Below are positions 1 through 64,000 of a DNA stretch of 64,000 bases, one piece after another. The stretch is from Flavobacteriaceae bacterium (GTDB taxonomy: Bacteria; Bacteroidota; Bacteroidia; Flavobacteriales; Flavobacteriaceae): positions 1 to 64,000 of the forward strand of contig JAKMEK010000038.1 in NCBI GenBank assembly GCA_022425945.1, written 5' to 3'. The first letter of the stretch is position 1. The number at the start of each line of letters is the position of its first letter. The notes beneath the pieces were generated by a model. That model was not told the DNA's origin. It did no database searches and saw nothing but the letters and a program-made list of their open reading frames with translations. Position numbers and translations under genes: made by a program.

Positions 1-14
1 AGTATTTGCTAACA

Positions 15-22
15 TATATTTG
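15..22 (+). promoter_or_regulatory. putative Bacteroidota -7 box TATATTTG upstream of porin
   Basis: matches TAnnTTTG, 33 nt before the ATG at 56. Confidence 0.45.
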
Positions 23-27
23 CGCTA

Positions 28-50
28 TTATTTTAATTTAATCTAAATAA
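28..50. promoter_or_regulatory. 23-bp imperfect palindrome (putative operator, copy 1)
   Basis: TTATTTTAATTTAATCTAAATAA; arms match at 9/11 positions; 21/23 identical to 1233-1255. Confidence 0.55.
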
Positions 51-55
51 GGACA

Positions 56-1231
56 ATGACACGAGTTTATATTACTAGTTTATTTATTTCCATTGGATGT
101 GTTTTTTTACACGCCCAAACAACGACTAAGCCAACAGATTCCTTAATTGCAGCACAGCAAATTAATGGATATCAGCGAATTTTAAATAATTTGAGTGGTA
201 TTCCTCAAGGGGTCACCATTGGTGGTTATGGTGAAGTCTTGTACAACCAACCAACAAACTTAAATGGCGAATTGGATGTGCAGCGTTTGGTGATGCTTTT
301 TGGGTATAAATTCGATGATCGTGTACAGTTTGTTACTGAAATTGAATTTGAGCATGTGAAAGAGGTGTATGTTGAACAGGCTTTTGTCAACTATTCTGTC
401 GCAAATGGGCTCAATATTCGCGCAGGTTTGATGTTGGTGCCCATGGGAATTGTAGCCGAGTTCCATGAACCGACTACTTTCAATGGCGTAGAACGTCCGA
501 GTATGGATAAATATATTGTTCCCACAACTTGGAGAGAAATTGGAATTGGTGTAGCCGGTAGGGTAGATGCCCTAAGTTTGCGTTATCAAGCGTACTTGTT
601 CAATGGATTCTTGTCGCACGATGGTGAAGAAGGTAGATTAAAAGGGAGCTCTGGACTACGTGGTGGGCGACAGAAAGGTGCTGAGTCGGTTGTAGATCAA
701 TTCAATCTTTCGGCAAAGCTCGATTATTATGGTATTCCTAACCTTCGTCTCGGTTTGGCAGGTTACGCCGGTCGAACTCAAGCAGTAGATGGTCAGAATC
801 AAATTCCCGGGAGTGATATTGGGGTAGCCATGTTGGGCTTGGATGTACGTTTTAAATGGCAGAATCTCTCCGCTCGCGGACAATTTGTTCACGCAAACCT
901 TACTGATGCCGATGCGTATAACACCCTCACTGGTCGTGATCTTGGAAGCGAATTAGGTGGTTTTTATGTAGAAACTGCCTACAATCTTTTACCCATAGTA
1001 AACCGTCAACGCCTAGATGCATTTGTCCGTTACGAATCCTATGACACCCATAAGAGTGTCGGGTCATCAATCGCGAGAAATGCAGCTTTTGATCGTGAAG
1101 AATGGACACTAGGATTGAGTTATCATATGTCTGTAGGCACAGTCTTTAAGGTTGATTATCAGTCGAAAAGGACAGCAGTTGCCGATTCTCAATATGGTCA
1201 GTTCAACGTTGGAGTAGGGGTATGGTTTTAA
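56..1231 (+). CDS. outer membrane porin-like beta-barrel protein
   Basis: signal peptide, amphipathic beta-strand pattern, terminal aromatic (GVGVWF). Confidence 0.75.
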   Translation: MTRVYITSLFISIGCVFLHAQTTTKPTDSLIAAQQINGYQRILNNLSGIPQGVTIGGYGEVLYNQPTNLNGELDVQRLVMLFGYKFDDRVQFVTEIEFEHVKEVYVEQAFVNYSVANGLNIRAGLMLVPMGIVAEFHEPTTFNGVERPSMDKYIVPTTWREIGIGVAGRVDALSLRYQAYLFNGFLSHDGEEGRLKGSSGLRGGRQKGAESVVDQFNLSAKLDYYGIPNLRLGLAGYAGRTQAVDGQNQIPGSDIGVAMLGLDVRFKWQNLSARGQFVHANLTDADAYNTLTGRDLGSELGGFYVETAYNLLPIVNRQRLDAFVRYESYDTHKSVGSSIARNAAFDREEWTLGLSYHMSVGTVFKVDYQSKRTAVADSQYGQFNVGVGVWF

Positions 1232-1232
1232 T

Positions 1233-1255
1233 TTATTTAAAATTAATCTAAATAA
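1233..1255. promoter_or_regulatory. 23-bp imperfect palindrome (putative operator, copy 2)
   Basis: TTATTTAAAATTAATCTAAATAA; same geometry and same right arm as 28-50. Confidence 0.55.
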
Positions 1256-1257
1256 AA

Positions 1258-1289
1258 TTTGGTACATAACTGAAGGTAAAATATATTTG
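1258..1289 (+). promoter_or_regulatory. putative promoter TTTG-N20-TATATTTG
   Basis: -33 TTTG at 1258-1261 and -7 TATATTTG at 1282-1289, upstream of ATG 1306. Confidence 0.6.
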
Positions 1290-1305
1290 TAAAGAATTTA
1301 AACAA

Positions 1306-1842
1306 ATGCCAAAAGCAACCTCTTTAACGCTCGTACTTTTAGGAATGTTTTTCCTTTCTTTCGGCTTACCAATGCATGAAAATGCTTTGGCCAAGCGCAT
1401 CGAGAAAAAAATCAATAAAGAGATTACCGCAGTGTTTTCTATCGATAGCTACACCTTGGTAGAAGCAAGTATTCAGATTGATCAAAGTCCATATTTATTG
1501 TCACACAACATTCGTAAAATCAATGTAGACGGACAATTGGCAGGCTATGCCTTCACGGGTACAGCACCAAGCAAAACAGATTCATTCGACTATCTAATCC
1601 TGTTCGATCCTTCATTTACTATCAAGAAGGCTACTGTTTTGGTTTACCGTGAGGATTATGGCGGTGAAATTGCCAGTAAGCGATGGCTCTCCCAATTTGT
1701 GAAAAAGCAAGCAGCCAGTTTTGTCTACGGTGATACCATCAGTGCAATTTCTGGAGCTACCATTTCGGTTCAATCCATGACTGCTTCTGTCAACCACGTG
1801 TTTTCTTCCCTAAAGCAAGTAAAATCTAGCGTTGGTCAGTAA
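1306..1842 (+). CDS. FMN-binding domain protein
   Basis: signal/TM N-terminus and SGATISVQSMTASV, typical of covalent FMN-binding domains. Confidence 0.75.
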   Translation: MPKATSLTLVLLGMFFLSFGLPMHENALAKRIEKKINKEITAVFSIDSYTLVEASIQIDQSPYLLSHNIRKINVDGQLAGYAFTGTAPSKTDSFDYLILFDPSFTIKKATVLVYREDYGGEIASKRWLSQFVKKQAASFVYGDTISAISGATISVQSMTASVNHVFSSLKQVKSSVGQ

Positions 1843-2342
1843 TGGAACCCACCTTTCTACTGCGTAACTTTTCAAAACCTTTCAAAAGTTTTCTTTTTGC
1901 TTTCCTCTTCGTGCTCAGTGTAGGCTACTTTACGGGCTTATCTTTTGTAGCCCAAACCAACAGCAATCAGCCAGCAGGTATTGTGGAAAATTACAACGGA
2001 AATGAAAATAGTGAAGAAGTTTCTGTGATGAAATTTAAAAAGGGGCAACGGGAAATGCTTACCATAATACATACCCATGTACTCTCCATTGGCTTTATCT
2101 TTGCGCTACTCGGGCTACTTGTTTGGGGTACGCAAATCTCCACCAAATGGAAAACTTTTTTAACCATTGAGCCATTTTGTTCCATCATTTTTACCTTTGG
2201 AGGAATTTATTTGATTTGGCTAGAATATACGTCAATGGCCTATGTTGTAATGATTTCTGGTCTATTAATGACGTTTAGTTTCTTGGCCGGACTAGTGGTT
2301 ATTTGCCGCGCTTTAATTAAATCGCCAATTGCGTCCCATTAA
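1842..2342 (+). CDS. multi-TM membrane protein, coupled (TAATG) to the FMN-binding gene
   Basis: four hydrophobic segments; 1-nt overlap with upstream stop. Confidence 0.55.
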   Translation: MEPTFLLRNFSKPFKSFLFAFLFVLSVGYFTGLSFVAQTNSNQPAGIVENYNGNENSEEVSVMKFKKGQREMLTIIHTHVLSIGFIFALLGLLVWGTQISTKWKTFLTIEPFCSIIFTFGGIYLIWLEYTSMAYVVMISGLLMTFSFLAGLVVICRALIKSPIASH

Positions 2343-2356
2343 TGGTTGAAATGTTG

Positions 2357-2364
2357 TAAATTTG
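2357..2364 (+). promoter_or_regulatory. putative -7 box TAAATTTG for guaB
   Basis: TAnnTTTG match 28 nt upstream of ATG. Confidence 0.45.
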
Positions 2365-2391
2365 CTCGCAACTAATTCTTAAGTAGTTGCC

Positions 2392-3864
2392 ATGAACAAT
2401 CACTCCGATAAATTTTTAGAACAAGGTCTTACATACGACGACGTATTGCTTGTTCCCGCCTATTCAGAAGTATTGCCTAGAGACGTAAAACTCAATACTA
2501 AATTCACCCGTAACATCAGTTTAAACATCCCCATTATATCAGCGGCGATGGATACTGTTACCGAAAGTCAAATGGCCATCGCTATGGCCAGAGAAGGGGG
2601 GATTGGCGTACTGCATAAGAACATGACCATTGCTGCACAGGCAGATAAGGTACGCATGGTCAAACGCGCAGAATCCGGTATGATACTCGATCCTGTTACC
2701 CTTAGCCAAGAAGCTACAGTAGGAGATGCTAAAGAAAACATGTCACGCTATAAGATTGGTGGAATTCCGATAGTAGATTCAATGGGTAAACTCAATGGAA
2801 TAGTTACGAATAGAGATTTACGTTTTGAAAAAGATCTATTGCGCCCCATTACCGAAGTGATGACATCTGAGAATTTAATTACAGTAACCCAAGGTACTTC
2901 TCTTGCAGAAGCCGAAGGTATACTTCAGCAACATAAAATTGAAAAGCTACCCGTGGTGGATGATCAATATCAATTGGTGGGTTTAATTACCTTTAGAGAC
3001 ATCACCAAGCATACCGACAAGCCCATTGCAAATAAAGATTCTTATGGGCGACTACGAGTGGCTGCAGCTGTAGGGGTCACGGGAGATGTTATCGAACGTA
3101 CAAGAGCGCTGGTTGAGGTAGGAGTAGATGCTATTGTCATTGATACGGCACATGGTCATACAAAAGGTGTAGTAACCGTTCTTAAAGAAGTAAAAAAGAA
3201 TTTCCCTCAGCTTGATGTCGTCGTTGGAAACATAGCCACTGCTGCTGCTGCTAAATATTTAGTAGAAAACGGAGCAGATGCCGTAAAGGTAGGAATAGGG
3301 CCTGGGTCAATTTGTACAACACGTATCATTGCAGGGGTTGGTTATCCTCAGCTTTCAGCTGTTTTAGCGGTTGCCAATGCCATCAAAGGGAGCGGTGTGC
3401 CTGTAATTGCTGACGGAGGAATTCGTTACACGGGTGATATTCCAAAAGCCATTGCGGCCGGTGCAGATTCGGTGATGCTTGGATCACTGCTCGCAGGGAC
3501 CAAAGAATCTCCAGGAGAAACCATCATATACGAAGGAAGAAAATTTAAGTCCTACAGAGGAATGGGGTCAGTAGAAGCCATGAAGAAAGGAAGTAAAGAT
3601 CGCTACTTTCAGGATGTAGAAGATGATATTAAAAAGCTTGTTCCTGAGGGCATTGTGGGGCGTGTACCTTACAAAGGTGATTTGTACGAAAGTATTCATC
3701 AGTTTATCGGTGGTTTACGCGCAGGAATGGGGTATTGCGGAACCTCTTCGATTGAGGAGGTGAAAGCGAAAGCTCAGTTTGTACAAATTACGGCTGCTGG
3801 AATCCGCGAAAGTCATCCGCACAATATACAAATCACCAAAGAGGCGCCAAATTATAGTCGTTAA
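2392..3864 (+). CDS. guaB: IMP dehydrogenase
   Basis: full-length: [20 protein letters not shown] pair, [17 protein letters not shown] catalytic loop. Confidence 0.97.
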
Positions 3865-3882
3865 AGTTTAGGATTGAAAGGT

Positions 3883-4224
3883 TTATCGAGCTACAAATTT
3901 GAATAGCTTTACCTGACCTTGAGTCTCTATACGCACTATGTACATTGTTCGTAATTCGAGGCTAATGTTACGCTGAAAATTATAAAGGTCTACTTGGTTA
4001 AATGATGCAACTTCGTTGCCAATAATACTGTAGATTTTTACGTTTCCGGAACCTGTCATGCCTTTGATGCTAAATACACCATTTTTATAAATTATGTTGA
4101 CAATTGTTGCGTAATCAGAAGTGTAATTAGTTGAGTTTATGGGGGAGGAAGGCATATTCCCCAACAAGCTGTTTGGAGTTAAAAGAATGGTTACCGAGAA
4201 AAATAGCAGTAAGCGTTGTTTCAT
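3883..4224 (-). CDS. short secreted protein resembling a stand-alone T9SS C-terminal sorting domain
   Basis: signal peptide, then NGVFSIKGMTGSGNVKIYSIIGNEV...MYIVRIETQGQVKLFKFVAR, like Por-secretion tails. Confidence 0.55.
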   Translation of the reverse strand: MKQRLLLFFSVTILLTPNSLLGNMPSSPINSTNYTSDYATIVNIIYKNGVFSIKGMTGSGNVKIYSIIGNEVASFNQVDLYNFQRNISLELRTMYIVRIETQGQVKLFKFVAR

Positions 4225-4426
4225 TCTCTAATATATGATCACAATTTAGTGTTTTAATTGTTAATAAAAAAATATTTATAAACAATTAAAGCGCTGTTAA
4301 ACAGTCATTTATGTATTTTATTAATAAATCACTGCCTAGTTTTGTTAATAAGACACAATAATTTTGTTTTTTTTCGTTTAAAAGTAATCATTCAAATCAC
4401 CATCTTTAACCAAATCTTTGCATCAA

Positions 4427-5281
4427 ATGAAATTACAAATTATTTTTAGTGGGATTGTTTTGAGTTGGCTATCGACCTGTAATCAATGGACAAGTGTTGA
4501 CCAAGATGTCGTTGTTGCACGCGTTGGAAGTCACTATTTGTATTTATCAGACATTGAGGAACAACTGCCAATGGTCGTTTCAAAGGAGGATAGTATTTTG
4601 CTAGCGCAAAGCACCATCAATACTTGGGCAAAAAAACATTTGTTGTATGATCAAGCTGTTTTTAATCTAGAACAATCTTCTCAAGAAGAACTCAATGCAT
4701 TGGTCGAAGATTATCGTCTCGACTTATGGGCAACAACTTACAAAGAATCGCTGGTCAAATCGGTAATAGATACCATGGTAGATCCCACGTTAATGAGGGC
4801 ATATTACACGAAAAATAAATATAATTTCAAGCTCAAAGAAGACGTGCTGCAGGCGCGTGTAATTGGACTTTCTAGCTCAGCTTCTAATCTGGATGAAGTG
4901 AAAGAGCATTTTCAATTAAATCAAGAAGAAGACAAGCGTTATCTGGATTCTTTGCGTATACAATTTTCGTCTTATCAAAACAATGACTCTATTTGGTTTA
5001 CTAAGCATTCTTTTCAGCAGCGATTTCCAGAAATCCCTTTGTTGAGTTTTGATAATTATTTAAAAAAATCACAATTTTTCTTCATTGAAGATTCATTCGA
5101 AGTATATTTGCTCTGGGTATCTGAGTATCGATTAAGAAATGAAAACGCACCCTATCAGTTGGTAGAAAATACCATTCGTAAAATCGTTTTCAACCAATCC
5201 AAGTTAGAGTTCATTAAACAATTTGACCAAGAAATTTTACAAGATGCAATACAAGCCAACAAGTTTGAAATATATCGTTAA
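4427..5281 (+). CDS. PpiC/SurA-like lipoprotein
   Basis: SWLSTC lipobox-like start, VVVARVGSHYLYLSDIEEQLP; adjacent to surA-like gene. Confidence 0.65.
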   Translation: MKLQIIFSGIVLSWLSTCNQWTSVDQDVVVARVGSHYLYLSDIEEQLPMVVSKEDSILLAQSTINTWAKKHLLYDQAVFNLEQSSQEELNALVEDYRLDLWATTYKESLVKSVIDTMVDPTLMRAYYTKNKYNFKLKEDVLQARVIGLSSSASNLDEVKEHFQLNQEEDKRYLDSLRIQFSSYQNNDSIWFTKHSFQQRFPEIPLLSFDNYLKKSQFFFIEDSFEVYLLWVSEYRLRNENAPYQLVENTIRKIVFNQSKLEFIKQFDQEILQDAIQANKFEIYR

Positions 5282-6632
5282 TCTATGTTTGTTCTTGACG
5301 ACCTTATTAGGTTTCGCTCAAGGACCCAAGGCAGACACTCAAGGACGCATTAAATTAGACGGTGTAATCTCTGTCGTTGGTGACTATGTAATTTTAGATT
5401 CAGACATAGACAAGACCCTGACCGATATGGAGTCACAGGGAATTTCAACAAAAGGAGTTACACGCTGTGAATTATTGGGAAAGTTGATGGAAGATAAGCT
5501 CTATGCGCATCATGCCATACAGGATAGTCTGGAAGTTTCTGATGCAGAGGTGTATTCATATGTTGATCAAAGTATTGATTATTTCACACAGCAGTTAGGA
5601 AGTTTAGAAAAAGTACTAGAATTCTATAATAAAACAGATGAACTTTCCTTCCGTGAAGAATTGTTTGAAATTAATAAAGTGCAGAAGTTATCTCAATTGA
5701 TGCAGGCCGATATTATTGAAAAAGTAGAAATCACACCAGAAGAGGTGCGTGATTTTTTTGAATCCATTCCAAAAGAAGATTTACCTGTTTTTGGAACTGA
5801 ATTAGAGATCGCACAAATCGTTATTGAACCGGCCGTAAAAGAAGAAGAACGAAAGCGTATTATCGCCCAATTGGATGGTTTTAAAAATGATGTAGAGGAG
5901 AAGGGGTTGAGTTTTGCTTCCAAAGCAATCTTGTACTCTCAGGATCCTGGATCACGTTCTAGCGGAGGGAAATATACTCTGCATAGAAAGCGTCCAAGAA
6001 TGGCCAAAGAGTTTAGAAATATGGCTTTTAGTTTAGAGGCAGGAGAGGTTTCTTCTCCTTTTAAAACAGAATTTGGATGGCATATTTTAACTGTTGATGA
6101 AATTCGGGGACAAGAAATTGACATACGGCACATTTTATTAATGCCACAGGTTGATGCAGAAACATTGAACAAAAGTAAGGCACTCCTAGATTCCATTCGG
6201 GTCCGTATTTTGGACGAAGAGATCACCTTTGAAAGTGCAGCCTATAATTTTTCATATGAAAAAGAAACCAGGAATAATGGAGGTAAAATAGTCAATCCTG
6301 TCACTGGCGATACCCGTTTTGAATTAACCAAAATGGATCCTGAATTGTACAACCAAGTGAAAAGTCTTAAAGAAGGCGAAATTTCACTCCCTTTATTAGA
6401 AGAAGATAGAGGAGGAGCAAAGAAGTATAAGATTCTTAAAGTGGTTAACCGCTACGAAGAACATGAAGCAGATTACTCTAAAGACTTTACCAAAATAAAG
6501 GACTTAGCACTACGTGACAAACAAGTACGCACTGTAAAGAAGTGGATCAAAGAAAAAATTGAAGATACTTTTGTGAGCGTAAATAAGTCATTTCGCGAAT
6601 GCGAGTTCTCCAACAATTGGATGAAACAATAA
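5244..6632 (+). CDS. surA: peptidylprolyl isomerase SurA-like
   Basis: signal peptide, two rotamase-like segments (LEIAQIVIEP..., DIRHILLMP...); ORF track starts at an upstream TTG, ATG is at 5244. Confidence 0.8.
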   Translation: MQYKPTSLKYIVNLCLFLTTLLGFAQGPKADTQGRIKLDGVISVVGDYVILDSDIDKTLTDMESQGISTKGVTRCELLGKLMEDKLYAHHAIQDSLEVSDAEVYSYVDQSIDYFTQQLGSLEKVLEFYNKTDELSFREELFEINKVQKLSQLMQADIIEKVEITPEEVRDFFESIPKEDLPVFGTELEIAQIVIEPAVKEEERKRIIAQLDGFKNDVEEKGLSFASKAILYSQDPGSRSSGGKYTLHRKRPRMAKEFRNMAFSLEAGEVSSPFKTEFGWHILTVDEIRGQEIDIRHILLMPQVDAETLNKSKALLDSIRVRILDEEITFESAAYNFSYEKETRNNGGKIVNPVTGDTRFELTKMDPELYNQVKSLKEGEISLPLLEEDRGGAKKYKILKVVNRYEEHEADYSKDFTKIKDLALRDKQVRTVKKWIKEKIEDTFVSVNKSFRECEFSNNWMKQ

Positions 6633-6635
6633 AAA

Positions 6636-7082
6636 TTACTTAAAATATTTTAAGGGAACCCATAGCATTCCGAAACATTCTCCGCCGTTTTTGTGTATGT
6701 TTTTGTGATGCATTTTGTGTGCACGACGTAAACCTTTCGCGTATTTGCTGCTTGAATTACGGAATAATTTAAAACGTTGGTGTATGAAAATGTCATGAAC
6801 CAAAAAATAGGTCATGCCATAGGTGAAAATACCAGCGGCCATAGGAAAACCCGCCCAGAAGCCATATTCCCCCCATAGTACCATTAAGCTCATGCTAACG
6901 GCTGCATAGAAGATGAAAAATAAATCATTGCGCTCAAACCAAGAATCATGGTCCTTTTTGTGGTGGTCTTTATGCCATGACCACAAAAAACCATGCATAA
7001 TGTATTTGTGTGAAAACCAAGCCATAAACTCCATGAATAAAAAAGTGGCTAAATAGGTTAAAAACCAATAGAAAACTTCCAT
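6636..7082 (-). CDS. crtZ: beta-carotene hydroxylase (fatty acid hydroxylase superfamily)
   Basis: His clusters HKYIMHG, HKDHHKKDH, HDIFIHQR, HKMHHKN. Confidence 0.88.
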   Translation of the reverse strand: MEVFYWFLTYLATFLFMEFMAWFSHKYIMHGFLWSWHKDHHKKDHDSWFERNDLFFIFYAAVSMSLMVLWGEYGFWAGFPMAAGIFTYGMTYFLVHDIFIHQRFKLFRNSSSKYAKGLRRAHKMHHKNIHKNGGECFGMLWVPLKYFK

Positions 7083-7087
7083 ATAAA

Positions 7088-7927
7088 TTATAAAAGATTA
7101 AATCTGTAATTTACGTAAGATCGGGCTAAAACCCCCATTTTTTCATAATTTGGAACTCTAATACGTGCAGATGCAATCGCAACTGAGGGCGTTTTTTTAA
7201 GTTTCTTCAAGAGCTTAGAATAGTATTTGTAGGCAGTGTACACTCCAAAACGTGCTGCATTTGGTAGTTGAAAGATACCGTCTAATCCTTTTTCAAAATC
7301 AGCTTCGATTTCACTAATAATTGCCATTTTGTTTTCTTCCGAAAATTCTTTCAGGTTGATGTTGGGAAAATATGAGCGGCTCAATCCCTCAAAATCATCT
7401 TTGAGGTCCCGTAAAAAGTTAACTTTTTGAAAGGCAGATCCCAAGGCCATTGCTGAGTCTTTTAAATGTAAATATGCTTCGTTGTCACCATTGACAAACA
7501 CCTTTAAACACATAAGACCAACAACATCTGCTGAGCCGTAGATGTAGGCTTTATAATCTTCATCAGTTAAATATGTTTTTTTAGATAAATCCCAACGCAT
7601 ACTTCGCATAAAGGCGTTAACCAAAGTACGATCAATCGAATATTTGTGAAAACTATGTTGAAAAGCGTTTAAGATTGGGTTTAAACTAATTTTTTGCTCA
7701 ATAGCTAAGTTTAAGTCTTCTTCAAAACGATTGAATAATTCTTCTTTAGGATAATCATGAAAACTATCTACAATCTCATCCGCAAAACGAACAAAGCCAT
7801 AGATGTTATAAATGTCGCTTCTAATAGAAGTATCTAACATTTTTGTCGCTAAAGAGAAGGAGGTGCTGTACGATTCTGTAACCTCTTTACTGCATTGATA
7901 TGACACTTGATCAAACAACTTTTTCAT
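7088..7927 (-). CDS. crtB: phytoene synthase
   Basis: YGFVRFADEIVD and QKVNFLRDLKDD motifs. Confidence 0.92.
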   Translation of the reverse strand: MKKLFDQVSYQCSKEVTESYSTSFSLATKMLDTSIRSDIYNIYGFVRFADEIVDSFHDYPKEELFNRFEEDLNLAIEQKISLNPILNAFQHSFHKYSIDRTLVNAFMRSMRWDLSKKTYLTDEDYKAYIYGSADVVGLMCLKVFVNGDNEAYLHLKDSAMALGSAFQKVNFLRDLKDDFEGLSRSYFPNINLKEFSEENKMAIISEIEADFEKGLDGIFQLPNAARFGVYTAYKYYSKLLKKLKKTPSVAIASARIRVPNYEKMGVLARSYVNYRFNLL

Positions 7928-7946
7928 AACTAAAATAGCATATAGA

Positions 7947-7971
7947 CTAGCTCAGAACAGTTTCTGGCTAG
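7947..7971. other. intercistronic inverted repeat between merR-like gene and crtB
   Basis: CTAGC(t)CAGAA-cagt-TTCTGGCTAG: 10 bp stem with one bulge; no T-run, so not a standard terminator. Confidence 0.5.
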
Positions 7972-8001
7972 CAATTTATTCTAGGTAAAGATAGAAAAAA
8001 G

Positions 8002-8925
8002 TTAAACAAAAACATTTACATTCAGCTGCTCTTCAATAAAGGTCTCAATTTTATCATATACGTTTATTCCTTGCTCAACGAGAGATTTGTCGATATGCTT
8101 TACTTGAGGGCCAAAGATGGACAATTGATTTTCTGTACTTTCAATGAGTTCTTTGTGAAAATGTTTAACGTAGGCATTTATTTCATCTTTGTTGGGTTCA
8201 ACGGTAACATAAGTTACAAAGTGGAGGAAAGGACTGTAGCTCAAAAGTGTTTTTAGGCTCACTGTTGGTATGGATTGTCCCAATAGTATTGTTTTGTAGC
8301 CTTTGCTCAAGATGAAATAATTGATAAAAAGAATACTTAATTCGTGAATTTCATTGTCGGGTAAATACAAGACAAAGGTAGATGCATTGATCTTGGGCAT
8401 AGAATCCCGCTGCATAATTTCTGTCTGGATGTGTATTTTTTGTTTAATCAGATTCGTGATGAAATGCTCATGTGAAGGGGAGATGGCAGCTGTCTGCCAC
8501 AAAATGCCCAATCCGCTCATGAGGGGGACGAAAATGTTTAGGTAAATGAAGTTAAATTCATTTTTGGCCAATAACTCATCATAAGTTGCGTCAAACATAG
8601 TAATGTCGAAGTTGACCATTGATAACTTAAAGGCATTGATGGAAACTTGTTCTGAATTTGATTCTAAAGCAATTTCACGGACCAAAAAAGGGATTTCCTT
8701 TTCTGATAGATTAGCAATCTTGGAAATTTTAATTCCATGATTGTACAGTAATGTGATGTTGAGTAGTTTTCGTAAGCTGTCGAGAGAGTACCTACGGATG
8801 TTAGTATCCGTTCTTTCGGGTTCCAAAAGGTTATACCTTTTTTCCCAAATCCTAATGGTGTGCGCTTTAATTCCTGAGATGTTCTCAAGGTTTTTGATAC
8901 TAAAGCTGTTCTTTATCCTCTTCAT
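8002..8925 (-). CDS. MerR-family regulator with B12-binding-like C-terminus (CarH/LitR-like)
   Basis: N-terminal MerR HTH (SGIKAHTIRIWEKRYNLLEPERT); WQTAAISPSHEH fits Wx9EH; NEIHELS retains E-x-H. Confidence 0.82.
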   Translation of the reverse strand: MKRIKNSFSIKNLENISGIKAHTIRIWEKRYNLLEPERTDTNIRRYSLDSLRKLLNITLLYNHGIKISKIANLSEKEIPFLVREIALESNSEQVSINAFKLSMVNFDITMFDATYDELLAKNEFNFIYLNIFVPLMSGLGILWQTAAISPSHEHFITNLIKQKIHIQTEIMQRDSMPKINASTFVLYLPDNEIHELSILFINYFILSKGYKTILLGQSIPTVSLKTLLSYSPFLHFVTYVTVEPNKDEINAYVKHFHKELIESTENQLSIFGPQVKHIDKSLVEQGINVYDKIETFIEEQLNVNVFV

Positions 8926-8987
8926 ATGTCTACATCTATTTAAGAAAGCTTAAACAAAAGTACAAAAAAAATAATGAATATGTTTAG

Positions 8988-9073
8988 TGCGCACGAGAAG
9001 ACTCGAACTTCCACGGGATTTAACTCCCACTAGGCCCTCAACCTAGCGCGTCTACCAATTCCGCCACGTGCGC
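8988..9073 (-). tRNA. tRNA-Leu (anticodon GAG)
   Basis: 7-bp acceptor stem GCGCACG/CGTGCGC; anticodon loop TTGAGGG on stem CTAGG/CCTAG; long variable arm. Confidence 0.95.
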
Positions 9074-9084
9074 AGAGGGAGTAG

Positions 9085-9157
9085 TGACTTGGCTGGGGCT
9101 CGAACCCAGGACCCTCTCCTTAAAAGGGAGATGCTCTACCAACTGAGCTACCAAGTC
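9085..9157 (-). tRNA. tRNA-Lys (anticodon TTT)
   Basis: acceptor GACTTGG/CCAAGTC; anticodon loop CTTTTAA; T-arm GGGTTCGAGCCC. Confidence 0.96.
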
Positions 9158-9216
9158 ATTACTTTTTGAGGCTGCAAATATACGTGCAAAAATTAATTAT
9201 TCACTATCATATTGTC

Positions 9217-9224
9217 TAAATTTG
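9217..9224 (+). promoter_or_regulatory. putative -7 box TAAATTTG for aroK
   Basis: TAnnTTTG match upstream of shikimate kinase. Confidence 0.4.
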
Positions 9225-9243
9225 TAGTCACTTATTAAAACTT

Positions 9244-9771
9244 TTGTTTGTGCATTCAATTTTTCTTTTGGGCTACATGGGGTGTGGAAAATCTACCTTA
9301 GGTAAAAAACTATCGCAACAACTTGATCTACCCTTTTTTGACTTGGATGAATTCATTGAAGAGCAAGAGGGGTGCTCGGTTGCAGATCTGTTTTCTGCAA
9401 AAGGTGAAATTTATTTCAGAAAGGTTGAACGAAAGGCGTTGGATCATTTTATTGAGAATGATCGACCTTCTATCGTAGCATTGGGGGGAGGAACTCCCTG
9501 TTATTTTAACAACATGGAAAGCCTCTTGTCTTCTGCGCATAAAACACTCTATTTCAAGGCGAATATCCCTACATTATCATCAAGATTAGAGGTGGAAAAA
9601 GAGACCCGTCCAATGATTAGCCATTTGAAAACAATGGATCAATTAAATGAATTTATTGGAAAACATTTATTTGAAAGAGCTCCCTTTTATCAGCAGGCAG
9701 AAATAATTGTGACAGTCGATGGAAAGTTAGTCGAGGAGATTGTTCAGGAAGCAGTCAAAGTCTTAGCTTAG
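9244..9771 (+). CDS. aroK: shikimate kinase
   Basis: GYMGCGKSTLGKKL P-loop, FDLDEFIE, ALGGGTP; start codon TTG/GTG uncertain. Confidence 0.92.
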   Translation: MFVHSIFLLGYMGCGKSTLGKKLSQQLDLPFFDLDEFIEEQEGCSVADLFSAKGEIYFRKVERKALDHFIENDRPSIVALGGGTPCYFNNMESLLSSAHKTLYFKANIPTLSSRLEVEKETRPMISHLKTMDQLNEFIGKHLFERAPFYQQAEIIVTVDGKLVEEIVQEAVKVLA

Positions 9772-10263
9772 ATAGACACCAACTTCTCCACTAAAGAGAA
9801 CTTCGATATGTTCGTTTAGCGAAGTAGAAAGCGAAAGCCCTTTAAAGTCAGCTTTGATGGGATATTTTTTATGGTTTCGATTAACCAAAACAGCCGTGTT
9901 CAGTTGGGCTAATGGTACGTCCAAAAGGTATTTTACTGCATACATTAGTGTGCTCCCAGTATTGAGAACATCATCTACAACCACGACCGATTGATTACTT
10001 AATTCACTCAAATCATGGGAAGAGCTAATTGCCGATAGCGGATTTTTTTTATCAACCTTTAATTGAATCAAATGCACGGTTAAATTCGAAATATCTTCTA
10101 AATATGCCTTTATTTTTTTTGCATAAATTACCCCGTTATGTGCAATCCCTGCAAGATAGATACTATCCCGGTCAAGGTTGTTTTCATAGATTTGATAGGC
10201 AATTCTAAGCGTACAGTTTTCTATTTTGCTTGCATCAAAAATTAACCCGTTTGTTTTTGGCAT
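9763..10263 (-). CDS. phosphoribosyltransferase family protein (PyrR-like)
   Basis: VVVVDDVLNTGSTL PRPP-binding motif; ORF extends to 10305 but MPKTNGLIF start at 10263 is more plausible. Confidence 0.8.
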   Translation of the reverse strand: MPKTNGLIFDASKIENCTLRIAYQIYENNLDRDSIYLAGIAHNGVIYAKKIKAYLEDISNLTVHLIQLKVDKKNPLSAISSSHDLSELSNQSVVVVDDVLNTGSTLMYAVKYLLDVPLAQLNTAVLVNRNHKKYPIKADFKGLSLSTSLNEHIEVLFSGEVGVYLS

Positions 10264-10350
10264 GATGATGGATATGATTATGGCAAAGGTAGAAAGAATT
10301 GTCATTACTCAGTGTAATTTGGTAAATTTACCCTTTAAACTCCTCAAACC

Positions 10351-10797
10351 ATGAAAAAAACATTTTTCAGCTTACTACTATCAGTTTCAGCAATTGCAGT
10401 TGGCCAAAAACTGAATCTCACTAAAAACCAAGTAGCAGTTTCGGGCTATGACTTGGTAACTTACTTCAACAATGAGGCCCCGCTAAAAGGAAGTGAAAGC
10501 CACGCGCTCACATTGAATGATGCAACTTTTTATTTTGTTTCAGAACAAAACAAACGTACGTTTAAAGCAGCTCCTGAAAAGTATTTACCCAAATATGGTG
10601 GCTGGTGTGCCTATGCAATGGCGAAAGGAAAGAATGTTAGTGTTAATCCAGAGGCTTTTTTAATTGACGAAGGAAAGCTGTATCTATTCTACAAAGCAAA
10701 TTGGACGAATACTCGGTTGAAGTGGCTCGATGATGTTGCGGTTTTAAAACCTAAAGCGGATGAGTATTGGGACAAAAAAGAAGCTGAAAATAAATGA
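10351..10797 (+). CDS. secreted YHS-domain protein
   Basis: signal peptide; VAVSGYDLVTYF...YLPKYGGWCAYAMAKG. Confidence 0.8.
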   Translation: MKKTFFSLLLSVSAIAVGQKLNLTKNQVAVSGYDLVTYFNNEAPLKGSESHALTLNDATFYFVSEQNKRTFKAAPEKYLPKYGGWCAYAMAKGKNVSVNPEAFLIDEGKLYLFYKANWTNTRLKWLDDVAVLKPKADEYWDKKEAENK

Positions 10798-11807
10798 TTC
10801 GCCTAGAACGAATATTGAAATACGAATTTTGGCCATTTTGGCTCTTTTATGTGCCCTGTTATGTCAATTGGGCTCGTTTGGCCATTTTTGCACGCTACAC
10901 AACTTATTTTACAGCAACTAACCCGATCATGAACAACAGTGGGGCTTTAAATGTGTCGAAGTTTGACTATTTGTCTAAACTGCCAAAAAAATGGATTCCA
11001 ACTACTGTAAAAATTGATGCCTCGATTGATCTAAATAACTTGGAAGCTATTTTGAAGGAAAATGGACTTGATTTTCCGGTAATCGTTAAACCTGACCGTG
11101 GGGAAAGAGGAAAGGGAGTGCAACTCGTTTCTTCTCTCTTGAACTTAAAGGAAATTTTATCTTGTACTCACTATTCCGATCTCTTGCTTCAGGCCTATTG
11201 TAGCTTTCCCAATGAAGCTGGATTACTCTATTATCGCTTCCCAAATGCGTCCAAAGGAATAATAAGTTCAATTACCACCAAAGAGTTTTGTAGTGTTATT
11301 GGAGATGGAAAATCTTCTTGGGGAAAGCTGATTGAACAAAACATTCGAGTTACACATCGGATCAAGCTGCTCAAGGTACGTCATGCAGATTGTTGGGAAC
11401 ATTTATCAGTAGTGGGAGAACAGAAACTGATAGAACCCATTGGGAGCCATAATTTAGGCACTAAGTTTTTGAGCGGTCAACACCTTAATTCTCCAGAATT
11501 AGTCGCTTGTTTAGATCACTGGGCAGATCAATTACCTGGCTTCTATTACGGACGTTTTGATATCAAATATGTTTCATGGGAGGCGCTTATTGAAGGTCGT
11601 GATTTTAAAATAATGGAGATCAATGGTGTAAATGCAGAACCAACACATATTTATGATCCTGGCCACAACATCAAAGAAGCTTACAGGGATATTTTTTATC
11701 ATATGAAAGTTATTCATCAAATTAGTCAACAAAACAGATCTTTGGGAATAGTTCCTAAACGTCTCAAACTCTTTCTAGCCGAATTAATACACACAGCAAC
11801 CCATTAA
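10794..11807 (+). CDS. ATP-grasp protein of unknown substrate
   Basis: FPVIVKPDRGERGKGVQLV and FKIMEINGVNAEPTHIYDP; ATGA overlap with YHS gene. Confidence 0.75.
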   Translation: MIRLERILKYEFWPFWLFYVPCYVNWARLAIFARYTTYFTATNPIMNNSGALNVSKFDYLSKLPKKWIPTTVKIDASIDLNNLEAILKENGLDFPVIVKPDRGERGKGVQLVSSLLNLKEILSCTHYSDLLLQAYCSFPNEAGLLYYRFPNASKGIISSITTKEFCSVIGDGKSSWGKLIEQNIRVTHRIKLLKVRHADCWEHLSVVGEQKLIEPIGSHNLGTKFLSGQHLNSPELVACLDHWADQLPGFYYGRFDIKYVSWEALIEGRDFKIMEINGVNAEPTHIYDPGHNIKEAYRDIFYHMKVIHQISQQNRSLGIVPKRLKLFLAELIHTATH

Positions 11808-11821
11808 TAACCCTTACCAAT

Positions 11822-12304
11822 ATGACCCTTCATTTAACGCTTTGGCAGCACATGATCGATTTATGTGAATCACTCAACCAAGACCAGTACTCCTTCAAGA
11901 GTGAATTGCTTAACGGCGCTTCAATAGGAGAACATTTAAGGCATTCTTATGAGTTTTATGTGTGTTTGTTGAAAAGAGAAAATCCAACGATCATTAACTA
12001 CGATGAACGCAAAAGAGATGCAAGAATTGAAACCGATTTAGCGTATGCTGTTGAACAAATGCAATCTTTAAAAACACATCTAAAGCCAATAAAAAATGAT
12101 GTACCCCTAAAGCTTTCTTCCAAAGAAGCGAATGCTCAAATGGTTTCAACTTCACTTGAAAGGGAATTGGTGTATTGTTTGGACCATGCGATACATCATC
12201 AGGCACTCATAAAAATTGGACTGAAAGAGTTGAATCTCTACCACTTGGTCAATGAAAATTTTGGCGTTGCCTATTCGACCATTCGTTTTCGAATGCGTAA
12301 TTGA
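11822..12304 (+). CDS. DinB-family protein
   Basis: GEHLRHSYEFY and CLDHAIHHQALIKIGL four-helix His pattern. Confidence 0.7.
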   Translation: MTLHLTLWQHMIDLCESLNQDQYSFKSELLNGASIGEHLRHSYEFYVCLLKRENPTIINYDERKRDARIETDLAYAVEQMQSLKTHLKPIKNDVPLKLSSKEANAQMVSTSLERELVYCLDHAIHHQALIKIGLKELNLYHLVNENFGVAYSTIRFRMRN

Positions 12305-12688
12305 TTATTCTTCCGAGCTGGGCTCTTCATCAATATACCCATCTAAGCTACGACGATCTTTTTTGGTGGGCCTTCCTTCACCTTTTTCGCGGTAATAGTC
12401 TTGAGAAAGTTGTTGAAGATCTTTACGCTCAAAGGCTTCTCTTGGGGTAGTGTCCATGCGGTAAATATCGACCAATTTTGCGCCAAGTCTAGATTTGGGG
12501 ATATCCATCACCATGCATTGGTAATTGATTTGATCTTTCCGAATCTCAATTTTATCTTGAGGTAAAACTTCTCGCGATGGTTTTACCACCTGCCCATTAA
12601 TTTTTATTTGCCCTTTTTTGCATGCATTACTGGCGATATTTCTCGATTTGAAATAGCGTACACACCAGAGATATTGGTCGATTCTCAT
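12305..12688 (-). CDS. hslR: S4-domain RNA-binding protein (Hsp15-like)
   Basis: MRIDQYLWCVRYFKSRNIASNACKKGQIKINGQVVKPS. Confidence 0.85.
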   Translation of the reverse strand: MRIDQYLWCVRYFKSRNIASNACKKGQIKINGQVVKPSREVLPQDKIEIRKDQINYQCMVMDIPKSRLGAKLVDIYRMDTTPREAFERKDLQQLSQDYYREKGEGRPTKKDRRSLDGYIDEEPSSEE

Positions 12689-12757
12689 CTTTAAAATTGC
12701 GTTAAAGTTCTACGCTAAAGTAAAGTAAAATTGTATCTTGCACAGCAAATTTTTAGC

Positions 12758-13660
12758 ATGAAAATCAAATCTATTTCATCCCTTTTTCTATTACTCGTTT
12801 TTGTGCTTGCTTTCAACGCATGTAAATCGAATGATGACGATGAAGAGGTAGAATTAAGAGAATACGCAGATCAAGAACTTACCGATGAGCAATTGCTTCG
12901 AGAGTTTTTACAGACACACACCTACAATTATGAAGATTTTCCTCCAGCTGATGGAGAAGACATAAGCATTATCATTGACACCCTAGCCGATGATGCTGCA
13001 AATAAGATACCGCTTATCGATTTGGTCGAGTCTATCGAAGTTCCATTAACTACTGCAGAAGAGGTAGTTGTAAACCATACTCTTTATCATTTAGTCGCTC
13101 GCCAAGGTGTTCGGGTTGAAAGCAAACCGTCGATTGTAGACTCAGTTTACCTTAGCTATTCGGGTAAGTTGTTGGATGGTACGCAATTCGATCAAAGTAC
13201 TTTACCGATTTGGTTCGATACTACTGCTGTAGTGACCGGTTTCCGTTATGGATTGCAACATTTTGCACCTGGGAACTTTGTTCAGACCGAAAATGGTACG
13301 GTAGACTTTATGGATTATGGACAGGGCCTTATTTTCATGCCCTCTGGTTTGGCATATTTTGGTTCGGCACAGGGACAAATTCCTGCTTACGCTCCATTGA
13401 TTTTTGAAGTATCCGTGTTTACCACTAATCAAACGGACCATGATGGTGATGGTATTTTGTCAATAAACGAAGACCCTGACGGTGATGGTAATCCCTATAA
13501 CGATGATACCGACGGAGATGGTATTCCTAATTTCTTCGATGCAGATGATGATGGTGATCAGATTTTAACTGCGAACGAATATGATGAGGATGAGGACGGT
13601 CAAGTTGACGACGAAGACAATGATGGTACTCCAGATTATCTAGACAACGATAACGCTTAG
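12758..13660 (+). CDS. FKBP-type PPIase-like lipoprotein with Asp-rich TSP3-like C-terminal repeats
   Basis: lipobox AFNACKS; VYLSYSGKLLDGTQFD; DxDGDG repeats at C-terminus; ATG at 12758. Confidence 0.75.
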   Translation: MKIKSISSLFLLLVFVLAFNACKSNDDDEEVELREYADQELTDEQLLREFLQTHTYNYEDFPPADGEDISIIIDTLADDAANKIPLIDLVESIEVPLTTAEEVVVNHTLYHLVARQGVRVESKPSIVDSVYLSYSGKLLDGTQFDQSTLPIWFDTTAVVTGFRYGLQHFAPGNFVQTENGTVDFMDYGQGLIFMPSGLAYFGSAQGQIPAYAPLIFEVSVFTTNQTDHDGDGILSINEDPDGDGNPYNDDTDGDGIPNFFDADDDGDQILTANEYDEDEDGQVDDEDNDGTPDYLDNDNA

Positions 13661-13667
13661 GAAAGGT

Positions 13668-14282
13668 TTAGTTAGCGTTTGACTTTGCCTTTAGCTCATA
13701 AGACGCGCTTAACATCCATTGCTTAGCGCGTGCATCTACTTTTCCTCGAATATCTGCCCCATTGTTGCCAATAATGTCTATTTCATTGTCGGTAAATCCG
13801 CGTTCAAAACGAATCCCTAAACCGAAACGACCAAGTTGTAAGCGTGTACCCAGCTGAAGTCCAACCGTGAAATTTTCGCTCACCTCTCCAAGGTCAATAG
13901 CTGTTGCTTTTTCAGATAAAATATATTGAAAAGATGGGCCAGCAAATACACTCAATGGTCCCAAAATCTTGTAACCTAAAAGAACAGGGGCTTCAATTTT
14001 GTTTAGGGCAATTGAGCTATTATCGCTAAAATCACTTCTACTTTGGCTGAATTGTAGTTCGGGACGAAGGTAAAAAAGTAATAAATCAATTTTGCTGTAC
14101 ACACCAACATGAAAAGCTGTTTTCGCATCTGCTTCTAAGCTAGCTAGACTAACATCAGTGGGCTTTAAATCGCCGAATGAATCATAATTCACACCTCCTT
14201 TTACCCCAAATTCAAATTGGGCAAAAAGAGGTGTAATCAATAGAGATAAGAATAAGCTCAGGTATAAATTTCGGGTAAACAT
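13668..14282 (-). CDS. outer membrane beta-barrel protein
   Basis: signal peptide, FEFGVKGGVNYDSF, alternating beta pattern. Confidence 0.75.
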   Translation of the reverse strand: MFTRNLYLSLFLSLLITPLFAQFEFGVKGGVNYDSFGDLKPTDVSLASLEADAKTAFHVGVYSKIDLLLFYLRPELQFSQSRSDFSDNSSIALNKIEAPVLLGYKILGPLSVFAGPSFQYILSEKATAIDLGEVSENFTVGLQLGTRLQLGRFGLGIRFERGFTDNEIDIIGNNGADIRGKVDARAKQWMLSASYELKAKSNAN

Positions 14283-14289
14283 GCTTTAA

Positions 14290-15243
14290 TTATTTTCGTT
14301 CAATTACTTTTTTACTCGCTTTGACAATGGCAGCTGCATTTAAACCGTATTTTTCTAACAATTGTGCAGGAGTACCCGATTCACCAAAGGTGTCTTGGGT
14401 AGCAATAAATTCCTGTGGAGTTGGCTTATTTTCCGATAAGACACGCGCAACACTCTCGCCTAAACCACCAAGATAATTGTGTTCTTCTGCGGTAACGATC
14501 GCTCCCGTCTTTCCGACAGATTTAATGATGATGTCCTTGTCTAGAGGTTTGATGGTGTGAATGTTAATGACTTCTGCTGAAATGCCTGCTGCATGCAATG
14601 TTTTTGCCGCCTCAAGTGCTTCCCAAACCAAATGACCAGTCGCGACAATCGTTACATCTGTCCCTTCTTGTAAGAGGATACCTTTTCCAATTTCAAAGTT
14701 CTGATCTGCAGGGGTAAAGTTAGCCACCTTTGGACGACCAAAACGAAGGTACACAGGACCTTCATAATCTGCAATTGCAATGGTCGCAGCTTTGGTTTGA
14801 TTATAGTCACATGGATTAATAACCACCATTCCTGGAAGCATTTTCATTAAACCGATGTCTTCTAGAATTTGGTGGGTGGCACCGTCCTCTCCAAGGGTTA
14901 CACCAGCATGGGAAGCACAGATTTTCACGTTTTTATCGGAGTAAGCGATGGATTGACGAATTTGGTCGTATACTCTACCGGTTGAGAAGTTGGCAAAAGT
15001 TCCTGTAAAAGGAATTTTCCCTCCAATAGTTAAACCAGCGGCAATTCCCATCATATTGGCTTCTGCGATTCCGATTTGAAAAAAGCGTTCTGGATTTTCT
15101 TCAATGAATTGATCCATCTTAAGGGAACCAATAAGGTCAGCACAAAGTGCGACAACATTTGGATTGGTTCTACCGAGTTCTGTTAGACCTGCTCCAAATC
15201 CTGAACGGGTGTCTTGTGAACCTTGATTACTATATTCTTTCAT
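14290..15243 (-). CDS. transketolase, C-terminal subunit
   Basis: TRSGFGAGLTELG..., TFANFSTGRVYDQIRQSIAYS. Confidence 0.92.
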   Translation of the reverse strand: MKEYSNQGSQDTRSGFGAGLTELGRTNPNVVALCADLIGSLKMDQFIEENPERFFQIGIAEANMMGIAAGLTIGGKIPFTGTFANFSTGRVYDQIRQSIAYSDKNVKICASHAGVTLGEDGATHQILEDIGLMKMLPGMVVINPCDYNQTKAATIAIADYEGPVYLRFGRPKVANFTPADQNFEIGKGILLQEGTDVTIVATGHLVWEALEAAKTLHAAGISAEVINIHTIKPLDKDIIIKSVGKTGAIVTAEEHNYLGGLGESVARVLSENKPTPQEFIATQDTFGESGTPAQLLEKYGLNAAAIVKASKKVIERK

Positions 15244-15261
15244 TTGTATTGCGTTATTCGA

Positions 15262-16107
15262 TTAATAATCCCCAAGGGTTTCAGGGTTCTGCGCCAAGGC
15301 ACTGGCCAATTGTTCGTCATTGGGTGCTTTTCCGTGCCAAGCATGGGTGTGCATCATAAAGTCAACACCATTCCCCATTTCTGTTTTTAGAAGAATACAG
15401 ATTGGCTTTCCTTTTCCGGTCATGCTTTTTGCATTGTTTAGCGCGCTAACGATTGCTTCCAAGTCATTTCCTTTTTCAACAGTAATAACGTCCCATCCAA
15501 AGGCTAAAAACTTACCTTCAATACTTCCCATGGGTAAGACTTCGTCGGTTGATCCGTCAATTTGTTTCCCATTGAGGTCTACAGTTGCAATAAGGTTATC
15601 AACTTTTTTAGCTGCCGCATACATTAAGGCTTCCCAATTTTGTCCTTCTTGTAATTCGCCGTCTCCCATTAGGGTATAGACCAATTTTGCGTCTTTATTG
15701 AGTTTTTTGGCTTGGGCAGCACCGATAGCTACCGACAAGCCTTGACCTAGAGAACCAGAGGCAATGCGCACTCCCGGTAATCCTTCGTGTGTGGTTGGGT
15801 GACCTTGCAAACGCGAGTCTATCAGACGAAAGCTGTTTAATTCATCTACGGGGAAATACCCTCTACGAGCCAAAACGCTGTAAAAAACAGGCGAGATATG
15901 TCCGTTGGACAAGAAGAAAAGATCTTCGTTTTTCCCATCCATATCAAAACCTTCGTTTAAATCGAGGATTTCATTGTATAGGCTTACAAAAAATTCAGCG
16001 CATCCAAGTGACCCACCTGGGTGACCCGAATTTACTTTGTGAACCATGCGAAGAATGTCTCTCCTTACTTGAGTGACGATATCTTGCATTGAGTGTGTTG
16101 ATGACAT
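15262..16107 (-). CDS. transketolase, N-terminal (TPP-binding) subunit
   Basis: SGHPGGSLGCAEF, GDGELQEGQNWEALMYA. Confidence 0.93.
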   Translation of the reverse strand: MSSTHSMQDIVTQVRRDILRMVHKVNSGHPGGSLGCAEFFVSLYNEILDLNEGFDMDGKNEDLFFLSNGHISPVFYSVLARRGYFPVDELNSFRLIDSRLQGHPTTHEGLPGVRIASGSLGQGLSVAIGAAQAKKLNKDAKLVYTLMGDGELQEGQNWEALMYAAAKKVDNLIATVDLNGKQIDGSTDEVLPMGSIEGKFLAFGWDVITVEKGNDLEAIVSALNNAKSMTGKGKPICILLKTEMGNGVDFMMHTHAWHGKAPNDEQLASALAQNPETLGDY

Positions 16108-16289
16108 ATGATTTATTTTATGCTACAAAATTAAAATTTCATCCTTGTTCTAGCACATTTTTAGGGGAAACTTATTAAACATTACCAACATTTTTTTAGC
16201 CTTCCTAAAGTAGGATTTATGTTGATTTCTTCTGCTTCAAGTTTTGCAGTAGGGTGGACTTCCGTATCTTTAACCACTTAAATGTTTTG

Positions 16290-17420
16290 ATGGAATTTAA
16301 ATTACAAAGTACCGACCCCGGAAGCAAAGCCCGCGCAGGAGAAATTACAACAGCTCACGGTAAAATTCAGACCCCAATTTTTATGCCCGTTGGAACTGCA
16401 GCAACAGTAAAAGGGGTGCATCAACGCGATTTAAAAACAGAAATTAATCCCGATATTATTTTGGGAAATACTTACCACCTATACCTACGACCCGGTACAG
16501 ATATTTTGCAGCAGGCAGGTGGTTTACATAAATTCATGGGTTGGGATCGCCCTCTACTCACAGATTCTGGAGGATATCAGGTCTATTCGCTATCAGCTAA
16601 TCGGAAAATCAAAGAAGCCGGAGTGAAGTTTAAATCCCATATTGACGGGTCTTATCATGTCTTTACTCCAGAGAATGCTATCGATATTCAACGCCAAATA
16701 GGGGCAGACATCATCATGGCCTTTGATGAATGTACTCCTTATCCCTGCGATTACAAATACGCAAAACGATCCATGCATATGACCCATCGTTGGTTGGATC
16801 GTTGTATTGCTCAGGACAAGGCAAGTCCGTTTTTATACGGCTACGAACAAACGTTTTTTCCCATTGTTCAAGGAAGTACCTACAAGGATTTGCGAAAACA
16901 GTCGGCCGAGTTTATCGCTTCTCGAGGCGCAGAGGGAAATGCTATTGGAGGATTATCTGTTGGCGAACCCGCAGAAGAAATGTATGCAATGACTGAAGTT
17001 GTTTGCGAAGTCCTTCCTGAAGACAAACCCCGTTATCTAATGGGGGTGGGAACACCGATTAATATTTTGGAAAACATTGCCCTAGGGGTAGATATGTTTG
17101 ACTGTGTTCTTCCCTCACGAAATGCACGAAATGGAATGCTCTACACGGCACATGGTTCGATCAATATTAAAAACAAAAAATGGGAAAATGATTTTTCGGC
17201 CCTCGATTCGGATGGTCATACCTTTGTAGATACCGAGTATTCTAAAGCCTACTTACGCCATTTGTTTTCTGTCAATGAATTGCTCGGAAAACAAATAGCA
17301 ACAATTCACAACTTAGGATTTTACTTGGCACTGGTGCGCCAAGCCCGAGAAAAAATACTCACCGGGGAATTTGCGGCCTGGAAGAATAAAATGGTACAAC
17401 AAATGAATAAACGTCTTTAA
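16290..17420 (+). CDS. tgt: queuine tRNA-ribosyltransferase
   Basis: TPIFMPVGTAATVKGV, LTDSGGYQVYSL, GVGTPINILENIALGVDMFDCVLPSRNARNG. Confidence 0.95.
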   Translation: MEFKLQSTDPGSKARAGEITTAHGKIQTPIFMPVGTAATVKGVHQRDLKTEINPDIILGNTYHLYLRPGTDILQQAGGLHKFMGWDRPLLTDSGGYQVYSLSANRKIKEAGVKFKSHIDGSYHVFTPENAIDIQRQIGADIIMAFDECTPYPCDYKYAKRSMHMTHRWLDRCIAQDKASPFLYGYEQTFFPIVQGSTYKDLRKQSAEFIASRGAEGNAIGGLSVGEPAEEMYAMTEVVCEVLPEDKPRYLMGVGTPINILENIALGVDMFDCVLPSRNARNGMLYTAHGSINIKNKKWENDFSALDSDGHTFVDTEYSKAYLRHLFSVNELLGKQIATIHNLGFYLALVRQAREKILTGEFAAWKNKMVQQMNKRL

Positions 17421-17423
17421 TAA

Positions 17424-18503
17424 ATGTTTAAAAAAATTGACGCATATATCATCAAGCGTTACTTGGCAACATTCTCTGTCATGCTACTACTGTTTATTCC
17501 TATCGGAATAATGGTAGATGTGGCCGAGAAGATTGATAAGTTCAAGGAAAATGAAATTCCATTTACTGAGATCCTTTCTTACTACATCGATTTTATGTGG
17601 TATTTTGGAAATTTGCTATTTCCGATCTTTCTCTTTTTGGCGGTAATTTGGTTCACTTCAAAATTGGCCAACAACACAGAGATTATTGCGATTTTAAGTT
17701 CTGGAATATCCTTCTATCGATTTTTACGGCCCTATTTAATTTCGGCTTCAATCATTGCGGTATTTGCTTTTTTTGCAGGCATGTTCATCGTTCCTGAAGC
17801 AAGTGAAGGCTTCAATGAATTTTCTTACAAATATTTACAGAAAAGAAAGAACGATCGAAAAACTTCAAATCTATTCAAACAAATCAACGAAAACGAATTT
17901 ATTTACATCAGTAGTTATAATCCAACTCGTATGCGTGGCATGGATTTCACTTTGGAACACTTTGAAAATGATTCATTGAAGTTTAAAATAATGGCACAGT
18001 CCATTCGTTGGGTCGAAAAAGATTCTGTCTTCCGATTGGTTAGCTATAGCAAGCGCACGCTTAGAGGAGATGAAGAGCTTTTTGAAAGAAAGAACCTTTT
18101 CGATACTATCCTTGATTTTGAGGTACAAGATCTCGCTCCGCTAAACTATAAGGCAGAGACCTTGTCTATGTTGCCCTTGAATGATTTTATCAAAGAAGAG
18201 GAGCGAAGTGGCTCGGTATTCATCAACCAGCATTTATTGGTGCGTCACAAACGCTATAGTTTACCAATTTCAGCTTTTGTATTGACCATAATTGCAGTAG
18301 CTGTCTCATCTTTCAAGCGCAGAGGAGGGATGGGGGTTAATTTGGCTTTTGGGATTCTTCTTGGATTTATTTTCATCTTTTTCGATAAAATTTTTGGTGT
18401 CTTGGTTGCCAAGTCAAATTTCTCACCAGCTCTAGCAGCTTGGCTTCCCATCCTTGTTTTTGGTGTGTTGGCCTATGGTCTTTTGAACTATGCAAAAAGA
18501 TAA
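17424..18503 (+). CDS. LptF/LptG (YjgP/YjgQ) family permease
   Basis: IDAYIIKRYLATF N-terminus, six-TM layout, family-typical C-terminus. Confidence 0.85.
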   Translation: MFKKIDAYIIKRYLATFSVMLLLFIPIGIMVDVAEKIDKFKENEIPFTEILSYYIDFMWYFGNLLFPIFLFLAVIWFTSKLANNTEIIAILSSGISFYRFLRPYLISASIIAVFAFFAGMFIVPEASEGFNEFSYKYLQKRKNDRKTSNLFKQINENEFIYISSYNPTRMRGMDFTLEHFENDSLKFKIMAQSIRWVEKDSVFRLVSYSKRTLRGDEELFERKNLFDTILDFEVQDLAPLNYKAETLSMLPLNDFIKEEERSGSVFINQHLLVRHKRYSLPISAFVLTIIAVAVSSFKRRGGMGVNLAFGILLGFIFIFFDKIFGVLVAKSNFSPALAAWLPILVFGVLAYGLLNYAKR

Positions 18504-19386
18504 TACCAAGAGTTTAGTTCATCTGCATTTTTTAATCTTCCTCTGGGGCTTTACGTCTATATTGGGGGCCCTAATCGATTTGGATTCCATGCCTATTGTT
18601 TGGTATCGAATGGCCATTGCTTCAGGAATGATCGCTGTTTATTTTCTGCTCTTCTCTCCCAAATCGTTCCAAATACACAAAGGAGCCTTGAAGTACTATG
18701 TGCTTGGGGGTTTACTTATTTCGGTGCATTGGGTGTTGTTTTTCTATGCCATAAAAATATCCTCCATCTCATTGACTCTATCCATCTTGTCTTCTGCCTC
18801 TCTGATGACTTCAGTCCTAGAACCACTCTTGTACAAACGACCTTTTCGTTTGTATGAAATCTTTTTTGGTCTATTCGTTATTTTTGGTTTGTACCTGATT
18901 TTTGGGGTGCAAAAAGAGAATATAGAAGGAATTGTTGTCGCTTTAATCTGCACACTTTTATCCGTACTTTTTTCTTTGTTGAATGGAAAGTTGATCCAAC
19001 ATTATCCGGCCAATAACATCTCTTTTTATCAATTGCTTACAGGAGCGGTAGTGCTTTCCATTGCCCTACTTTTTTCCCTTGAAGATGCTAGCTCTTTGGT
19101 AGAATTGAGTTGGGACGATTGGTTATGGCTTTTTCTGTTGTCTTCGGTTTGCACGGCCTATGCCACCATAGGATCGGTAGTGGTTTTAAAACATGTAACC
19201 CCTTTTACCATGATGATTTCGCTTAACCTTGAGCCCGTGTATGGAATATTGTTTTCTCTCTGGATTTTTGGCGAAAAGGAATTGATGAGTACTCAATTTT
19301 ACCTGGGCGTTTTCATCATTTTAGCAGGAGTAGTGGGCAATGGAATTTATAAACGACAACAGAAAAAAAATAGCCCTCCTTCATAA
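18490..19386 (+). CDS. EamA/DMT-family transporter
   Basis: ten hydrophobic segments, HFLIFLWGFTSILGALI, LNLEPVYGILFSLWIFGE. Confidence 0.85.
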   Translation: MQKDNTKSLVHLHFLIFLWGFTSILGALIDLDSMPIVWYRMAIASGMIAVYFLLFSPKSFQIHKGALKYYVLGGLLISVHWVLFFYAIKISSISLTLSILSSASLMTSVLEPLLYKRPFRLYEIFFGLFVIFGLYLIFGVQKENIEGIVVALICTLLSVLFSLLNGKLIQHYPANNISFYQLLTGAVVLSIALLFSLEDASSLVELSWDDWLWLFLLSSVCTAYATIGSVVVLKHVTPFTMMISLNLEPVYGILFSLWIFGEKELMSTQFYLGVFIILAGVVGNGIYKRQQKKNSPPS

Positions 19387-19393
19387 AAATTTT

Positions 19394-19401
19394 TACCTTT
19401 G
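19394..19401 (+). promoter_or_regulatory. putative -7 box TACCTTTG for accA
   Basis: TAnnTTTG, 18 nt before ATG 19420. Confidence 0.45.
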
Positions 19402-19419
19402 TTTGATACACTGAAACCA

Positions 19420-20373
19420 ATGGAATATTTAGATTTCGAATTACCTATTAAAGAGATAAACGAGCAATTGACTAAATGTAAGTTAATTGGCGACGAAAAC
19501 GAGATTGATGTCACTGACACCTGCGAGCAGCTAGAGCAAAAATTGATCACGACCAAAGAAGAAATTTATGGGAATTTGACGCCATGGCAGCGTGTTCAGT
19601 TGTCACGTCACCCCTCAAGACCCTATACACTTGACTATATCAATGCCCTTTGTGGGGATACCTTCCTCGAATTACATGGAGATAGAAATGTCCGCGACGA
19701 CAAGGCCATGATTGGTGGTTTAGGTAAGATTAAAGATCAGTCATTCATGTTCATTGGTACACAAAAAGGATACAACACTGCCACCCGTAAGTACCGTAAC
19801 TTTGGAATGGCCAATCCTGAAGGTTATAGAAAAGCTCTGCGTCTGATGAAGTCTGCAGAAAAGTTTGGTCTCCCTATTGTTTCTTTTGTTGACACCCCTG
19901 GGGCATACCCTGGTTTGGAAGCTGAGGAACGCGGTCAAGGGGAAGCCATTGCGCGAAACATCTATGAGATGTTATCGGTTAAAGTACCGGTGATTGTTGT
20001 AATTATTGGTGAAGGTGCTTCTGGAGGTGCTTTAGGCATCGGTGCGGGAGATCGTATTTTCATGATGGAAAACACCTGGTATTCTGTCATTTCCCCGGAA
20101 TCTTGTTCTTCCATATTATGGAGAAGTTGGGAGTATAAGGAACAAGCAGCTGCTGCCTTGAAACTAACTGCTGCCGACATGAAGAAGGCCAAACTCATCG
20201 ATAAAATCATCAAGGAGCCGCTAGGAGGTGCACACTACAATAGAGAAGAAACCTTCGCCTCTGTACAAGCAGAAATTTTAAAAACATACAAAGTTCTCGA
20301 TAAATTATCTCCGGAGGAATTGGTTGAGCAGCGCCGTCAAAAATTTGATGAGATGGGCGTCTTTAATGGTTAA
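19420..20373 (+). CDS. accA: acetyl-CoA carboxylase carboxyltransferase subunit alpha
   Basis: [35 protein letters not shown]. Confidence 0.96.
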
Positions 20374-20494
20374 TGGGTTTTTCAGCTTTATTAACATTTA
20401 TTTTGACTTATAAACAGCCGTTTGTTTACTCTTAACGGATATTACGCTTGCAAAACATGAGCGCCTACAAAAACATTTAGCCTACATTTAACCT

Positions 20495-22021
20495 ATGGAA
20501 GAACGTAAACCAATCATAGCACCTGCAGTCGGAAAAACTGGCGTTGTAAATCTAGAAAAAGGCAAAATACCCCCACAAGCTGTCGATCTAGAAGAAGCTG
20601 TGTTGGGAGCAATGCTGATTGATAAGAAAGGGGTGGATGAAGTCATTGATATCCTCCAAAAAGATGCTTTTTACAAAGAAGCACACCAACACATTTTTGA
20701 AGCCATTCACGTCCTTTTCGAAACCTCTGAGCCGATCGATTTACTCACCGTTTCTGCACAGTTGCGTAAAATGGAAACCTTGGAAAAGGTGGGCGGTGAT
20801 TTTTACTTAGTACAACTTTCTAAACGTGTATCGACTTCTGCTCATATTGAATTCCATGCCCGTATCATCTTACAGAAATTCATTCAGCGTTCGCTGATCA
20901 AGATATCCAATGAAATCATTGAAAGCTCTTTCAAGGATTCCATCGATGTTTTTGATCTCTTAGACGAGGCAGAGTCTAAACTCTATGACGTTACCCAAGG
21001 AAACATCAAGAAATCATCTGAATCTGCGCAAAACTTAGTGATTCAAGCAAAGAAGCGAATTGAAGATATTGCCAAGAAAGAAGGGCTCAGTGGAATTGCG
21101 ACTGGCTTTGAAAAATTAGATGCCTTAACCTCTGGTTGGCAGCCCAGTGATTTAATCATTGTTGCTGCTCGTCCGGGTATGGGTAAAACGGCTTTGACCT
21201 TGTCCATGGCACGAAACATTGCGGTAATGAAACAAACCCCTGTTGCCTTCTTTTCCTTAGAGATGTCATCAGTTCAGTTGATCACCCGTTTAATTTCCTC
21301 TGAAACAGGCTTGTCTTCCGAAAAGCTTCGTACCGGTAAATTAGAGAGTCACGAATGGGAACAACTCAATGTTAAGGTAAGTGACCTCGAGAAAGCACCC
21401 TTATTCATTGACGACACACCCTCCTTATCCATCTTCGATCTTCGCGCCAAAGCCCGTCGTTTGGCTTCGCAGCACGGAATTAAACTCATCATTGTGGATT
21501 ACTTGCAATTAATGACTGCAGGTTCCAATAATAAAATGGGGAATCGTGAACAAGAAATTTCAACCATTTCGCGTAACCTTAAGGCACTGGCCAAAGAACT
21601 CGATGTGCCAGTGATTGCACTTTCACAGCTTTCACGTGCAGTGGAGACTAGGGGAGGGAATAAGCGTCCAATTCTGTCTGACTTGAGGGAATCGGGAGCA
21701 ATTGAGCAAGATGCCGATATTGTTTCCTTTATCTACCGACCAGAATACTATGGGATTGATGAATGGGATGATGAAGAGCGTACCTCCTCTGTGGGGCAGG
21801 CCGAATTCATCGTTGCCAAACACCGTAATGGAGGTCTAGACAATATTCGTTTGAAATTCATTGGACATTTAGGGAAATTCGACAACTTAGAATCCTTTGA
21901 TTCTCCCTATGAATTCCCCTCTAAAATGAATGAACCTACCATTTCTCCCGATCAATTTCCTTCAGCTGGAGACGCTTTTGGTACTTCCTTTGGTGCCGAA
22001 GACAACGATGTCCCCTTTTAG
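20495..22021 (+). CDS. dnaB: replicative DNA helicase
   Basis: ARPGMGKTALTLSMA Walker A, IIVDYLQLM Walker B, LRESGAIEQDADIVSFIYR. Confidence 0.97.
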   Translation: MEERKPIIAPAVGKTGVVNLEKGKIPPQAVDLEEAVLGAMLIDKKGVDEVIDILQKDAFYKEAHQHIFEAIHVLFETSEPIDLLTVSAQLRKMETLEKVGGDFYLVQLSKRVSTSAHIEFHARIILQKFIQRSLIKISNEIIESSFKDSIDVFDLLDEAESKLYDVTQGNIKKSSESAQNLVIQAKKRIEDIAKKEGLSGIATGFEKLDALTSGWQPSDLIIVAARPGMGKTALTLSMARNIAVMKQTPVAFFSLEMSSVQLITRLISSETGLSSEKLRTGKLESHEWEQLNVKVSDLEKAPLFIDDTPSLSIFDLRAKARRLASQHGIKLIIVDYLQLMTAGSNNKMGNREQEISTISRNLKALAKELDVPVIALSQLSRAVETRGGNKRPILSDLRESGAIEQDADIVSFIYRPEYYGIDEWDDEERTSSVGQAEFIVAKHRNGGLDNIRLKFIGHLGKFDNLESFDSPYEFPSKMNEPTISPDQFPSAGDAFGTSFGAEDNDVPF

Positions 22022-22042
22022 CAGATTCAATACCATTAAGAC

Positions 22043-22078
22043 AAAAAAAAAATCAGCCAAGTGGCTGATTTTTTTTTG
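22043..22078. terminator. bidirectional intrinsic terminator between dnaB and rplT
   Basis: A-run, AATCAGCCA-AGT-GGCTGATT hairpin, T-run. Confidence 0.92.
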
Positions 22079-22096
22079 AGTACAATAATGATTTAT

Positions 22097-22441
22097 TTAT
22101 TTGATTTTGTCAACGATGGCTTTAAACGCATCAGGATGATTCATCGCTAAGTCAGCAAGGACTTTACGGTTCAATTCGATATCGTTTGCTTTTACTTTCC
22201 CCATGAACTGGCTATACGACAATCCGTGTAGGCGAGAAGCTGCGTTAATACGTGTAATCCATAAGGAACGGAAATTACGTTTTTTGGTTTTGCGGTCACG
22301 GTAGGCATAAAGCATTGCTTTGTCTACAGCGTTTTTCGCTACGGTCCATACGTTTTTGCGACGTCCAAAGTATCCTTTGGCTTGTTTAAAAACTTTTTTT
22401 CTTCGTGCTCTTGAAGCAACTGAGTTTACTGATCTTGGCAT
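22097..22441 (-). CDS. rplT: 50S ribosomal protein L20
   Basis: [30 protein letters not shown]. Confidence 0.98.
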
Positions 22442-22528
22442 TTCTTGTCTTTTTTTGTTACGAGGCGGTTGATTTTACACTTTAAAAGCCTGCAACAGGG
22501 TTGATGATTAATTAAACCAGAACAAGGC

Positions 22529-22726
22529 TTATTTTAAGCGCAATTGTTCTTTAATGTTGGCGGCATCACTTTCGTGAACCAATCCTGTGTGGGTCAATTT
22601 TAGCTTACGCTTCTTTGACTTTTTGGTCAGGATGTGACTCTTAAAAGCATGCTTTCTTTTGATTTTACCTGTACCTGTAAGCTTAAAACGCTTTTTGGTA
22701 GAGGATTTTGTTTTCATTTTTGGCAT
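22529..22726 (-). CDS. rpmI: 50S ribosomal protein L35
   Basis: [32 protein letters not shown]. Confidence 0.97.
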
Positions 22727-22754
22727 TGCAAAGGTGTTTATTTATTGTACTCGG

Positions 22755-23309
22755 TTATTTTTTCTTTGGGCTGATGAACATGGTCATGCGTTTCCCTTCC
22801 AGTTTTGGAAGCTGCTCCACTTTTCCAAGATCTTCTAGGTCTTGTGCTAAACGTAGCAACAAGATTTGGCCTTGTTCTTTGAAGACGATCGAACGTCCTT
22901 TAAAGAAAACAAACGCTTTTAGTTTCGCTCCTTCTTTCAAGAACTTTTCGGCGTGTTTCTTTTTAAAGTCATAATCATGCTCGTCGGTTTGTGGACCAAA
23001 ACGAATTTCTTTGATAATGACTTTGGTTGCTTTTGACTTCAACGCTTTTTCACGTTTGCGTTGTTCGTACAAAAACTTTTTGTATTCCAAAATTTTACAA
23101 ACGGGTGGAGTAGCATTGGGAGAAATCTCTACCAAGTCCAATTCCAACTCATCTGCAAGCGCAAGGGCTTTCTTTATCTTGTATAAGCCAATTTCAACAT
23201 TATCACCAACCAAGCGAACTTCGTGTGCAGTGATTTTTTCATTGATCTTGTGAGGATCCTGTTTGATTACTCGGCCTGGACGGTTCGTCCTTCTTCTACG
23301 TATTGCTAT
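22755..23309 (-). CDS. infC: translation initiation factor IF-3, putative AUA start
   Basis: IF-3 body; the frame continues upstream of the track's TTG as (M)[38 protein letters not shown] to an ATA at 23309, with TAA at 23324-23322. Confidence 0.88.
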
Positions 23310-23327
23310 GGTACTTGCTTTTTAAGA

Positions 23328-25295
23328 TTAAATTTCAAACTTTGAACTACTCGCGTTAATTTCGGCTTGTATCTTTTCGACAAAGGTTTCAAGCGTTAAA
23401 GAACCCGTATCCCCGTCAACACGATTTCGTACAGAAACGGTGTTTTCGGTTGCTTCTTTCTCTCCAACAATGAGCATATATGGGAATTTGCTCAGCTGTG
23501 CGTCGCGAATTTTCTTCCCAATAGTCTCATTTCGGTTGTCGATGAGAGCGCGAATTTCGTTATTTTTCAGCTGATTTGAAACTTTTTCAGCGTATTTTTC
23601 ATACTTCTCACTCACAGAGAGAATAATCACCTGTTCTGGCGTTAACCAAAGGGGGAAATTTCCACCCGTATGTTCAAGTAAAATAGCGACAAATCGCTCC
23701 AAACTTCCAAAGGGCGCACGGTGAATCATGACCGGACGGTGCAACTCATTGTCACTTCCTTTGTAGGTAAGATCAAAGCGCTCTGGCAAGTTGTAGTCTA
23801 CCTGTATGGTTCCCAATTGCCATTTTCTTCCCAAGGCATCTTTTACCATGAAATCGAGCTTTGGACCGTAGAAGGCAGCTTCGCCATATTCTACCACATA
23901 ATTCAAGTCTTTTTCTTTGGCTGCATTGAGAATGGCTTGTTCTGCCAAGTCCCAATTTTCGTCACTACCAATGTATTTTTCAGGCTTTTCCGGATCACGA
24001 AGGGATACCTGTGCGGTAAAGTCTTCAAATCCAAGTGAACTAAAGACATAAAGCACCAAATCGATAACTTTCTTGAATTCCTCGTCTAACTGATTGGGCA
24101 TACAGAAAATATGCGCATCGTCTTGCGTAAACCCACGCACACGCGTTAGTCCGTGGAGTTCTCCACTTTGTTCGTAACGGTAGACCGTCCCAAATTCTGC
24201 ATAGCGTTTGGGTAAATCTTTATAGCTCCACTGACGTGCGTTGTATATCTCACAGTGATGTGGGCAGTTCATCGGTTTCAATAAAAAGCTTTCGCCTTCT
24301 GCCGGTGTTTCGATGGGCTGAAAGCTATCGGCTCCATACTTTTCGTAATGACCAGAGGTCATGTATAATTCTTTGTTCCCAATATGGGGAGAAATCACCT
24401 GCTCATAGCCTGCTTTTTTCTGTGCCTCCTTGAGGAAATTTTCCAAGCGCTCGCGCAAGGCTGCTCCTTTGGGTAACCAGAGGGGAAGACCCTGACCTAC
24501 TTTTTGTGAAAAGGTAAACAGATCCAATTCTTTTCCGAGCTTACGGTGATCGCGTTTTTTGGCTTCTTCGAGTAGGGCCAAGTATTCGGTCAATTCTTTT
24601 TGCTTTGGGAAGGAGATACCATAAATCCGTGTCAATTGCGGTTTGGTTTCGTCTCCACGCCAGTAAGCACCCGCTACGGATAATAACTTCACGGCCTTGA
24701 CAAAACCAGTGTGAGGAATATGTCCTCCACGACAGAGATCGGTAAAGTCGGCATGATCACAAAAGCTAATGGTACCGTCTTCTAGATTTTCAATCAATTC
24801 TACCTTGAAGGGATTGTTTTCTGCTTGGTAGAAAGCCAGAGCATCAGCTTTGCTTGAGGAGCGCATGCTAAAGGCAAACTTTTCACGTGCAAAACTCAAA
24901 AACTGTTTTTCTAGGGCAGGCAAATCTTTGTCTGAGAAACTATCTCCACCGAAATCTACATCATAATAGAATCCGTTTTCGATGGCTGGCCCGATGGTTA
25001 ACTTTGCCTTTGGGTAAAGCGCCAAAAGACTTTGTGCTAGTATGTGTGCAGAGGAGTGCCAAAAAGCAGTTTTCCCCTCATCGTCTTTCCAGGTAAATAA
25101 ACGTAAATCTCCATCCGTTTCGATGCGTGTGCTGGCTTCAACGGTTTCGCCGTTGAATTTTGCAGACAGTACATTTCGGGCGAGACCTTCGCTAATGTCC
25201 GTAGCGATATCAAGTACCGTTAATGGATTTTCGTATTGACGGACAGAGCCGTCGGGTAGTGTGATTGCAATCATGGGTGAATCAATAATGCGCAA
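23328..25295 (-). CDS. thrS: threonyl-tRNA synthetase
   Basis: TGS domain, [42 protein letters not shown]; start may be ATG at 25275. Confidence 0.97.
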
Positions 25296-25336
25296 AGATA
25301 ATGGGAATCAACAAGGCAGCCAATACAGAAGGGCAA

Positions 25337-25564
25337 TTATCCTTTTCTTTTTTTCCCCAACAGCGCAGTGACCAAGCGACCAATTCCCCAAAAGCCTAAG
25401 CCAATGGCAGCAATAAAGAACAGTAGACCAATAATTAATACTGGCCAATAAAATGGATGTCCTTCGTTTTTAAAGGCTTGCATCACAATGACCGGCCCAA
25501 TAAAACTACAGACAATGGCGTACATAACGCGTTGAAGTCCTTGTTGTAAAGCGATTTTATCCAT
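25337..25564 (-). CDS. small membrane protein (DUF6095-like)
   Basis: two TM segments; 8-nt overlap with murQ. Confidence 0.55.
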   Translation of the reverse strand: MDKIALQQGLQRVMYAIVCSFIGPVIVMQAFKNEGHPFYWPVLIIGLLFFIAAIGLGFWGIGRLVTALLGKKRKG

Positions 25565-26372
25565 GGGTATAGTGTTCAATTGCAGCACGAATGCTATGGT
25601 GTTTTTCCAATAAGGCTGTTGCTTCGGCTAGGCTTACCCCCACTTTTTCTTGAATGATGGCCAGGGCACGCTGGTGTAATTTTGCATTGCTCAGCTGCAA
25701 ATCCACCATTTTATTACCGTGAATATGCCCCAGACGAATCATGGTGGCGGTGGTAATCATGTTGAGGATCATTTTTTGGGCGCTACCCGCTTTCATACGC
25801 GAGCTTCCCGTCACAAATTCGGGACCTACAACTACCGCAATGGGGTAGTTGGCCACCTTGGTTAAAGGAGCATTTGGGTTACAGCAAATGCAGCCGGTGG
25901 GGATTCCTTGTTCTTGACAGGCTTTTAGTGCATGCACAACATAGGGCGTGGTACCCGATGCGGCAATACCCACCACAATGTCCTTCTTGTTAATGTTGTA
26001 TTCCTCAAGGTCTTTCCAGCCTTGGGTGGTGGAATCTTCTGCATTTTCAACGGCTTTGTACACGGCAGTTTTTCCGCCTGCAATGAGGCCAATAACGGTG
26101 TTGGGATCTGTGCCAAAGGTAGGGGGGCATTCAGAGGCGTCTAAAATTCCCAAACGTCCGCTAGTACCAGCACCCATATAAAACAATCGCCCTCCTGCTC
26201 GCAATTGTGTTTCTACCGCAACAATCAATGCCTCGATTTGAGGGAGCACCTCCCCAATGGCTTGGGTGACCTTTTGGTCTTCAGTATGTATGCCCGCTAC
26301 CAAATCTTTCACCGAATAGGTTTCTAAGTCGGTATACAACGAATCTTGTTCGGTTATTCTTTTAAATTCCAT
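25557..26372 (-). CDS. murQ: N-acetylmuramic acid 6-phosphate etherase
   Basis: GAGTSGRLGILDASECPPTFG, GSSRMKAGSAQKMILNM. Confidence 0.95.
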   Translation of the reverse strand: MEFKRITEQDSLYTDLETYSVKDLVAGIHTEDQKVTQAIGEVLPQIEALIVAVETQLRAGGRLFYMGAGTSGRLGILDASECPPTFGTDPNTVIGLIAGGKTAVYKAVENAEDSTTQGWKDLEEYNINKKDIVVGIAASGTTPYVVHALKACQEQGIPTGCICCNPNAPLTKVANYPIAVVVGPEFVTGSSRMKAGSAQKMILNMITTATMIRLGHIHGNKMVDLQLSNAKLHQRALAIIQEKVGVSLAEATALLEKHHSIRAAIEHYTHG

Positions 26373-26406
26373 TAGCCCAAAGATAGATTAAAATTAAAAA
26401 TTTAAA

Positions 26407-26448
26407 ATTAGGAATTAGGAATTAGGAATGGGGAATGAAGAATAGAAC
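26407..26448. repeat. short heptamer tandem repeat (ATTAGGA x3 plus degenerate copies)
   Basis: ATTAGGA ATTAGGA ATTAGGA ATGGGGA ATGAAGA ATAGAAC. Confidence 0.75.
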
Positions 26449-26560
26449 AGGAGTATCTATCAAAGGTGGAGACAACTGACTGAGGGTATCGGGGTAGTGG
26501 GGGTAGTCTTCAGGATCATTAGCATCGGAGGACAGGCCAGCAGCGAAAAATAAAGGGTAA

Positions 26561-26584
26561 AAAAAACGCTCCCGAAGGAGCGTT
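26561..26584 (-). terminator. intrinsic terminator of icd
   Basis: AACGCTCC-CGAA-GGAGCGTT hairpin with T-run on the minus strand. Confidence 0.88.
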
Positions 26585-26590
26585 TAAGTA

Positions 26591-27817
26591 TTAGGCTAAC
26601 TTGGCGTCGAGATTCTCTTTCAACGCAGACAAGAATTGCTGCGTGGTGAGGTAATGCTCTTTGGACAAGTTTTCTTTGTGAATTAGTAAGGCCAAATCTT
26701 TGGTCATTTTTCCACTTTCAACGGTTTCAACACAAACCGCTTCTAGGGTTGAACAAAAGTCAATCAAAGCTTGGTTATCGTCCAACTTCCCTCGGTGCTG
26801 AAGACCACGTGTCCATGCAAAGATGGATGCAATAGGGTTGGTCGAAGTTTCTTTTCCTTGTTGGTGCTGACGGAAGTGACGGGTCACTGTACCGTGGGCA
26901 GCTTCAGCTTCCATGGTTTTTCCATCAGGTGTAACCAGGGTAGAGGTCATTAGTCCTAAAGAACCAAATCCTTGGGCAACGGTGTCAGACTGAACATCTC
27001 CGTCATAGTTTTTACACGCCCAAACAAAACCTCCGTTCCATTTCATTGCAGCGGCGACCATGTCATCGATTAAACGGTGCTCATAGGTGATGCCTGCTTC
27101 AGCGAATTTTTCGGTGAACTCATTTTCAAAGACCTCTTGGAAGATGTCCTTAAAACGTCCATCATAAGCTTTCATGATGGTGTTTTTGGTCGATAAGTAC
27201 AATGGCCATCCTTTTTTCAAGGCTTGGTTCATACATGAACGCGCAAAACCATAGATCGAAGAATCGATGTTGTACATACACATGGCGACTCCGTTTTCTT
27301 CGAAGTTGTATACTTCCCATGTTTTTACTGGGCTACCGTCTTCTGGTGTAAAGCTCATGGTGAGTTTTCCTTTTCCAGTAGTTACGGCATCCGCTGCTCT
27401 ATATTGATCACCAAAGGCATGACGACCGATACAGATAGGTTTGGTCCAACCTTGTACATAACGCGGTACATTGCTCATGATGATGGGCTCACGGAATACG
27501 GTTCCACCTACGATATTACGGATGGTTCCGTTGGGTGAACGCCACATATTGGATAGCTTAAATTCGGTTACACGATCTTCATCGGGTGTAATGGTGGCAC
27601 ATTTGATTCCTACATTGTGCTCTTTGATGGCATTGGCCGCTTTCACGGTAATTTCATCGTTGGTAGCGTCTCGTGAAGTGACTGACAAGTCATAATACTT
27701 GATGTCAAGATCTAGATAAGGGAGGATCAATTGTTCTTTGATGAATGACCAGATAATTCTCGTCATTTCGTCCCCGTCCATTTCTACAACAGGGTTTACT
27801 ACTTTAATTTTTGCCAT
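26591..27817 (-). CDS. icd: NADP-dependent isocitrate dehydrogenase
   Basis: [26 protein letters not shown] at 27817. Confidence 0.96.
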
Positions 27818-27874
27818 GTTTAATTTGATTGTTGTGTATAAAAAAGGCCGCAACAGCGACCTTTAAAATATTGA

Positions 27875-28225
27875 TTAACGTTGACGCTCTTTGATGCGTG
27901 CTTTCTTACCACGTAGCTCTCTGAAGTAGTAGATACGTGCACGACGAACACGTCCGCGCTTGTTGATTTCGATTTTCTGTAATGCAGGAAGGTTGATTGG
28001 GAAGATACGCTCTACACCAACGGTTCCAGACATTTTACGAATGGTAAAGGTCTTGGCCAAGCCTTGTCCTTTGATTTGGATAACTACCCCGCGATAAAAC
28101 TGCGTACGTACTTTTTCTCCTTCACGGATTTCATAGTAAATAGTAATGGTGTCACCCGCTGAAAATTCAGGAAATTCTTTCTTTTCGATGAATTGGTCCT
28201 GTACAAAATTAATTAAAGATTCCAT
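27875..28225 (-). CDS. rplS: 50S ribosomal protein L19
   Basis: EFSAGDTITIYYEIREGEKVRTQFYRGVVI. Confidence 0.97.
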   Translation of the reverse strand: MESLINFVQDQFIEKKEFPEFSAGDTITIYYEIREGEKVRTQFYRGVVIQIKGQGLAKTFTIRKMSGTVGVERIFPINLPALQKIEINKRGRVRRARIYYFRELRGKKARIKERQR

Positions 28226-28432
28226 GTTTATCTTTTATTGTTTACTACATGCAACATACACGAATCTCGTCAGAGGTTAAATGCGATGGCAAAAATACGA
28301 TTAATTTTATTTTCTGCAAGCCCTTATGGCTTTAATTTAATTTGTCATTTACAGGCTAACGATCGGGACCAAAGCGGGTTAAAATAACATCCATCTTCAG
28401 GGAGAGGTTCCACAGCGACTGAAGCAATCTCA

Positions 28433-29110
28433 TTAGTCTTCAAGCAAGTCAGGACGTAAACGCTGGGTGCGTCCTAGGGCTTGGTCTTCGCGCCATTGCT
28501 CTACTGCTGGGGTGTTTCCAGAGGTGAGGATTTCGGGTACTGTCCAGCCTTTGTAGTCTGCCGGACGTGTATAAATAGGGGGTGCGAGTAGTTGATCTTG
28601 GAAACTGTCGCTAAGCGCAGAAGATTCATCGCCCAAGACACCCGGAATCAAACGGATGATGCTATCGCAAAAAACAGCAGCGGCCAATTCTCCGCCAGAT
28701 AAAACAAAATCGCCAATGGAGATTTCTCGTGTAATAAAATGATCGCGAACCCGCTGATCTACGCCCTTGTAATGTCCGCAGAGAAGAATGATGTTTTCGT
28801 ACAGGGAACATTTGTTAGCAATGGGTTGATTCAGGGTTTCGCCATCAGGCGTCATATAAATGACTTCATCATAGTTACGTTGCGCTTTTAGCTTACTGAT
28901 GCATTTGTCAATGGGTTCAATCATCATCACCATTCCTGCGCCACCTCCATAGGGGTAGTCATCGACTTGCTTGTACTTGTTTAGACTGAATTCGCGGAGG
29001 TCGTGAAAATGGATTTCTGCTTTTCCACCCTCAATGGCACGTTTGACAATAGAGGCCTCAAATGGACTTCGCAATAATTCAGGAAACAGGGTGATGATGT
29101 CAATACGCAT
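28433..29110 (-). CDS. trmD: tRNA (guanine-N1)-methyltransferase
   Basis: [41 protein letters not shown] at 29110. Confidence 0.97.
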
Positions 29111-29149
29111 AGGAATCGCTTTCTGCAAAATTGCGGAATCCTTTTCCAA

Positions 29150-29182
29150 AAAAAAAGCTTTCCCGAAGGAAAGCTTGTTTTT
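29150..29182 (-). terminator. intrinsic terminator downstream of htrA
   Basis: AAGCTTTCC-CGAA-GGAAAGCTT hairpin flanked by A/T runs. Confidence 0.85.
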
Positions 29183-29183
29183 G

Positions 29184-30563
29184 TTACAAACGCAGGCGAA
29201 TTTTCTCTCCCGACGGATTGATATAGGTGATCCATTCAATTTCATTTGGACTGAAGCCAGCCAAATCTTCCACCGAATAGATGCGTTCTCCGTTAATGTC
29301 TAAAATTAGGGATCCGGTTTCAATTTGTCCGTTGAAATAGGGGCCAGCATCTTCAACCAAAACCCCTTTGTCAATGCCAAAAGCTTTTTTGTCCTCCTTA
29401 GCGAGGTTTTTTAAACTCATGCGCAGAAATGGTACACTTTGGTTTTTCTCCAAGGTAACGCTGAGTCGTTTTTTGGTTCCATTGCGGTTCAAGAGAACCT
29501 CAACAACGTCGCCGGGGCGTTTGCTCTCTAGGTAGCCCGTTAAATCCGAGAATTTTTTGATTCTCACTGCGTCTACTTGTAGCAGTACATCGCCTTCTAA
29601 AATCCCCGCTTTTTCAGCTCCCATGCCCTCGACGGTTTGCGCAACATAAAAGCCTTCGTTTTCAGTAAGGTTCAACTGCTGGTTTTGTTCTTTATATTCT
29701 GGTGAAATGGCGGCTCCTCGTACACCAAGCATTCCTTTTTGAGTGCTCCCGTATTCAATAAGGTCTTCAAAGACTTTGCGCGCGATATTGCTAGGAACTG
29801 CAAAAGAATAGCCCTCAAATCCTCCAGACATGGAGGTAATGGCCGTATTGATACCGATCAATTCACCCGACGTATTGACCAAGGCCCCTCCGCTGTTTCC
29901 AGGATTGACCGCTGCGTCGGTTTGAAGGAAAGACTGATTCTTATCGTCTCGCGCATTTAGGTCACGTGCTTTCGCACTAATGATTCCTGCGGTAACCGTT
30001 GAATTGAGATTAAAGGGGTTGCCAATGGCCAAGACCCACTCGCCAATTTGTGTTGTGGCAGAATTTCCAAAGTAGAGGTAAGGCAGATTTTCTTCAGCCT
30101 TAATTTTAAGGACGGCTATATCTGTATAGGGATCTGTTCCGACCAGTTGAGCCGTGTAGCGCACATTGTCGTTGGTGGTTACCTCAATTTTTGTTGCCCC
30201 ATCGATGACATGATTGTTGGTAATGATGTATCCGTCTGGAGAAACAATGACCCCAGAACCGGTACCGATGCGCTCAGGATTGCTGCGTAAGCCATAAAAA
30301 TAGCTCAATGGAGAATAATCGTTTTCTTGACGTGTGGTATTTTTTACATGTACCACAGCATCGATGCTTTTTCCGGCTGCCTCTACAAAATCTGATGGGG
30401 CAGCGGAGTTGCTGTTGAGATTATACGCATAGCTTGTGGGTTGAACCATGGGTTGGTTTTCTTCTATCGCTACCGTTTTTTTTGGGGTAGAGAAAAAAAC
30501 AAGTTGTATTGTAAGAAAGGAACTTACAAGTGCAACGCAGATCAATTGTAAAGTAGTTTTCAT
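29184..30563 (-). CDS. htrA: HtrA/Deg-family serine protease with PDZ domains
   Basis: [32 protein letters not shown] catalytic triad. Confidence 0.95.
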
Positions 30564-30581
30564 AGAAATAATATTTTACAC

Positions 30582-30589
30582 CAAAAATA
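30582..30589 (-). promoter_or_regulatory. putative -7 box TATTTTTG for htrA
   Basis: reverse complement of CAAAAATA; TAnnTTTG. Confidence 0.4.
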
Positions 30590-30660
30590 AGAAAAGCTTG
30601 TCCTTCGCTAAAAAGGCTTTAACGTGTCTTTAACAGCCAAAAAAAGCTTAAAATATTCCG

Positions 30661-30668
30661 TAACTTTG
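30661..30668 (+). promoter_or_regulatory. putative -7 box TAACTTTG for dapF
   Basis: TAnnTTTG, 6 nt before ATG 30675. Confidence 0.5.
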
Positions 30669-30674
30669 TACCCT

Positions 30675-31454
30675 ATGCAATTTGATTTTCACAAATACCA
30701 GGGAACAGGAAACGACTTTGTCATGATCGATGACCGTGCAGGTGTTTTTCCTTCCAACGACCGCAGTTTTATTGAAAGCTGCTGCAATCGCCGTTTTGGG
30801 GTAGGTGCTGATGGCCTAATTTTGATTCAAAAAAGTAGTTCAGCTGATTTTAAGATGGTCTACTTTAATGCAGATGGAAGAGAGAGCACCCTTTGTGGCA
30901 ACGGAGCACGTTGTACGGTTGCTTTTGCTGCCTCCCTCGGAATCATTACATCGACCACTCGTTTTGAAGCAATCGATGGCGAGCATACTGCTGTATTACA
31001 TCCAGATGGTAGTGTGGCGCTAAGAATGCACGACATCACTGAGATTAATTGTGCTGAAGGTTACACCTTTTTGGATACGGGTTCTCCGCATCATGTTGAA
31101 ATGGTGGAAAAACTGAAGCACTATCCTGTCAAGGAAAAAGGGCGTTCAATACGTCAAGGTCCCCCTTATTTTGAGGCGGGTTCTAATGTAAACTTTGTCG
31201 AAAAGATAGACGATGGTTTGTTTGCCATTCGTACCTATGAACGTGGTGTGGAAGATGAGACACTTTCTTGTGGCACAGGAGCAACAGCAGTGGCCATTGC
31301 AATGCATGAACGTGGATTTACCCAAGCCAAGCAGCTAACTATACAGGTAGAAGGAGGAAACTTACAGGTTTCGTTTGAAAAAAAAGGAGATCAGTACATC
31401 AACATTGATTTACAAGGTCCTGCTCAGTTTATTTTTGCGGGTAAATTAGCATGA
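30675..31454 (+). CDS. dapF: diaminopimelate epimerase
   Basis: FHKYQGTGNDFVMIDD, GNGARCTVAFA, ETLSCGTGATA. Confidence 0.96.
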   Translation: MQFDFHKYQGTGNDFVMIDDRAGVFPSNDRSFIESCCNRRFGVGADGLILIQKSSSADFKMVYFNADGRESTLCGNGARCTVAFAASLGIITSTTRFEAIDGEHTAVLHPDGSVALRMHDITEINCAEGYTFLDTGSPHHVEMVEKLKHYPVKEKGRSIRQGPPYFEAGSNVNFVEKIDDGLFAIRTYERGVEDETLSCGTGATAVAIAMHERGFTQAKQLTIQVEGGNLQVSFEKKGDQYINIDLQGPAQFIFAGKLA

Positions 31455-31966
31455 TGACGGATCAACTCCATCTTCGGGCGCTGGTCGCAGCAGACATTGA
31501 TTTTCTTTTTAAGATTGAGAATGATCCTTCCTTATGGCAGGTGTCCAATACACGCGCTCCTTATTCCAAAGCGCTATTAGAAGATTATATTGCCCATGCC
31601 CACGAAGATATAGCCATGGCCAAACAACAGCGTTTTGTTCTGACCAACAGCGCGCAAGCTCCATTGGGCTTGATCGATCTGTATGATTATGATGCCCTTC
31701 ATTGTCGAGCTGGTGTGGGTATTGTTATCGAAGAAGAAAACCGTGGAAAGGGTTGGGCTAAAGTTGCCCTGACTTTGATAGAGGAAATTGCCTTTTCGCA
31801 CTTGCAGCTCCATCAATTATATGCGGGAGTAGGTGCAGATAATGTAGCTAGTTTGTCCTTGTTTGAAAAAGCGGGCTATGAGCAAACGGCAGTGAAGAAA
31901 GACTGGAATTTTTACAACAATGACTACCATGATGAGGTGGTTTTTCAAAAAATAAATCATGTATAA
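31451..31966 (+). CDS. GNAT-family N-acetyltransferase (RimJ/RimL-like)
   Basis: LRALVAADIDFLFKIEND..., VGADNVASLSLFEKAGYEQ. Confidence 0.85.
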   Translation: MMTDQLHLRALVAADIDFLFKIENDPSLWQVSNTRAPYSKALLEDYIAHAHEDIAMAKQQRFVLTNSAQAPLGLIDLYDYDALHCRAGVGIVIEEENRGKGWAKVALTLIEEIAFSHLQLHQLYAGVGADNVASLSLFEKAGYEQTAVKKDWNFYNNDYHDEVVFQKINHV

Positions 31967-33002
31967 ACGTAAAATAGGCCTCGCCATTGTGTTAATTATA
32001 GCCGGTATTGGGTTGTACTTTGCCTATGCTTTTTATCGGGTGTTCTTTGCACCAAACACCGCCTTTAATAATACTACTTCCTACGTTTTTATTACTTCCG
32101 ATGCCTCTGTCAATGCATTGATGGAAGAATTAACCCCCTTGCTTAAATCACCCGATGATTTTCGGCTAGCTGCTCAAAAGAAAGGCTACCTTGACCGTAT
32201 ACGGGGTGGAAAGTACGCCTTTCGTCAAGGCATGAATAATAACGAAATCATTAATGGTTTACGGGTAAGGCCATTGCCGATAAGGGTTACCTTTAACAAT
32301 CAAGAGCGGTTGGCCAATTTGGCTGGTCGCGTTGCTGACCAAATCGAAGCGGATAGTCTCTCCCTGATTGATCAGTTTTTGGATGCTGATTTCTTGATTG
32401 AAAACGGATTTACTTCTGAGACAGCCTTAGCCATGTATGTGCCCAATTCGTATGAGCTATTTTGGAATACGAGTGCTGCTAAATTTCAACAGCGAATGTT
32501 GAAAGAATACAAGCGCTTTTGGACACCTAAGCGACTTGCAGCAGCAGAAGAAAAAGGATTGACGCCTATTGAAGTCATCACTTTAGCCTCGATTGTTCAG
32601 AAAGAATCTGTTAAGGTAGATGAAAGACCATCCATTACTGGTGTTTACCTTAACCGTTTGAGGAAACGGATGCGTTTACAGGCAGATCCCACCGTAATTT
32701 ATGCCCTGAAAAAGGAGCGCAATGATTTTGATCTGGTCATTCGTCGTGTGCTCAAAAAAGATTTGAAATTAAAATCATCCTATAACACCTACCGCATCAA
32801 AGGTTTACCACCTGGTCCAATTGGGATGCCCGATGTGTCTGCCATTGATGCTGTACTTTTTCCTAAACAGCATAAGTATCTTTACTTTGTTGCCGATCCA
32901 ACCAAACCAGGGTATCATGATTTTTCTACAAATTTACGGGAGCATAACCGGAAAGCAAGACGCTATTACCGTTGGTTAAACGAACAACGATTATATCGAT
33001 AA
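31959..33002 (+). CDS. mltG: endolytic transglycosylase MltG
   Basis: VITLASIVQKES, GVYLNRLRKRMRLQADPTVIYAL. Confidence 0.93.
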   Translation: MYKRKIGLAIVLIIAGIGLYFAYAFYRVFFAPNTAFNNTTSYVFITSDASVNALMEELTPLLKSPDDFRLAAQKKGYLDRIRGGKYAFRQGMNNNEIINGLRVRPLPIRVTFNNQERLANLAGRVADQIEADSLSLIDQFLDADFLIENGFTSETALAMYVPNSYELFWNTSAAKFQQRMLKEYKRFWTPKRLAAAEEKGLTPIEVITLASIVQKESVKVDERPSITGVYLNRLRKRMRLQADPTVIYALKKERNDFDLVIRRVLKKDLKLKSSYNTYRIKGLPPGPIGMPDVSAIDAVLFPKQHKYLYFVADPTKPGYHDFSTNLREHNRKARRYYRWLNEQRLYR

Positions 33003-33731
33003 TTCTTTGTGAAACAGAAAGATAGCTGGCCTTTTTTGAAGGTCTACCTTGATTTTTTTCCATTGTTTTACCGATGCAGTTTTTATCCATTCTGTCGGTA
33101 GGGTTAGGTTGCAAGCAACGCTCAGTTGTGTGCTAGGAGATAGGTTTTTAATAAAGTCATTCAAGAGTTGCTCGTTTCTATAGGGTGTCTCAATGAAGGC
33201 TTGTGTTTGATCGTAATCTCCAGAATGTTTTTCCAAGCGTTTAAGTGCTCTTGAGCGTTCTTGTTTATCGATGGGAAGATAACCGTTGAAGGCAAAGGAT
33301 TGTCCGTTCATTCCCGATGCCATCATGGCCAATAGAATGGAGGAGGGGCCTACCAATGGCTTAACAATAAAGTCCTTAGCATGTGCGCGTTTAACCATTA
33401 CTGCACCGGGATCAGCAATTCCAGGACAGCCAGCGTCGGACAGCAAACCCATAGAGTAACCTTTTTCCATAGGGTCTAGATAGTTTTGCAGTTCCATGGG
33501 GTCACTGAACTTATTTAGAGGAAAGAGCACTAATTCATCTTGTTTTTTTTGGGGAGCAATGCGTTTGATAAAGCGGCGAGCCTCTTTTTCATTTTCAACA
33601 ATAAAATGGTTGAGAGGTTCAATTGTTTTGCGAATGGTCAAAGGAAGCACTTCCATGGGTGGGTTTTCACCTAAAGTGCAGGGGATTAAATAAAGTACTG
33701 GTCTATCTTTTGGTGTTATAATCGGTTCCAT
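32991..33731 (-). CDS. RsmI-like SAM-dependent methyltransferase
   Basis: GLLSDAGCPGIADPGAVMV, PLVGPSSILLAMMASGMNGQSFAFNGYLP. Confidence 0.88.
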   Translation of the reverse strand: MEPIITPKDRPVLYLIPCTLGENPPMEVLPLTIRKTIEPLNHFIVENEKEARRFIKRIAPQKKQDELVLFPLNKFSDPMELQNYLDPMEKGYSMGLLSDAGCPGIADPGAVMVKRAHAKDFIVKPLVGPSSILLAMMASGMNGQSFAFNGYLPIDKQERSRALKRLEKHSGDYDQTQAFIETPYRNEQLLNDFIKNLSPSTQLSVACNLTLPTEWIKTASVKQWKKIKVDLQKRPAIFLFHKELSI

Positions 33732-34162
33732 TCTTCAAGAATTTTTTGGCAGGCAGTATGGATTTTTTTATACACAATCTCAAATCCTTCTGGGCCCCCA
33801 TAATAAGGGTCTTCTACCTCTTCTGTTTCAAGTAAAAGTCTGACTTTGTTTTTTTCTGCTGTGGTTGTAGCTAGTGCATGTACATTGCGAAGATTCTCTT
33901 TATCCATTACGTAGATATAGTCGAATGCATCAAAATCTGCTCGACCAAACTGTCTTGCTTTTTGATGGGAGATGTCAATTCCGTGCGCTTTAGCCGTAGC
34001 AATACTGCGTGGATCAGGTGAGGCTCCACTGTGGTAATTTGCTGTACCGGCAGAATCAACCAACACTCTTTTATCATTTAATAAATGTTCAAAAATACCG
34101 TGGGCTAAGGGAGAACGACAAATGTTTCCGAGGCAAACCATCAAAACATTTCCGGCACGCAT
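33716..34162 (-). CDS. low-molecular-weight protein tyrosine phosphatase
   Basis: VLMVCLGNICRSPLAHGI (CX5R); VEDPYYGG. Confidence 0.93.
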   Translation of the reverse strand: MRAGNVLMVCLGNICRSPLAHGIFEHLLNDKRVLVDSAGTANYHSGASPDPRSIATAKAHGIDISHQKARQFGRADFDAFDYIYVMDKENLRNVHALATTTAEKNKVRLLLETEEVEDPYYGGPEGFEIVYKKIHTACQKILEEWNRL

Positions 34163-34168
34163 AAAGGC

Positions 34169-35599
34169 TTAAAGTGTTAGCTTCTTGGTGAGATCGTCAA
34201 CGTATTTACGGAACTGTTTGTCGGTAAACGATAGATTGTCTACTGTTTTGCAGGCATGTAAAACGGTTGCATGATCGCGCTTTCCGATTTGTGTGCCAAT
34301 GCTGGCTAAAGAGGCCTTGGTGAATTTTTTTGCAAAGTACATGGCCAATTGACGTGCTTGAACGATGTGGCGTTTACGTGTTTTGGATTGTAGCGTTTCA
34401 ACATCCATTTGGAAGTATTCAGACACAACTTTTTGGATGTAGTCGATGCTGACTTCGCGTTTGGTGTTTTTGACAAACTTATCGACAATTTCTCTAGCCA
34501 ATTCTAGGGTAATGTCCATTTTGTTGAAGGAAGATTGTGCAATCAATGAAATGATGGCTCCTTCCAATTCACGAACATTGCTTTTGATGTTCTTGGCAAC
34601 AAACTCAATGATCTCATCATCTATGACTACACCATCACGGTAGAGCTTGTTTTTTAGGATGGAAATTCTGGTTTCAAAATTGGGTTGTTGCAATTCTGCA
34701 GACAGTCCCCATTTAAAACGAGATAAAAGTCGTTGTTCGATGTCTTGCATGTCTACCGGAGATTTGTCAGAAGTCAAAATGACTTGCTTTCCGTTTTGAT
34801 GCAGATGATTGAAAATGTGGAAGAATACGTCTTGAGTACCCGATTTACCAGAGAAAAATTGTACATCATCAATGATTAAAATATCAATGATTTGGTAAAA
34901 GTGAATGAAGTCGTTACGGGTATTCTTTTTTACCGACTCGATGTATTGTTGGGTAAATTTCTCTGCAGAAATATACAATACCGTCTTGTCAGGGAATTTA
35001 TCTTTGATCTGAATTCCAATTGCGTGGGCTAAGTGTGTTTTTCCTAAGCCAACATTTCCAAAAATCAATAGTGGATTGAACGATGTGCCTCCCGGTTTGT
35101 TAGCAACAGCTATACCAGCTGAGCGAGCTAAACGGTTGGAGTCGCCTTCCAAAAAGTTTTGAAAGTTATAATTGGGATTGAGTTGTGATTCTATTTGCAG
35201 GTTGCGTATTCCTGGTATTACAAAGGGATTTCGCAACTGGGTATTCATGCTACTTAGCGGAGCATCTACTTGTTGTGATTTGACGGCTGCTTGCTGACTA
35301 CTAGGGATACTTTCGGTAAACGGTTGTTTGTTTCCGTAGGTGTTTTCCATTTTGATCACATAAACCAAGCGAGCTGATTCGCCCAATTCTTTGGTGAGCG
35401 CAATTTTGAGTAACTTCACGTAATGCTCCTCTAGCCATTCGTAGAAAAACTTGCTGGGTACCTGAATACTCAATGCATTTTCAGAGAGCTTCAGGGGTAC
35501 AATTGGTTCAAACCAAGTTTTGTAGGCCTGAGGTTGTATGTTATCCTTGATAAAAGAAAGGCAATTATTCCAAGAAGATTCGGCACTTTGTTGCATCAA
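34169..35599 (-). CDS. dnaA: chromosomal replication initiator DnaA
   Basis: FGNVGLGKTHLAHAIG, IDDVQFFSGK, GKRDHATVLHACKTV. Confidence 0.97.
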   Translation of the reverse strand: MMQQSAESSWNNCLSFIKDNIQPQAYKTWFEPIVPLKLSENALSIQVPSKFFYEWLEEHYVKLLKIALTKELGESARLVYVIKMENTYGNKQPFTESIPSSQQAAVKSQQVDAPLSSMNTQLRNPFVIPGIRNLQIESQLNPNYNFQNFLEGDSNRLARSAGIAVANKPGGTSFNPLLIFGNVGLGKTHLAHAIGIQIKDKFPDKTVLYISAEKFTQQYIESVKKNTRNDFIHFYQIIDILIIDDVQFFSGKSGTQDVFFHIFNHLHQNGKQVILTSDKSPVDMQDIEQRLLSRFKWGLSAELQQPNFETRISILKNKLYRDGVVIDDEIIEFVAKNIKSNVRELEGAIISLIAQSSFNKMDITLELAREIVDKFVKNTKREVSIDYIQKVVSEYFQMDVETLQSKTRKRHIVQARQLAMYFAKKFTKASLASIGTQIGKRDHATVLHACKTVDNLSFTDKQFRKYVDDLTKKLTL

Positions 35600-35760
35600 T
35601 AAAGCTAAAACAGTGGTTTTGAGTATATTTTGTTTGGGTATTTCTCCATCACAAATATTGGGAAAAAAAAATGAAAAAAAAACAGTTTAGGGGTTGATTA
35701 TAAAGTTTTTTTTACTGAAATTATGGCTTACCTATTTGTAACATTAAACCACTTCTAAAG

Positions 35761-36177
35761 TTGAATTCTCATTTTGTCTCCTCTCCAATAATTGTTCGCT
35801 ATGGTGAAACCGATCAAATGGGTGTGGTGCACCACAGTAATTACCTTCGTTATTTAGAGGTCGCCCGCCTAGAATGGCTAACCCAACTAGGGGTTTCCTA
35901 CAACACAATGGAAGAGGAAGGTGTAATGATGCCCGTAATTTCTGCACAGGTTGATTATAAAATGCCAGCAAAATTTGAAGATGCTTTAACGGTACACATT
36001 CATTTGCGTTCTATTCCTTTGGTAAAAATGATTTTTGATTACGAACTAATGAATCAAAAAAATGAACTTGTTTGTAAGGCATCGACCTCACTAGCATTTA
36101 TGCAGGCCACCAGTCGTCGCCCCATTCGCTGTCCAAAGCCCTTTATGGATGTTTTTGCGGCTGTGGTAGAAGACTGA
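35761..36177 (+). CDS. acyl-CoA thioesterase (YbgC/4HBT family)
   Basis: VRYGETDQMGVVHHSNYLRYLEVARLEWL. Confidence 0.9.
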   Translation: MNSHFVSSPIIVRYGETDQMGVVHHSNYLRYLEVARLEWLTQLGVSYNTMEEEGVMMPVISAQVDYKMPAKFEDALTVHIHLRSIPLVKMIFDYELMNQKNELVCKASTSLAFMQATSRRPIRCPKPFMDVFAAVVED

Positions 36178-37192
36178 TGTATCGATTTTCCACATTTTCT
36201 ATTGTTTTCCCTGTAATGCTGGGAGCTGAAATTCCATCTTGTAGTTTGAGAGGAGAAATAAAAATGCGTGCCTCGTCCCACAAATTTTGATCAATAAAAT
36301 GCTGTAGGGTTTTCGTGCCTCCTTCAACCAGAATAGAAGAAATTCCCTTCTGCTGTAAAAAAATCAAACTGTTTTCTAAAAACTGTATCGGTGAACAATC
36401 CTCATCCATTCCTAATGATTTTTTGGTCAGTTGTAAACTGTTGGCCGTTTCATCAAAAAAATGGGTATTGAGGGGGATTCGACCAGAGGGGTCCAATGCA
36501 ATGCGAACAGGGTTATTCCCTTTCACCAACCGACTAGTCAATTTTGGGTTGTCTGCTAAAATGGTTTGAGTACCTACTAAAATTCCATTCTCTTGGGTTC
36601 GCCATTGATGTACCAGTACCTGATCTTCTTTGCTGCTCAAAAAAACGGGTTTTGTTTCTGAACGTTGGTTGGGTAGAGGGGCGATAAACCCATCGGCACT
36701 CTCTGCCCATTTTAGTATAATATATGGACGTTTTTTTTGATGCACAGTAAAGAAACGTTTATTCAATTCTTGAGCTTCTTTTTCAAGCACACCAACTACT
36801 ACCCTAATGCCAGCTTCTTTCAAGGTGCGAATTCCACTACCGTTTACTTGGTCAAACGGATCTACACAACCAACAACAACCCTTTTGAGCTGATGGGTAA
36901 CGATCAAATTCGAGCAAGGAGGTGTTTTTCCCGTATGATTGCAGGGTTCAAGGTTTACATAGAGCGTACTCTCTTTGAGCAAGGCCTTATTTTTTACGCT
37001 AGCAATTGCATTAACTTCTGCATGTGCCTCTCCAGCTTTTTGGTGCCAACCTTCGCCGATAATACGGTTGTTGTGGACAATGACACTTCCAACTAAAGGA
37101 TTCGGGTAGGTCTTTCCTAGGCCCTTAAGCGCCAGATCAAGGCAACGTTGCATATAGATTTCATGGTCAATATTTTCCTGTTTCAAATCCAA
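36143..37192 (-). CDS. ribD: bifunctional riboflavin deaminase/reductase RibD
   Basis: HAEVNAI, EPCNHTGKTPPC, VEGGTKTLQHF. Confidence 0.95.
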   Translation of the reverse strand: MDLKQENIDHEIYMQRCLDLALKGLGKTYPNPLVGSVIVHNNRIIGEGWHQKAGEAHAEVNAIASVKNKALLKESTLYVNLEPCNHTGKTPPCSNLIVTHQLKRVVVGCVDPFDQVNGSGIRTLKEAGIRVVVGVLEKEAQELNKRFFTVHQKKRPYIILKWAESADGFIAPLPNQRSETKPVFLSSKEDQVLVHQWRTQENGILVGTQTILADNPKLTSRLVKGNNPVRIALDPSGRIPLNTHFFDETANSLQLTKKSLGMDEDCSPIQFLENSLIFLQQKGISSILVEGGTKTLQHFIDQNLWDEARIFISPLKLQDGISAPSITGKTIENVENRYISLLPQPQKHP

Positions 37193-37244
37193 GGGGAAAA
37201 TGGTATTTTAGCGTAAAATTTAATTTCACCAAAGATAGAAAGAT

Positions 37245-37723
37245 ATGGCAATCATTCGCAGGGTTCGACCAGAAGATGATAAATCACTCGCTGTGATTAT
37301 TCGATCTGTATTGATTGAATTGGGGGTGCCAAAAGTTGGGACTGCATATGCAGATCCAGAGCTAGATCATATGACTTCTGCCTATGAAAAAGCCCGCAGC
37401 GCTTATTTTGTCGTGGAAGTGGAGGGCAAACTACTCGGTGGAGCAGGGATAGCCCCATTGTCAGGGGAAGATCCATCAGTTTGTGAATTGCAAAAAATGT
37501 ATTTTTCTTCCGCGGCACGTGGTTTGGGGTTAGGAAAAGAAATGATTGATACCTGCCTTGATTTTGCAAAAGCGAATGACTTCACCATGTGTTACCTAGA
37601 AACATTACCTTATATGGAGGCAGCCCAAAAACTCTACCTAAAAACGGGTTTCGATTATATAGATGGGCCCATGGGGGATACAGGACATACTTCATGTAAT
37701 GTTTGGTTGACAAAGTCTTTAGT

Positions 37724-37727
<4 letters not shown>
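37245..37727 (+). CDS. GNAT-family N-acetyltransferase
   Basis: LQKMYFSSAARGLGLGKEMI, KLYLKTGFDYI. Confidence 0.87.
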
Positions 37728-40554
<2,827 letters not shown>

Positions 40555-40619
40555 ATCTAACATTTACCTTATAAATAAAACTATTTTCGTCAGCTATTTC
40601 ATAGCATCGATCGGTTTGT

Positions 40620-40627
40620 TACATTTG
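40620..40627 (+). promoter_or_regulatory. putative -7 box TACATTTG upstream of DUF6913-like gene and dapA
   Basis: TAnnTTTG match. Confidence 0.45.
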
Positions 40628-40644
40628 CAAAAAAAAAGTAGTTC

Positions 40645-41154
40645 GTGTTTAGAAAATTTTGGCATCGACGTGCATATGCAAAAGACCGCAAAAAAGCGAT
40701 GGCTGCAAAAGACCTTGAACAGTCGTTTAAGGTAAAGAAGATCAGCGTTATTTTGGATGCATCGTTGGGAATAAATCGCGACTTTTTTTTGGACTTAGCT
40801 AAACAATTTTCAATTCCGCAGACCAGTATTTCTTTTCTTGTTTTTGCCTCTGGAGATAATGTTGATAAGGAATATGTTGACTTTTTCAATAAAAGTGAGA
40901 TTAGTTTTTTTGGTAAATTCAGTGATGAACTAAGTCGTTTTTGCGCGAAAGAAGCAGATTTGCAAATCAACTATTTTAATGAAGAAAATCTTTATTTCGA
41001 ATGGGTGGCAAGCGCTGCAAAAAAGAGATTGAGTGTTGGTTTTTCAAAGGCCAACCATAATATAAATGACCTTATTTTGGATATGGATCCGAAGAGTACA
41101 GAATTGGTGAAAAAGGAATTGGTGAAATACCTGAGAATCCTTAAAAAAATATAA
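40645..41154 (+). CDS. DUF6913-like conserved protein
   Basis: Bacteroidota-typical short protein before dapA; family recalled, not searched. Confidence 0.55.
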   Translation: MFRKFWHRRAYAKDRKKAMAAKDLEQSFKVKKISVILDASLGINRDFFLDLAKQFSIPQTSISFLVFASGDNVDKEYVDFFNKSEISFFGKFSDELSRFCAKEADLQINYFNEENLYFEWVASAAKKRLSVGFSKANHNINDLILDMDPKSTELVKKELVKYLRILKKI

Positions 41155-41155
41155 T

Positions 41156-42034
41156 ATGCAAGAATTGAAAGGAGTAGGTGTAGCCATGGTAACACCCTTT
41201 GCTGAGGATGGAGGAATTGACTATCCTGCTTTAAAAAATCTGATTGAGTTTTATGTCGAGCAAGGTATAGATTATTTAGTGGTTTTGGGGACTACTGCTG
41301 AATCTGTTACCTTAACTTCTGAGGAAAAAGTAACCCTAATGCGAAAAGTGGTGGATTTCAATCAAAATCGTCTGCCATTGGTTGTTGGTAAAGGTGGAAA
41401 CAATACTGCTGCTTTGGTTAATGAGATTGAACAAACCGATTTTGAAGGGTATACAGCTATTTTGTCAGTTTGCCCTTACTACAACCGTCCCAATCAAGAA
41501 GGGATTTTTCAGCACTTTAGTGCAGTTGCAACTGCCGCCCCATTGCCTGTAATTTTATACAATGTTCCTTCAAGAACTGGTGCATCAATAGCAAACGAAA
41601 CAACCTTGCGTTTAATTGATGCCCACAAAAACATTATTGGAATCAAAGATGCCTCTGCAGACATGGTACTTGGAGAAGCCTTAATCAAAGCTGTTCCAGA
41701 TTACTTTTTGGTTTTATCTGGTGATGATGAAACTGCACTTAATTTGTGTGAGATTGGCGGTCACGGTGTGATTTCTGTCATTGCTGGGGGACTACCAAAA
41801 CAGTTTTCTACCCTAATACATCTGGGATTAAAGGGAGAGTCCACTGCTGCACATGCTGGCTTAGCGCAAATTCTTCCTATGATAAAATTGATTTTTGAAG
41901 AAGGTAATCCAACTGGTCTAAAAGCTCTGTTAGCCCTTCAAGAGCGCTGCAGTAGCCAATTGCGCCTACCTTTGGTTGAGGCGAGTTCTGTCTTGCAAAG
42001 CAAGATTGAAAGTGCTTCTTCGACCCTTGTATAA
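41156..42034 (+). CDS. dapA: 4-hydroxy-tetrahydrodipicolinate synthase
   Basis: VVLGTTAESVTLT, YNVPSRTGASI, IGIKDASADM. Confidence 0.96.
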   Translation: MQELKGVGVAMVTPFAEDGGIDYPALKNLIEFYVEQGIDYLVVLGTTAESVTLTSEEKVTLMRKVVDFNQNRLPLVVGKGGNNTAALVNEIEQTDFEGYTAILSVCPYYNRPNQEGIFQHFSAVATAAPLPVILYNVPSRTGASIANETTLRLIDAHKNIIGIKDASADMVLGEALIKAVPDYFLVLSGDDETALNLCEIGGHGVISVIAGGLPKQFSTLIHLGLKGESTAAHAGLAQILPMIKLIFEEGNPTGLKALLALQERCSSQLRLPLVEASSVLQSKIESASSTLV

Positions 42035-42108
42035 TTAAATGTTAAATCAAAAAGAATACAGAGAAGAAAGCTTCAAGAGTAGTACTTTCCAAATTCGTTT
42101 TATTTGAC

Positions 42109-42116
42109 TAAATTTG
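42109..42116 (+). promoter_or_regulatory. putative -7 box TAAATTTG for bamD, possible leaderless start
   Basis: TAnnTTTG, 4 nt before ATG 42121. Confidence 0.55.
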
Positions 42117-42120
42117 CCGT

Positions 42121-42951
42121 ATGTTAAAAATCATCCGATTTTCCTTTATTTTCATCGTTCTTCTTGGATTAACGAGTTCGTGTAACGCCTACCAAAAAAT
42201 GCTTAACAACCCAGATATGGCTGAAAAGTATAAGGCTGCTGAAGCTTATTATACTTCGGGTGAATACAGAAAGGCGAATCGCCTATTTGAGCAAATTTTG
42301 CCTTCCTACCGTGGAAAGCCACAGGCACAAAGGATTATCTTCTTTTTTGCTGATTCATATTTTCAGATCAAAGACTACTATTTAGCTGCTTATCAATTTG
42401 AAAGTTTTGTTCGTTCCTATCCCAACAGTGGTCGTTTAGATGAAGCTAATTTTATGGCTGCCAAGAGTTACTACATGCTTTCCCCAAAGTATAGTTTGGA
42501 TCAAAAAAACACGAACGAGGCAATCGATAAACTGCAAATTTTTATTGATAATTATCCGCAGTCCGAATACCTGACCGAGGCGAACGCATTTATACAAGAA
42601 CTGCAAACCAAATTGGAAAAGAAAGATTTTGAGATTTCAAAACAATACCACACCATTCGCGATTACAAAGCATCGATAAGTTCTTCGAATAATTTTATTT
42701 CCTCTTATCCGGGTACACCTTTTAGAGAAGATGCACTCTATTATAAATTCATTTCTTCTTATGAAATTGCGATTAACAGTGTTCCTGCAAAGAAGTTAAT
42801 GCGTTTAAAAGAGCTTAACGAAATTTATCAAACGCTTCTACGTTATTACCCTGAGACGCTATTCATTGAAGATGTAGACAAAAAAATGGAACGCGTTGCA
42901 ACAGAGATTGCCAGTATAGAAAAGAACATCACTAACACGACGACTAAATAA
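42121..42951 (+). CDS. bamD: outer membrane assembly lipoprotein BamD
   Basis: lipobox LTSSCNAY, TPR-like repeats, AAYQFESFVRSYPNS. Confidence 0.9.
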   Translation: MLKIIRFSFIFIVLLGLTSSCNAYQKMLNNPDMAEKYKAAEAYYTSGEYRKANRLFEQILPSYRGKPQAQRIIFFFADSYFQIKDYYLAAYQFESFVRSYPNSGRLDEANFMAAKSYYMLSPKYSLDQKNTNEAIDKLQIFIDNYPQSEYLTEANAFIQELQTKLEKKDFEISKQYHTIRDYKASISSSNNFISSYPGTPFREDALYYKFISSYEIAINSVPAKKLMRLKELNEIYQTLLRYYPETLFIEDVDKKMERVATEIASIEKNITNTTTK

Positions 42952-42956
42952 TCGAT

Positions 42957-43277
42957 ATGACCAAGTACAGAGAATCTAAAGCACCAGCTTCAACCACTAC
43001 CTATGACAAGAACCAGGTAGAAGGCGAAACACAAAACATTTATGAAGCCATTGCTATTATTGCAAAGCGTTCTTCACAAATCAATTTGGACATCAAGAAA
43101 GAATTGCACGAAAAACTTGAGGAGTTTGCAACACACAACGACAGTTTAGAAGAAATTTTTGAAAACAAGGAGCAAATTGAGGTGTCTAAGTTTTATGAAA
43201 GTCTTCCAAAGCCACATGCTTTAGCTGTAGATGAATGGTTGAATGACCAAGTCTACCACCGTAATACAGAGGAATAA
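42957..43277 (+). CDS. Rpb6/omega-like RNA polymerase subunit
   Basis: NIYEAIAIIAKRSSQINLDIKKEL; between bamD and coaBC. Confidence 0.82.
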   Translation: MTKYRESKAPASTTTYDKNQVEGETQNIYEAIAIIAKRSSQINLDIKKELHEKLEEFATHNDSLEEIFENKEQIEVSKFYESLPKPHALAVDEWLNDQVYHRNTEE

Positions 43278-43282
43278 GCGCT

Positions 43283-44491
43283 ATGTCAGTGCTTAGTGGA
43301 AAGAAAGTTCTCTTGGGTATTACCGGAGGCATTGCTGCTTATAAAACGCCATTACTGGTCCGTGCGCTAGTGAAAAAAGGCGCAGAGGTTAAGGTAGTCA
43401 TGACACCATCGGCACCCGACTTTGTTACACCACTTACTTTATCAACCCTTTCTAACAATCCCGTTGTATCTACTTTTACGGCTGAAGGAGATTCCGATCA
43501 CCCAGCATGGAATAATCATGTTGAATTAGCCCTTTGGGCTGATCTTTTTTTGATTGCCCCCGCCACATCGAATACCTTGTCCTCCATGGCACACGCTCGA
43601 TGTAATAATTTATTACTCGCCTGTTATCTTTCTGCACAATGCCCAATTTTCATTGCACCAGCGATGGACTTAGACATGTATGCGCATCCAGCAAATCAAG
43701 CAAATATGGAAAAATTGCTCAGTTTTGGGCACAGTATTTTTCCGGCACAAGAAGGTTTCTTGGCTAGTGGATTAGAAGGGAAGGGGAGAATGATGGAACC
43801 CGAAGAAATTATTTGTGGTCTCGAAGAAAACCTTCAAGCTAAAGCACCCTTGAACGGAAAGCAGGTTTTGATTACAGCTGGACCTACCTATGAGGCCATA
43901 GACCCTGTTCGCTTTATCGGGAATCATTCTTCAGGAAAAATGGGCTTTGCCTTGGCTGAAGAAGCTGCTGCCCTTGGCGCTAGGGTAGTGTTGGTTTCTG
44001 GACCTACCGCACTTAGTGTAGAGCATCCAAATATTCACCTCGTTCCTGTAACGTCTGCCGCTCAGATGCATGCGGCTGTTTTTGAGCACTATGCTAAGAT
44101 GGATGTTGCCATCGCTGCTGCTGCTGTTGCAGATTTTAGACCTTCTAGCCCTGCAGAACAAAAGATTAAGAAACAAACTGGTCTTCCGCAAATCCACCTG
44201 ACTGAAACTGTGGATATTCTTGCGCAAATGGGGCATGAGAAGAAAAGCCAATTTCTGCTTGGTTTTGCCTTGGAAACTGAAAATGAATTGAGCAATGCTA
44301 AAGGGAAGTGTGCACGAAAAAACCTAGATGCGATTGTGCTCAACTCTTTGAATGATTCCGATGCTGGTTTTGGAGGAAGTCAAAATAAAATCACCTACAT
44401 TAAAAATGATGGTAGTACAGTTTCATTTAATTTGAAACCAAAGACGGCTGTAGCCAAAGATATTTTCACCCAAATCCTTCCTGCGTTATGA
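43283..44491 (+). CDS. coaBC: bifunctional phosphopantothenoylcysteine decarboxylase/synthetase
   Basis: LLGITGGIAAYKTPLLVRAL, ITAGPTYEAIDPVRFIGNHSSGKMG. Confidence 0.96.
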   Translation: MSVLSGKKVLLGITGGIAAYKTPLLVRALVKKGAEVKVVMTPSAPDFVTPLTLSTLSNNPVVSTFTAEGDSDHPAWNNHVELALWADLFLIAPATSNTLSSMAHARCNNLLLACYLSAQCPIFIAPAMDLDMYAHPANQANMEKLLSFGHSIFPAQEGFLASGLEGKGRMMEPEEIICGLEENLQAKAPLNGKQVLITAGPTYEAIDPVRFIGNHSSGKMGFALAEEAAALGARVVLVSGPTALSVEHPNIHLVPVTSAAQMHAAVFEHYAKMDVAIAAAAVADFRPSSPAEQKIKKQTGLPQIHLTETVDILAQMGHEKKSQFLLGFALETENELSNAKGKCARKNLDAIVLNSLNDSDAGFGGSQNKITYIKNDGSTVSFNLKPKTAVAKDIFTQILPAL

Positions 44492-45369
44492 AAAAGCTAT
44501 TATTGTTATTTCTTTTTTGTTGCCATCCTTTGTTTGCGCAAGTCATCGATTGTCGTTTTGTTGTTAATGCCGACTTAGTGAATCAGACCAATCAACAGGT
44601 TTTTTCTACCCTTGAACAGTCGCTCAATGAATTCATCAATGCAAAAGCTTGGACAGATGAAAACTTAGATAACAAAGAAAAGGTGCGATGTAGCATGATA
44701 TTCAATATCAATGCCTTCAATGGGGCGCGTTTCGAAGGAACGCTTCAAGTGCAGGTCGAACGCCCAGTTTATCAAACAAACTACTATACCCCCTTGTTTA
44801 ACTTCCTCGATAAGGATGTTGTTTTTTCTTATCAAGAATATCAACCCCTTTTTTACAATCCAGCGACCTATGAGTCGAATCTGATCTCATTGATTAGTTT
44901 CTATGTTTTTATTGCCATGGGGATAGAGGCAGACAGTTTTGCATTAAGAAGCGGTACCGATTTTTTTAAGCAAGCTCAGCAAATTCTCAGTTTAGCGCAG
45001 CAAAATGGTGCTAAAGGTTGGAATCAAGCAGATGGAAATAACAATCGATTCTGGTTGGTAGACACCCTACTTTCAAATAATTTTAAAGAATACCGTGATG
45101 TGCAATACAAGTACCATCGCAATGGAATGGATCGAATGTATGAGGACGCTTCAGATGGCAAAGAGGGTATAATGGAAGCCCTCAATGAATTTAATCTTCT
45201 GTATAATCGCCGTCCAAATGCTCTTTTGATACAAACTTTTTTTGATGCCAAGGCAGATGAGATTGTTGATTTATTTTCCTCTGGCCCTGAAGTAGATTTT
45301 AGAGAAACCAAAACTACCTTGAACAGAGTCGCTCCCTTTTTTGGACCAAAGTGGAAAAGAATTAAATAG
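44488..45369 (+). CDS. DUF4835-like secreted protein
   Basis: signal peptide, family-typical position before recN. Confidence 0.7.
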   Translation: MKKLLLLFLFCCHPLFAQVIDCRFVVNADLVNQTNQQVFSTLEQSLNEFINAKAWTDENLDNKEKVRCSMIFNINAFNGARFEGTLQVQVERPVYQTNYYTPLFNFLDKDVVFSYQEYQPLFYNPATYESNLISLISFYVFIAMGIEADSFALRSGTDFFKQAQQILSLAQQNGAKGWNQADGNNNRFWLVDTLLSNNFKEYRDVQYKYHRNGMDRMYEDASDGKEGIMEALNEFNLLYNRRPNALLIQTFFDAKADEIVDLFSSGPEVDFRETKTTLNRVAPFFGPKWKRIK

Positions 45370-45377
45370 TAAATATC

Positions 45378-45409
45378 TTTGTGGTTGCGCCCATGTCCTA
45401 GTATATTTG
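45378..45409 (+). promoter_or_regulatory. putative promoter TTTG-N20-TATATTTG for recN
   Basis: TTTG 45378-45381 and TATATTTG 45402-45409; GTG start at 45441. Confidence 0.6.
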
Positions 45410-45440
45410 GGTAAATTAAAACTAAAAATTCCTCACCGCT

Positions 45441-47093
45441 GTGCTGACAGAATTATCAATATCTAATTTTGCCTTGATTGACCAACTTGAGGTCAATTTT
45501 TCCAATGGAATGACCAGTATTACTGGGGAAACAGGTGCAGGAAAATCAATACTATTGGGAGGGTTAGCCCTTGTTTTAGGAAAGCGTGCCGATTTATCCA
45601 CGCTAAAGGATAAATCGAGAAAGTGTTTCATTGATGCTACCTTTTCGATCAGTGCCTATGGTTTGCAAGATTTCTTTCATTCTGTAGATCTGGATTATGA
45701 AGCGATTACCACAGTGCGTAGAGAAATAGTCCCTTCTGGAAAGTCAAGAGCTTTCATCAACGATACACCTGTAACGCTTGATGTACTTCAACAATTGGGT
45801 GAGCGTCTCATAGATGTGCATTCGCAACACCAAACCATGTCATTGGTACAAGAAGATTATCAATTAGACGTTTTGGATGCTTTGGCCAAGAATGCGATCC
45901 CCTTAAAAGAATACAGCGCTGTTTTAAAAACGTACAAAGCAATTACACGAAAAATCGATTCGCTGAGTACAGAAAAAAAAGCCTTGGAAGAAGAACGAGA
46001 TTATAATCGCTTTTTGTTGGACGAGTTAAACGCCGCTCCATTAACAGAGAACTCCATGGAAGATATGGAGAGCGAAATTCAAGAGCTCAGCAGCGTAGAA
46101 GAGTTGGAAGAAAATTTGACCAAGGCCCTTCAAATTATAGAAGAAGAGCAAATGGGTGTTGCTGTTCAGTTGAACGAGGTTCGCGCTTCCTTGCAAAAAG
46201 TAGCTGGAATCAGTGAACGCTACGAACAGCTGTCCTCTAGGGTAGAAAGTTTGCGGATAGAATTGACTGATGTGTCAAGCGAACTTTCCAATGCACAAGA
46301 AATGGTGGAAGCGAATCCTTCTCGTTTAGAAATGTTGAATGGCCAATTGCAACTGCTAAATGATCTGCTGAAAAAGCATCATGTACAATCGCTAGCGGAA
46401 TTGGTTGAACGACGAAATCAATTGGAACAGAAAGTCATTCAGACCGAAAACCTAGAAGAAGATTTACAGTCCTTGGTCAAAGAGCAAAAGGGATTGATTG
46501 TTCAACTTGATACATTGAGTCAAAAATTAAGTGAAAACAGGCAAAAGGCTATTCCTGTTTTTATGGATCAAATGGAGAAAATCCTTTCTCTATTGGGAAT
46601 GCCTAACGCACGATTTAACTTAACACTGATCGCGTCGGATGACTATTTGAGTCATGGAAAAGAAAAACTAGATTTTACCTTTTCTGCCAACCAGGGGAGT
46701 GATTTCGGATCCTTAAAAAAGGTCGCTTCAGGCGGAGAGTTATCTCGAATTATGCTTAGTATAAAAGCTATCTTATCTCAGTTTAAAACCCTGCCTACGA
46801 TCATTTTTGATGAAATAGATACCGGAGTCTCAGGAGAAGTGGCTTATAAAATAGCCGATATTATGCATCATATGGGGAAATACATGCAAGTAATGACCAT
46901 AACGCATTTACCACAAGTAGCGGCCAAAGGAGCTCATCATTTTAAGGTGTTCAAAGAAACTCGGGATGGAAGCACCTTTACCCAACTAAAAAAACTTCAA
47001 AGTCAAGAACGAATTGAAGAAGTCGCTCAAATGCTCGCAGGAGATGCTCTCAGCGATACTGCGCTCCAACACGCAAAAGAGTTATTGAATTAA
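45441..47093 (+). CDS. recN: DNA repair protein RecN
   Basis: ITGETGAGKSILLGGLALVLG, IFDEIDTGVSGEVA; GTG start. Confidence 0.95.
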   Translation: MLTELSISNFALIDQLEVNFSNGMTSITGETGAGKSILLGGLALVLGKRADLSTLKDKSRKCFIDATFSISAYGLQDFFHSVDLDYEAITTVRREIVPSGKSRAFINDTPVTLDVLQQLGERLIDVHSQHQTMSLVQEDYQLDVLDALAKNAIPLKEYSAVLKTYKAITRKIDSLSTEKKALEEERDYNRFLLDELNAAPLTENSMEDMESEIQELSSVEELEENLTKALQIIEEEQMGVAVQLNEVRASLQKVAGISERYEQLSSRVESLRIELTDVSSELSNAQEMVEANPSRLEMLNGQLQLLNDLLKKHHVQSLAELVERRNQLEQKVIQTENLEEDLQSLVKEQKGLIVQLDTLSQKLSENRQKAIPVFMDQMEKILSLLGMPNARFNLTLIASDDYLSHGKEKLDFTFSANQGSDFGSLKKVASGGELSRIMLSIKAILSQFKTLPTIIFDEIDTGVSGEVAYKIADIMHHMGKYMQVMTITHLPQVAAKGAHHFKVFKETRDGSTFTQLKKLQSQERIEEVAQMLAGDALSDTALQHAKELLN

Positions 47094-47095
47094 CG

Positions 47096-47103
47096 TATAT
47101 TTG
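47096..47103 (+). promoter_or_regulatory. putative -7 box TATATTTG for fabI
   Basis: TAnnTTTG, 25 nt upstream of ATG. Confidence 0.5.
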
Positions 47104-47128
47104 TATCTCATATTAAATCGAACGAATT

Positions 47129-47938
47129 ATGTCCCACAACTTATTAAAAGGGAAAAAAGGAATCATATTTGGTGCACTAGATCACCAATCAATTGCATGG
47201 AAAACAGCCGAGAGCGTTCATGCTCAAGGAGGTCAAGTGGTCTTGACCAATGCACCTGTAGCCATGCGCATGGGAACCATCAACGAACTGGGTGAAAAAA
47301 TCAATGCACCAGTAATTCCAGCTGATGCATCATCTTTATCGGATTTAGAAAACCTAATTGATAAAGCAACCGAGCATTTTGGTGGAAAAATTGATTTTGT
47401 ATTGCACTCCATAGGTATGTCAGTTAACGTACGAAAAGGGAAACACTATACCGCACTCAACCACGATTGGATGACCAAAGGATGGGATGTTTCTGCCGTG
47501 TCTTTTCACAAACTCATGCAAACTCTATATGCTAAAGATGCAATGAATGAGTGGGGAAGCATTGTCGCATTGACGTACATTGCTGCACAACGAACTTTTC
47601 CAAACTACAATGATATGGCCGACAACAAGGCTTATTTAGAGTCTATTGCACGTAGTTTTGGTTATTATATGGGGAAAGACAAAAAAGTACGGGTTAATAC
47701 CATTTCGCAATCTCCTACACTCACCACAGCGGGTCAAGGAGTAAAAGGATTGGACGGATTTTTAACCTATGCTTCCAAAACATCTCCACTAGGAAATGCT
47801 TCTGCGAAAGAATGTGCTGATTATGCCGTAATGATGTTCTCTGATTTCACCAAAAAGGTTACTATGCAAAACCTCTTTCACGATGGTGGTTTTTCTACCA
47901 CAGGTGTTAGCCAAGAGGTGATAGATTCCTTACAGTAA
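47129..47938 (+). CDS. fabI: enoyl-ACP reductase
   Basis: GALDHQSIAWKTAE, SDFTKKVTMQNLFHDGGFSTTG. Confidence 0.94.
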   Translation: MSHNLLKGKKGIIFGALDHQSIAWKTAESVHAQGGQVVLTNAPVAMRMGTINELGEKINAPVIPADASSLSDLENLIDKATEHFGGKIDFVLHSIGMSVNVRKGKHYTALNHDWMTKGWDVSAVSFHKLMQTLYAKDAMNEWGSIVALTYIAAQRTFPNYNDMADNKAYLESIARSFGYYMGKDKKVRVNTISQSPTLTTAGQGVKGLDGFLTYASKTSPLGNASAKECADYAVMMFSDFTKKVTMQNLFHDGGFSTTGVSQEVIDSLQ

Positions 47939-47948
47939 ATAATTTCCT

Positions 47949-48908
47949 ATGAAGAAGGAACCAGCCTTTATATCCTCTTTGCAGAAAGCTTCGATGGACA
48001 AAGGGCGGACAAAATTCTTTCTAAGCTTTTTACTACTTTCGTTCATCTTTTGGTTCATTACCAAATTTTCGAAAGAATATACTGAGGTTATGGAATTTCA
48101 GTTAGAGTTGTCGGATCTTCCCGCATCCATTACACCTATTGTGAAACGCGCTCCCCAAATAGAGGTGACCTTAAAGGCTTCTGGTTTTCAATTCTTGTAT
48201 TATCAGCTGGTGGATAGTAGCTTAAAAGTTGACATGAAGAATACCTCTTTTGAGGGAGGGACAGCAACCCTTCCGCTAGCAGGACAGTTTCAGGATTTAC
48301 AAGAACAATTACTGGGCGATACCCAAATCTTGAATTTATTCCCTGCTACATTTGAATTTGATTATCAAATACAGGCCTCAAAACGTATTCCAGTTTCTGC
48401 ACCCAAATTCGAAATGGCCATAGGCTATGCTGTTACAGACGTTCGCTTTTCACCGGATAGCATTGATATTATAGGACCTAAAGAAGTATTAAAAACCATT
48501 AGCGCCTACCGGCCAACGTTTATTGAAAATCAAAAAATAAAAGCTAGTATTGAGCAGTTTATAGCGATATCACCAACCAATGAGCAAACAGCTTTTGAGC
48601 AGAACCGTGTTTTTATGCAAGTTGAGGTAGATCGTTTTTCTGAGCGAAGTTTTTTGTTGCCCATTGATACCGATAACCTTCCTTCTGATAAGGTGTATAA
48701 GTTTTTTCCAAACCACGTTAAACTTACTTTTTTAGCTCCATTGAAACAGTTAAAAAACATTCATCAGGAAGATTTTAAACTAGGTGTTAGCCCCAACAAA
48801 ATAAGTGCAACTAGCAAAAAAATACAGCTGGAGGTTTTGGCAGCACCAGACAATATCATCAAAATGCGGTGGGAGCCCAAAGAGGTAGATTATTTACTTC
48901 GTCAATAA
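47949..48908 (+). CDS. YbbR-like domain protein
   Basis: N-terminal TM, ISAPKFEMAIGYAVTDVRFSPDSIDIIGPKEVLKTI-type YbbR repeat. Confidence 0.75.
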   Translation: MKKEPAFISSLQKASMDKGRTKFFLSFLLLSFIFWFITKFSKEYTEVMEFQLELSDLPASITPIVKRAPQIEVTLKASGFQFLYYQLVDSSLKVDMKNTSFEGGTATLPLAGQFQDLQEQLLGDTQILNLFPATFEFDYQIQASKRIPVSAPKFEMAIGYAVTDVRFSPDSIDIIGPKEVLKTISAYRPTFIENQKIKASIEQFIAISPTNEQTAFEQNRVFMQVEVDRFSERSFLLPIDTDNLPSDKVYKFFPNHVKLTFLAPLKQLKNIHQEDFKLGVSPNKISATSKKIQLEVLAAPDNIIKMRWEPKEVDYLLRQ

Positions 48909-48913
48909 AACAA

Positions 48914-49504
48914 ATGACAAAAATAATTGGACTTACTGGTGGAATAGGAAGTGGTAAAAGTAGGGTTGCATCCGCCTTTTCGGCCCTCGGCGTTCCTTGT
49001 TATATTGCAGATAGAGAAGCAAAAAAACTCATGCAAGATTCCCCAGAGGTGAAGCAAAAGTTGAGCGCTCTTTTTGGTGATAAAGCCTATCAGGATGAAA
49101 AGTTGAATAGGACACATATTGGCGATATTGTTTTTCGTGATCCTGAAAAATTAAAGGCCCTCAATGCCATTGTTCATCCCGCCGTTGGAAGGCATTTTGC
49201 ACATTGGTTAACACTTCAAGATGCACCTTATATCATCAAGGAGGTGGCTATTTTATTTGAAACCGGTGGTCAGGCCTTTGTTGATAAAAGCCTTCTAATT
49301 ACTGCACCACTAGAAGTGCGTATTCAGCGAGTAATGGAGCGCGATGGATGCTCAAAAGAAGCGGTATTGGCTAGGATAGACAATCAATGGAATGATGAAC
49401 AACGGATTTCTTTAGCTGATTTTGTATTGGAAAATATTGACTGGAGAACAACAGAACAACAAATTCAAGTCTTGCATTCACGCTTTCTATCATTGAATCA
49501 TTAA
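48914..49504 (+). CDS. coaE: dephospho-CoA kinase
   Basis: MTKIIGLTGGIGSGKSRVASAF; ATG at 48914. Confidence 0.95.
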   Translation: MTKIIGLTGGIGSGKSRVASAFSALGVPCYIADREAKKLMQDSPEVKQKLSALFGDKAYQDEKLNRTHIGDIVFRDPEKLKALNAIVHPAVGRHFAHWLTLQDAPYIIKEVAILFETGGQAFVDKSLLITAPLEVRIQRVMERDGCSKEAVLARIDNQWNDEQRISLADFVLENIDWRTTEQQIQVLHSRFLSLNH

Positions 49505-49569
49505 CAAAGTCTTAGGAAAATCTCTAGAAGAATTTCATCACCTTTGTATCGCTATATTAGGTAATATTT

Positions 49570-51156
49570 ATGAAGAAATCCTACTTTTTGGCTTTAATGA
49601 TATTTATGATACTGTCTGTCACGGGTATTATCATCATTCAATGGTATTTCATCTATACGTCTATTGACAATAGAGAAGAAGAATTCTCTATGGCAGTAAA
49701 ACAGTCAATGAGCACTGTAGCGAGTGAAATACAAGAAAATGAGCTAAGGCATTACATAGAGACCTTTGATCGTTTAAAAGACTCCCTAGGCACACCAGAT
49801 AGTTCACAGTTGAGTAATTTTTTCATGTTCTATGATAGTGATGATGAGTCGAATCTATCCTCTCTATTTACCTTTGGTTTGTTGGAAGAAGATTATTCTA
49901 TTCCGTTTGCAGGAGAAGCCGGCGAGGAGATTTCTAAAGTGAAGGATATTAAAGGCATTGCTACTACACGGATTTTTAAAGAGGCCTTTGATCGAGAAAA
50001 TAATCGACGCTCCTTTTCAACCAATACCTACAAAAGAATAGAGCGTATCAACGCCTTTGACCAAGCGACTTATGCCTCCATTTTTTCAAAAATGGCCAAT
50101 ACTTTTCCTATTCACAAAAGACTCGATACACGCGAGTTGGAGTATTTGTTGAGGCGACAATTGAAAGCTCGTAAGATCAATACACCCTTTGAATTCGGTG
50201 TCTTTAGTGATGGTTTAGCTACCCGGATTGCCACCAATAACTACAAAGAAATGCAGACGGGACCAAGCTATAGTATTCCTATTTTTGATGATGATCAAGC
50301 AAGTAGTTCTTATGATTTGATTGTTTCCTTTCCGCAAAAAAACAGCTATGTACTTTCCTCTATTGTTGGGGTAGCGAGTTTGTCTTTGGTTCTGACGCTT
50401 TTGATTATTATTCTTTGTGGTATTTCCTTGTACCAAATTTTGCAACAAAAGAAAATTTCTGAAATTAAATCAGATTTCATCAATAATATGTCACACGAGT
50501 TTAAGACCCCTATTGCAACCATTAAACTTGCCATCGATGCCATTGAAAGTCCAATGATCATTAACAATAAAGAAAAGGTATCGCGTTATTTGGGAATGAT
50601 GAGAGAGGAGAATAAACGGATGCAAGATCAAGTAGAAACCGTATTAATGATTTCTCAATTGGAAAAGGGATCAACACCAATGGAATGTAGTCCGCTCGAC
50701 GCACACAATATTATTGAGGATGCCATTAGCCATGTTGCTCTAATTGTACAAAATCGTGCGGGTATAATGTATAAAAACTTGCATGCAAAGCCCTCAATGA
50801 TTTCAGCAAATAAGCAACATTTGACCAATGTGTTAACGAATCTGTTGGACAATGCCATCAAGTATTCTGAAGATTCTCCAATCATTGAAATCAGTACCTT
50901 TGTAGTTGAAAATCAGATTGCTATTGAAGTGAAAGATGAGGGAATTGGTATGGATCCAGAGACTCTTCAATTGATCTTTGATAAGTTTTACCGCGAGCAA
51001 GGTGGAAATGTTCACAACATAAAGGGACATGGTTTAGGATTGTCTTATGTCAAAAAAATCCTTAACTTATTAAATGGCACAATTCATGTTACAAGTAAGA
51101 AGGGGAAAGGTTCCTCCTTCCTGATAAAATTGCCCCTTATTGATAACCCAAACTAA
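49570..51156 (+). CDS. sensor histidine kinase
   Basis: two TM helices, NNMSHEFKTPIATIKLA, LLDNAIKYSED, GLGLSYVKKI. Confidence 0.93.
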   Translation: MKKSYFLALMIFMILSVTGIIIIQWYFIYTSIDNREEEFSMAVKQSMSTVASEIQENELRHYIETFDRLKDSLGTPDSSQLSNFFMFYDSDDESNLSSLFTFGLLEEDYSIPFAGEAGEEISKVKDIKGIATTRIFKEAFDRENNRRSFSTNTYKRIERINAFDQATYASIFSKMANTFPIHKRLDTRELEYLLRRQLKARKINTPFEFGVFSDGLATRIATNNYKEMQTGPSYSIPIFDDDQASSSYDLIVSFPQKNSYVLSSIVGVASLSLVLTLLIIILCGISLYQILQQKKISEIKSDFINNMSHEFKTPIATIKLAIDAIESPMIINNKEKVSRYLGMMREENKRMQDQVETVLMISQLEKGSTPMECSPLDAHNIIEDAISHVALIVQNRAGIMYKNLHAKPSMISANKQHLTNVLTNLLDNAIKYSEDSPIIEISTFVVENQIAIEVKDEGIGMDPETLQLIFDKFYREQGGNVHNIKGHGLGLSYVKKILNLLNGTIHVTSKKGKGSSFLIKLPLIDNPN

Positions 51157-51162
51157 AGAAAA

Positions 51163-51867
51163 ATGAAAGCAAATAATAGACGAATACTTTTGGTAGAAGA
51201 TGACCCCAATTTTGGGAGTATATTGAAAGAGTACCTCATGATCAATAGCTATGATGTGACTTTGGCCAAGAACGGAATTGAAGGCTTCGAGAAATTTAAA
51301 AAAGAAGATTTTGATTTATGCTTATTGGATGTAATGATGCCTTATAAAGACGGATTTACACTAGCGAAAGAAATACGAGAAAAAAACGAGTCCATTCCTT
51401 TGATCTTTCTGACTGCAAAAACAATGAAAGAAGATGTGTTGAAAGGCTTTAAAATTGGTGCTGACGACTACTTGGCCAAGCCCTTTGATTCTGAAGTGTT
51501 ATTGGCTAAAATCAAGTCAATTCTTGGGCGAAGAGTTGTTTCTGTTTCCACAGAATCTGACGAAATGCAATTTACCATTGGCGATTTTAATCTCAATTCT
51601 AAATTGCGCTTACTGTCTTTTAAAAACGAGGACCCCATTAAACTATCTCCCAAGGAAACTCAATTATTGCGTTTATTGGCCCTGCATATCAACGATCTGC
51701 TTCCTAGAGAAAAAGCCTTGAACAAGATATGGCGCGACGATAATTACTTTACTTCACGTTCGATGGATGTCTATATTGCTAAACTGCGAAAATACCTCAA
51801 GCAAGATAGTAAGGTTGAAATTCTAAATATTCACGGGGAAGGGTTTAGATTGGTCGTGAGTGCTTAG
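51163..51867 (+). CDS. OmpR-family response regulator
   Basis: ILLVEDDPNFG, LCLLDVMMPYKDG, C-terminal winged HTH. Confidence 0.94.
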   Translation: MKANNRRILLVEDDPNFGSILKEYLMINSYDVTLAKNGIEGFEKFKKEDFDLCLLDVMMPYKDGFTLAKEIREKNESIPLIFLTAKTMKEDVLKGFKIGADDYLAKPFDSEVLLAKIKSILGRRVVSVSTESDEMQFTIGDFNLNSKLRLLSFKNEDPIKLSPKETQLLRLLALHINDLLPREKALNKIWRDDNYFTSRSMDVYIAKLRKYLKQDSKVEILNIHGEGFRLVVSA

Positions 51868-52766
51868 TATTTGCTCCGCGGATGAAAATCGATCAATGCT
51901 TTGGTTAAATGACGTGTGTCTACATGCATGTATACTTCTGTGGTGGTGATGTTTTCATGCCCCATCATTAGTTGAATAGAGCGAAGGTCTGCGCCGTTTT
52001 CCAATAAATGTGTTGCAAATGAATGCCGTAAGGTATGAGGAGATATTTTCTTTTTAATGCCAGCATTTTCGGTAGCCTTTCGGACAATTGTAAAAATCAT
52101 TGCCCTGGTTAACTGACGCCCATGCTGATTGAGGAAAACAATGTCCTGATGTTCCTTTTTGATGGGAGTGTGGACACGAACATCATTGATGTAATGTTTT
52201 AATTGTTTTGCACAAATTCCTCCTAAGGGGACCAAGCGCTGTTTATTTCCTTTCCCGGTGACCAATAAAAGCGCGTCCTCGAAATGAATGTCCGAAATGG
52301 TTAGATTGACGAGTTCACTTACCCTTAGACCACTACCATATAGTGTTTCTAAGATGGCAGTATTTCTATGTCCAAGTGGATTACTCAAATCGATTCCAGC
52401 AATGATCTTCTCGATTTCGTTTAACTGTAATACTTCGGGTAATTTGCGTCCAATCTTCGGAGAATCGATCAAATCCAAGGGGGAATCCTCGCGATAACCC
52501 TCGAAAATAATGAAATTGAAAAAGCTCTTTAATCCAGAAATTTGTCTTGCTTGGGACCTTGGATTAACCGTCTTTGCAATAGAATAAACAAAGGTTTGTA
52601 CGTGCTCTTTCGAACAATTCAAAGGAGTGATTTTTTCATAATCTTCTTTGATATGGTCAATAAAGCGTTGCATGTCATAACCATAACTTGCAATGGAGTT
52701 TTCTGACAAACCACGTTCAAGACGAAGGTAAATTTTATAGTCGGTAAGGGCAGTTTCCCACAACAT
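51864..52766 (-). CDS. xerD: XerC/XerD-type tyrosine recombinase
   Basis: GSGLRVSELVNL, SPHTLRHSFATHLLENGADLRSIQLMMGHENITTTEVY. Confidence 0.93.
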   Translation of the reverse strand: MLWETALTDYKIYLRLERGLSENSIASYGYDMQRFIDHIKEDYEKITPLNCSKEHVQTFVYSIAKTVNPRSQARQISGLKSFFNFIIFEGYREDSPLDLIDSPKIGRKLPEVLQLNEIEKIIAGIDLSNPLGHRNTAILETLYGSGLRVSELVNLTISDIHFEDALLLVTGKGNKQRLVPLGGICAKQLKHYINDVRVHTPIKKEHQDIVFLNQHGRQLTRAMIFTIVRKATENAGIKKKISPHTLRHSFATHLLENGADLRSIQLMMGHENITTTEVYMHVDTRHLTKALIDFHPRSKY

Positions 52767-53678
52767 TTATAAACTTATTTTCATTCCTGTTCGCGCTATA
52801 TGATAGTCCTTTTGGTTCACCAACAAACTTGCTGGGCTGTCTTTTTTTAACAGTGGATTTGTATGGTTGAAGTGAATGAAATAAATCTTATTTCTTTCCG
52901 AAGCAGTTAGTTCATCAAAGCGACGCATACTTTCTTCAACAAAAGGGTGGGGAATGGCATCCATGTCTCGTCCAGGGAGCTCATCGCCGTTAAAAAAGGT
53001 AGCGTCTAAAAAGGCGTAATCGACCTGTTCAATGAACGATTCTATAGCTGTTTCCCATCTTTCCCATTTATCAATGTCAGGGATAAAGAGTGCTTTTTTA
53101 GAGGGCCCTGAAATCAGGTAGCCTACCGTTTCTGAATATTCATCTCGATGGGGGACTTGCAATGGAGTGACAGAGATGTTGCTAGTAATTTGTTCAACCT
53201 TCCCGGATTCCAAGCCTGTTAAAATGATGTTCTGATCGTTTACTAATTGTTCCCATGGGCCATTAGCGCTTAAAAAAGAAGTCATTTTCGGAAGGGCAAA
53301 AACGGGAATTTTATTTCCGCCGAGCGCTTCTTTACCCAAATAGAGTAGCCCTCCATAATGTCCCATGTGCGCATGCGTTAAAAAGACACCACCTAAAGAG
53401 GTGTTCTTTCCTCGGTTGGACAAGTCGTAGAGTTGTTCGCCAATGTCTGGTGTGGCCTCAAAAAGATAGTGACTGTTGTTGTCCTGATCAATTAGGCCAA
53501 GCGCAACAACCCTTTCTTTTTCTCCCGATTCCCAAAGGGATGTACAGCAACTTTTTTGACAGTTGATTTGGGGAGCACCCGCATCTTGGGCAGTACCCAA
53601 AACCACAAGTTGAATCGATTGTGAAAACCCAATTGCATTCAGCAAAAAGAACGCGATAACTGAAAAAAGTCGTTTCAT
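52767..53678 (-). CDS. PqqB-like secreted MBL-fold hydrolase
   Basis: signal peptide, LVVLGTAQDAGAPQINCQKSCC, FLTHAHMGHYGGLLYLG. Confidence 0.78.
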   Translation of the reverse strand: MKRLFSVIAFFLLNAIGFSQSIQLVVLGTAQDAGAPQINCQKSCCTSLWESGEKERVVALGLIDQDNNSHYLFEATPDIGEQLYDLSNRGKNTSLGGVFLTHAHMGHYGGLLYLGKEALGGNKIPVFALPKMTSFLSANGPWEQLVNDQNIILTGLESGKVEQITSNISVTPLQVPHRDEYSETVGYLISGPSKKALFIPDIDKWERWETAIESFIEQVDYAFLDATFFNGDELPGRDMDAIPHPFVEESMRRFDELTASERNKIYFIHFNHTNPLLKKDSPASLLVNQKDYHIARTGMKISL

Positions 53679-54022
53679 TAGAAGGGGAGTTCTGCTGGGA
53701 ATGAAATGGCTAGTGCTCCATCGGTGAGTTCATCCAAACGTAGTTTTTTCAAGGGTGCGTACTCTTCAGAAGCATAAAAATCAAAGGCATCTTTTCCGTT
53801 GGAAAATTCAACCAATACTGTCCAATTTCCCTCTTCTTCTCCCTCAACAATGACTCCTTTTTTGGTGGCAGAGAGGAGTTTCCCATTGTATTTATCTAAA
53901 ATGCTGAGAAAAGGAAGACCGTAGCGTTTGAAATAATCATCGTAATCTTTCACTTTCATTCGTCCAAACGAATATACTTTTTGTCCCATGTTCACTGTTT
54001 TATTCTCTCTAAATATACTCAA
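53678..54022 (-). CDS. DUF1330-like protein
   Basis: DYDDYFKRYGLPFLSILDKYNGKLL...WTVLVEFSNGKDAFDFYASEEYAPLKKLR. Confidence 0.75.
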   Translation of the reverse strand: MSIFRENKTVNMGQKVYSFGRMKVKDYDDYFKRYGLPFLSILDKYNGKLLSATKKGVIVEGEEEGNWTVLVEFSNGKDAFDFYASEEYAPLKKLRLDELTDGALAISFPAELPF

Positions 54023-54067
54023 TATTTAGCGTTTACTATGGGGGTAAATAAAGTCAAATTTTTACGG

Positions 54068-54075
54068 TATTTTTG
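54068..54075 (+). promoter_or_regulatory. putative -7 box TATTTTTG for aroQ, possible leaderless start
   Basis: TAnnTTTG, 4 nt before ATG 54080. Confidence 0.55.
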
Positions 54076-54079
54076 TTTT

Positions 54080-54499
54080 ATGAAAATTAGTATAATCAAC
54101 GGACCGAATTTAAACCTCCTTGGTACCCGTGAACCGGGAATCTATGGAAAACAATCTTTTGTAGAATATCTTGAAGTGCTCAAGCAGCAATATCCAGCCA
54201 TTAGTTTCGACTATTTTCAATCGAATATTGAAGGGGAATTGATTGACGAATTGCACCGCGTAGGTTTTAGTTCTGATGGAATTATTTTAAATGCCGCTGC
54301 CTATACCCATACTTCTGTAGGACTAGGGGATGCCATCAAGGCAATTGATACAAATGTTATTGAAGTGCATATTTCCAATACTTTCTCTCGTGAAGATTTT
54401 AGGCATACCTCTTATATAACCCCCAATGCGAAAGGCTTAATTCTAGGCTTTGGCTTGGCTTCCTATCGTTTGGCTGTAGAAAGTTTTTTGCTTGATTAA
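54080..54499 (+). CDS. aroQ: type II 3-dehydroquinate dehydratase
   Basis: IINGPNLNLLGTREPGIYG, EVHISNTFSREDFRHTSYI; ATG at 54080. Confidence 0.96.
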   Translation: MKISIINGPNLNLLGTREPGIYGKQSFVEYLEVLKQQYPAISFDYFQSNIEGELIDELHRVGFSSDGIILNAAAYTHTSVGLGDAIKAIDTNVIEVHISNTFSREDFRHTSYITPNAKGLILGFGLASYRLAVESFLLD

Positions 54500-54504
54500 G
54501 GAGC

Positions 54505-54732
54505 TTATTGTTTTTTAATGATTCGTTGAATCAATGCGATTACGGATCCAAGGAATATTCCCATCCCCCCAAAGAGTATGGGCATTCCCCATAATGCATT
54601 TAGAGCCAAGTAACTTCCGCTATTGATTCCGGTGTGATAGTAGTCACTGATAAATCCTCCAACGGCATATAGAAACCCTAGGACAAAACCAATGACTGTG
54701 CCTATTATACCGAAATGCTTAATTGTTTTCAT
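54505..54732 (-). CDS. small two-TM membrane protein
   Basis: hydrophobic segments separated by a polar loop. Confidence 0.5.
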   Translation of the reverse strand: MKTIKHFGIIGTVIGFVLGFLYAVGGFISDYYHTGINSGSYLALNALWGMPILFGGMGIFLGSVIALIQRIIKKQ

Positions 54733-54752
54733 GTTAAATGCTACACTAAGGT

Positions 54753-55610
54753 TTATTGTTTTTTTAAAAAAGCACCTATTGTTTCGGCCACAGCTTGGGG
54801 TTGTTCATCACAAATAAAATGACCTCCATCTAAATAAGTGATATTCACTGGATGTACAAAAGCGGTTTCTACCTCCTCCAAGAATTCAGGAATAACTACA
54901 CGGTCCAATTCCCCGTGAATAATGTGACTCGGAACTTCGATTTTTTTGTTACTGTAATTACTCCACCTTGCTCGGTCGATTGGCATACTGCGATAAAAAT
55001 TCGCTCCCGTTGTTATGGTTAAGGGTTTTTTATAGCAACGAATGTATTCCAGTAGTGCCTCTTCCGGAATGTCCTTTTTAATTCCTTTGCAAAAGAAACG
55101 TACCCATACTTCTTCTTTTCCTTCTAGCAATTCCTCTGGAAACTTGGGAATGTTCTGAAAAAATTGGTACCAAGAGGAGCGGAACATATTTTTGCCCAAT
55201 GTTTGGGCAGCTGTTTTCTTTCCAGAACCATGGTTGATGATCATCATATTGATTAAAATCAATTTGAGTATAGGTTTTGGTTGCATAAGTGCCATTTCTT
55301 GCACTACCGCTGACCCCCAATCATGTCCACCTAAATTAAATTCATCAATGTTGAGTGCTGCAGCAATGGCAAAAATGTCAAGCCCTAATTGATCTTTTGA
55401 ATAGGCATCGATAGCAAGCGTTCGCTCACTATCTCCCAAACCGCGTAGGTCAGGCGCAATAATGTGATAAGCGGGTAGATGTTGGGCGATTTCATTCCAG
55501 CAGTAACTGTTTTGCGGCCAGCCATGGACCAAAATTAATGTTGGATTCCCGACGGTACCATAGCTTCGGTAGACAAATGTTCCTCTAGGGGTGACGATTT
55601 CTTTCTTCAT
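54753..55610 (-). CDS. alpha/beta hydrolase (epoxide hydrolase/haloalkane dehalogenase-like)
   Basis: LVHGWPQNSYCWNEI, GGHDWGSAVVQEMAL nucleophile-Asp elbow. Confidence 0.85.
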   Translation of the reverse strand: MKKEIVTPRGTFVYRSYGTVGNPTLILVHGWPQNSYCWNEIAQHLPAYHIIAPDLRGLGDSERTLAIDAYSKDQLGLDIFAIAAALNIDEFNLGGHDWGSAVVQEMALMQPKPILKLILINMMIINHGSGKKTAAQTLGKNMFRSSWYQFFQNIPKFPEELLEGKEEVWVRFFCKGIKKDIPEEALLEYIRCYKKPLTITTGANFYRSMPIDRARWSNYSNKKIEVPSHIIHGELDRVVIPEFLEEVETAFVHPVNITYLDGGHFICDEQPQAVAETIGAFLKKQ

Positions 55611-56074
55611 CTAAGGCTTGTTTTAGGCATGGGAAAGGGTTCTTTAAAGGTAAAAACTTCTTTTGATGGACCGTTTTCTTGCAGCTGAATGATTTTTCTC
55701 TTGGCATCGGAGGGTGAAGGGTATTGACCCATTGGAATCCACCACAAGGCATAATGAAATCCTGCGATGTGCTTAAACCACTCTTTTCTGCGTTTCATGA
55801 TTTCAGCATGCATACTTTGGTATACGTATTTTTTTAATCCCTCCACAGATTTCCATACAGAAATGGTGACTAGCAGTGAATTGACATCCATAGAATGTTT
55901 TGGCAAGCTAAAATCTACATCTCCTTTAAGGCGCCAAATAAAGTTTTCATCCTTTTCGGCTAGTTCATTTAATCGATCAATATTTGCGACAAAATCAGCC
56001 ATAATAGGATCGTTGATGTCCTTGGCATTCATTCTAGCAATGTTGACCTGTGCAAGTTGATGTTTTTGTCTCAT
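55607..56074 (-). CDS. DUF3291-like protein
   Basis: HQLAQVNIARMNAKDINDPIMADFVANIDRLNELAE; 4-nt overlaps with both neighbours. Confidence 0.75.
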   Translation of the reverse strand: MRQKHQLAQVNIARMNAKDINDPIMADFVANIDRLNELAEKDENFIWRLKGDVDFSLPKHSMDVNSLLVTISVWKSVEGLKKYVYQSMHAEIMKRRKEWFKHIAGFHYALWWIPMGQYPSPSDAKRKIIQLQENGPSKEVFTFKEPFPMPKTSLR

Positions 56075-56439
56075 GCCTTTGCGTGGAGTCCAATTTTATT
56101 TCCTTCTGTATCCATAATATGTGCCATGAATCCGTTGGGTCCTAAAGCTGTTTTTGGGAGGACTACCGCACCGCCAATGCCTTCAATTTTATCCAAGCTT
56201 GTTTGTAGGTCTTCTCCAGTAGACAGATAAATGATCGTTCCCTCGGCTGAGGGTGTGTAGTGAGGTCCCTGCATCAGGCAAGCCCCACTTTGGTTTTCAG
56301 CGGTATGGGGGAAGAAGGCAGTTTTCATACCCATGGCTTCCATGACCTTCATTTCAATGGATAAAAGTTGGTTGTAAAAAACTACTGCTCGTTCAATGTT
56401 TTCGGTGGGAATTTCTACCCAGTGGATGGTGTTTTGCAT
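56071..56439 (-). CDS. VOC (glyoxalase-fold) protein
   Basis: HWVEIPTENIERAVVFYNQLLSIEM...MDTEGNKIGLH. Confidence 0.85.
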   Translation of the reverse strand: MQNTIHWVEIPTENIERAVVFYNQLLSIEMKVMEAMGMKTAFFPHTAENQSGACLMQGPHYTPSAEGTIIYLSTGEDLQTSLDKIEGIGGAVVLPKTALGPNGFMAHIMDTEGNKIGLHAKA

Positions 56440-56450
56440 AAGATTTGGAT

Positions 56451-58961
56451 TTATTCGCTCAAGTTAACAATTATTCCTTCTTTTGGCGAACGGCTCCCTT
56501 TACACACTTCTGGATGAATTTTTGCTAGGGCTTCAAGTCCCTGAATTTCATTAAAATCGATCCATTGTCTTGTCTTTGCTGCTGCCACTAGCATAAATGC
56601 ATTGACCTTTTGATCGAAGCTTACCGGTCCCCAATCTTTGAAACGCTTTTCAATGTGCGAAGGCGCGAAGAAAAATTTACTTCGCTCATTAATGATCCCA
56701 TCCTTTGGATTGGTCTTGGCCCAATGCGTTAGACCGACTTTAAGGGTGAATTGCATTTTATCTCCCAGAAGTTGATGCAATTCGGCTAGGAGTTCATTAT
56801 TCCCCGACATATCCACGATGACTGTTGGAATGTCGTGGTCAATCTGATTCAACTTTGTGTAGTTGAGTACATCATCCCATAAAGACAGTTTTTTAACCGT
56901 TTCTTCATTGCGTTGAGAGGTTAAACCAATCGACTTGGGTGCCTTAGGATCGGCTTCTAGCGCATACCCTAATCCAATGCTTGTTTTGCTTGAAGCACTC
57001 AATACAATGATTTGCTCTGCTCCATGCCAATTGTTTTCCTGTAAACTATCCCAAAGACAAAAGGATGTTAGGTAAAGAGGGAACAAGAGCGCACGCTCTT
57101 TGTCAAATGCTTTGTTGTAACCAGTTTCGTTGAGCACTCTACGGTAGAGGTTGTATCCCATGGGTAAAGTTGCCCGATGGGCAGAACCCTCAAAAAAGCG
57201 TTCATCCTGCACTTTAATGGGTTTCATTTTAAGGTGGGAAGCAGGAGGGAAGTAACCGTAAATGCGATCCCCAAGCGGGATTTCATCGGATTTGGTAGCG
57301 ACAACACTTGCAAATCCCCATACAGGGATCACCCCCATACCTTCGCATTTGTCTCCAACTGCAGGAAAGAATTCCCAATAGCGAATAATATCTCCAGTGG
57401 CAGCATAGGTGATGTTGTTTGCAGTATAAGCAAACTGCTCAATTTTCACTAAAACTTCACCTTCCTCCAAAACAAGATTTGCAGGGGGGATTTCTGCCAA
57501 TTGATGTTTGAAGAATAATTTTTTATCAACTTGAAATTGTGGGTGTTTCATAGGGGGATTTTCTTTTGTATCGAGTTCTTGAATGAGCTGTTGTAGTTTC
57601 ATCATGGCCGGAAGCGCATTGTTTTTTAGCCGAGAAAGAATCTCATTTTTTACGGCATCAGTACGGTCAGCTCCTCTAACCAATTGACTAAATCCATCCA
57701 AACGATTTTCTGTCATCCATTGCCGCAGGGGTTTGTCACTTGACCAATTTAATTGGTTCATCATTGTAGCAGCCAATCCGCGCAACCAATCGGTATCCCG
57801 ATCGGGGAGAGGCACAACACCACATAGCGCATTTTTCTCTTTATCTGTATTGTAATTCACTTCTACGTGGGCGATAAAAGCAGCACTAAAGGCAGGTTGA
57901 TATGAGCGTACAGTTTGGGGAATGATGACCTTTTCTTGAAAGATAGGGATGTTGTCAATTTCTTTTGAAATGGGGGTGGCAGAGCAATCGACAAAGTGGG
58001 TGTTTTGGGGTAATTCATGCTTGCCGTCATGGAGGCTAAGTGTTGTTTTACTGATGTGCTGAACTCTCCCTTTACGGATGATATTCTTGATTTTCCGCAA
58101 TTCTTTTAACTCTTCTAAACTTACGGTGGCCCCATGGAATTGACTAGGTTTTACGGCCTTGTCTAGGCGCATTAGCACTCCTTTTTCTTCTAGGCGATCG
58201 AAGAGATCTTCAAGGGAATTGGCTTTTGCCAAAGCTTCAAACTGATTGGCCTGATTCCCAATACTGGAGGAGAAGAAAGGCTCGGTATTTTGAGCGGTAG
58301 CCCTATCGATAACCCAACTATCTCGTGAAATAGCCCAGCTTATGTTATGCGCAGGAATATTGTTTTCTAGCAAGTATAGAATGGCATCCATCCCAGTTTT
58401 CCCTCCACCAATAACGCAGTAATGATCTGGTCCTTCCAAGAACTGTGGTAGTTCGTTGATGGGCTGAAAAGAAACATTTTCTTCTCGACTAAAGTTGGGG
58501 GTGTGGGTAGAAGGCACCTTAGTGGTTAGATGCGTTGCGTTGACTAATTTTTTTTGAACTGCTACCTGAAATTCTTCTCCTGTCGTTAGCGATCGAAAGC
58601 GATGGTCTCCTAAGTATTCACAATTAGGGAAATATTGAACTCGACCAGAGGCCAAGAATTGTTCATGCATTACTGCAGAATAGTAGTCCATTATCTCCGT
58701 CAAAGAAGATAGGTTACCGTACCCTTTGTTGAGTCCTTTATCGTCGATCTTACCATTACTCAATTCTTTTGAACTTACCCCATAAAAAGCCGCAGGTTGG
58801 TGCAGGCGAACAAAGGGGTATGCATGGTTCCAATGCCCCCCTGGCTTTGGGTATTTATCAATTATAATCAGGGTGGCATTGCTTTCTTCTACGAGGATGT
58901 CAGCAAAGGCCATTCCGATGGCTCCACTCCCGACAATCAGATAGTCTGTGGTTAGTTTCAT
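56451..58961 (-). CDS. fusion of FAD/NAD(P)-binding flavoprotein and DUF2855-like domain
   Basis: LIVGSGAIGMAFADIL and CVIGGGKTGMDAIL dinucleotide-binding motifs; C-terminal VKIEQFAYTANNITYAATGDIIRYWEFFPA. Confidence 0.78.
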   Translation of the reverse strand: MKLTTDYLIVGSGAIGMAFADILVEESNATLIIIDKYPKPGGHWNHAYPFVRLHQPAAFYGVSSKELSNGKIDDKGLNKGYGNLSSLTEIMDYYSAVMHEQFLASGRVQYFPNCEYLGDHRFRSLTTGEEFQVAVQKKLVNATHLTTKVPSTHTPNFSREENVSFQPINELPQFLEGPDHYCVIGGGKTGMDAILYLLENNIPAHNISWAISRDSWVIDRATAQNTEPFFSSSIGNQANQFEALAKANSLEDLFDRLEEKGVLMRLDKAVKPSQFHGATVSLEELKELRKIKNIIRKGRVQHISKTTLSLHDGKHELPQNTHFVDCSATPISKEIDNIPIFQEKVIIPQTVRSYQPAFSAAFIAHVEVNYNTDKEKNALCGVVPLPDRDTDWLRGLAATMMNQLNWSSDKPLRQWMTENRLDGFSQLVRGADRTDAVKNEILSRLKNNALPAMMKLQQLIQELDTKENPPMKHPQFQVDKKLFFKHQLAEIPPANLVLEEGEVLVKIEQFAYTANNITYAATGDIIRYWEFFPAVGDKCEGMGVIPVWGFASVVATKSDEIPLGDRIYGYFPPASHLKMKPIKVQDERFFEGSAHRATLPMGYNLYRRVLNETGYNKAFDKERALLFPLYLTSFCLWDSLQENNWHGAEQIIVLSASSKTSIGLGYALEADPKAPKSIGLTSQRNEETVKKLSLWDDVLNYTKLNQIDHDIPTVIVDMSGNNELLAELHQLLGDKMQFTLKVGLTHWAKTNPKDGIINERSKFFFAPSHIEKRFKDWGPVSFDQKVNAFMLVAAAKTRQWIDFNEIQGLEALAKIHPEVCKGSRSPKEGIIVNLSE

Positions 58962-58993
58962 ACCTTCAAGATAGAGAAATTTGTCCCTAGAAC

Positions 58994-60175
58994 TTATCCC
59001 TTCACAGTGATTTTTTTGAACTGTACAGCAGCCAACAACCCAATGATTGAAAAGCCCCCCAATAGCATAAAGACATGTTGGTGTCCCTGGATCCCTGGAT
59101 TGGAATCAAGTAGGTAGCCCATGAGGGGTCCCATGAAAATATCTGGGGTGTATCCAATGAGTGAAATTACTCCCACCGCCGTTCCTGTAATCGCATAAGG
59201 AATATGTCCTTCTTGTATGGCAGCAAAATACAAAGAGCGCAAGCCGTAAGTTCCAATTCCTGTAATGATGACTGAAAAAATAAAAAATCCACTCAATGGG
59301 GCAGCGACCCATCCGGATGAAAACAAGAGGGTGCCCAAAAATAAAACAAAGAAACCTCGAATAAGCCATGTTGCACTATTGCTGCGATCGGCAAAGTAGC
59401 CAACACTTATGCAAACAATAGGGCGAATGTACATTTGATATGAACCTACTTTGGCGGCATCTACCTCATTAAATTCCATCACATCAACCGCATAGAGGGA
59501 TAGGATGTCGGTGACCTTGTAGCCTACATAAGCACAAAGTACCATCAGAATCAATAGTAAAACGGCTGGATACTGAACAACCGTTTTGATGTTTTGCCAT
59601 GCATTTGCTTGACTTCTGCGCTCTTCATTGGATGTATTATCATCCTCTTGAGTTAAACAAAAGAAAACGACAACACCCACGAATGCAACCAAGGCAGAAG
59701 TGACATAAATCACTGTCTGGAAAGCCATTTGGCGTTCTTCGAACGAGGCATCGCTTACTTCTTTGGGCAATAACAGAGCGAAGATGAATACCCCTGTAGC
59801 ACCTATTGAAGCGGCAACAATTCCTCTTCCTCCTTCTAAAAACCCGAAGGCTTTTCCTTGTTGTTTTTCACCACCCCAATTCCGGGTGGCTTTAATCATG
59901 GCTGCCCAAAATAGAAAAATCGTCGAAAATCCCCAATAACCAAAGAGAACTTGCAAAACAGTATAACTGGGAAAATTGGCCAATACCAAGCCACCGGCTG
60001 CCGTCAAAATAAGTGCTGATGCCATTAATTTCCGAGGTGAAAATTGATCAGCGAGCGCACCACCGTATAAATACGATAGGAAAGCAATGATTCCATAGGT
60101 GGTAAAAAGTGATCCCAACTGAAAATTGGTCAATTCAAAAACAGCCAAAAAGGTAGGCCGAAAAATACGCGCCAA
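58994..60175 (-). CDS. MFS transporter; N-terminus likely extends upstream of the track's TTG
   Basis: twelve-TM-like hydrophobicity; same-frame upstream codons read KRASIFRIILLIFAGESVFLLPFV, a TM helix. Confidence 0.8.
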   Translation of the reverse strand: MARIFRPTFLAVFELTNFQLGSLFTTYGIIAFLSYLYGGALADQFSPRKLMASALILTAAGGLVLANFPSYTVLQVLFGYWGFSTIFLFWAAMIKATRNWGGEKQQGKAFGFLEGGRGIVAASIGATGVFIFALLLPKEVSDASFEERQMAFQTVIYVTSALVAFVGVVVFFCLTQEDDNTSNEERRSQANAWQNIKTVVQYPAVLLLILMVLCAYVGYKVTDILSLYAVDVMEFNEVDAAKVGSYQMYIRPIVCISVGYFADRSNSATWLIRGFFVLFLGTLLFSSGWVAAPLSGFFIFSVIITGIGTYGLRSLYFAAIQEGHIPYAITGTAVGVISLIGYTPDIFMGPLMGYLLDSNPGIQGHQHVFMLLGGFSIIGLLAAVQFKKITVKG

Positions 60176-60330
60176 AACAAATGGAAGTAAAAAGACCGAT
60201 TCACCAGCGAAGATGAGGAGAATGATTCTGAAAATGGAGGCCCTTTTGTTGGATGAAGTTGAGATATTGATGCAGCTTTAAAGATGAAACATTGCAGTGA
60301 ATTTAAGGTAAATTATCTGAAAGGAAGAAG

Positions 60331-60813
60331 CTAGCTACCTTGGCAATTAGGATTGTCGATGCGCATTGCGATTAAATCGGAGCGAAAGCCTACTTTTTCG
60401 TAGGCTCTAATGGCACTTTTGTTTTCTGCAAAGACTTCAAGTTGCACCTCGGTTAAATTACGTTCAGCAGCCCATTGCATCAGTTGATTAATGATCAATT
60501 GATTGATTCCATTCCCGCGAAAAGCTGGAAGGGTATACATAAAGCCTAAGTAGGCAAAATGAGTTGTTTTTTTGTAGTGGGCGGATTGCTTTACAAGCGC
60601 ATAACCAGAGGCAATTATCGTATCATCTACGGTAGCAACCAAAACACAAATCTCAGGATCTTGAATGTATGCTTCAATATTGTAGTAGCTAATTTCTCCT
60701 TCTTTGATGGTTGGGGTTAAAGGGCGCTCATAGGCAATTAAGGCTTGTTCAAAGGCTAGCAAGGTAGGGAGGTCATCTATATGGGCTTCGCGTATGCGAG
60801 GATTCTTATTCAT
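60331..60813 (-). CDS. GNAT-family N-acetyltransferase
   Basis: [32 protein letters not shown]. Confidence 0.87.
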
Positions 60814-62435
60814 CTATTGTTGTTTTTTAAGATCATTTCAGCGGCTTTTTCGGCGATCATGTATACAGGAGCATTGGTGTTTCCAGAAACAATTTTAGGC
60901 ATGATAGAAGCATCAACCACCCGAAGGTTTTCAACGCCATGCACCTTCAGTTGTGGATCCACCACTGCCGCATCGTCTATTCCCATTTTACAGCTACCCA
61001 CTGGGTGATAAACGGTCTCTAAGGTCTTTTTAATGTGTTCAATGAGTTCGTTGTCATCTGTTCTGTTGTGCGGTAATCCGTGTGCTTTGGTGTGCTTTTT
61101 AAGTCCTGCTTGCTCCATGATGTCAAAGACCAATTTGCCACCTTTGACCAATTGGTCTAAATCTTCTTGCTCTTCCAAGAAATTGGGCTGAATTACTGGG
61201 GCTTCCTTTGGATTTGCGGAGGCAATGCCTACCGTTCCTCTACTTTTGGGATGCAATAAGGTGGGGAGTATGGTAAATCCGTCTGTTCGGGGATATTTAT
61301 CTATATCATAGGCATCATAGCCGTATTGATTTCCTACCCACATAGGAGAGAAGTGGAGTTGGAAGTTGACTTTTCCCCCTTTTTGATCTAGGTCAAAAAA
61401 GGCCATTCCTTCCAGTGGGCCACTACAGAAAACTCCTTTTCGGTGGATAAAATAGTTCCAGGCAGCTTTGAGTTGTTGTAAAGGAGAAATATAGTGGTTA
61501 ATGCCTTCTTGTGTTTTGGCTTGCCCACATATGGGGTAAAACAAATGGTCTTGTAGGTTTTTCCCTACTCCTTTTAACTCATGTAAACATTCAATACCAT
61601 GTTTATTTAGTGCTGCAGCTTCTCCAATTCCCGATAACATTAGGAGTTGTGGAGAATGAAAAGCACCCGCAGAGAGAATTACTTCCTTGTGTGCGTAAAC
61701 GGTTAGGGTTTCATCGCCAAGCATGTAGTGAACCCCTACAGCCTTTTTGTTGTTTAAGATGATTTTTTCTACCTGAGCATGAGGAATCGCAGTCAGGTTG
61801 GAGCGATTTAAAACGGGCTTCAAGAAGGCCACAGCACCACTCGCTCGTTTCCCTTTTTTTATGGTGCTCTGAACAAGGCTCGCCCCTGTTTGTTTTGCTC
61901 CGTTATAATCGGTGTTTGTGGGTATACCAACTGCCGCACAGGCATTGAGGAATCCGTCTACGAATGGAGATTTGAATTGAGTGGGAAGTGTTACCCCAAG
62001 TTCACCCCTTGAACCGTGGTACCCCTCATCCATTTGCTCGATTTGTGCGTTGTTCTCAGCACGTATAAAGTAGGGGAGTATGTCTTTGTAGCCCCAACCA
62101 ATATTGCCCATTGCTTCCCAGCCGTCATAATCGGCAGCATTTCCGCGCACATAGGCCATGGCGTTTGTAGAACTGCTTCCGCCGAGGGTTTTTCCACGGG
62201 GGAGGTATATTTTTCTCCCTAAAACATGGGGTTGTTCTTCCGTCCAAAAGCCCCAGTCTTCTTTGCTCTTATGAACTTTTGTATAAGCGCCCGGGATGTG
62301 AATGTTCTTGTTTTTGTCTGGTCCACCAGCTTCTAGGACCAAGACTCTGTTTTTTGGATCTTTAGACAGTCGGTTGGCAAGTACACAACCCGCCGAACCA
62401 GCCCCAACAATGATGTAATCGTAAAATTGTCCCAT
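60810..62435 (-). CDS. GMC-family FAD oxidoreductase (choline dehydrogenase-like)
   Basis: [48 protein letters not shown]. Confidence 0.93.
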
Positions 62436-62587
62436 AACCGTGTATTTTTTTTAAATGAAATGGGGGCAGAAATCGATACCATTGAGGGTATGCTTCTTTT
62501 CTAAAAATAAGCTTTTATTTATTAGTAGTTCAATTTCCCACAAGATACTTTGTGTATGTCTACTTCTTGACACCACCTTCCTCGGTC

Positions 62588-63505
62588 TTATTTTGACTTG
62601 GGGAAACCCGGAAAAAAGATGTTGACCTTTTCTGTATAAGCCTTGTAATCAGGTCTTTTTTGTAAGGAGTAATATTCTGCAGGTTTAGCGCCTGTAAGGT
62701 GGACCAAACTCATGTACATTAGATAGGATACAAAGAGAAGTCCCAGCCCGAGTAATCCCCAAACAAGAACATGCTCACTCTCTTGAAGACTCAGCCAAGA
62801 GGGAAGAGCCATTAAAATAAGAGCATTCCACACCATCCACTCGGCAAAGTAATTGGGATGTCTAGAGTAACCCCAGAGTCCAACTGTGCAGACTTTATTG
62901 CGTTGCTGTTCCTTTTTCATTTTTCGAAGGAAAGCCAACTTTTGTTGATCAGCAATGGATTCAAATACAAATGCAGCAATCCAGAGTAATAGTCCCCCAA
63001 GTTCAACCAATGAAAAGGAGGAACTAGGGTTGGTTCCCATGATAAAAGCGGGGAAGGAGAGAAATGTGGCATTTGCCAGCCCCTGCACCATAGCATCTAC
63101 TTGCATGGCCAATTGGGTGTTGGTTTTGCCATGGCGTTCCCAACGTAATCGTTGATAGCGGTAGCGGGGTAATTCTTGTTGAAGGTATCCTTTTCGCCAC
63201 AATTGAATGGCGCCAAAACCCATACGCCCACCCATGAAGATATACATTAGTCCAACACCCCAAATTCGCCAGCTAAAGCCTGGGCTTAATGCGATGGTGG
63301 TTATTCCTATACAGACCAAACCCCAAGGCCACCCTATGTCTACAAACGATAGTTTTTCTGTTTTCCAAATAGGATAGAAGACGACCGCTCCAAAGAGGAG
63401 TAATTGAATGCAACCATTGATCCATCCAATGTTAAACAAGTTGGAGGAGCAGGCGAGGAGGAGACAGCCGAATAGGAAAGGAAAGAGTGGTTTGCTGTAG
63501 TTCAT
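62588..63505 (-). CDS. DUF1295/steroid 5-alpha-reductase-like membrane protein
   Basis: VCTVGLWGYSRHPNYFAEWMVW. Confidence 0.85.
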   Translation of the reverse strand: MNYSKPLFPFLFGCLLLACSSNLFNIGWINGCIQLLLFGAVVFYPIWKTEKLSFVDIGWPWGLVCIGITTIALSPGFSWRIWGVGLMYIFMGGRMGFGAIQLWRKGYLQQELPRYRYQRLRWERHGKTNTQLAMQVDAMVQGLANATFLSFPAFIMGTNPSSSFSLVELGGLLLWIAAFVFESIADQQKLAFLRKMKKEQQRNKVCTVGLWGYSRHPNYFAEWMVWNALILMALPSWLSLQESEHVLVWGLLGLGLLFVSYLMYMSLVHLTGAKPAEYYSLQKRPDYKAYTEKVNIFFPGFPKSK

Positions 63506-63513
63506 GGGTCGAA

Positions 63514-63672
63514 TTATTTTTGTTTTTTATTGCTCATTGTAGCGCCAAATCCAGCACCAAGGGCCACACCTACCGCTACCCAAACGCCCATATTGTCTGT
63601 TGAAGACCCAATGGCAGTTCCTATGGCCACACCAAAAGCGATGCCTAAAGCAATGTTGTTTTCTTTTTTCAT
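63514..63672 (-). CDS. 52-aa glycine-zipper-like small membrane protein
   Basis: hand-translated: MKKENNIALGIAFGVAIGTAIGSSTDNMGVWVAVGVALGAGFGATMSNKKQK; below the 60-aa track cutoff. Confidence 0.65.
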   Translation of the reverse strand: MKKENNIALGIAFGVAIGTAIGSSTDNMGVWVAVGVALGAGFGATMSNKKQK

Positions 63673-63673
63673 G

Positions 63674-63913
63674 TTACTTTTTGTTGTTGATTAGTCGAAG
63701 ATAGAGCCGTTCCACCTTGTCTCTTGCCCAAGGTGTTCTTCTCAAAAAGCGAAGACTTGACTTTATGGAGGGGTCATTCTTAAAACAATTGATATTGATC
63801 TTTTCTGCTAAACCATCCCATCCATAGTGTTGGTGTAATGCGTCCAAAATGTCCGCCAATTTAATCCCATGCATGGGATTGTTGATTTGTTTTGGAGGAT
63901 GTTCTTTGGCCAT
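63674..63913 (-). CDS. VF530-like small DNA-binding protein
   Basis: [57 protein letters not shown]. Confidence 0.8.
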
Positions 63914-64000
63914 TTTTTTGTTTTAGATGATTTAGTTAACTAAGGTTAGTTTATTTTTTTGCGTTTTTTCCCCAGCGTTCTTTTCTCCATATTGCTTGTT

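Follow-up and report, generated by a model that had tools for sequence, protein, structure and literature searches.

We conclude with high confidence that two near-identical palindromes flanking the porin gene at the start of the window (the whole stretch of DNA that we analysed, 64,000 nucleotides) are Fur boxes, at which iron-loaded Fur would shut off the promoters of the porin gene and of the FMN-binding gene that follows it. The sequence comparisons described below argue strongly for iron-repressed expression of this operon. From them we also infer binding by the organism's own Fur, the direction of control, and a role for the operon in iron acquisition. This type of site is known, and its target here, a set of porin, FMN-binding, and membrane proteins, appears to be undescribed; we found nothing on this operon under iron limitation in the literature that we searched.

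The two 23-mers lie at positions 28-50 and 1233-1255 of the forward strand. They are identical at 21 of 23 positions (two positions differ), and 9 of the 11 arm pairs match in each, exactly as the earlier note had described them. As it had also claimed, the first copy lies between the promoter element TATATTTG (16-23) and the ATG of the porin gene (position 56), and the second copy lies 2 bp 5' of the TTTG (1258-1261) of the FMN-gene promoter. If up to three mismatches to the palindrome are allowed, the window has two matches, as compared to 0.00 for 100 dinucleotide shuffles, and the whole 1.83-Mb assembly has three sites, as compared to none for a reversed control pattern. The earlier note took the repeats for a shared operator; a genome-wide occurrence at background frequency, which would speak against this, was looked for and did not occur.

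From 141 sites, all of them in other genera, we built the symmetric consensus TTATTTAGAATAATTCTAAATAA. Read as the reverse complement, its central 19 bp are identical to the Fur box (ATTTAGAATTATTCTAAAT) of Riemerella anatipestifer, also a member of the Flavobacteriales. This box was predicted and then supported by EMSA on four promoters, with purified Fur binding fragments that contain such boxes (PMC5609570). With a matrix trained on the other genera (maximum score 34.2), the site at 28-50 scores 28.7 and the site at 1233-1255 scores 32.6. The next-best place in the window scores 7.3 with this matrix, and the top score from 30 simulated 64-kb sequences was 19.6. With the 19-bp core (maximum 27.7), the two sites score 22.2 and 26.1, respectively, and the listed Riemerella boxes that we tested with the core matrix score 17.2-26.4, with the hmuR box (ATTTAAAATTATTCTAAAT) reaching 26.4 of 27.7. 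The sites described here differ from those of Riemerella in having two further conserved bases on each side (TT...AA), which gives a 23-bp unit, and in being paired around a porin promoter; the Riemerella table (PMC5609570) does not include a porin-FMN operon. The classical enterobacterial Fur box (GATAATGATAATCATTATC) is likewise a 19-bp palindrome with an odd centre that lies over iron-uptake promoters, but its letters are different, and the setting here is a Bacteroidetes promoter (-33 TTTG and -7 TAnnTTTG).

In this genome and its relatives, the motif lies upstream of feoAB, TonB receptors, DUF4856 lipoproteins, mrp, hemA/AraC, nqrA, and a multihaem cytochrome operon. For feoAB of this genome (contig C6), the box is at 3000-3022, with one mismatch. 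In five genomes, the feoAB box begins 1 bp after the -7 element, a position at which bound Fur would prevent transcription. Both a fur mutation and iron limitation derepress feoAB in R. anatipestifer (PMC10434265). In a pattern search that allowed up to two mismatches, matches to the motif outnumbered those to the reversed control in 18 of 18 genomes, albeit barely in G047, in which Fur is present and a strong motif is absent.

Several other placements of the box are worth recording. In four loci (L072, L077, L083, and L097), it lies between hemA and a divergent AraC-family gene and adjoins the start of the latter. Upstream of DUF4856 lipoprotein genes (L074, L080, and L099), a pair of Fur boxes with a spacing of about 70 bp surrounds a TAnnTTTG element, which is also the design of the porin promoter. 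In genome G036, the porin operon lies after a locus for a TonB receptor, HmuY, and DoxX; a second FMN-binding gene, together with DUF6607, is divergent from these genes, with boxes in between (L060:6056-10805). HmuY is a haem-binding protein, so this neighbourhood again points to iron.

The earlier note had suggested a metal regulon of the "Fur/DtxR type". Its metal-responsive character stands, and the regulator can be narrowed to Fur by the match to the Riemerella box, by the iron-related genes that share the motif, and by the missing DtxR. This genome encodes a Fur-family protein (C79:24685-25035, E = 2.9e-24; the Pfam model does not split Fur, PerR, and Zur), and DtxR (PF01325) has no match in it (the assembly is 85.7% complete). 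Fur-family genes are present in 18 of 18 genomes, and DtxR is above the cut-off in 13 of these. When we surveyed 118 genomes of the order, a Fur-family gene was present in each of the 83 that bear the motif, and all 26 genomes without Fur lacked the motif, although this co-occurrence discriminates weakly because the Fur-less genomes are mostly reduced and lack DtxR too.

Might the boxes instead be operators of a DtxR-family (IdeR/MntR-like) repressor? DtxR-family operators have the form TTAGG...CCTAA, which TTAGA...TCTAA loosely resembles; also, DtxR-family genes occur in 88 of the 118 genomes, and in two genomes a DtxR gene lies a few kb from feoAB. However, besides this genome, DtxR is unmatched in G003 and G010, and in G005 the only hit is below the cut-off. 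G037, which is 99% complete, has matches to the motif (and also one control match) without any DtxR hit. Furthermore, the motif matches a box that was reported to be bound by Fur in EMSA. Given the absence of DtxR from motif-bearing genomes and the match to the Fur box, we reject this very improbable alternative. We also give very little credence to a Fur paralogue (PerR- or Zur-like) that would sense peroxide or another metal instead of iron. Several genomes do have a second, lower-scoring Fur-family gene, and the Pfam model cannot tell Fur, PerR, and Zur apart. But we detected just one Fur-family gene in this genome, the targets are genes for the uptake or use of iron, and the Riemerella regulator that acts at the same box answers to iron. 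Fur itself thus remains our preferred regulator.

The third site in the assembly is TTATTTAAATTTATTCTAAATAA, on another contig of the same genome (C67:4931-4953). It is 13 bp from the contig's end and overlaps the end of a gene similar to HMG-CoA lyase (hmgL). Relatives whose contigs extend further have hmgL followed by a box, 61 bp, a second box, and the porin gene, and the hmgL-like gene of C67 is 84% identical to the porin-adjacent hmgL of the relative G013. We therefore consider C67 and C8 (the contig that starts at the start of the window) to be probable neighbours. If the contig ends overlap by 2 bp ("AG"), then the two boxes are 61 bp apart, which is the value in the aligned members of the genus. 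As the box on C67 would abut the start of the window, the porin promoter is probably flanked by two boxes, box A on C67 and box B at 28-50. The earlier note was thus right about the operator at 28-50, but it described a single box where the promoter seems to carry two, one on each side. The assembly breaks off within the porin promoter, with one of two near-identical boxes on either side, and the two contigs can probably be joined.

A search with a porin profile yielded 80 named loci, almost all of them from Flavobacteriaceae, and the closest named relatives are Candidatus Arcticimaribacter. (Two of the 80 loci begin too near the gene, which leaves 78 that are assessable.) In 77 of these 78, there is a box with at most two mismatches within 300 bp upstream of the porin gene (75 have at most one mismatch); these are not independent events, as orthologous promoters share ancestry. 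Shuffled porin upstream regions yielded a box in 1 of 1,560 cases. Two boxes are present in 71 of the 78 loci, and in 68 of these 71, a TAnnTTTG element lies between the paired boxes, and in every case its start is 24-26 bp past box A. In the window, this predicted -7 element is TATATTTG at 16-23 (+ strand), which fits the Bacteroidetes element, and box B (28-50, + strand) is expected to lie over the transcription start. Across the orthologous promoters, box B follows the -7 element at a variable 4-18 bp. When the promoters are aligned on box A, the only parts that are 90% conserved are the box itself, a TT at -33, and TAnnTTTGC; the remainder has diverged. We also asked whether boxes A and B might be helically phased or joined by a loop, but their spacings range over 58-74 bp, with modes of 61 and 73, which does not support strict phasing.

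This conservation also bears on whether the boxes could be chance palindromes or a dispersed repeat. The sites are AT-rich, as such a reading would have it, but neither the shuffles of the window nor the genome-wide control gave any match, and nearly every assessable locus (77 of 78) retains the box while its surroundings diverged. The shuffles, the control, and the conservation together refute this reading, and we consider its probability to be negligible.

The order of the porin, FMN-binding, and membrane genes is retained in 79 of the 80 loci, and in 56 loci, hmgL and guaB flank the operon on either side. In one genome of the same genus (G012, L063:7438-8588), the porin is gone, the FMN gene is reduced to a fragment that contains stops, and one Fur box is left after hmgL.

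The second repeat in the window, the predicted Fur box C (1233-1255, + strand), is directly 5' of the -33 element of the FMN-gene promoter (TTTG, 1258-1261, + strand), which aligns with that of relatives. The corresponding -7 element is again TATATTTG (1282-1289, + strand), and its TAnnTTTG is kept in 8 of 8 aligned sequences from the genus. Just 31 of 79 orthologous loci have a site before the FMN gene. In many relatives, the porin promoter or a weaker site may thus govern the FMN and membrane genes. For the proposal that one repressor controls all three genes, a shared operator is still the best reading, but the FMN-gene box is an addition that is less consistently present.

The porin gene (56-1231, + strand) is an open reading frame that encodes 391 amino acids and that we identified as an outer-membrane porin from a structural model with about 16 beta strands. 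The protein does not belong to any family in Pfam or NCBIfam, and a sequence search of the PDB was without a match. The best matches of the model (pLDDT 69.5) in the PDB are 16-stranded porins: OmpU, PorB, OprP, and OmpK36 (E down to 3e-12). Its predicted fold is therefore like that of the general 16-strand porins and of OprP/OprO, but unlike them it has no match to a sequence family. An OprP/OprO-type phosphate porin was not indicated, as there was no Pfam match and the resemblance in fold is common to many porins. A Riemerella protein annotated as "Porin" (B739_2089) is induced by iron limitation; we did not count this as evidence for the porin in the window.

The second gene (1306-1842, + strand) encodes a secreted or membrane-anchored protein of 178 amino acids with an FMN_bind domain (PF04205, E = 1.5e-6; 29.1 bits, with a cut-off of 22). 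It is weakly similar to RnfG, and a sequence search of the PDB gave only a marginal match to RnfG (E = 0.24). Residues G150, A151, T152, I153, and S154 are invariant. This GATIS stretch, which we take to resemble the (S/D)GA(S/T)-type motif at which ApbE attaches FMN, is likely to be a site of covalent FMN, and the genome has two genes for ApbE flavin transferases. In the known ApbE-flavinylated redox systems (PMC8238504), as here, an FMN_bind domain with GAT(I)S is found along with ApbE in the genome, and some of these extracytosolic systems are tied to iron assimilation. In contrast to those systems, the FMN gene in the window does not lie beside a gene for ApbE, PepSY, MsrQ, RNF, or VIT1; its partners are a porin, which the main text of that study does not mention, and a four-helix membrane protein. 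The gene for this membrane protein (1842-2342, + strand) is an open reading frame of 166 amino acids. It overlaps the stop codon of the FMN gene by 1 base, which suggests that these two genes are probably co-transcribed. The model of the membrane protein has four helices (pLDDT 77); we found no Pfam or NCBIfam family for it, and a fold search gave nothing below E = 0.1.

We propose the following mechanism. When iron is plentiful, Fur dimers loaded with Fe2+ would occupy box A, just 5' of the -33 element, and box B, at the transcription start, and this occupancy would shut off the porin promoter. At box C, Fur would have the same effect on the separate FMN-gene promoter, or would tune it. When iron is scarce, the dimers would dissociate, and all three products of the operon would be made alongside FeoAB and the TonB receptors. 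As for what the operon does, our guess is that it reduces ferric iron with flavin, possibly in the periplasm so as to feed FeoAB.

A different arrangement is conceivable, in which box A and box C are activator sites where Fur, whether iron-loaded or not, contacts RNA polymerase, and box B alone represses. The start of the -7 element keeps within 24-26 bp of box A in 68 of the 68 promoters where it was found, as compared to 4-18 bp for box B; the position of box C is the same as that of box A; and the boxes of the cytochrome operon are at another fixed upstream position. On the other hand, box A abuts the -33 element, which is itself at a fixed distance from the -7 element, so box A has little positional freedom. 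A repressor at box A would likewise block RNA polymerase, and the known strong operators of iron uptake repress. We therefore think that activation from boxes A and C is unlikely and favor repression by iron-loaded Fur at these promoters.

Fur-box-like sites were also found upstream of two sets of respiratory genes. The site at a multihaem cytochrome (ActA-like) operon (L068:2840-2862, which is G000:C61:26339-26361 in this genome; also L270-L299) is present in 30 of 30 genera. It ends 42-44 bp upstream of the -7 element (26 times at exactly 44 bp), while anything between 127 and 405 bp separates it from the gene. Another site lies between nqrA and a divergent gene with a type 9 secretion plug domain (L067:3247-3269, or G000:C18:33246-33268; also L240-L269). 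An upstream site for nqrA is present in 10 of 30 genera, and six or seven of these are 42-45 bp before the -7 element. This fixed position would suit activation by iron-loaded Fur, as we hypothesize for these operons. Part of the spacer of the cytochrome operon is conserved, so another protein may bind there. In Riemerella, cytochrome genes fall under iron limitation (PMC5429918).

A broader and quite tentative idea, which we think is somewhat doubtful, is that the porin, the flavinylated periplasmic protein, and the four-helix protein would form a new iron-acquisition module of the Flavobacteriaceae, with flavin-driven ferric reduction behind a dedicated porin. Fur would repress at boxes over start sites and would, in the same regulon, activate iron-rich respiratory operons from boxes fixed at 42-45 bp upstream of the -7 element.

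If our reading of the sites is correct, the three boxes assign a porin, a flavin-binding protein, and a small membrane protein to the iron-starvation response of a large family of marine bacteria. The tested operator matrix can be used to predict iron regulons across the Flavobacteriaceae, and the fixed positions of boxes relative to promoters make it possible to test directly whether Fur also acts as an activator of respiratory genes in Bacteroidetes. The operon is conserved in hundreds of Flavobacteriaceae loci and would be linked to iron limitation, a condition that shapes large parts of the surface ocean.
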